Virus record (IMG/VR): IMGVR_UViG_3300037070_009294
Coordinates: 1-28,033 of that record
Strand: one strand, 5' to 3'
Length of the DNA stretch: 28,033 nt
From: a virus
Shown: in pieces, positions 1 through 28,033 of the stretch
Layout: each line of letters opens with the position of its first letter
How positions within the stretch are numbered: position 1 is the first letter of the stretch
The notes under the pieces: model-generated
The model's input: only the letters and a program-made list of their open reading frames with translations
What the model was told of the DNA's origin: nothing
The model's database searches: none
Made by a program: the position numbers and the translations under genes

Positions 1-2
1 GG

Positions 3-491
3 GCCCCTTGCCTCGGCCCAGACCACCAGGTCGTAGATCATGCTGACCAGATTGTCCGAACCGGCTATGGCCGCCAAACTCTCGTCCAACTGAAACTTAA
101 GCATCTGGGCCAGCGCACCCTTGGTGGGGAAGGCCGAACCCAGCGCAGCGGCGAAGTCCCGTCTTATCTCCATTATCTCAGCCGAGGTACGGGCTATAGT
201 TATCAGACGCTTGGCATTGTTACCTGTCTTCTCCGCTGCCCCCAACGTCTGCAGTAACATATCGGTTAGCTCGGCGTTCTTCCTCTCCTCTTCATCTCGC
301 TGGCGCTGCACATCCTTCAACTGGGTGTTTAAGAGGCGCACCTGTATCTCAACTTCACGGGCCGGTCTAAACAACCCGGCCACGAGCAGTAGCGTCAAGA
401 GCAGCAGCACCGCCCCGGCTCCGCCCACAAACCACCAGTATCCAGGCACATCTGCCTCGACCTGTAACCACACCCCCCATAAGTATAGCAC
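3..491 (-). CDS. Membrane-anchored coiled-coil protein, partial at window edge (start uncertain)
   Basis: A minus-strand frame is open from GTG at 491 to the left edge (at least 163 residues). It begins VLYLWGVWLQVEADVPG, then has a very hydrophobic segment, about 20-42 (WWFVGGAGAVLLLLTLLLVAGLF), followed by a long charged helix with heptads (about 47-80: LLNTQLKDVQRQRDEEERKNAELTDML) and further helical sequence. One membrane anchor followed by a coiled coil recalls inner-membrane spanins (Rz) or other lysis-region proteins; this is inference. The GTG has no well-placed ribosome binding site. AAAGGA sits seven bases before an ATG at 498 in another frame, which stops after 43 residues at 367. 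A single-base change in the six-G run at 473-478 would join them. Six of its seven Ile codons are ATA. Confidence 0.6.
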   Translation of the reverse strand, partial: MLYLWGVWLQVEADVPGYWWFVGGAGAVLLLLTLLLVAGLFRPAREVEIQVRLLNTQLKDVQRQRDEEERKNAELTDMLLQTLGAAEKTGNNAKRLITIARTSAEIMEIRRDFAAALGSAFPTKGALAQMLKFQLDESLAAIAGSDNLVSMIYDLVVWAEARG

Positions 492-513
492 TGCTCATGA
501 CCCCATCCTTTAC

Positions 514-717
514 TCAGCGGGCAGCGGATTTACGTGGCACTTCGCTACTGTTGCGGTCCAGGTCAACCACATCGTTGTCCCCACCCGTTACCATGAACTG
601 TCGGGCATGTTCGGCGCAGGTGGCATGGCCGTTGACCAGTTTGCGTGCAGCCTTAGGGCACTGGCTCTCGCCGTTAAAGTAGGTACAACTAATTTGTTGT
701 TTCGGCTCGTCCATCAT
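514..717 (-). CDS. Small Cys/His protein, possible zinc binder
   Basis: The product has 67 residues (66 if the second ATG is used; both follow TAAGGAGACC closely). CTYFNGESQCPKAARK and NGHATCAEHARQF give Cys11, Cys20, His32, Cys34 and His38, a spacing that could hold one zinc ion as a small treble-clef-like or beta-ribbon unit. The C-terminal 25 residues are polar (DNDVVDLDRNSSEVPRKSAAR). It lies between the second fibre and the membrane protein, at the border of the structural block. The family is not recognised. It could be a regulator or a lysis-region protein, and I do not assign one. Confidence 0.7.
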   Translation of the reverse strand: MMDEPKQQISCTYFNGESQCPKAARKLVNGHATCAEHARQFMVTGGDNDVVDLDRNSSEVPRKSAAR

Positions 718-724
718 GGTCTCC

Positions 725-3691
725 TTAAATGGGCGGGAACAAGTCCCGCAGTAGCTCGGCCTCGCGGTGTGCTATCTCCTGATACCCTGCGCCCGTGGGA
801 TGGGTGCCGTCTGCGCCAATCCAGCCCAGAGCGGGGTCACGCAGTAGTTTGCGCTCGTCCAGACCCAGCCTGGCGTAGTAGAGACGGTCCACCACCTCGG
901 TAATCCAGACGGCGATCACGTCGTCTGCGCCACTGGGCCAGCCTGGGTCGGTGCCCGAAGGAATGGTGACAATCACCTTACATAATGGCCAGGCAGCATG
1001 TACCATGTCCAACCCGTCCAGCATGTTGGCCTGGAAGGTGGCCTTCAGCGCCGCCTCATTGACCATGCCTGGTTCGCCACGGTGGTTGGTGCCCAGCTTC
1101 CAGTAGTAGACGTCGGGGGTAAGCCCGGTGTCCACCACCTCGGCTATCTTAGCGGGCAGCGTGGTAAGCCAATCGCCCACCTCACGCCCTCCGGTAGCGT
1201 CCACCTGAATGAAGTGCGCCCCGGCCCCGCGTGTTATTTCGGCGTACCACTCGAACCACACTTCCCAACTGCACATGGTGTGGCCCACGATGGGGAAGTC
1301 CTCCGGGGTGGGGTCCAGCACCACCGATTTACTGTCACCCGCCACCACGCACAGCAGCCCCTTGGTGCCTTGCGCCGGCGGTATGACCGGCACAGCACCC
1401 AGACGGTAGACCGCCAGAGCGCTGGGGATGGCCGAACCTGCTGCCAGTGACCAACCTTTAGCCCCGGCGTTAAAGGCGTCACCAGTGGAGTGCAGGGCTA
1501 TAAGGCTACCGGGCATGAACTGCGCATGAACCTCGTCACCCTCCCAGCGCACCGACAGACGATGTATAGCGCCAGGGGCCACCACGTAGGTCTGCACGTC
1601 TTTGGCCACAGGCACCCCGGCGTTGAAGTAACCGATGGACGCCTGGTCCAGGTTCTCCGAAGCCCTGACAAACCAGTAGCTGTCGGGGGCACTCTGGCGG
1701 AAGCGTATCTCCGCAGTTGAGCCGCTAACCACATCCAACTCCACCGACAGCGCCCCGTCGCCCTCAGGCAGTGTGCCTGCCTCGGTGGCGGAGGGGCGGG
1801 GATTGCGGTAGTAGGTGGGGCCGTTGATAAAGGACCACGGCCCACCCAAATCGAACATGCCCAGCGGCTTCACCTCGACTGCACCACTGTAGGCAAACTG
1901 CCACTTTACGGGAGTGGCCGTATTGAAGTCGCCCGTGTCATGCATCTGCGGCGCCCACATGAACTTCCAGGGGTGGAGGTTGGTGCGGTAATAGATGGTC
2001 GAGCCGGTCACCGCCAGCACTATGGCCAGATGGTACTCCAGCGTGGGGTCATGGGCTATGCCGGTAGTGAGTGAGCCGCTGCCCTGGAAGACCGAGAACA
2101 CCCCGGAGCCTGCGTTGACGCCCGTGCGCACGACGAAGTCATCGGTGGTGAGCGACCAGCCCGCGCTGAACGATGCACCCTTGACCGGGGACAGGATGAA
2201 GCACACACCTGGCTCACGGCCCACGAACTCACCAGACAGCACCGGGTCATGCAGACTGGTGGCGGCACTGTCGGCCACCAGACGCCTGCGCTCCACACGG
2301 TACTTGTTGGAGGTGTCGTCGATGGTCATGTGGTCGGCTGATTGCAACTCACTGTAGTCGGGTGCAGGGGTCAGTGTGTCCGTCTCGAAGTAGAACGGAC
2401 CGTCGAAACTGTCGGCCAGGACAGAGCCGGTGGCGTCGTTCAGGTCAGCCAACAGGTCGGCGCTCATGTTGTTAAGGTCGGAGAATACGTCATCCTTGAG
2501 GGTGCCGTCGTCCTCCATACTCACCGATAGGCGATTGGTCAGCGACCCGGCGCTGCCCGCCGAGTTGGCCAAATCGGTCCAGATCCAGGCAGGCACGGCA
2601 CTGGGCAACGGCGTGGCCGGGGCTGTGGCCCCCTTGGCTGCCCACATGGCATATATGTCGAAGTCTGCCGTGCCTGCGGTGCGCTGCACATAGACGTCGG
2701 CACGGGTAACCGTGCTGTTGGGCGGGGTAATGTTCTGGTTCAATAGGGTGACGGCCACCCCGTTGGGGGTCTGGGTGGGACCGGCCACCACGCTGCCCAC
2801 CACACCGAGGTCGTTGTACCAGGCCACCACCAGGCGCAGGGTGACCCCCGCCGCTGCCTTAACCCTGGCGGCAAATGATAGGGCGTCGGTGGTCAGTAGA
2901 CCGGCCTCATCCAGCCACATGAACTTACCGCCACTGTCGGTTACGTTATGCACCACCAGCGTGGGGAAGCCGTAGGGGCTACGGGTGGGGTTGGTGTCAC
3001 GGGCCATGTTCTGGGGGGTGTGCCAGCGCTCCCGGCTATCCTCATAGGGCGGGGCCGTGTACACCGAATAGGTGTCGGGCATACGGTTGAGCGCAGTTCC
3101 CCCCAGCAGGGCCACCTCGGCCTCCAGCGCTGCTCTGGCTGATGCTTCGGCGACGGAGTGAGCGTCCAGGTCGGCCACCGAGGGGGTGGGCACGGCAGAG
3201 GTTATGTGGCCGGTGACGTTGACAGTGAACGCACCGTAATCCGCCGGCGTGACGCCACTGGGCAGATGGGTGACGGTGACGGTGCCGTCACCCTGCACCA
3301 CAAGGATCGGTACGTTGCCGCTCCAGATGCCACCTGCCTCGCCGGTGTTGTCCTCGCCGGGGTAGAGGTCGCTGACGTCAACGGTGGTGCCCGCAAGGCT
3401 CTCGGCCAATGTGAAGTACAGCGGCGGCACCCAGGGCGGGGTGGGCGGCACCGTGGGATGCTGGGGGTAGGCGGTCAGGCTGAAGTTGGCACCGTCCACC
3501 GGCAGTATGGGCACGCTGAAGTGGCCATACTGGTCCAGTATAATCATCACCCCCTGGGGCAGGCTTACTTCATCGTGGTCGGTGTCGTAGACTATGTCGT
3601 CTCTGGTCAGAAGTAGCTTGAAGCCCTCCAACGGATGGCGTGCTTCGTCCACGTAGGTGCCGGTCAGGGTCACCGGGTCCAGTGCTGCCAT
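725..3691 (-). CDS. Second tail fibre with C-terminal SGNH esterase domain
   Basis: The 988-residue protein is a second fibre or tailspike candidate. Its N-terminus (1-115: VTLTGTYVDEARHPLEGFKLLL, then ILDQYGHFSVPILPVDG) has the beta-sandwich pattern of phage minor tail proteins and of the first 100 residues of the upstream fibre. A short helical stretch at 170-195 (SVADLDAHSVAEASARAALEAE) may trimerise it. The centre (230-760) is made of beta-rich, lectin-like units. The C-terminus is an SGNH hydrolase: AGDSKS (Ser787), KLGTN (Gly867/Asn869) and DGTHP (Asp961, His964). These enzymes remove O-acetyl groups from glycans. TAAGGAG of the upstream stop precedes the ATG by nine bases. Its esterase is divergent from that of the upstream fibre, so the two may act on different acyl sites. 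Confidence 0.8.
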   Translation of the reverse strand: MAALDPVTLTGTYVDEARHPLEGFKLLLTRDDIVYDTDHDEVSLPQGVMIILDQYGHFSVPILPVDGANFSLTAYPQHPTVPPTPPWVPPLYFTLAESLAGTTVDVSDLYPGEDNTGEAGGIWSGNVPILVVQGDGTVTVTHLPSGVTPADYGAFTVNVTGHITSAVPTPSVADLDAHSVAEASARAALEAEVALLGGTALNRMPDTYSVYTAPPYEDSRERWHTPQNMARDTNPTRSPYGFPTLVVHNVTDSGGKFMWLDEAGLLTTDALSFAARVKAAAGVTLRLVVAWYNDLGVVGSVVAGPTQTPNGVAVTLLNQNITPPNSTVTRADVYVQRTAGTADFDIYAMWAAKGATAPATPLPSAVPAWIWTDLANSAGSAGSLTNRLSVSMEDDGTLKDDVFSDLNNMSADLLADLNDATGSVLADSFDGPFYFETDTLTPAPDYSELQSADHMTIDDTSNKYRVERRRLVADSAATSLHDPVLSGEFVGREPGVCFILSPVKGASFSAGWSLTTDDFVVRTGVNAGSGVFSVFQGSGSLTTGIAHDPTLEYHLAIVLAVTGSTIYYRTNLHPWKFMWAPQMHDTGDFNTATPVKWQFAYSGAVEVKPLGMFDLGGPWSFINGPTYYRNPRPSATEAGTLPEGDGALSVELDVVSGSTAEIRFRQSAPDSYWFVRASENLDQASIGYFNAGVPVAKDVQTYVVAPGAIHRLSVRWEGDEVHAQFMPGSLIALHSTGDAFNAGAKGWSLAAGSAIPSALAVYRLGAVPVIPPAQGTKGLLCVVAGDSKSVVLDPTPEDFPIVGHTMCSWEVWFEWYAEITRGAGAHFIQVDATGGREVGDWLTTLPAKIAEVVDTGLTPDVYYWKLGTNHRGEPGMVNEAALKATFQANMLDGLDMVHAAWPLCKVIVTIPSGTDPGWPSGADDVIAVWITEVVDRLYYARLGLDERKLLRDPALGWIGADGTHPTGAGYQEIAHREAELLRDLFPPI

Positions 3692-3703
3692 GAAGGTCGC
3701 TCC

Positions 3704-6700
3704 TTACACTCCGTCGTAGACCAGTGTATCACCAGTCACTGCCTTATACCACTCTTCCGCCGTCCTCTTGTACCCCCGATGCCCTGGATGCGTGCCGTCC
3801 ACGGTCGCTATCTCCACGCCCCCACCAGTGCCAGTGTAGGTGCCGGCGGGGTCGTAGACCCAGGTGGACGTGGCAATATCGAAGGTGTAGGGCAGGAAGG
3901 TGCGCTCGTCGATGCCGGGGAAGCACACGCCGGGGTTCTCCAAAATCAATTCCTCCACCCAACTGTTGATGCGGTCATCGCCCGTGGGGTTGCCCCTGTG
4001 CCACATTCTGGCCAGGTAGAACTCTATATGCTCCTCCGGCCACTTGTTCTTGATGGCGTCGATGATGCCGGTCTGGAACTGTGTCTTCCAGGTGGTCTTG
4101 TCGGCGTCGGTCAAATTGCTGTCATTGACGGTCAGGTTGATCAGCACCTTCTGTGGTGTGTCGGTGGCCGCATCCAGGCTGTCGGGGATGTTGGTGGCGA
4201 AGGTGTCGTCGATGATGTTCGAAACCTGTATGCCACCCTGAGCGGTCTGGTTGGGGCGGGCGTTAGCCCCGGCGCCCTGGCCTATGGCCCACAGATGGCG
4301 GAACATGTAGTTGTATCCGGACAGCCCACCTGCCTGGTCGGTGTCGGTGGAGCCTACGGTCTTACTGTCGCCGATGAACCAGAAGTTGGTGGCGTGCTTA
4401 CCGGTCTTACGGGGCATGGCGCTGCCGGGGACGTATAGCGGCAGCACACGCACTCTGGTGGCTGGGCTGTTCTCGGCAGGTAGACGCCAGCCACCCTCGG
4501 TCAGGTTGAAGGCAGCGGTGGTGTAGTTAAGGCGTGCGGTGTTGGTGCCGGAACATATGGCGTCTATTCTGGCCCCTCGCCAGCGCACTGCAACTCTGGA
4601 GGTGCCCCCGGTGGTAGAGAGGGTGGGGTTGGTGGTGGCTCTGATGGCGAAACCGCCGCCCAACGCCGGATTGTATTCGATCAGGTCCATCGCATTGGAC
4701 CCCTGGGTCAGGCGCAGCACCCAGCAGTTGGCGGCATCGGTGTAATGGAAATAGATGTTCACCACGTCACTTGTGGTGAAATCGTAGTTGGCGGCGATGA
4801 AACCGTCCACCAGACCGGTGCCGGACTGGGGCAACACTGGCCTGACGTGGAAGTAATTGGCCAGCGAGGCGAAGCGACTGAACGCACCACCCAGATAGAT
4901 GGCTTCGACGCTCTGCATGTTCAGCCCACCAGAGTGGTTGATGACGAAGCGGCCCGGTGACACACGGTTAAGGTTGCCGTTGTCGTTGAAGTTCTCGTTC
5001 CACAGCAGTGTCGGCTCGGTAAAGGCACCACCCTTGACGTAGATGTTGGCCCCGAAGTCGGCCACTATAATCCAATACTCGTACTCGGTAGAGGAGGACA
5101 GGGCGTTCATCGGCCCGATAGTAGCGGCGTTTTGCAACACCCGCCAATCGTTATTGGCGAACAACTGAAAACCGGAGCGAATGATGGTGAAGGCGTCGCT
5201 CTCGTTGGCGAAGCCTGCTTTGACCAGACCCGTATTGACGAAGTGCAGGCAGTAGCCGGTCACCCGCTCGAAACTGCTGTCGTCCAGGTCCATGATGTAG
5301 ACGTAGGGGTTGGCGAAGGCAGTGGTGTGGGTGGTGGCGGTCAGTTTGCTGGAAGCTATGCTGTACTTGGAGCCACTGTCCGAGCCTTGCAGTTTGCCCC
5401 ATGCCCCGGCCTCCAGATGGGGGAAGACAATTGGGGAACTCTCCGCCTGGTCGAAGCGGAAGGGGCCGACCATCCAGTCGTACACATTCCAGTAGAACGT
5501 GGCCGTGCCGCCCTCGTCGGTGGTTTCGGTGTACACGGTGCCGTTGATGGTGGCATTGACCGGGGTGTTGGGGTCCAGGCCATGCACCAGTATCTTGTAG
5601 GCATCAATGTAGTTACTGCCAAGCAGGGTAACGGTGAAGATGCGCCCGGTGATGTTGTAGACCAGCGTGGCCTCATCTGCCGTGCCCTGTCCTGCGGCCA
5701 ACCATAGCTCAATAGCTTTGGCCGCCAGGAACCCCTCCACTCTGACCGTCCCGGTGTCCGGTATCGCCCAGGGGGCGTGGCTCATGGCTGCGATACTGTT
5801 GTTCCAGTCAGCCTCGCTTATCTGGGCACCGGTTCCTGCGTCCGGGCGCTGCTGCAGATAGCGCACCGTGTCACCGGTATTACTGGTATGAGGGGTTGCG
5901 AAATTGGACAACCCGGCAGTGGTCATGGCTGCGGTGAAGCGGCTGGACTGGTCGGGCGGCACCACGGTGTTGGCCAAATCGTGGTAGGTGCGCAGATAAC
6001 CACCAGTGTAGTTGCCTGCGGCCAGACGGTGCTGGCGGGAAGCGTAGGCGGTGGGCATGGTGGTGGGGGTGCCGCCCACCATGTTGGCTATGGCGGTGCG
6101 ACCGGCCACGTACTCCTGATACCAGCCGTAGGTGGGGTCGCCGCCAATGTCCGAGGGGGACCAGTAGGAGATAATCTCAGCGAAGTAGTCGGGCAGCTTG
6201 ACTGCTGCGGCGAAACCGGCACCGGAGCCGTAGTCCACCAGCGATTGGTAGACCCTATGGGCTGCTCTGGGGAACTGTACCCTTAGCGCATCCAGCGCAT
6301 CCTTTATATCATAAATCTCCCTGCCGTCGGCGTCGGCCAGCCCCCCTGCGCCATTACGACCACGCAGGCCCACGGCCATTACCACCATACCGTAGCCAGC
6401 CAATCTCTTCAGTATATCAGCGGTGAAGTAGGTCTCGCTGAAGGTGAAGTCATGTATGGCCACCAGCACAGGCAGGTAGCGCCGGCCAATGGGGTAGGCC
6501 ACCGTGGCATGAAGGTCTTCGATGGAGGGGTCGATGCTGGAGGAGTAGACCATGTCCTGCACCACCTCGCCACCAAGGAAACGGTCCACGGTGGGAATGG
6601 TCTGGATGGTGATGCGGGCGATGCGGCTGGTGGTGTCGGAGAGGCCCATGTACATGCCATGTTTGGTGCCGTTGACCCCCAGCACCTCAAACTCATCGTT

Positions 6701-9700
6701 GGTCAGTGACACACCCACCACGAACTGGTCATCCACTATGACCTGTACTTCACGGTCCACCACCACCACCCGCATCAGGTAGGTCTCACCGTGTGTCAGT
6801 GGGAAGTCCACCGAGGCCAGCACCTTACCAACGTTACCGATGTGCCTGACAATGCGCACCACGCTGACCCCGGTGCTGTCCACCAGCGTGAGACAGGCGT
6901 GCATATGGTTGGGGTTATCCACGAAGCGGAAGGCCAACCCCACCTCACTGGTGGCCTGGGTGCCCAGTATAATCGGCGCCTGTATGTCCACGTTCCATCT
7001 GGCTGTCTGGGTCACCGCCCAACTGGCGGCATAGGGCACCGGGCTGTAGGCCATGCCGTCGTCCAGACCCCATACGTTACCGCCAGGGGAAGTGGTCCAC
7101 ACCTGACCATTGGGCATCGACCCCAGGCTGGTGCTGGAGTCGGTACGGTCGTAACTGTCTGCGGCACCAACCACCGACAGGTCGATACGCACTCCCAGTG
7201 CCGTGTCTGCGGCGGTGCGGTTGGTTGTCTCGGTGGCAATAGCGGCGGTGTTGGTGTCGGCGTGGCTGTCCACCTCGTTAATGGCCGCCACCAGGGAGGT
7301 CTTAACCGTGGTGGTAAGGGAGGCGAGGCTACCCTCTACCCCGGTGGCACGGGCTGTCTCAGCCGTTATGGCGGTAGCATTGGTGTCGGCATGGGCGTCC
7401 ACCTCGTTCACTGCAGCCACCAGAGTGGTCTTGTCGGTGGTGGTGAGGGAGGCCAGGCTACCCTCGACCCCGGTGGCACGGGTGGTTTCTGCCGTTATGG
7501 CGGTAGCGTTGGTGTTGGCCTGGCCCTTCACCTCATTAACAGCAGCCACCAGATTGGTTTTATTGGTGGTGGTAAGGGACGCCAATGTACCCTCAACGGC
7601 AATAGCTCTGGCCTCTTCGGTATTGACGTCGTTGGTGCGATTGGTAACCTCTGCGGCTATGGCTGCGGTGTTGGCGTCGGCATTGGCGTCTACTTCGTTG
7701 ACCGCCGCAACCAGATTGGTCTTATTGGTGGTGGTGAGAGACGCCAGGGTGCCCTCTACGCCCTTGGCCCTGTTCTCCTCGGCATCAACATCGGCGATGC
7801 GGTTGGTGACTTCGGAAGCCAGCCCTGCGGTTGAAGTGTCGGCATGGCCATCCACCTCATTTATGGCAGCGGCAAGGCTGCTCTTGTCGGTGGTGGTAAG
7901 GGAAGCCAGGGTGCCTTCTATACCCTTGGCCCTGCTCTCTTCGGCATCAACATCGGCGGTGCGGTTGGTTATCTCGGAGGCGATCCCTGCGGTGTTGGTG
8001 TTGGCCTGGGCCTTCACCTCATTGACCGCAGCAACCAGATTGGTTTTGGCGGTAGTGGTCAGTGAAGCCAATGTGCCTTCAACGCCGATGGCCCTGGCCT
8101 CTTCGGTGTTGACGTCGTTGGTGCGGTTGGTTATCTCGGCTGCCAACCCGGCAGCATTGGTGTCGGCATTGGCGTCCACTTCGTTGACAGCGGCCACCAG
8201 ATTGGTTTTATTGGTGGTGCTAAGCCCGGATAGTGCGCCCTCTACTCCTGTGGCCCGCACCACCTCTGCCGATATGGCGGTGTTGGCAGCATCGGCATGG
8301 TTGTCCACCTCGCTGATGGCCCCGACCAGATTACTCTGGTTGGTGGTGGTGAGGTTGCCCAGCAGCCCCTCGACCCCGGTGGCACGGGACTGCTCCGTGT
8401 CCACATCGGCGATGCGATTGGTTATCTCAGTGGCCAGCCCTGCGGTATTGGTGTCGGCGTGGGCGTCCACCTCATTGATGGCAGCTACCAGATTGGATTT
8501 CTGCGTGGTGGTGAGAGCGGACAGGTCGCCCTCTGCGGCCATGGCACGCTCGGCCTCGGCTGCGATGGCCCCGGAGCCACTGTTGGACTGGCCCTTCACC
8601 TCGTTAATGGCCAGCACCAGATTGTCCTTGGCCGTGGTGGACAGGTTGCCCAGCGTACCTATGGCGGTGGAGTTGGTGTCGGCATGGGCGTCCACCTCGG
8701 TTATGGCGGCCACCAGATTGAGCTTGGTGGTGGTGGACAGTAGACTGAGGTCGCCCTCCACACCCTTTGCTCTATTCTCCTCCGTGTCCACATCGGCGAT
8801 GCGGTTGGTTATCTCCGACGCAAGCCCTGCGCTGTTGGTGTCGGCGTGGCTGTCAACCTCATTGATTGCCGCTGCCAGCGAGGTCTTGACGGTGGTGTTG
8901 AGCGAGGCTAGCGTGCCCTCCACCCCCGTGGCTCTGGTTATCTCCGCCGCCAGCCCTGTTGTGGAAGTGTCGGCGTGAGCGTCCACCTCGTTAATGGCCG
9001 CCACCAGATTGTTCTTGGCGGTGGTAGTGAGTAGGGCCGGGTTGCCCTCTACCCCCAGCGCTCTGGCCTCCTCGGCGTTGACGTCGTCGGTGCGTGCCGC
9101 TGTCTCTGCGGCGATGACCGCAGCGTTGGTATCGGCATGGTAGTCCACCTCGTTGATGGCTTCGACCAGGTTATTCTTCTCGGTGGTGGTGAGGTTATTA
9201 AGGTCACCCTCTGCGGCCATGGCCCTGGCTGTTTCAGCCGCTATGTCGGCCTCAAGCTCGTCCAAGATGGCTTGCAGCCCCTCGGAGAAGTCAAGCGTGA
9301 CCACCGACCCCTGCTGGAATATGTCGATCAGGTCGCTCTGGGAGACGATACGAGTGACCCCATAGCGCTGCTCACCCGACTGATGGGGCCACTGGGCATA
9401 AAGGTCCACCGGGCTATCGTCCAATGGAGGGTCGGGCACGGAGATACGCCACACTTCGGGGTCGGCCCCGTTCACCGATTTGCGCACGAAGGCCGAGGCA
9501 CCCTGGACGTTCAGGTGCAAATACTCGGTCGAGGGCAGGCGCACTGTACCGTAGCCCATGACGTCCAGGTTGACCCTCTTCCACACCGGAGTGTAGGTGC
9601 TGCCGGGGTCGGTCAGGTCGTACAGCCCCCTGCTGATGCGGAAGTCGTAGGTTCCCGTCGAGGGGGTAACCTCGTCCAGCATGTCGGTAAACTCGATTGT

Positions 9701-9718
9701 GGTGTATTTCAGTGCCAT
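3704..9718 (-). CDS. Giant tail fibre: coiled-coil repeats, lectin-like, alpha/beta-hydrolase-like and SGNH esterase domains
   Basis: The 2004-residue protein reads as a receptor-binding fibre. Residues 1-150 are a beta-rich tail-attachment domain. Residues 155-845 hold 14 repeats centred on a TTT-x-K-x-NLVAAINEVD motif, a trimeric coiled-coil shaft. Residues 870-1045 look like a laminin-G/concanavalin-type domain (VGLAFRFVDNPNHMHACLTLV). Residues 1065-1345 resemble an alpha/beta hydrolase of the S9/acetyl-esterase type, with a nucleophile-elbow-like YGSGAG (Ser1165), HDLANTVVP at 1246-1254 and His1314. Residues 1420-1765 appear as two further jelly-roll-like units. Residues 1775-2004 are an SGNH hydrolase: FIGDS (Ser1785), TVND (Asn1865) and DGTHP (Asp1974, His1977). 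It likely binds and deacetylates a surface glycan. The ATG has GGAGAG upstream. Confidence 0.85.
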   Translation of the reverse strand: MALKYTTIEFTDMLDEVTPSTGTYDFRISRGLYDLTDPGSTYTPVWKRVNLDVMGYGTVRLPSTEYLHLNVQGASAFVRKSVNGADPEVWRISVPDPPLDDSPVDLYAQWPHQSGEQRYGVTRIVSQSDLIDIFQQGSVVTLDFSEGLQAILDELEADIAAETARAMAAEGDLNNLTTTEKNNLVEAINEVDYHADTNAAVIAAETAARTDDVNAEEARALGVEGNPALLTTTAKNNLVAAINEVDAHADTSTTGLAAEITRATGVEGTLASLNTTVKTSLAAAINEVDSHADTNSAGLASEITNRIADVDTEENRAKGVEGDLSLLSTTTKLNLVAAITEVDAHADTNSTAIGTLGNLSTTAKDNLVLAINEVKGQSNSGSGAIAAEAERAMAAEGDLSALTTTQKSNLVAAINEVDAHADTNTAGLATEITNRIADVDTEQSRATGVEGLLGNLTTTNQSNLVGAISEVDNHADAANTAISAEVVRATGVEGALSGLSTTNKTNLVAAVNEVDANADTNAAGLAAEITNRTNDVNTEEARAIGVEGTLASLTTTAKTNLVAAVNEVKAQANTNTAGIASEITNRTADVDAEESRAKGIEGTLASLTTTDKSSLAAAINEVDGHADTSTAGLASEVTNRIADVDAEENRAKGVEGTLASLTTTNKTNLVAAVNEVDANADANTAAIAAEVTNRTNDVNTEEARAIAVEGTLASLTTTNKTNLVAAVNEVKGQANTNATAITAETTRATGVEGSLASLTTTDKTTLVAAVNEVDAHADTNATAITAETARATGVEGSLASLTTTVKTSLVAAINEVDSHADTNTAAIATETTNRTAADTALGVRIDLSVVGAADSYDRTDSSTSLGSMPNGQVWTTSPGGNVWGLDDGMAYSPVPYAASWAVTQTARWNVDIQAPIILGTQATSEVGLAFRFVDNPNHMHACLTLVDSTGVSVVRIVRHIGNVGKVLASVDFPLTHGETYLMRVVVVDREVQVIVDDQFVVGVSLTNDEFEVLGVNGTKHGMYMGLSDTTSRIARITIQTIPTVDRFLGGEVVQDMVYSSSIDPSIEDLHATVAYPIGRRYLPVLVAIHDFTFSETYFTADILKRLAGYGMVVMAVGLRGRNGAGGLADADGREIYDIKDALDALRVQFPRAAHRVYQSLVDYGSGAGFAAAVKLPDYFAEIISYWSPSDIGGDPTYGWYQEYVAGRTAIANMVGGTPTTMPTAYASRQHRLAAGNYTGGYLRTYHDLANTVVPPDQSSRFTAAMTTAGLSNFATPHTSNTGDTVRYLQQRPDAGTGAQISEADWNNSIAAMSHAPWAIPDTGTVRVEGFLAAKAIELWLAAGQGTADEATLVYNITGRIFTVTLLGSNYIDAYKILVHGLDPNTPVNATINGTVYTETTDEGGTATFYWNVYDWMVGPFRFDQAESSPIVFPHLEAGAWGKLQGSDSGSKYSIASSKLTATTHTTAFANPYVYIMDLDDSSFERVTGYCLHFVNTGLVKAGFANESDAFTIIRSGFQLFANNDWRVLQNAATIGPMNALSSSTEYEYWIIVADFGANIYVKGGAFTEPTLLWNENFNDNGNLNRVSPGRFVINHSGGLNMQSVEAIYLGGAFSRFASLANYFHVRPVLPQSGTGLVDGFIAANYDFTTSDVVNIYFHYTDAANCWVLRLTQGSNAMDLIEYNPALGGGFAIRATTNPTLSTTGGTSRVAVRWRGARIDAICSGTNTARLNYTTAAFNLTEGGWRLPAENSPATRVRVLPLYVPGSAMPRKTGKHATNFWFIGDSKTVGSTDTDQAGGLSGYNYMFRHLWAIGQGAGANARPNQTAQGGIQVSNIIDDTFATNIPDSLDAATDTPQKVLINLTVNDSNLTDADKTTWKTQFQTGIIDAIKNKWPEEHIEFYLARMWHRGNPTGDDRINSWVEELILENPGVCFPGIDERTFLPYTFDIATSTWVYDPAGTYTGTGGGVEIATVDGTHPGHRGYKRTAEEWYKAVTGDTLVYDGV
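7184..9256 (-). repeat. Tail fibre shaft repeats, 14 copies
   Basis: Fourteen copies of a unit containing L-x-TTT-x-K-x-NLVAAINEVDxHADTN occur in the fibre. Distances between the equivalent Leu of neighbouring copies are 54, 43, 54, 32, 43, 54, 43, 54, 54, 54, 54, 43 and 43 residues, all equal to 32 plus a multiple of 11. The variable part is 11-residue blocks such as NRIADVDTEEN. DNA copies are similar but not identical. Confidence 0.9.
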
Positions 9719-9721
9719 AGC

Positions 9722-11758
9722 TTAACTCTCCGCTTGCCATTCATAAAGGCGACCGCACAGCTGATTGATATACTGGGTTGTATCGTTCTCAAATCCTGGA
9801 GCATATACATGGATGGCCTGCGAGATGGTCAGACCACGATAGATGTTGCGAAACCACAGGTCCATCTCGTCCAATGCACCGTCGGTCCAGTTGGCGTAGG
9901 CACCGAACACACCGCAGCAAGCGGTGGTCCACGAGCCTATCTGCCGCCCCCAGGTCTGCCGGCGAATGTTACCCACATTGTACGCCCCGTCCATCTGGGC
10001 CGGGTTGCTTCCAACCTCGCTCTCCTTGACCACGATGGCCAGCCAGAAGGCCATGTTCAGACCCTTCAGCACACCCGTGTCGAAGTACCAACCACCCACA
10101 TGTTCGTCCAACAGTGGGCTGTTGTAGGAGGTCATGATGGCGGTGAACAGGTCTTGACTGATGGTGGTGGGGCCGATTATCTGAAAATCTGCGTCGCAGT
10201 TGCCGCTGCCACCACCACCGCCACCGCCACCGCCACCAGTCTCAATGTCCGAGCCGGACAGGTTGAACATACGGGGGTCCAACCCCATGGCGCTGACGTT
10301 GGGGCCGGGGTAGGAGTGGGTGGTTAGCTCCCACACCCCGGTCTGCACCTCGTAGTTCAACTGCTCCCAGGCCGTAAACGGTGGCTGGGCAATAGAGGTG
10401 ATACCTTGCGTGCCCGGTTCCTTACCCAGCAGGATGTGAACGTACTTGCCATAGCCCCAGGCCGCACCCAGATGGGGATTGGCTATCCATGAATGGGTGC
10501 TGACCGTACTCCAGCCGTGGGGCTGATTGGTGTGGTCCAACTTCTTGAGGACAACCAGTGCTTCGGGCACCTCCACGATGGGGGCATAGACGTCACCCTG
10601 CACCTTGCACAGTGGACCGGCGTAGCTATCGTTGGTGGCAAAAGACAGTGCCACTTCCGGCTCATGGCGGCCCTCGGCCAATGAGTAGATGACAGCGGCG
10701 TTGCCCCCATCCACCGTGTCATGGGACGAACCATGCTGCTTGGGGTTGGCGCTGTAATAGGCGAAGTCGTCGGTCTGCACCACCCAGAAATGGGGGCTGT
10801 CCCAGCCCTGCTCGGCTATGGGCGGTGAGAGCAAAGAGTAGGGGCTATGTATGGCCACGATAGAGTTCCATGCCGCCAGCGTCGATGGTTCCTCCCCTGC
10901 CACCAACCTTATCAGGGCCACGCAGGCAGACACAGGTTGGCCCTCAAGGTCCAGTGCCACCTCCTGCTCACCCTGCAGGTACATCCTGACCAGAGCATAC
11001 CAGTCCCCCAGCGGATTGGTCAGGGGGTCGGCGCTGTCCATCGACCAGAAGTTGACGATGCGACCGTAGCCTATAACCCCGTAACCCACAGGCTGATATC
11101 CCAGCAGCGCATATGCTGCCTCTGCCGCAGCCTGATTATCGTAGGTAATAGTGATAAAGGGGTTAAACGGTCGCACCCCCAGGTCGGGTAGTATACCGAA
11201 GCCACCCCCACCACTACTGGTCAGGGAGCCACGGTAACCATAGCCAAAATTATGCGGGGGTGCGCCGCCGTCGTCGATAAGGTGGGGGGTGTTGGTGCGC
11301 AGCAGCCAATCATCGGCGTCGCCCTCAATGGTCCAGGTGCCGTTGGGCATACTCACTTCGCCGATGACACCACGTTCGGTCAGTACGTAGCCGTGGGTGC
11401 CGTCGGTGGGCTTGGCCCTGATCAAGATGGGATTGGGGGTGGCATCGTGGGTCATCGGTGCCAGCGTCGGACCCCAGACCCAGCCACTAATGGTGTTGTC
11501 CCAGTATAGGGGATGGTAGGGCTGGCCCACGTCGGCCCTGTCGCTGCCGCACAGCCAGCGCTGGCCCATGGCGTAGGTGGTGTGTTCGGCGAAGTAGGGT
11601 GCGGTGCGCAGGCGTCCGGTGGCGGAGTGCGCCGGCACATTGTACTTCCAGTCCGAGCGCACCTGGCCACTGACCGCTTCAGGGTAGAAGGTATCGGCCC
11701 TCTCCAGGAGTGCTATTTGTGACGCACGAGGACGAGGGCTGAAAAGCTCACTCTTCAT
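9722..11758 (-). CDS. Virion-associated tail protein with C-terminal glucosaminidase/lysozyme-like domain
   Basis: The 678-residue protein has three parts. Residues 1-505 are an unrecognised structural region rich in Gly, Tyr and Trp, possibly tail tip. Residues 508-517 are ten consecutive glycines, a flexible linker. Residues 525-678 resemble phage glucosaminidase (GH73-like) domains: GVLKGLNMAFWLAIVVKES, with Glu579 the likely acid catalyst, YNVGNIRR at 593-600, YANWTDGALDEMDLWF at 621-636, and ISQAIHVYAPGFENDT at 645-660, as in 'Y-P-x-W-x-x-G...Y-A-P-x-x-D-N'. Such domains cut peptidoglycan glycan strands so the tail can reach the membrane. It overlaps the hub gene by four bases; GGAGAG at its 3' end serves the next gene. 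The enzymatic domain is well supported; the function of the large N-terminal region is not. Confidence 0.8.
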   Translation of the reverse strand: MKSELFSPRPRASQIALLERADTFYPEAVSGQVRSDWKYNVPAHSATGRLRTAPYFAEHTTYAMGQRWLCGSDRADVGQPYHPLYWDNTISGWVWGPTLAPMTHDATPNPILIRAKPTDGTHGYVLTERGVIGEVSMPNGTWTIEGDADDWLLRTNTPHLIDDGGAPPHNFGYGYRGSLTSSGGGGFGILPDLGVRPFNPFITITYDNQAAAEAAYALLGYQPVGYGVIGYGRIVNFWSMDSADPLTNPLGDWYALVRMYLQGEQEVALDLEGQPVSACVALIRLVAGEEPSTLAAWNSIVAIHSPYSLLSPPIAEQGWDSPHFWVVQTDDFAYYSANPKQHGSSHDTVDGGNAAVIYSLAEGRHEPEVALSFATNDSYAGPLCKVQGDVYAPIVEVPEALVVLKKLDHTNQPHGWSTVSTHSWIANPHLGAAWGYGKYVHILLGKEPGTQGITSIAQPPFTAWEQLNYEVQTGVWELTTHSYPGPNVSAMGLDPRMFNLSGSDIETGGGGGGGGGGSGNCDADFQIIGPTTISQDLFTAIMTSYNSPLLDEHVGGWYFDTGVLKGLNMAFWLAIVVKESEVGSNPAQMDGAYNVGNIRRQTWGRQIGSWTTACCGVFGAYANWTDGALDEMDLWFRNIYRGLTISQAIHVYAPGFENDTTQYINQLCGRLYEWQAES

Positions 11759-13782
11759 GGCTCAGCCACCGGCCTTACTATCTTGAACAAGAGGCGATGG
11801 GGATTGGCCTCACTGCACAGGATGCCGTACTTGGAGGTGCCGTTGGTGCCCTGGACTATAAGGGCCACCTTGTCATCCGGATAGATGGTGCAGGGGGTGG
11901 CCGAGGTTATATTTGTCTCGGTGGTAACGGTGCCGTCGCCCTTACGTATCTTCAGCGACAGGCTCACCCCTGAGCCGGGTGGGAAGACGAAGTCCGTACC
12001 GGCCAACTCCGTCTCCACAATCAGGGTGGAGATAAACACCAGAACCGGTGGATGGGGCAGGGTGAAGGTGTCGTCGAAGGTGACGTCGGAGTAGCCGTAA
12101 TGGTAGGGATGGTCGAACCCGGTCACGTCGAACCAGTTGGCCAGGTCACCATGCTCGTCGGTGGAGGGCAGCATGGGCTGGGGCATAGGCGTAACGCCTG
12201 GGCTGGGGCGACGGGGCGGGGTGGCTATATTCTCAGCGGAGAAGTTGTAATCATGGTCGCCCACCGGCATACCATCCTGGGTGACATGGGAGCGGGCAAT
12301 CGAGGTGGCTATACGCATGTTGGCGGCATAGTCGTCCTGGGCGATAATGGAGTTCTGCTGCGTGGAAGTGGGGTTTCCCGTGAACTGGCTGCCCGGTGCG
12401 AAGTTGGGGTTGATGAAGTTGAAGCCCGAACCACGGGGGGCACGCTTAACCCCGGCCAATAGTAGCTCCAGCGATGGCTTGGACAATATATCCTGGACGC
12501 TGAGATGCTCCTCACCAAGGGTCACATGGAACAGGTTCTTGATGCCGGTAGAGTTGACCGAGGTCACCGGGAATATGCCACGGGTATCTGTGGCCTGACA
12601 GATAAGGTCCACTATCTGGCCCTTGCGCACCGGGGCATAGGTGTCCAACGTGATGGTCAGTTGCTCATCACGCAGGGCGGTCTGGACCATCTTAGCCAAT
12701 AGCTCAGCTGCCGGATTGTTGGTGACCTGGCTGTTCACAATCATCAACTGCCAGCCTGGGACCACCTGCCAACGGGTGGGGTACAGTCCCAGGTTGGTGG
12801 CGTTACGGGCATAGACCCGGCGGTACAACTCTTCCTGCGTGGCCTCATCCACATGGGAGACGTCCGAGCCGATGCCGAACACCTCAACCACGTCCGCCAG
12901 CGAGGAGGCGTCCCACTTCTCGTTGTAGTTGAAATAGCCCCACTCGTTGAGGGCATTGGGATGGTCACGCAGGTTCCAGTCGGTGGCCTGCGGGCGGTTC
13001 AGGTCACGCAGGCTGAACTCCGGTATGATGCGGTTCCCCGATGCCTTGGGCATCAAACTGTAATGGGGACGGACGCTGTCGTTCACCAGACGGGCCATGT
13101 CGCACACCAGGTCCACGCACTCCCTCAGGGAGTGGCGCTCCATCTGCCCCAGCACCGAGGTGGAACGGGGCCGGGTGTCCTGCTCAAATAGTATCTCGTT
13201 AAAGATGGGGTCGATGGCGCCTATGGCCACGTCGGGCAGGAAGCGCTTGACCAGGCCATTGAAGGGGGTGATGCCCACCAACCATTCGGCAGCACTGTTG
13301 CCGGGTGGGAACCCGTCAATGACCGGGTCACCGGGCAGAACGACCGGTATGTGGTATTCACGGAAGACCAGATGTGGTGCGCCGAAATTGATGTAGACAG
13401 GGTCGTAGGGGTAGCCACGGACGTTGGTGGTGTCCAACAGGTGGGTGTAGTCCACCAGGTTCAGGCGGTAGCCCACCTCGCCCTCGGCACCCGACTGGGC
13501 CTGACCCTCCACGTCGCGGGAATTAATGATGCCGGAGTACAGCGGGTGGGTAGCGTCCTGTATCCAGGTGCCCTCGTTGCGCCAGCCCACCCAGACCTCC
13601 TGCTTGCCACGCAGGGTGTACAGGTAGTTAAGGGCGTAGGGTATGGACAAATAGACCATGGTGCCGTCGCCGTCGTCGGCATTGAGGTTACTGTCCTCCA
13701 AATGGAAGTGACGGCTAACGTCCTGCTCGAACACGTTGCCCTCGGCGTCATAGGTGGCGATGATGGCCTTGTGTTCTTCCAT
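11755..13782 (-). CDS. Tail tip / hub protein (minor tail protein)
   Basis: The 675-residue protein is the first gene after the tape measure, where distal tail and hub proteins lie. Residues 1-150 are beta-rich, with YLSIPYALNYLYTLRGKQEVWVGWRN typical of a distal-tail-type sandwich. Residues 300-425 contain VPGWQLMIVNSQV and PVRKGQIVDLICQATDTRGIFPVTSV, a pattern seen in gp27-like hub domains that close the tube. A proline-rich linker is at about 520-540. The last 110 residues form a separate beta-rich domain, perhaps for fibre or cell contact. The stop overlaps the next gene by four bases (ATGA). Hub versus distal tail protein cannot be decided here, and it may combine both. Confidence 0.65.
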   Translation of the reverse strand: MEEHKAIIATYDAEGNVFEQDVSRHFHLEDSNLNADDGDGTMVYLSIPYALNYLYTLRGKQEVWVGWRNEGTWIQDATHPLYSGIINSRDVEGQAQSGAEGEVGYRLNLVDYTHLLDTTNVRGYPYDPVYINFGAPHLVFREYHIPVVLPGDPVIDGFPPGNSAAEWLVGITPFNGLVKRFLPDVAIGAIDPIFNEILFEQDTRPRSTSVLGQMERHSLRECVDLVCDMARLVNDSVRPHYSLMPKASGNRIIPEFSLRDLNRPQATDWNLRDHPNALNEWGYFNYNEKWDASSLADVVEVFGIGSDVSHVDEATQEELYRRVYARNATNLGLYPTRWQVVPGWQLMIVNSQVTNNPAAELLAKMVQTALRDEQLTITLDTYAPVRKGQIVDLICQATDTRGIFPVTSVNSTGIKNLFHVTLGEEHLSVQDILSKPSLELLLAGVKRAPRGSGFNFINPNFAPGSQFTGNPTSTQQNSIIAQDDYAANMRIATSIARSHVTQDGMPVGDHDYNFSAENIATPPRRPSPGVTPMPQPMLPSTDEHGDLANWFDVTGFDHPYHYGYSDVTFDDTFTLPHPPVLVFISTLIVETELAGTDFVFPPGSGVSLSLKIRKGDGTVTTETNITSATPCTIYPDDKVALIVQGTNGTSKYGILCSEANPHRLLFKIVRPVAEP

Positions 13783-16679
13783 CAGTTAATTATGGCCCTC
13801 CCCACATGGCCCCGCACCACCGGGCTTTTCATGGCGTTAATGACCATCTTCTCACCACAGCCGGCGCAGATGCCGTAGGGGGTGTTAGACGTGTTGGGGC
13901 TGTAACTGTCACCCATCATGGGCATGGGAGCAGGATAGACCTTGGGTCCGCCTGGGGTCAGGGTGGTGGAACTGGTCCATGTGCTGGAGGAGAAGCCACC
14001 CTTGCCATAGGCTGCCTGCTCCTTGTACCACTCCCTTAGCGCATCGGTGGTCATGCCGTTGGGCAGGGATATTTGACCACCCATGTCCACTGCGCTCATG
14101 TTGCCGTGGCTGTCATAGGCATAGATGCGCTTGGGGTCCAGCCCTGCGGCGGTGGCCACATCCTTGGGCACCACGGCGTCGTTACCGGGGACAAACTTGC
14201 GGTACTGGTTATACAGGTCGCTGCCGATCAGCATCTGGTCCCCCAACTCCCTTATGGCGTCGGACAGACCCCTTATCTCGAACTCCAAATCTTCATAGTG
14301 ACGGGTCAGGTCACTGCGCTGCTGCTGCAGTGCGTCGATGCCGGACTTGTTGATGTTGGTGGCGATCATCAGCGTCAGGTCACGACGCTGCGAAGCCAAA
14401 CGGGCCTCCAAATCGGGCAGCGCCTCGCCGGCGCTACGGCCCTCGGATGAGGCAATATCAATGGCCAGGCGCTGCTTGGCAGCAAGATCCTTCTCGGTAG
14501 CATGGATGCCGCTGATGGCGTCTTCCAACGACTTCTGCTGCTGCAACAGCTCGTTGGATTTCTGCAACTTCTCGATGCGGTCGTCCAACGTGCGCAGGGC
14601 CAACTGCTCCTCGCGGCGCAGCCTGGTCAGTGCGTCGTTGAGGTCGTCCACCGCCTTTGAGGTGGAGAATATGGCGTTTCCCCATTCGTCATCGCCCAGG
14701 AAGCCCAGACCCTCGCTCATCTTCAGGCGAAGGTCTTCCAGGTCGTTGGCTGCTTTATTTATATCGTCACCTGGAAGGAATGAGTCAGCCAGGTGAAAGT
14801 CCTTGAAGGTTACCGCCAGACCGTGCATGGCTACCAGACCGGAGGATAGTGCCATTAAAGCTGCCAGCAGTGGTGGTTCCATTAACAGGGCGAATACATG
14901 GCCCAATAACTTCAGGTCATCACGCACCTGCGGGTCGTCCAGCATGGAGAACATCTGGTTAAGTTCTACTACTACCTCATTCTTGGTTTCCTTACCGAAT
15001 ATCTGCTGAAACTCCTGACCCAAACTCTGCAGGTTAGTGGTAACGCCCTCGAAGGTCATTTTCTGTATCTCCTCAAGGGCACCGAACATCATCTTTTCGC
15101 CCTTGACGAAGCCTTCGAAGAACATGGGTGCGGAGATCTGCTGCTTGAGCATCATCTCCCCCACCTCATGGGTGGTCTTGCCCCAGGCGATGGCCAGCAT
15201 ACGCAGGGCCGGTATCATGCGGTTGGAGAGTTGCTTACGCACCTCCTCGGCCTGGGCCACGCCCTTCTCCTGGATCTGGCCAAAGGCGGTGTAGACGTTG
15301 TTCACCTGCTCCTGGGTCAGCCCTTGAGCGTTGGCCACCGTGGTCAGACTTTTCATGACAGGAATTACCTGCCTGACCGACATACCTGCGGAGAGCATAC
15401 GACGCTCGGCATCGGCCATGTCGTAGAAGTTGGCCCCGGTGTCGTAAGCGGCCTTACGTGTCTCGTCCAACTGCTTATTGCCCTGCTCCAGAGAGCCGAA
15501 CATGTTGGAGAAGGAGCGCTGCAGGTTCTCCAGTTTGGCCGCCTGGGTTACCGTCTCCACCAGTTGTTGTTCCAGCGCTTGCAGACCTTGCGTTATCATG
15601 CGCAGTCCGAAGTACAACGCCTCGGCTACTATGAAGCGCTTGAACGTCTCGGCCAGGTTACCAATAGCATCGGCTGCTCCCTTGGCATCCTTGGGCTTAC
15701 TCTTGGTTTCCTTGTCCACACCCTTCAGGGCTTGTTCTGCCTTCTTGGCCGGTCCGGGTAGCTCACCCAACTGTCTGGTCAGGGCAGGTAAGCCGCCGCC
15801 CCCGCCCTGCACCTTGAACATGTCGTCGAAGTTAGTGGTCCAACCCATGTCCAATTTCTGCGTGGGGCGGTCCTTGATATGGTTCATCGACTCCATGCGC
15901 CGCTGCAGCATGATGTATTCTTGTTCCAGGGTCTGGGCCGCCCTACGAGCGTCCTCTGCCGCCTGCTCCCACTGCTTCAGTTGCTGGGGGTCGCCTCCGA
16001 TATGGGCATCGGCTATATCCCTGGCCTGCTGGGAGAGTTGCAGTGCATCCTGGTATTTCTGCTGCAGAATATCCAGGCTGTGCTGCACATCCTTGATCTC
16101 CTTGTTCAGGGCGGTCATGGAGGTGGCTACGCCCATATTGGCGGATACGCCTACGGCACCCATAGTCTGCAGCGAAGCTGCCAGGGCGGTCACGTCGGCG
16201 GCAGCCATCATACCGGTCGTTTCTATGTTAAACGACCCCCCGGATGCGGCATCGGCCTTTAGACGCTGCAGTGCCTGGTCAGCCAGGTCAAGCTGGGAGC
16301 GCAGGCTTTTTAGATTGGCTTCAGCCTGGGTTGCAGATTTGGTTAGTTCCTTGAGGGCTGCGGGGTCACCTCTGGAGCGGTTGAGAAGTTCCAGTATCGA
16401 CTCCCACTCCTTGCGTGCCGCCCGTACCCTATTGGAAAGCTCCTCAAGGTTTTTCTGCGCCCTGGCGGTTGACTTCTCAAACCCATTCATGCCGTTAACC
16501 AGCGGCTGCATGGACTGAGCGCCCATACCGGAGAGGCGGGCCTTGGCCGTGCCCACACCGGCTATAGCACTGGCGGCACGGTCAGCCTCTCGTGTGACGC
16601 GGCGGAACTGGGAGCCTGTGTTCTCAAGGCCGCCCGACAGGTTCTCCTGGGTTGTGATTGTATAGCGAATGTCAGGCAT
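13782..16679 (-). CDS. Tape measure protein
   Basis: At 965 residues this is the longest protein of the tail-shaft block. It directly follows the chaperone genes, the universal place of the tape measure that sets tail length and is ejected ahead of DNA. Residues 60-145 and 185-265 are coiled-coil-like (LEELSNRVRAARKEWESILELL and DILQQKYQDALQLSQQ). The conserved tape measure domain is at about 375-570: KLENLQRSFSNMFGS, then AEERRMLSAGM-like and GVAQAEEVRKQLSNRMIPAL. Hydrophobic segments occur at about 594-625. A second coiled coil spans 675-815. The C-terminus has a CAGC pair at 938-941. At the usual 0.15 nm per residue the tail would be about 140 nm. The stop overlaps the next ATG by one base (TGATG). 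Confidence 0.9.
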   Translation of the reverse strand: MPDIRYTITTQENLSGGLENTGSQFRRVTREADRAASAIAGVGTAKARLSGMGAQSMQPLVNGMNGFEKSTARAQKNLEELSNRVRAARKEWESILELLNRSRGDPAALKELTKSATQAEANLKSLRSQLDLADQALQRLKADAASGGSFNIETTGMMAAADVTALAASLQTMGAVGVSANMGVATSMTALNKEIKDVQHSLDILQQKYQDALQLSQQARDIADAHIGGDPQQLKQWEQAAEDARRAAQTLEQEYIMLQRRMESMNHIKDRPTQKLDMGWTTNFDDMFKVQGGGGGLPALTRQLGELPGPAKKAEQALKGVDKETKSKPKDAKGAADAIGNLAETFKRFIVAEALYFGLRMITQGLQALEQQLVETVTQAAKLENLQRSFSNMFGSLEQGNKQLDETRKAAYDTGANFYDMADAERRMLSAGMSVRQVIPVMKSLTTVANAQGLTQEQVNNVYTAFGQIQEKGVAQAEEVRKQLSNRMIPALRMLAIAWGKTTHEVGEMMLKQQISAPMFFEGFVKGEKMMFGALEEIQKMTFEGVTTNLQSLGQEFQQIFGKETKNEVVVELNQMFSMLDDPQVRDDLKLLGHVFALLMEPPLLAALMALSSGLVAMHGLAVTFKDFHLADSFLPGDDINKAANDLEDLRLKMSEGLGFLGDDEWGNAIFSTSKAVDDLNDALTRLRREEQLALRTLDDRIEKLQKSNELLQQQKSLEDAISGIHATEKDLAAKQRLAIDIASSEGRSAGEALPDLEARLASQRRDLTLMIATNINKSGIDALQQQRSDLTRHYEDLEFEIRGLSDAIRELGDQMLIGSDLYNQYRKFVPGNDAVVPKDVATAAGLDPKRIYAYDSHGNMSAVDMGGQISLPNGMTTDALREWYKEQAAYGKGGFSSSTWTSSTTLTPGGPKVYPAPMPMMGDSYSPNTSNTPYGICAGCGEKMVINAMKSPVVRGHVGRAIIN

Positions 16680-16929
16680 GAAGAACCCCCTTGGGTGGCC
16701 TCATCTTCTCGCACACTATGCGCAGGTGGGCATAGCGGCTATCGAGTTCCAGCCGCCATGTGGGTATAGTGGGTTCCCCGGTGTACTGGCACCATAACTC
16801 CTGGGGATTGGAGTGGTAAAGTTGGGCCTGGGCATCACGCCACAGCCAGAAGGCGAAGTCGGGCGTGGGCGCTTCTACCCCTGTCTCGGTTTCAGCTCTG
16901 AACCAGTAATTAAAGACAGCGTCTTCAAT
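16672..16929 (-). CDS. Tail assembly chaperone C-terminal extension reached by -1 frameshift (lambda T-like)
   Basis: In the -1 frame relative to the chaperone gene, an open frame runs from 16959 to a TGA at 16672-16674 and has no start codon of its own with a ribosome binding site. If ribosomes slip at CCCTTTA (16935-16929), the first new codon is ATT and 85 residues are added to the first 179, giving a 264-residue fusion. The extension reads IEDAVFNYWFRAETETG and later WRDAQAQLYHSNPQELW, a helical, aromatic-rich sequence. It ends by overlapping the tape measure start (ATGCCTGA). This is the geometry of lambda G-T, in which the T part binds tail tube subunits. Without it, 195 bases before the tape measure gene would be unexplained. 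Confidence 0.85.
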   Translation of the reverse strand: MEDAVFNYWFRAETETGVEAPTPDFAFWLWRDAQAQLYHSNPQELWCQYTGEPTIPTWRLELDSRYAHLRIVCEKMRPPKGVLHA

Positions 16930-17465
16930 AAAGGGCCGTTGAACGAGTTCTCCACCTCCTCACGCATATCTGAACCCACCAGATAGGACAGCACCGATGG
17001 GTCCAGCACCTTGAAACTGTCCTCGTTGCCCACGATGGGGCAGGGTTCGTCGAAGGTCCAATCTTCGATGGCGGCCACGATGTAAGCGGCCAGGCGCAAA
17101 TCACGGCGGTAGATGAGGCGGGCGAACTCCCTTTTGTACTTCATCACCTCCCGTATCTGCTTCTGCTCGGCCACCTCGTACATGGGGTCGTCCTTACGGT
17201 CGTCCCACTCGGCGTAGAAGCTCTGCACCTTCTCATAGGAGGAGTTGGAGATAACCTCGCTGTCTGCCTCAATGTCGTCCAACAGGTCGGTCCAGTCCAG
17301 GTCGAGCGACTTGATGCGCCCGTCGAAGAAGCGCCAGCCCACTTTGGCGTAGTCCTCACCGAACATGTCGGGGTTGAGGTGATGGGCGTTGACGCTGACC
17401 AGCAGCGTTGAGCGGCGGCGGCTCTTGACCAGTTCCGGTCCCTTCAGGACCAATGCGGTAGTCAT
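16875..17465 (-). CDS. Tail assembly chaperone (lambda G-like), zero-frame product
   Basis: This 196-residue protein, between tail tube and tape measure genes, is in the position of lambda gpG, which coats the tape measure during tail assembly and is absent from virions. It is helical and charged, with a conserved-looking segment around 137-165 (DWTFDEPCPIVG, then VLDPSVLSYL) resembling tail chaperones that end in 'W...P.P....L....L'. The ATG follows AAGGAT with a short spacer. Near its 3' end the gene holds a canonical -1 slippery heptamer and hairpin, and a long -1 frame continues past its TAG stop into the space before the tape measure gene. A minority of ribosomes should therefore make a longer fusion (described separately). 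Confidence 0.8.
   Translation of the reverse strand: MTTALVLKGPELVKSRRRSTLLVSVNAHHLNPDMFGEDYAKVGWRFFDGRIKSLDLDWTDLLDDIEADSEVISNSSYEKVQSFYAEWDDRKDDPMYEVAEQKQIREVMKYKREFARLIYRRDLRLAAYIVAAIEDWTFDEPCPIVGNEDSFKVLDPSVLSYLVGSDMREEVENSFNGPLLKTLSLITGSELKPRQG
16910..16935 (-). promoter_or_regulatory. Programmed -1 ribosomal frameshift signal: CCCTTTA heptamer and hairpin
   Basis: The zero-frame codons are C|CCT|TTA, a perfect X-XXY-YYZ heptamer, at 16935-16929. Immediately downstream, TTGAAGAC and GTCTTTAA (16928-16910) pair around a GCT loop with eight base pairs, one of them G-U. The inner five pairs leave a three-base spacer. AGGAGGT at 16960-16954, 18 bases upstream of the heptamer, resembles the Shine-Dalgarno stimulators of bacterial -1 frameshift sites. 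Confidence 0.8.
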
Positions 17466-17473
17466 GTTAATCC

Positions 17474-18529
17474 TTAACTGTTGTAGGCAGCGCCCTTCGG
17501 GCCTTTGAGTTGCACCTCGGTGCCCGATAGCTCGGTGCCGTTATAGAGCAGCACCCCGCTCAGACGCTGGCGGGGGTCGTCCTGGCCCTTGTCGATGGAG
17601 CCACTGGTCCAGGAAGGGCGGGGCAGTTTCAGTACGAAGCTGTTGCCCACGTCACCTGGTATGCTGGCGGATATAAGCCAGGGGTAGATGGCGTTCTTCT
17701 TATAATCGGCGTAAAGCTGGTTGAGCAGGCCGAACGTTCCGTTGTGCTTGACCGGCATTGAACCGGCCACAACGTCCACCGTGCCGCTGACCTTGCCCTC
17801 GCTGAAACGCACCGGATTAACGTATAACGGGTCGGTGGAGGTGGGAAGGTCTGCTGCCACCGGGGTATTGTAGATGGGCGTTGCCGTGTTCAGCCAGTTG
17901 ATGCGCCCCGATATGAGCGGCATATCCTGGGTGTTACGATTGAACACCGTGGCGGCGAAGGAGAAAACCTTGCCTGTGGTGGTGAAGGTGGGCACGGCCA
18001 CCTCGGCATCGTCAATGGCGATACCCACCAGGGTGGCCTCATACAGCCAGCGGCCACCGGGCGACTCCAGTATCCAGGACAGGTTGGTGACCCGGCAGTC
18101 CTTGAGGCACTCCACGCCCATGGATGAACCGGGGAAGGTGCTGGAGGTCATCTGGCCATGGGAGAGTTGTACCGACAGCAGCGGCTGCCAGTTACTGATG
18201 TTGATGCGACCGGGGTTGAAGACGTGGGTGGAGGAGGCATAGGCGTCCGGACCCATGACCGACATAAGGAAGAAGCCCTGCTCGAAGCTATCCACGTAGC
18301 CACGAATGGTGATGCTGTCAACGCGGGTGGTGTCGTAGCTCTCCACCTCGCTCCAGCGGTGCCAGCGCTGGAAATCAGGGGTGTCGTGGGCTATCTCCGG
18401 GGTATGCTCCGGTGGGGCGGTCATCCAGCACAGGTACTGACCACCCGGCGTGGGCACGAAGGTGCCGGCGTTGGCCTGGAAGGCCACACCCAGCGCATGG
18501 GCGTAGTCCCTGACGATTGATAGTGCCAT
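17474..18529 (-). CDS. Major tail tube protein
   Basis: The 351-residue protein lies between the tail terminator region and the tail assembly chaperone, the standard place of the tube subunit (lambda gpV). It is beta-rich, with repeated strand-like segments such as VDSITIRGYVDSFEQGFFLM at about 71-90 and WLYEATLVGIAIDD at about 161-174. Its size is larger than the smallest tube proteins and could include an extra surface domain in the C-terminal part. The start is well supported by GGAGGAG with a five-base spacer formed by the end of the previous gene. It ends eight bases before the chaperone ATG, which has its own AAGGA. No sheath gene accompanies it, consistent with a non-contractile tail. 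Confidence 0.75.
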   Translation of the reverse strand: MALSIVRDYAHALGVAFQANAGTFVPTPGGQYLCWMTAPPEHTPEIAHDTPDFQRWHRWSEVESYDTTRVDSITIRGYVDSFEQGFFLMSVMGPDAYASSTHVFNPGRINISNWQPLLSVQLSHGQMTSSTFPGSSMGVECLKDCRVTNLSWILESPGGRWLYEATLVGIAIDDAEVAVPTFTTTGKVFSFAATVFNRNTQDMPLISGRINWLNTATPIYNTPVAADLPTSTDPLYVNPVRFSEGKVSGTVDVVAGSMPVKHNGTFGLLNQLYADYKKNAIYPWLISASIPGDVGNSFVLKLPRPSWTSGSIDKGQDDPRQRLSGVLLYNGTELSGTEVQLKGPKGAAYNS

Positions 18530-18901
18530 TTACTCCTCCTCGGCCTTGCCACGAGCCACGCTATCGCCCTCTGCGGGCGCTTCCTCGACCGGCGCTGTCT
18601 CCTCCACCGGGGCTTCCTCTACGGGTTGCCATGCTTCGGGAGCCTGGTCGGGCGGGGGAACCTCGTCTACTTCCGGCTCCACTTCCGGTTCCGGCTCCTT
18701 CTCGTCCTTCTCGTAAGGGGGATCCCACTCGTACAGTCCGGTGCGCACGGCATCCTGCTTGGCACGGTAGTTACCCACCATGCGGTCGGCCACATCCGGG
18801 TCCATATCGTTGGGGGGATATGAAGGCGACACGACACCCTTGCCCACGTACTTCAGACCACGGCGAATGGGTTCGCTGCTGTTACTCTTCTTAGCGGCCA
18901 T
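18530..18901 (-). CDS. Small acidic Pro/Glu-rich protein of unknown function
   Basis: Of 123 residues, the first 55 may fold: LKYVGKGVVSPSYPPNDMDPDVADRM recalls small phage neck-region proteins with a 'YVG...P.x.D' pattern. The rest is a low-complexity tail with many Glu, Pro and Ala (KEPEPEVEPEVDEVPPP and PVEEAPVEETAPVEEAP). This tail is surely disordered and strongly negative. The last codons GAG GAG GAG TAA form a GGAGGAG ribosome binding site for the tail tube gene, whose ATG follows at once. It overlaps the tail terminator gene by 11 bases. I cannot name a function. Confidence 0.65.
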   Translation of the reverse strand: MAAKKSNSSEPIRRGLKYVGKGVVSPSYPPNDMDPDVADRMVGNYRAKQDAVRTGLYEWDPPYEKDEKEPEPEVEPEVDEVPPPDQAPEAWQPVEEAPVEETAPVEEAPAEGDSVARGKAEEE

Positions 18902-19475
18902 AGTTTGGTCCCTCCACCCAGTGTTCTAGTAGTAGCTCAAGGCTCATGCGGCAGGTGCGCCAGACCATCGGGTGGCCGTCGATAACCCCCCAGGTCATGC
19001 TGTCTGCCACACCGCCAACAAGTTGCATCGGCATCAGCAGTTGGGACTTACCCTCTTCGTCGGGCAGGTAAGAGTTGGAGTTGACGGCCCTGGTGAAAAG
19101 CAGCCCCAGGTCATCGGTCTTCTCCACCATGTCCCCTATCTCCTCGGCCTCGTTGCCCACCACCACCTGTATGCTCACGGTGTGCATATGGGCCTGATAC
19201 TGGCCCATGGTGGTGGCCGAGTGCGTGGGTTCCACTTTATGCCACTCCCTGGAGTAGATAAGAGTTGTCAGCTCCCCCACTTCGGGTGTGAGTATCGGGG
19301 GCATATCCTTACCGGCGTATGCCTTGACCCCATAGTCTTCGCCCAGCACATCATTAAATATCTGGGACAGGCGCTTCAGTGCCACAGACAACTTTGGTCC
19401 ACTGAAGCCACGATTCTGGTCGTAGTCATGGTCCAGTTTCTTGATGGCCGGTGGCTTGTTGCTTATGGTAACCAA
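18891..19475 (-). CDS. Probable tail terminator protein
   Basis: At 194 residues and directly upstream of the tail tube region, this gene occupies the lambda U / tail terminator position. Such proteins cap the growing tube and bind the connector. The core at about 90-150 has strands and helices of the expected order: MGQYQAHMHTVSIQVVVGN (a strand), then EAEEIGDMVEKTDDLGLLFTRAV (a helix). A late strand, MVWRTCRMSLELLLEHWV, is near the end. The overlap of 13 bases with the upstream gene and 11 with the downstream gene fits co-translation. I see no catalytic motif. The identification rests on context and on a plausible fold. Confidence 0.6.
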   Translation of the reverse strand: MVTISNKPPAIKKLDHDYDQNRGFSGPKLSVALKRLSQIFNDVLGEDYGVKAYAGKDMPPILTPEVGELTTLIYSREWHKVEPTHSATTMGQYQAHMHTVSIQVVVGNEAEEIGDMVEKTDDLGLLFTRAVNSNSYLPDEEGKSQLLMPMQLVGGVADSMTWGVIDGHPMVWRTCRMSLELLLEHWVEGPNYGR

Positions 19476-20068
19476 CTGCCACCTACAATTCTGGGCCTGC
19501 CCATGCCTGCGCCCTCGATAAAGGGCCGCAGCACCTGCTGCACCTCATTGGGCCACGCCCGAACTTCTTCTTGCCAGATGGCCGTGGCTATGCCGGTGCC
19601 CTCGGTGCCCCGTTCCTCGATCATCAGCCCCACCGCATAGGCCGACAGTGCTTTGCCGGTCATGCTGCTGGTGGGACCGACCCGTTCCACCCAGCGGTCT
19701 ATGGGTCCATCCTTGTAGGTTGGGGGCATATGTGGCTCGGTGTCGTACTCCACGAAGGGGAAGATGGGGTCGGTGTTGATGACACCGGCCAGCAGCACCT
19801 CACTCTTGGCCGCCAGGGTTGAGACCTCCTCGAAGGCACCAACGATTGGTATGGCGCCGAAGCGCTGCAGATATTCCCGCTCCATACGGCCCTTCATGCG
19901 CTTGTTGGTGGCGTCCTTGACCTTGAGCAGTGCCTGGTAGACGCCCTTGCGGGCGGCACCCTGCAGCGCAAGGTAGTTGGGTGCCTCAACCGTGAGCCGT
20001 ACCTCGCCCCAGTCGCTGATCTTGCGCTCGACGATTATATCCTCGCGGGTGCGCTCACTGGGGTCCAC
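19463..20068 (-). CDS. Neck / tail-completion protein, HK97 gp10-like (lambda Z-like position)
   Basis: The 201-residue protein lies between the connector and the tail terminator, where HK97 gp10 or lambda gpZ is found. These proteins help join head and tail. The sequence FPFVEYDTEPHMPP at about residues 103-116 resembles the conserved 'YA-x-x-v-E-x-GT-x-PH' element of the gp10 family. An N-terminal amphipathic helix (ALQGAARKGVYQALLKVKDATNKRM, about 34-58) is also typical. The start is GTG at 20068, overlapping the upstream TAG by one base (TAGTG). The 3' end overlaps the next gene by 13 bases. Confidence 0.65.
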   Translation of the reverse strand: MDPSERTREDIIVERKISDWGEVRLTVEAPNYLALQGAARKGVYQALLKVKDATNKRMKGRMEREYLQRFGAIPIVGAFEEVSTLAAKSEVLLAGVINTDPIFPFVEYDTEPHMPPTYKDGPIDRWVERVGPTSSMTGKALSAYAVGLMIEERGTEGTGIATAIWQEEVRAWPNEVQQVLRPFIEGAGMGRPRIVGGSWLP

Positions 20069-20691
20069 TAGGCCACCCCCACGGCCAGCACCTGTTGCGG
20101 CGCCGGTAGATAGTAGCGACAGAGTGGCAGCAGTATGTCGGCATCGGCCATGGGCACATTACTGGTGCCAATGTCCAAAAAGCCGCTCTCCCCACCATAG
20201 GAGGTGCGGTGGCGGCGGAACATACGGGTGGTGAGCATCACCCAGGCGTCCACCACGTCGTCGAAGGGTTCGGGGGCCACAGCCCACAGCCCAGTCACCG
20301 TCACGTACTGTCCGTTGACCCAGCGTATGGCCAGACCGTTGTCACGGCGCTCAATCAGACGGTAGGCGGTGCGCTCACCGTTCTGTACCAGGCCATAGTC
20401 CTGGTTGGAAACCAGCGGCTCCATTGAAGACGACGTGGTGACCGTGACTATACTCAACAGGTCGTCTATCTCCAGCAAACTGGACGCCGGCGCAGGGTAG
20501 ATTTTAGCCGTGGGCGCAGCCCCGGCAAGCCATTTACGGTTGGTGACACGGGCGCTCTCTATCTCCCTAAGGGCAGCCGCTACCTTGGCCTGCAGGGTCT
20601 CATGGTCTTCGGGCTTTAGGACCACTTCTGCCTTGGAGAGGGCCGATTTGGCCCGACCGAGTATTGTATTGGGCCAATCAACACCACTCAT
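20068..20691 (-). CDS. Head-tail connector protein, gp6-like
   Basis: The 207-residue protein is a likely ring protein docking under the portal. The segment at about 118-160 (LAIRWVNGQYVTVTGLWA, then PEPFDDVVDAWVMLTTRMFRR) matches the pattern of gp6-like connectors. These have a beta hairpin ending in V-T-G-x-W, followed by a helix beginning V-P-x-D/V that carries Ala and a terminal run of Arg. A helical N-terminus (1-60) precedes it. The C-terminal region is rich in Leu and Pro (ILLPLCRYYLPAPQQ). The ATG starts four bases after the upstream stop (TAA AGCC ATG). The stop shares one base with the GTG of the next gene. Assignment is by pattern and position. Confidence 0.65.
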   Translation of the reverse strand: MSGVDWPNTILGRAKSALSKAEVVLKPEDHETLQAKVAAALREIESARVTNRKWLAGAAPTAKIYPAPASSLLEIDDLLSIVTVTTSSSMEPLVSNQDYGLVQNGERTAYRLIERRDNGLAIRWVNGQYVTVTGLWAVAPEPFDDVVDAWVMLTTRMFRRHRTSYGGESGFLDIGTSNVPMADADILLPLCRYYLPAPQQVLAVGVA

Positions 20692-20695
20692 GGCT

Positions 20696-21106
20696 TTAGT
20701 ACATCCAGTAGTTGGGCTTACCAGACGGGTTGTATGGTGAGCCGATGTAGTCCCGTGGGTCGGGGTAACCGCTGGGCACCGGTATCACCGAGATGGCGTC
20801 CAGTCTGGTTACCCTTGCCGAGGTGCCCTCGGCTATGTTGAACTGCTCCAGGCCCTGGATGGCCGAGCGTATACGGGCGTCTATGTTCGCCCGTAACTCC
20901 GCCGCCAGCGCTATGGGTATCTCCATGCGCTCGACACGACCGGCGATGCGCTCAAGCTCTATCTGCATCCCTGCCCTGATCACCAGCTGGGCACGGCCCA
21001 GGTCGTCCGACGCCTGTCCCTCATGGTCATCCCACAGGGTATCGACGTCGGTGGCCTGGCCTATGACACGGGAGCAGTAGCCCTTGATCTCACGCAAATC
21101 GGCCAT
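20696..21106 (-). CDS. Neck or connector protein of unknown family
   Basis: I do not recognise this 136-residue protein. It is largely helical: residues 1-95 contain several amphipathic helices (for example QLVIRAGMQIELERIAGRV and LAAELRANIDARIRSAIQGL). It ends in a proline- and tyrosine-rich tail (PDPRDYIGSPYNPSGKPNYWMY). Its place between capsid and the connector-like 207-residue protein suggests a head completion or adaptor protein. The start ATG directly follows the upstream stop, and the C-terminal Glu-rich codons of the upstream gene (GAGGAAGAA) supply a Shine-Dalgarno-like run. Confidence 0.65.
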   Translation of the reverse strand: MADLREIKGYCSRVIGQATDVDTLWDDHEGQASDDLGRAQLVIRAGMQIELERIAGRVERMEIPIALAAELRANIDARIRSAIQGLEQFNIAEGTSARVTRLDAISVIPVPSGYPDPRDYIGSPYNPSGKPNYWMY

Positions 21107-21457
21107 TTAGACTGCTTCTTCCTCTGCCGGGGCAGGGGTGGCCGCTGCGCTCTGGGCCGCTGCCCTGCGTGCCGCCTGGTTTTCCCTTGCCTTGGCCAGA
21201 GCGGCCAACTGGGCTTCGCTCATCTGGCGCTTGGGCGCCGGGGCCGATTTGGTGGTGCCGTTGGCAGGAAGCTGGGTGGGCTGGGGCGGTGCTACCGGGG
21301 CAGCATCCTCGCCCAGATACTCCATCTCTGCCGGCGGCTCATCCTGGTTGGCCAGCCAGCGCTCCAGGCGCTCGGCCACGGCCTCGGAAACGTTGACCTC
21401 CCCGGCTGCGAAACTCAACTCCTGGAAGGTAACGGGTGCGCTAAGTTTAAGTCTCAT
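21107..21457 (-). CDS. Small head or neck protein with disordered tail
   Basis: A function is not recognised with certainty. Of 116 residues, the first 45 or so (LKLSAPVTFQELSFAAGEV...AERLERWLAN) follow a pattern common in small phage proteins beside capsid genes: short beta strands, 'aGE-V-V', then an amphipathic helix. The rest is rich in Ala, Pro, Gln and Glu and is likely disordered. It contains a basic helix-like stretch around 78-97 (KRQMSEAQLAALAKARENQA). The place after the capsid gene matches lambda FI, whose product also has a flexible Ala/Glu-rich region and aids packaging, but homology is not shown. The ATG follows a GGAG ten bases upstream in a 28-base gap. The stop directly abuts the next ATG. 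Confidence 0.7.
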   Translation of the reverse strand: MRLKLSAPVTFQELSFAAGEVNVSEAVAERLERWLANQDEPPAEMEYLGEDAAPVAPPQPTQLPANGTTKSAPAPKRQMSEAQLAALAKARENQAARRAAAQSAAATPAPAEEEAV

Positions 21458-21485
21458 TTCTGGTCCACTCCTAGTTAGAGGCTGT

Positions 21486-22592
21486 TTAGCTGATGGCCTT
21501 GATGACCGCCCGACCCTTGTTGTTCAGGATAAGGGGCAGAGACGTCTGCCAGCCCTCCATCTCGGTGCGGGGGGGCTTATTGGAGAAACTCTCCACGTAG
21601 TAGGCTTTGCCAGGTCCGGACTGACCGCTGGGCGTGCCGATGCCGGTGTAGCCCAGGATGTTGGAGAGTTCGGTCAGCGGCAGGCCGTCCTGCGCCGGGT
21701 CGATGATCGTCTCGTCCTGGTTGGTCGAGGCGAAGAAGGTCATGGCGTTGCGGCGGTGGAAGTAGTGGCTGCTGCTCTCGTCATTGTAGGTCAGGTTGTA
21801 CGGGGTGATCGGGGGAAGGTCGTCCTCCGCCAGCAGCGCATTTAGCCCCGCCGTGGATACTCGACCACCGGTCTGGGCCACGGTTCCGTCGGGCAGCACA
21901 CGAAGTGAGTTGGCCCGATTGTACACCGAGGGATTGTTCTGCATGATCGAGATGACCGGCGTGGGGGCCACGATGCCCACGATGGAGCGGCCATCGGCGG
22001 CGAACAGGTCACGGACGGTGTAAATGTCCTTGAACGGGTCGCCCGTGGTGGGGTTGCTCCAGGTGGTGGTGGCGTTGAAGATGTAGCCTGCGGCAGCGGC
22101 ATAACCACCGGTAATGGTCTCACTGTAGCCGTCATCGCCAACCAGAATGACCTGTTCGTCGATGACTGCGTCCCAGCGGTTCTTCTCGTTATGGTCGTTC
22201 AAGGGCTGAACCACCATAATGTTGAAGATGCGCTGCACTTCACGGCTGCCCACAACGCTGTCGTTGCGCCGTAGCGCCCTGTTCAGCGTCTCCCAGTCCG
22301 GTGCGGTCAGTTCATAACCGGCGTCGCTATCCGCCAGGCTGACCATGAAGCTGGCCTGCTTCATGTTTCCCCGCTTCTGTACGGGGCTGTGGCGGGATGC
22401 CGCATTGGCGATGACCGAGCGGAAGGCGATGGCCCACTCGGTGTAGGTGTTCTCATCCACCGTGCGTTCGGGCAGCCAGCGCGGGCCAAGATAGGCACGC
22501 TGACCTGTACCGAACTGGGCCATGCGGCTGTTGATCAACATGGAGAATTGCCCATCGGCCTCCATCTGGGCAATCAAATCACCTAGTTCCAT
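21486..22592 (-). CDS. Major capsid protein (lambda gpE-type, HK97 fold expected)
   Basis: The 368-residue protein follows protease and decoration genes, and its size is typical of phage_cap_E-type capsid subunits. The N-terminal third has the pattern of that family: GQRAYLGPRWLPERTV at about 30-45, SPVQKRG near residue 70, and a DSDAGYELT stretch around 88-96. The middle has GIVAPTPVISIM, a likely strand of the A-domain. The C-terminus ends with the basic GRAVIKAIS. No N-terminal delta domain is obvious, consistent with use of a separate scaffold. The start at 22592 follows the upstream stop by one base and has only a distant GGGGG as a possible ribosome binding site. For so highly expressed a protein this weak site is unexpected and may indicate translational coupling. 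Confidence 0.85.
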   Translation of the reverse strand: MELGDLIAQMEADGQFSMLINSRMAQFGTGQRAYLGPRWLPERTVDENTYTEWAIAFRSVIANAASRHSPVQKRGNMKQASFMVSLADSDAGYELTAPDWETLNRALRRNDSVVGSREVQRIFNIMVVQPLNDHNEKNRWDAVIDEQVILVGDDGYSETITGGYAAAAGYIFNATTTWSNPTTGDPFKDIYTVRDLFAADGRSIVGIVAPTPVISIMQNNPSVYNRANSLRVLPDGTVAQTGGRVSTAGLNALLAEDDLPPITPYNLTYNDESSSHYFHRRNAMTFFASTNQDETIIDPAQDGLPLTELSNILGYTGIGTPSGQSGPGKAYYVESFSNKPPRTEMEGWQTSLPLILNNKGRAVIKAIS

Positions 22593-22593
22593 A

Positions 22594-23244
22594 TTATGCG
22601 GCCCCCAATATCATCCGATAGTAAGTCCTCAGGTAGGTCAGCAGGCCCGCCGCCAGCGAGGCGTAGGCGAACGGCAGCTTGTTGTACTTGATCGTGGCCC
22701 CCGGCATGACCAACGTCACACGAGCGTCCACGTCCAGGTTGGGGCAGTCATGATAGGTGAAGCCGATCTCACCCAATGGGGGAATGTCGCCCGTGGCCGC
22801 CGGACCCCAGGCGGACGATGCGGCCTGCTCGGCCAATGTGCGCCCAACCAGGGTGCCCGACGGCACACTCTTTATCTTGGTCCCGGCCCAGGTGGCCGTG
22901 GAGCCGTTGGCGATGGTGCCGTCCAGCGGGTATACCGTCAGGGTGGTGGCCCCAGCCGCGTGGGCAATCGAGGTACGTGCCACCTGGGCGTTGGTGCCGC
23001 CCGAAAAGTCCAGGTAGGCTCCCGCCGGCAGTGGTCCGGGCAGGGCCGTGACGGTTACTGCTGTGTCCCCTGCGGCAATCGAGGCATCGTTCACCGTCAC
23101 CAAAACGCTGTCCTGGGCGCTCCACTGTGCCGCGTCAAGCATGACCGGGGCACGCAGCAGGATGCGGTCAATGTCGTGGCCGCTCATCGAGGCCAGCCAG
23201 ACCGGGTTGGTCAGGGTTACCCCCGTAGCACTGAAGTTAGGCAT
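22594..23244 (-). CDS. Probable head decoration protein with an internal duplication
   Basis: The 216-residue product sits between the head protease and the major capsid protein, the position of lambda gpD. Its C-terminal part (about 125-190: VPSGTLVGRT, then HDCPNLDVDARVTLVMPG) resembles decoration proteins that carry a 'P-G-T-L-G' strand and a late strand entering 'D-V-D...V'. The middle holds two related segments, 56-80 (IAAGDTAVTVTALPG...) and 95-119 (HAAGATTLTVYPLDG...), which look like a tandem duplication of a small beta unit seen in many virion surface proteins. Its ATG overlaps the protease stop by eight bases, with AAGGAG ten bases upstream. Decoration proteins stabilise the expanded shell from outside. 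Function rests mainly on position and weak motif similarity. Confidence 0.65.
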   Translation of the reverse strand: MPNFSATGVTLTNPVWLASMSGHDIDRILLRAPVMLDAAQWSAQDSVLVTVNDASIAAGDTAVTVTALPGPLPAGAYLDFSGGTNAQVARTSIAHAAGATTLTVYPLDGTIANGSTATWAGTKIKSVPSGTLVGRTLAEQAASSAWGPAATGDIPPLGEIGFTYHDCPNLDVDARVTLVMPGATIKYNKLPFAYASLAAGLLTYLRTYYRMILGAA

Positions 23245-23785
23245 CGATCTTAAGCTCCTTCATCGCCCCCCTGAACTCCTTCAGGGTGTAGTCGTGAACC
23301 GGGGCCAGCCCTGCGCCACGACCTTTGGGGGTGTCCAGCACCTGGGCCGCCCCGTCCAACGGGTCGCTCGACAGCCCATGGGGCTGGCTGACCTTGAGGC
23401 TCTTCAAGACCGCATCGTATACCGACGGTCCTGCCTCCGCCGCCAGCAGCAGCGCCTCCATGTCCGCTTCCGCCGTACCGGGGGTGCGCTGGGTCAGTTG
23501 CAACTCCCTGACCGCCGCCGCTACACGCTCCTTGCGGCGTTCCCGGCGCTCCACTTCCAGTTCCGCCTTCAAGGCTTCCATGGCGCTGTTGTCCGGGGCC
23601 ACCGTCATTTGCACCGGCACGGTGGATGCCGAGGTGGTGATGATACGGGCCTGGGGTGAGACCCGAACGCCTTCCGGTAGCTCATATGCCTCCAGAGCCT
23701 CTACTGCCTGAGCCGACGCTTCGCCCTGCTCAGAGCCGAAGAGGCTGCGGAGGAGGTTCCACTTCCAACCGCTGTTTTCGCTCAT
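23237..23785 (-). CDS. Probable nested capsid scaffold protein (internal start in the protease gene)
   Basis: An in-frame ATG at codon 294 of the protease gene is preceded by AAGGAG with six bases between (AAGGAGAAGGTTATG), as good a ribosome binding site as those of separate genes here. Starting there gives a 182-residue protein (MSENSGWKW...) made of a short aromatic N-terminus, a charged coiled-coil core and a C-terminal segment ending LKELKIDA. It lacks all protease motifs. Lambda Nu3 is made in exactly this way from inside gene C, and no separate scaffold gene is present between protease and decoration protein. The sequence shows the start and the site; separate expression is inferred. 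Confidence 0.6.
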   Translation of the reverse strand: MSENSGWKWNLLRSLFGSEQGEASAQAVEALEAYELPEGVRVSPQARIITTSASTVPVQMTVAPDNSAMEALKAELEVERRERRKERVAAAVRELQLTQRTPGTAEADMEALLLAAEAGPSVYDAVLKSLKVSQPHGLSSDPLDGAAQVLDTPKGRGAGLAPVHDYTLKEFRGAMKELKIDA

Positions 23786-24664
23786 AACCTTCTCCTTGCC
23801 CGATAGGGCCGCTATACGTGAGGACGGTGGTGGGCCACCCTCTACTCTGCGCTCCAGGGCGGCCAATGTGCCGCCCAAAGTGCCTATGTTGTCGGCCAGC
23901 CCACGCTTTATAGCCTGGGGGGCCGTGAAGACCTCGGCCTCGGTGTCACGCACCGCCTCAACGCTCATATTCCTGTTACGAGCAACGCTGCGCACGAATA
24001 CGCCGTAGGCGTCATCCACCTTCTGCTGGTAGGAAGCCAGTATCTCATCGGTCACCGGCTCATGGGGATTGGTGTCCACCTTATGACTTCCGGCGTACAC
24101 ATTATGGTAGGCCACACCACGCATGGCATCGGCGGCGGTGGCGTCCAGCCGGGTGGCCACGACACCGATTGATCCAAGCATACCGGTGCGGGCCGTGACG
24201 ATATTCTCGGCTGCTGAAGCCAACGCATAGGCAGCCGAGGCGGAGAACTCATTGACGTAGGCCCAGATGGGCTTTTGGCTGCGGGCCTTATAGATGGCGT
24301 CCACGCACTCGAAGCACCCCGCCACCTCCCCACCGGGACTATCCACATCCAATAGGATGCTTTTGACGTCGGGGTCGGCGATGGCCTGGTTAAGGGTAGC
24401 GGCGATGGTCTCGTAGGAGGTCATGCCGCTCAGCCCGTCCATGCCGCTGGAGCGCTGCACCAGTGTGCCTTGCACCGGGACCATGGCGGTGGAGCCACGG
24501 AGGAGGTAGGGCTTGGGGGTACGGCGCTCACCCCGTGGCTCAGGCAGTTCGCCCGTCTGTAGCCGTGGACCCATGAAGGCAAGTATCTCCTCCAGCTTGG
24601 AAGGCTCGATCATAAGCGGGGTGCCATACAATCTGGCTATGATGTGTGGCAGATTAGGCTGCAT
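23237..24664 (-). CDS. Head maturation protease of family S49 with C-terminal scaffold region
   Basis: This is a prohead protease of the lambda gpC / SppA type, which trims scaffold and head proteins during capsid maturation. The chosen ATG at 24664 has GGAGGT four bases upstream and gives 475 residues. The frame stays open further upstream, but that stretch lies inside the portal gene. The protease domain spans about 50-275. DVDSPGGEV at 106-114 is the SPGG motif. Ser143 in SASAAY is the likely nucleophile and Lys195 in SHKVDTNP the likely base, as in SppA. GSIGVV at 164-169 and GLADNIGTL at 255-263 are also typical. From about 294 onward the sequence is helical, charged and scaffold-like, with a Glu/Arg-rich coiled-coil segment at 360-390. 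It overlaps the portal stop by 11 bases and the decoration gene by 8. Confidence 0.92.
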   Translation of the reverse strand: MQPNLPHIIARLYGTPLMIEPSKLEEILAFMGPRLQTGELPEPRGERRTPKPYLLRGSTAMVPVQGTLVQRSSGMDGLSGMTSYETIAATLNQAIADPDVKSILLDVDSPGGEVAGCFECVDAIYKARSQKPIWAYVNEFSASAAYALASAAENIVTARTGMLGSIGVVATRLDATAADAMRGVAYHNVYAGSHKVDTNPHEPVTDEILASYQQKVDDAYGVFVRSVARNRNMSVEAVRDTEAEVFTAPQAIKRGLADNIGTLGGTLAALERRVEGGPPPSSRIAALSGKEKVMSENSGWKWNLLRSLFGSEQGEASAQAVEALEAYELPEGVRVSPQARIITTSASTVPVQMTVAPDNSAMEALKAELEVERRERRKERVAAAVRELQLTQRTPGTAEADMEALLLAAEAGPSVYDAVLKSLKVSQPHGLSSDPLDGAAQVLDTPKGRGAGLAPVHDYTLKEFRGAMKELKIDA

Positions 24665-26105
24665 TGTTACCTCCGGGGGCGGGGCGCTTCTCGGCACCGC
24701 TCTTGTTGGGCCGTGCCCCACCACCGGGCTGCTGCACCTGCAGGGGGGCAGGGCGGTTGGAGGGCAGGATGACCGGTTTCTTGGAGGCAGGGAAGCCGAT
24801 GCGGTTGGCGGTATAGGGGTGCTGGTCCTCCTGCAGCCAACCACTGCTGGTCAATTGGCTGACGGCATTGGCCACCATGGCCCAGTCCTGCGGGGCTATC
24901 TCGCCCATCGACACCCAGGGGGTGAGATGGCGCTTATCCTCGCCGAAGTTAATCACGGTGTGGCGAATGGCCAGGTCGCGGCGCAGGGTTGCCCCCAGCC
25001 ACAGTTTGACCATGAGGACCGTGGTGTCCAGTACGTTTTCATGGACCGACCCACCGCTACTGGTGTAGTGCATACTCTGCTCGGTGGCCATGGTCTGGTC
25101 GGTTCCGGCCTTGGCTATCTCCATGTTGGAGAGGTTCAGGAAGCGCTCAAATACCGACCCATCACCGGATACCTGAAACGCTTCGGCCTCATCCTCGGCA
25201 TCGATCTGGATCACCCCACCGTTGACGTAGCCCTTAACCGCTCTGGCGATGGCCTCGCTACGGGTCATGCGGGTGGTGGTGTTGGTGGCTGCGTCGAAAT
25301 AATCGGTCTGCAGATTGCCGTTCTTGACCTTGATCTTCACCCCTGGCTGCGCCCATGTGGCGGCATAGGCCATCATCGCCGGGTAGAGGTTGATCTTGTT
25401 CCACCACGGGCCGTACATCGGGCGGCACAGGGCGTTGCCACGGGGGTCGTGGTCCTTGACGTCCCAGGCCGAGTGTATCACCCTGCTCATACGGGTTATC
25501 CACTCCGGATGCTCCACCAGTTCCTGTACCGTGGGGAAGGCTCCGGTGTCCGGTCGTCTGCCTATGACACCACGCCAGCCGGTGTAGCGGTCCACCACGA
25601 AGGCGTAGGACAGATGGGGCTTGACCCGGACCTCGGATAAGAGCTGCATGGGCTTACCACGGTAGGAGCCAGGCTCATACAGTGGTATGGCCAGGCGGTG
25701 AGAGACGCCTCTGGCCAGGCCCAAATCGAACAACCACTCCTGCACCGGTCGTTCGCACTGCTCCACCGAGTAGCTGAAACTCTCCGCTATCTCAAGCGCC
25801 AATTTGTACTCAGGGTCATCCTCGCCCAGCGTGGGCGGGGGCTGGGACAATAAACGTTCGGTCACTGCGGCCCTGAGCGGATAGGTGATGGTCGAGCGCA
25901 CCTGGGGGTCCAGCATCATCTTCCAGTAAATGTCCAGCCCGAAGTCGGCCAGTGCGTCGTCATGGGCCGGGGAGAGGATGCGGTTCTTCTCGTACTGGGT
26001 GGAGTAGAGTAGCTGGTTGGCCGGGGCAAGGAAGGGGTTGCGCTCGGCAATAATGGGGTCCGAACGCAGGGCACGAGGTGGTCTGTCCAGTGCGGTAATG
26101 GCCAT
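24654..26105 (-). CDS. Portal protein, DUF935-like
   Basis: The portal forms the twelve-fold ring at one capsid vertex through which DNA enters and leaves. The 483-residue protein follows the large terminase, as expected. The stretch around residues 220-235, with DPRGNALCRPMYGPWWNK, resembles the conserved RxLxxPWWxK region of Mu gp29-like (DUF935) portals. Upstream motifs such as DPQVRSTITYPLRAAV, early in the protein, fit the same family. The last 40 or so residues are rich in Pro, Gly, Asn and Gln and are likely disordered. The ATG at 26105 is the first start after the gap and lacks a ribosome binding site. The 3' end overlaps the protease start by 11 bases. Family assignment is by motif resemblance, supported strongly by gene order. 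Confidence 0.85.
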   Translation of the reverse strand: MAITALDRPPRALRSDPIIAERNPFLAPANQLLYSTQYEKNRILSPAHDDALADFGLDIYWKMMLDPQVRSTITYPLRAAVTERLLSQPPPTLGEDDPEYKLALEIAESFSYSVEQCERPVQEWLFDLGLARGVSHRLAIPLYEPGSYRGKPMQLLSEVRVKPHLSYAFVVDRYTGWRGVIGRRPDTGAFPTVQELVEHPEWITRMSRVIHSAWDVKDHDPRGNALCRPMYGPWWNKINLYPAMMAYAATWAQPGVKIKVKNGNLQTDYFDAATNTTTRMTRSEAIARAVKGYVNGGVIQIDAEDEAEAFQVSGDGSVFERFLNLSNMEIAKAGTDQTMATEQSMHYTSSGGSVHENVLDTTVLMVKLWLGATLRRDLAIRHTVINFGEDKRHLTPWVSMGEIAPQDWAMVANAVSQLTSSGWLQEDQHPYTANRIGFPASKKPVILPSNRPAPLQVQQPGGGARPNKSGAEKRPAPGGNNAA

Positions 26106-26111
26106 GATAGG

Positions 26112-26140
26112 ACACTAGCGCACTACTACACGGTAGTCAA
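26112..26140 (-). promoter_or_regulatory. Candidate leaderless promoter for the portal gene
   Basis: In the only real intergenic gap, the minus strand reads TTGACT (26140-26135), a 17-base spacer, then TAGTGT (26117-26112), six bases, then the portal ATG at 26105. TTGACT matches the bacterial -35 consensus at five of six bases, and TAGTGT fits the TANNNT form of -10 elements. A start six or seven bases downstream would fall on the ATG itself. The portal ATG has no Shine-Dalgarno sequence (CGCTAGTGTCCTATC precedes it), so a leaderless mRNA is consistent. This is inferred from sequence only. Confidence 0.45.
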
Positions 26141-26144
26141 TCCC

Positions 26145-26155
26145 ACTGCTGCAGT
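26145..26155. promoter_or_regulatory. Palindrome next to the candidate portal promoter
   Basis: ACTGC-T-GCAGT is a perfect 11-base inverted repeat ending four bases upstream of the candidate -35 element. It could be an operator half-site pair, but palindromes of this size also occur by chance. Confidence 0.2.
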
Positions 26156-26195
26156 AAGTGTTCGCTTAGACGCTCATAGTGAACAGACCTGTCCT

Positions 26196-27875
26196 CTAAT
26201 AGCGCTGGCCTGCGGCAGTGGGTCTGGTGCTGAGCAGGGCGATGGAGGAAGGAGGCGGGGCACCAAGGGCCAGGAAGTTATGTCCCAGGCTGCCGGCGTC
26301 AACGTAATCGATCAGGCCATGGGGGAAACGGGTGAAGTCACCCAGCACCTCATCCACGTCATAAGAACCGTCATCGACGATAACGTACAGCCCACCATTG
26401 GCGGAGGCGGCCATGGAGCGTGCCCTGGCCTCCTTATCGCCGGTCACCTTATAAAGCTCAGGCTGGTCAGCGGGGTTGGTGGTGAAGCCGTAGCCAGGAC
26501 CACGCAGGCGATTGGTGGTCTGTTCGGCTGACTGTTTACCGCCCGAACCAGGCTCCTGTTCATGGAGAACGGTCACCGCCCTGCCGTCGCCTTCATATAT
26601 AACAGTGCGACCGTTGTCCAGTAGCAAGGGATAGACCGGATAGGGCAGGCCCATGAGGCGGCCATGCAGTGGATACCACAGTGCAGCCTGGGCCGAGCCA
26701 CCGGCCATGACGTCGATATACTCTTCCCTTTGGTCGGCGCTCCAACGTCCGGCGATGCCATGGCGTATCACGTAGCGCACAGCGGCGAACTCATCGCCCC
26801 ACATGGCCCTTGCCGCTCCCGGCTCAAGGGAGGACATTAGTAGCGAGGCGCTGCGGGGGCCGCTACCGCCCACGGTCCCGGCCTTATCCCATGGCCTGAC
26901 GGTGTTAATGATGCCAAGTGATGGCTGGGAATAGACCCGTCTGATACGTTCGACCTTAAAGACACCGCCCTCCTCCTCCACGCCCCATTCGCCCTTAAAC
27001 TGCTCCCGCTGGGTCAGTTCATCGGCCAACTGCTCGGAGACGTCATAGGAGGCATGGTCGATGCCTGGGTTTTCCCGTCTGATGCCCTGTATATAGAGCC
27101 TGCCCCCGAAGTGCTTATCAGGGCGCGGGGGTTGCCAGACCATATAGGATGCCGACCCTTCTATCTCCTTACGGATGCCTTTAGGTGGCGGGGGCAGGAA
27201 ATAGCCCTGCACGAACTTCTTGGAGGCGCCGCCGGGGTTGGTGTCGGCGTAGGTCTGCACGGCCACCGGCATACCTGGTGGCTTACGCTGGCTTCTGACC
27301 AGAAACTGGTAGGGGTTCCAGCGCTCCTTGTCACCTTCGCGGTCAAAGCGGAACTTATAACGGGTCAGCTCCCCCCAGACGAACAGCTGGCGGGGCACGC
27401 CCACGTAGTTATCCTCATCGCCCGGTCCGGCCATGTAGCCGAAGGTGATGGTGGAGTTGTACTGGGGCCAATATAGCTCCCTGCGCTCCTCGTTCCACAC
27501 CACCTCGCCCGACAGCAGATACTCCTTGAGGAACTTACGGGTCTGCCAGATAATGCCCCCGGCCTGGGTAAGCTGCTTCTCGGTCTCCCTGAAGAAGGTG
27601 GCGATGTAATCCTCCACCGTGACCGAGGTCAATGCCTTAAAGATGCCCCCATCGGTCTTGCCCGACCCTGCCTGGCCCCCGGCCAATACCTCCCGCTCCT
27701 CGGCCATAATCATGGCTATCTGTAGTGGCGAGGGCCAATAGGGAATATACTTGTTAAGCGACATGGCCTGAGCAAGCAGGCACATCTCCTCCTTGGCCTG
27801 GGGGGACTTATCGGGCAGGGCCATGACCTTATTCTGCCAGTGGACGTATGGCGGCGGGGGCGCTCTACGGGTCAC
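26196..27875 (-). CDS. terL: Terminase large subunit (packaging ATPase and nuclease)
   Basis: This is the motor that translocates phage DNA into the prohead and cuts it. Of 559 residues, the N-terminal ATPase has a Q-motif-like PSPLQ near residue 50, a Walker A AGGQAGSGKT at 65-74, a Walker B-like LFVWGEL at 164-170 with Glu169 as the likely catalytic residue, and a coupling motif DTNPGG at 211-216. The C-terminal RNase H-like nuclease shows WDKAGT (Asp330), HEQEPGSGGK (Glu439/Glu441) and IDYVDA (Asp523/Asp526), as in the Terminase_6C type. The length is normal for the family. The start is GTG, overlapping the upstream stop; a GGGG run lies eight bases before it. The usual Asp before the Walker B Glu is Gly here. 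It is followed by a 90 bp gap and then the portal gene. Confidence 0.95.
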   Translation of the reverse strand: MTRRAPPPPYVHWQNKVMALPDKSPQAKEEMCLLAQAMSLNKYIPYWPSPLQIAMIMAEEREVLAGGQAGSGKTDGGIFKALTSVTVEDYIATFFRETEKQLTQAGGIIWQTRKFLKEYLLSGEVVWNEERRELYWPQYNSTITFGYMAGPGDEDNYVGVPRQLFVWGELTRYKFRFDREGDKERWNPYQFLVRSQRKPPGMPVAVQTYADTNPGGASKKFVQGYFLPPPPKGIRKEIEGSASYMVWQPPRPDKHFGGRLYIQGIRRENPGIDHASYDVSEQLADELTQREQFKGEWGVEEEGGVFKVERIRRVYSQPSLGIINTVRPWDKAGTVGGSGPRSASLLMSSLEPGAARAMWGDEFAAVRYVIRHGIAGRWSADQREEYIDVMAGGSAQAALWYPLHGRLMGLPYPVYPLLLDNGRTVIYEGDGRAVTVLHEQEPGSGGKQSAEQTTNRLRGPGYGFTTNPADQPELYKVTGDKEARARSMAASANGGLYVIVDDGSYDVDEVLGDFTRFPHGLIDYVDAGSLGHNFLALGAPPPSSIALLSTRPTAAGQRY

Positions 27876-28030
27876 CTCGGTTCCCCTTCGCTACGCTCAC
27901 CACGGTTCGCCGCTGCGCTCTCATCATCGTTTTGTGCCTCTACCTCCGCCAGCACCCCGTCGGAGCGCTCGATGGTGGCCAGAGCAGCATGGGAGTAGTC
28001 ACCGGGGTGGTAGTACATGAAGGGGGCCAT
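27872..28030 (-). CDS. Short protein of unknown function at the window edge, possibly partial
   Basis: I do not recognise this protein. An open frame of 52 codons starts with ATG three bases from the right edge (MAPFMYYHPGDY...) and ends in a TGA that overlaps the GTG start of the large terminase by four bases (GTGA), a common translational coupling arrangement. The first half has the aromatic stretch MYYHPGDYSH. The second half is acidic and then polar, and is probably disordered. The gene just before a large terminase is often the small terminase subunit, but 52 residues is too short for a complete one and no helix-turn-helix can be seen. It may be the C-terminal end of a longer gene starting outside the window, because the frame is still open at the edge. 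No ribosome binding site can be judged. Confidence 0.5.
   Translation of the reverse strand: MAPFMYYHPGDYSHAALATIERSDGVLAEVEAQNDDESAAANRGERSEGEPR
27882..27928. repeat. Imperfect short tandem repeat at the end of the edge ORF
   Basis: On the plus strand, two adjacent units each begin CGGTTC and continue to CGCT followed by CGCTC, with small differences and a short indel between them. The repeat encodes the polar tail of the 52-residue ORF and ends just before the terminase start. Similar GC-rich units occur widely as small dispersed repeats in bacteria. I see no further copies of the full unit nearby. Confidence 0.35.
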
Positions 28031-28033
28031 CGG

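Follow-up and report, generated by a model that had tools for sequence, protein, structure and literature searches.

Paralogous SGNH fibre tips, a glucosaminidase-like domain and an alpha/beta-hydrolase fold with altered catalytic residues encoded by the tail genes of a siphovirus fragment

In the receptor-binding proteins of Klebsiella prophages, SGNH hydrolases rank with the most frequent enzymatic domains (PMC13123978), and O-deacetylation or ester hydrolysis has been reported for gp63.1 of the Escherichia coli phage G7C, gp41 of the Acinetobacter phage Aristophanes, gp66 of the Pectobacterium phage Possum and SGNH fibres of Klebsiella prophages (PMC13123978, PMC8471582, PMC11058221, PMC9569702). 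Tails may also combine such domains with cell-wall enzymes: the Tal protein of Staphylococcus phage phi11 contains an endopeptidase and an SGNH domain, and Gp49 is a second tail peptidoglycan hydrolase of the same phage (PMC4876445, PMC5380687). Several SGNH domains can occur together; in Klebsiella prophage KPS3995-contig_8 the spike TSP2 has two distinct SGNH domains, and its sister spike adds one more (PMC12115436).

The window analysed here is the whole of the 28,033-base virus record IMGVR_UViG_3300037070_009294, from an uncultured phage. Its genes lie on the minus strand in the order terminase, portal, S49-type head protease, major capsid protein, connector, tape measure (PF20155, 3.3e-20), P0004, P0003, P0002 and P0001. 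P0003 (9722-11758), P0002 (3704-9718) and P0001 (725-3691) are intact minus-strand open reading frames (ORFs) downstream of the tape measure, with the coordinates given in a preliminary description of this DNA. Between the tape measure and the fibre genes, P0004 (11755-13782, minus strand; 675 residues) is a tail hub-like protein by ORF and position, and Pfam/PHROGs-type family searches gave no match for it. Two features identify P0001, P0002 and P0003 as genuine tail genes of a siphovirus fragment: they follow the tape measure, and the stalk of P0002 matches tail-fibre families. Gene order and sequence would place their products in the virion, at the very tip of the tail.

A close parallel is Tal (phi11 Gp44, 80alpha gp59), which also belongs to a siphovirus tail and carries a C-terminal SGNH domain encoded downstream of the tape measure (PMC4876445, PMC7048315). 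Tail peptidoglycan hydrolases are present in phi11/80alpha as they appear to be here, and the Tal SGNH domain, like one of those described below, matches Protein Data Bank (PDB) entry 2WAO. The phi11 SGNH domain, however, resides on a hub protein, whereas here two fibres carry one each, and in the present tail the cell-wall domain is glucosaminidase-like and accompanied by an alpha/beta-hydrolase-fold domain. KPS3995-contig_8 TSP1/TSP2 similarly bring several SGNH domains together within a single adsorption apparatus; TSP2 has two in one chain, in contrast to one per fibre here, where the similarity extends through the preceding beta domains, and the description of these spikes mentions no cell-wall enzyme (PMC12115436). 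The fibres of G7C, Aristophanes, Possum and the Klebsiella prophages carry SGNH domains on a fibre or spike, as here, but share only the fold superfamily with P0001 and P0002, with no detectable overall sequence similarity. Given phi11 and the KPS3995 spike, this set of enzyme-like domains in one tail is not as unusual as had been proposed. What is new is that the two tips are paralogues and that an alpha/beta-hydrolase-fold domain lacks its serine; taken as a whole, the tail is a new combination of known parts.

The C-terminal regions of the two fibre proteins align end to end (P0001 431-976 with P0002 1418-1989; BLASTP 2e-23, 23% identity over 592 alignment columns), indicating that a single unit was duplicated (or acquired twice). 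This unit of ∼570 residues comprises two successive beta domains (P0001 430-774, 1370-2404; P0002 1418-1774, 4397-5467; both minus strand) followed by the SGNH domain (P0001 775-988, 728-1369; P0002 1775-2004, 3707-4396; both minus strand). Identical residues occupy 44/175 and 39/160 aligned positions in the beta domains and 56/201 (28%) in the SGNH domains. By this alignment the SGNH domains are diverged paralogues, and the idea of two unrelated esterases was rejected. It is possible that the two tips act on different substrates, which fits paralogy at this level of identity.

In the record, Pfam family PF13472 (Lipase_GDSL_2) has two matches and no others, at the C termini of P0001 (E-values of 1.2e-7 and 1.3e-9, the latter above the curated cut-off) and P0002 (0.0016 and 3.5e-5, the latter below it). 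The catalytic Ser of the GDS motif, the block II Gly, the Asn and the Asp-x-x-His pair are all in register in the two domains (Ser787, Gly834/835, Asn869 and Asp961/His964 in P0001; Ser1785, Gly1828/1829, Asn1865 and Asp1974/His1977 in P0002), an in-register arrangement of GDS, N and DxxH that arises in 7/20,000 and 38/20,000 shuffles of the P0001 and P0002 domains, respectively. The P0002 tip is further linked to the esterase domain of Endoglucanase E, CtCE2 (PDB: 2WAO; phmmer 6.6e-4), with which it has in common the SGNH core around the Asn block; CtCE2 is a cellulosomal enzyme without phage context, unlike the P0002 tip. An AlphaFold2 model of the P0001 tip was of low confidence (pLDDT 51, pTM 0.50). 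Its best PDB matches in Foldseek were mostly SGNH esterases (PAF acetylhydrolase, CE2, CE3, Ape1), with TM below 0.4 and no match at E ≤ 0.001, and many of its best matches in a viral structure library were phage esterases, with no strong TM-score. The family matches and in-register residues bear out the earlier proposal that both SGNH domains are complete in their GDS, N and DxxH blocks, and both are supported as SGNH hydrolases, with putative esterase activity toward an acylated substrate.

The third enzyme-like protein, P0003, begins with 519 residues that end in a Gly-rich linker (10202-11758, minus strand) and match no known family in Pfam/PHROGs-type searches. Residues 520-678 (9725-10201, minus strand) resemble an NlpC/P60 protein, P0010, of Candidatus Chlorohelix (Chloroflexota), with tblastn 1e-4 in 7.3 Gb and pairwise BLASTP 2e-11. 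The matching domain of P0010 is a Glucosaminidase domain (PF01832; 1e-6, 0.3 bits under the cut-off), and Glu579 of P0003 (codon 10022-10024) aligns with a Glu both of P0010 and of true members of the glucosaminidase family. Direct searches with residues 520-678 gave no Pfam or NCBIfam match and no useful PHROGs match; against a profile built from 17 actinobacterial glucosaminidases, P0003 scored within its shuffles and P0010 was recognised at 17.7 bits. Two genome scans toward Chloroflexota were also made, one yielding no confirmed relative and the other only NlpC proteins of Streptomyces, Nocardioides and Loigolactobacillus. The glucosaminidase assignment made in the preliminary description thus stands through a two-step homology link and an aligned Glu, but fails with direct family profiles. 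With moderate confidence we regard the domain as glucosaminidase-like (GH73-like), with a predicted role in peptidoglycan cleavage.

These observations also bear on whether the domains need be catalytic. The SGNH tips might serve in receptor binding with no need for catalysis, or the P0003 domain might be another lysozyme-like or a non-catalytic wall-binding domain; the lack of a score for P0003 against glucosaminidase profiles would suit this, as would the GxND block, which is imperfect in both SGNH domains (GTNH in P0001, with the Asp lost; TVND in P0002, with the Gly lost). We consider it unlikely, although it is the best placed of the alternatives to our preferred explanation: the catalytic Ser, Asn and Asp-x-x-His are kept in both paralogues at 28% identity, as expected under selection, which argues for function in both SGNH domains, and phage SGNH fibres tested elsewhere were active (PMC13123978).

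The N-terminal part of P0001 (residues 1-424; 2420-3691, minus strand), delimited by its ORF, has no match in Pfam/PHROGs-type family searches. P0002 begins with a presumed attachment domain, placed by position (residues 1-145; 9284-9718, minus strand), followed by a stalk of 43- and 54-residue repeats (residues 146-850; 7169-9283, minus strand). The stalk matches tail-fibre families in PHROGs (phrog_25848, 6.5e-44) and, in tblastn, tail fibres of Rhizobium-group phages. At least 11 copies of the 43- or 54-residue repeat are present; the repeat is of a kind common to tail fibres of Rhizobium/Agrobacterium myoviruses. Residues 855-1045 (6584-7156, minus strand) may form a beta-rich, lectin-like domain, as hinted by a Gal-bind_lectin match at E 0.099.

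Between this region and the tip of P0002 lies a domain (residues 1056-1345; 5684-6553, minus strand) that had been described as alpha/beta-hydrolase-like. It obtained no Pfam score and was not recognised by any family library tried, including NCBIfam and PHROGs. In the phylum of a Streptomyces locus, matches were found in 33 of 396 genomes (best E-value 1.7e-5, calculated per genome), and all five of the matched proteins scanned with Pfam were alpha/beta hydrolases (S9, S15, DLH, Hydrolase_4). To keep the argument from being circular, the loci for an S9 profile were chosen by Pfam family alone, without reference to the query; P0002 residues 1103-1270 scored 12.8 bits against this profile, and the highest score among 2,000 shuffles was 6.9. 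A profile made from homologues picked with the query scores the domain at 4e-18, a circular result that was not counted. An AlphaFold model calculated without relatives (pLDDT 36) was too poor for a fold search, and custom DNA patterns for the SGNH and alpha/beta motifs returned nothing or chance matches only (one match, L011, was a capsid-like reading frame; L022-L024 had no match to the domain). The homologue searches, alignments and S9 profile support the domain as a true but distant S9/S15-type relative.

The catalytic positions of this domain are altered. Nine homologues align with it without gaps over the nucleophile elbow, in an alignment at 23% identity: the P0002 segment RVYQSLVDYGSGAGFAAAVKLP lies against sequences such as RIGIYGQSHGAAVALLAASRYP. 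The nucleophile Ser of the homologues stands opposite Asp1162 (codon 6233-6235) and the Gly two residues before it opposite Leu1160, such that the elbow reads Leu-Val-Asp1162-Tyr-Gly; the acid Asp of the HGxxDxxIP motif stands opposite Asn1250 (codon 5969-5971). Multiple alignment, pair and triple alignments and the S9 profile agree on this register. In the alignments and the S9 profile alike, the GxSxG nucleophile pattern and the catalytic Asp after strand 7 are absent from the domain. His1277 aligns with the catalytic His in one alignment, and His1314 is the other candidate. Compared with prolyl oligopeptidase and X-Pro dipeptidyl-peptidase hydrolases (PF00326, PF02129), P0002 retains the core strand order and the GGTP..P..Y region but has Asp in place of the Ser nucleophile and Asn in place of the acid.

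The preliminary description had proposed four enzymes in one tail, with Ser1165 as the nucleophile of this domain. Were all four domains active, the YGSGAG segment would supply a Ser-x-x-Gly motif and His1277 or His1314 the histidine, within a fold whose relationship to hydrolases is real. Yet Ser1165 lies three residues past the nucleophile position, so its use requires a three-residue shift within the strand and elbow, in the absence of GxSxG, and three alignment routes place Asp1162 at the nucleophile without gaps and Asn1250 at the acid. We therefore rejected Ser1165 as the nucleophile and consider a serine-hydrolase mechanism unlikely; a tail with all four domains active is improbable. 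Of the four proposed enzymes, the two SGNH domains and the glucosaminidase-like domain are well founded; the fourth keeps its fold relationship but probably does not work as a serine hydrolase. Haloalkane dehalogenases and epoxide hydrolases typically have an Asp at the elbow, with an aromatic residue and a Gly directly after it. An active Asp-nucleophile enzyme of that kind would account for Asp1162 lying exactly at the nucleophile position before Tyr-Gly-Ser, and for the possible alignment of His1277 with the catalytic His, but is very improbable, given Asn1250 at the acid position, Ser-type S9/S15 enzymes as the closest sequence relatives and no plausible cell-surface substrate. To our knowledge, this enzyme class is not known from phage tails. 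Most likely, the alpha/beta domain of P0002 is a non-catalytic binding or spacer/scaffold element.

From the gene order, the paralogy of the tips, the SGNH residues and the kinship between the alpha/beta domain and S9/S15 hydrolases, together with the substitutions in that domain, we propose the following explanation, which we consider probable as a whole. P0001 and P0002 would be tail fibres or spikes, each ending in a paralogous beta-beta-SGNH tip; the fibres would bind a surface polysaccharide, from which the SGNH tips would remove O-acetyl (or similar acyl) groups. The long repeat stalk would give P0002 a longer reach, and its mid-fibre alpha/beta-hydrolase-fold domain would act in binding or spacing. 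After docking of the tail, the hub-proximal P0003 would cut peptidoglycan locally for DNA entry. A heavily acylated surface glycan on the host, as previously suggested, goes further than this, and nothing in the sequence demonstrates such a glycan. As to the host, the Chloroflexota match of P0003 offers a weak clue.

If this explanation is right, one tail contains an esterase tip in two diverged copies and a hydrolase fold that persists although its catalytic serine is gone, and could serve as an example of phages duplicating and repurposing enzyme folds in fibres. It would also provide deacetylase candidates for a host that is possibly a member of the Chloroflexota, for which few phages are known. 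The finding leaves the overall view of enzymes on phage tails as it was.

Neither phage records nor IMG/VR contained a close relative of this phage or whole-protein relatives of P0001, P0002 or P0003, so conservation of the catalytic residues and architecture cannot be checked in kin; in IMG/VR, searches with the terminase and with the alpha/beta region of P0002, like those with P0001 and P0003, gave no close relatives. The large terminase (26196-27875) is closest to that of Methanothermobacter phage psiM100, at 26%. Near the end of the gene preceding the tape measure (16875-17465) there is a slippery heptamer, C CCT TTA (16929-16935, minus strand), after which the -1 frame is open to about the start of the tape measure, resembling the programmed frameshifting of tail assembly chaperones. 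At the other end of the window, a 67-residue ORF (514-717) with Cys/His pairs (CTYFNGESQCP...CAEH) possibly encodes a small zinc-binding protein. Another ORF (3-491), truncated by the window end, encodes a transmembrane-like stretch at the N terminus and then a charged region resembling a coiled coil, and its product is possibly a lysis-module membrane protein.
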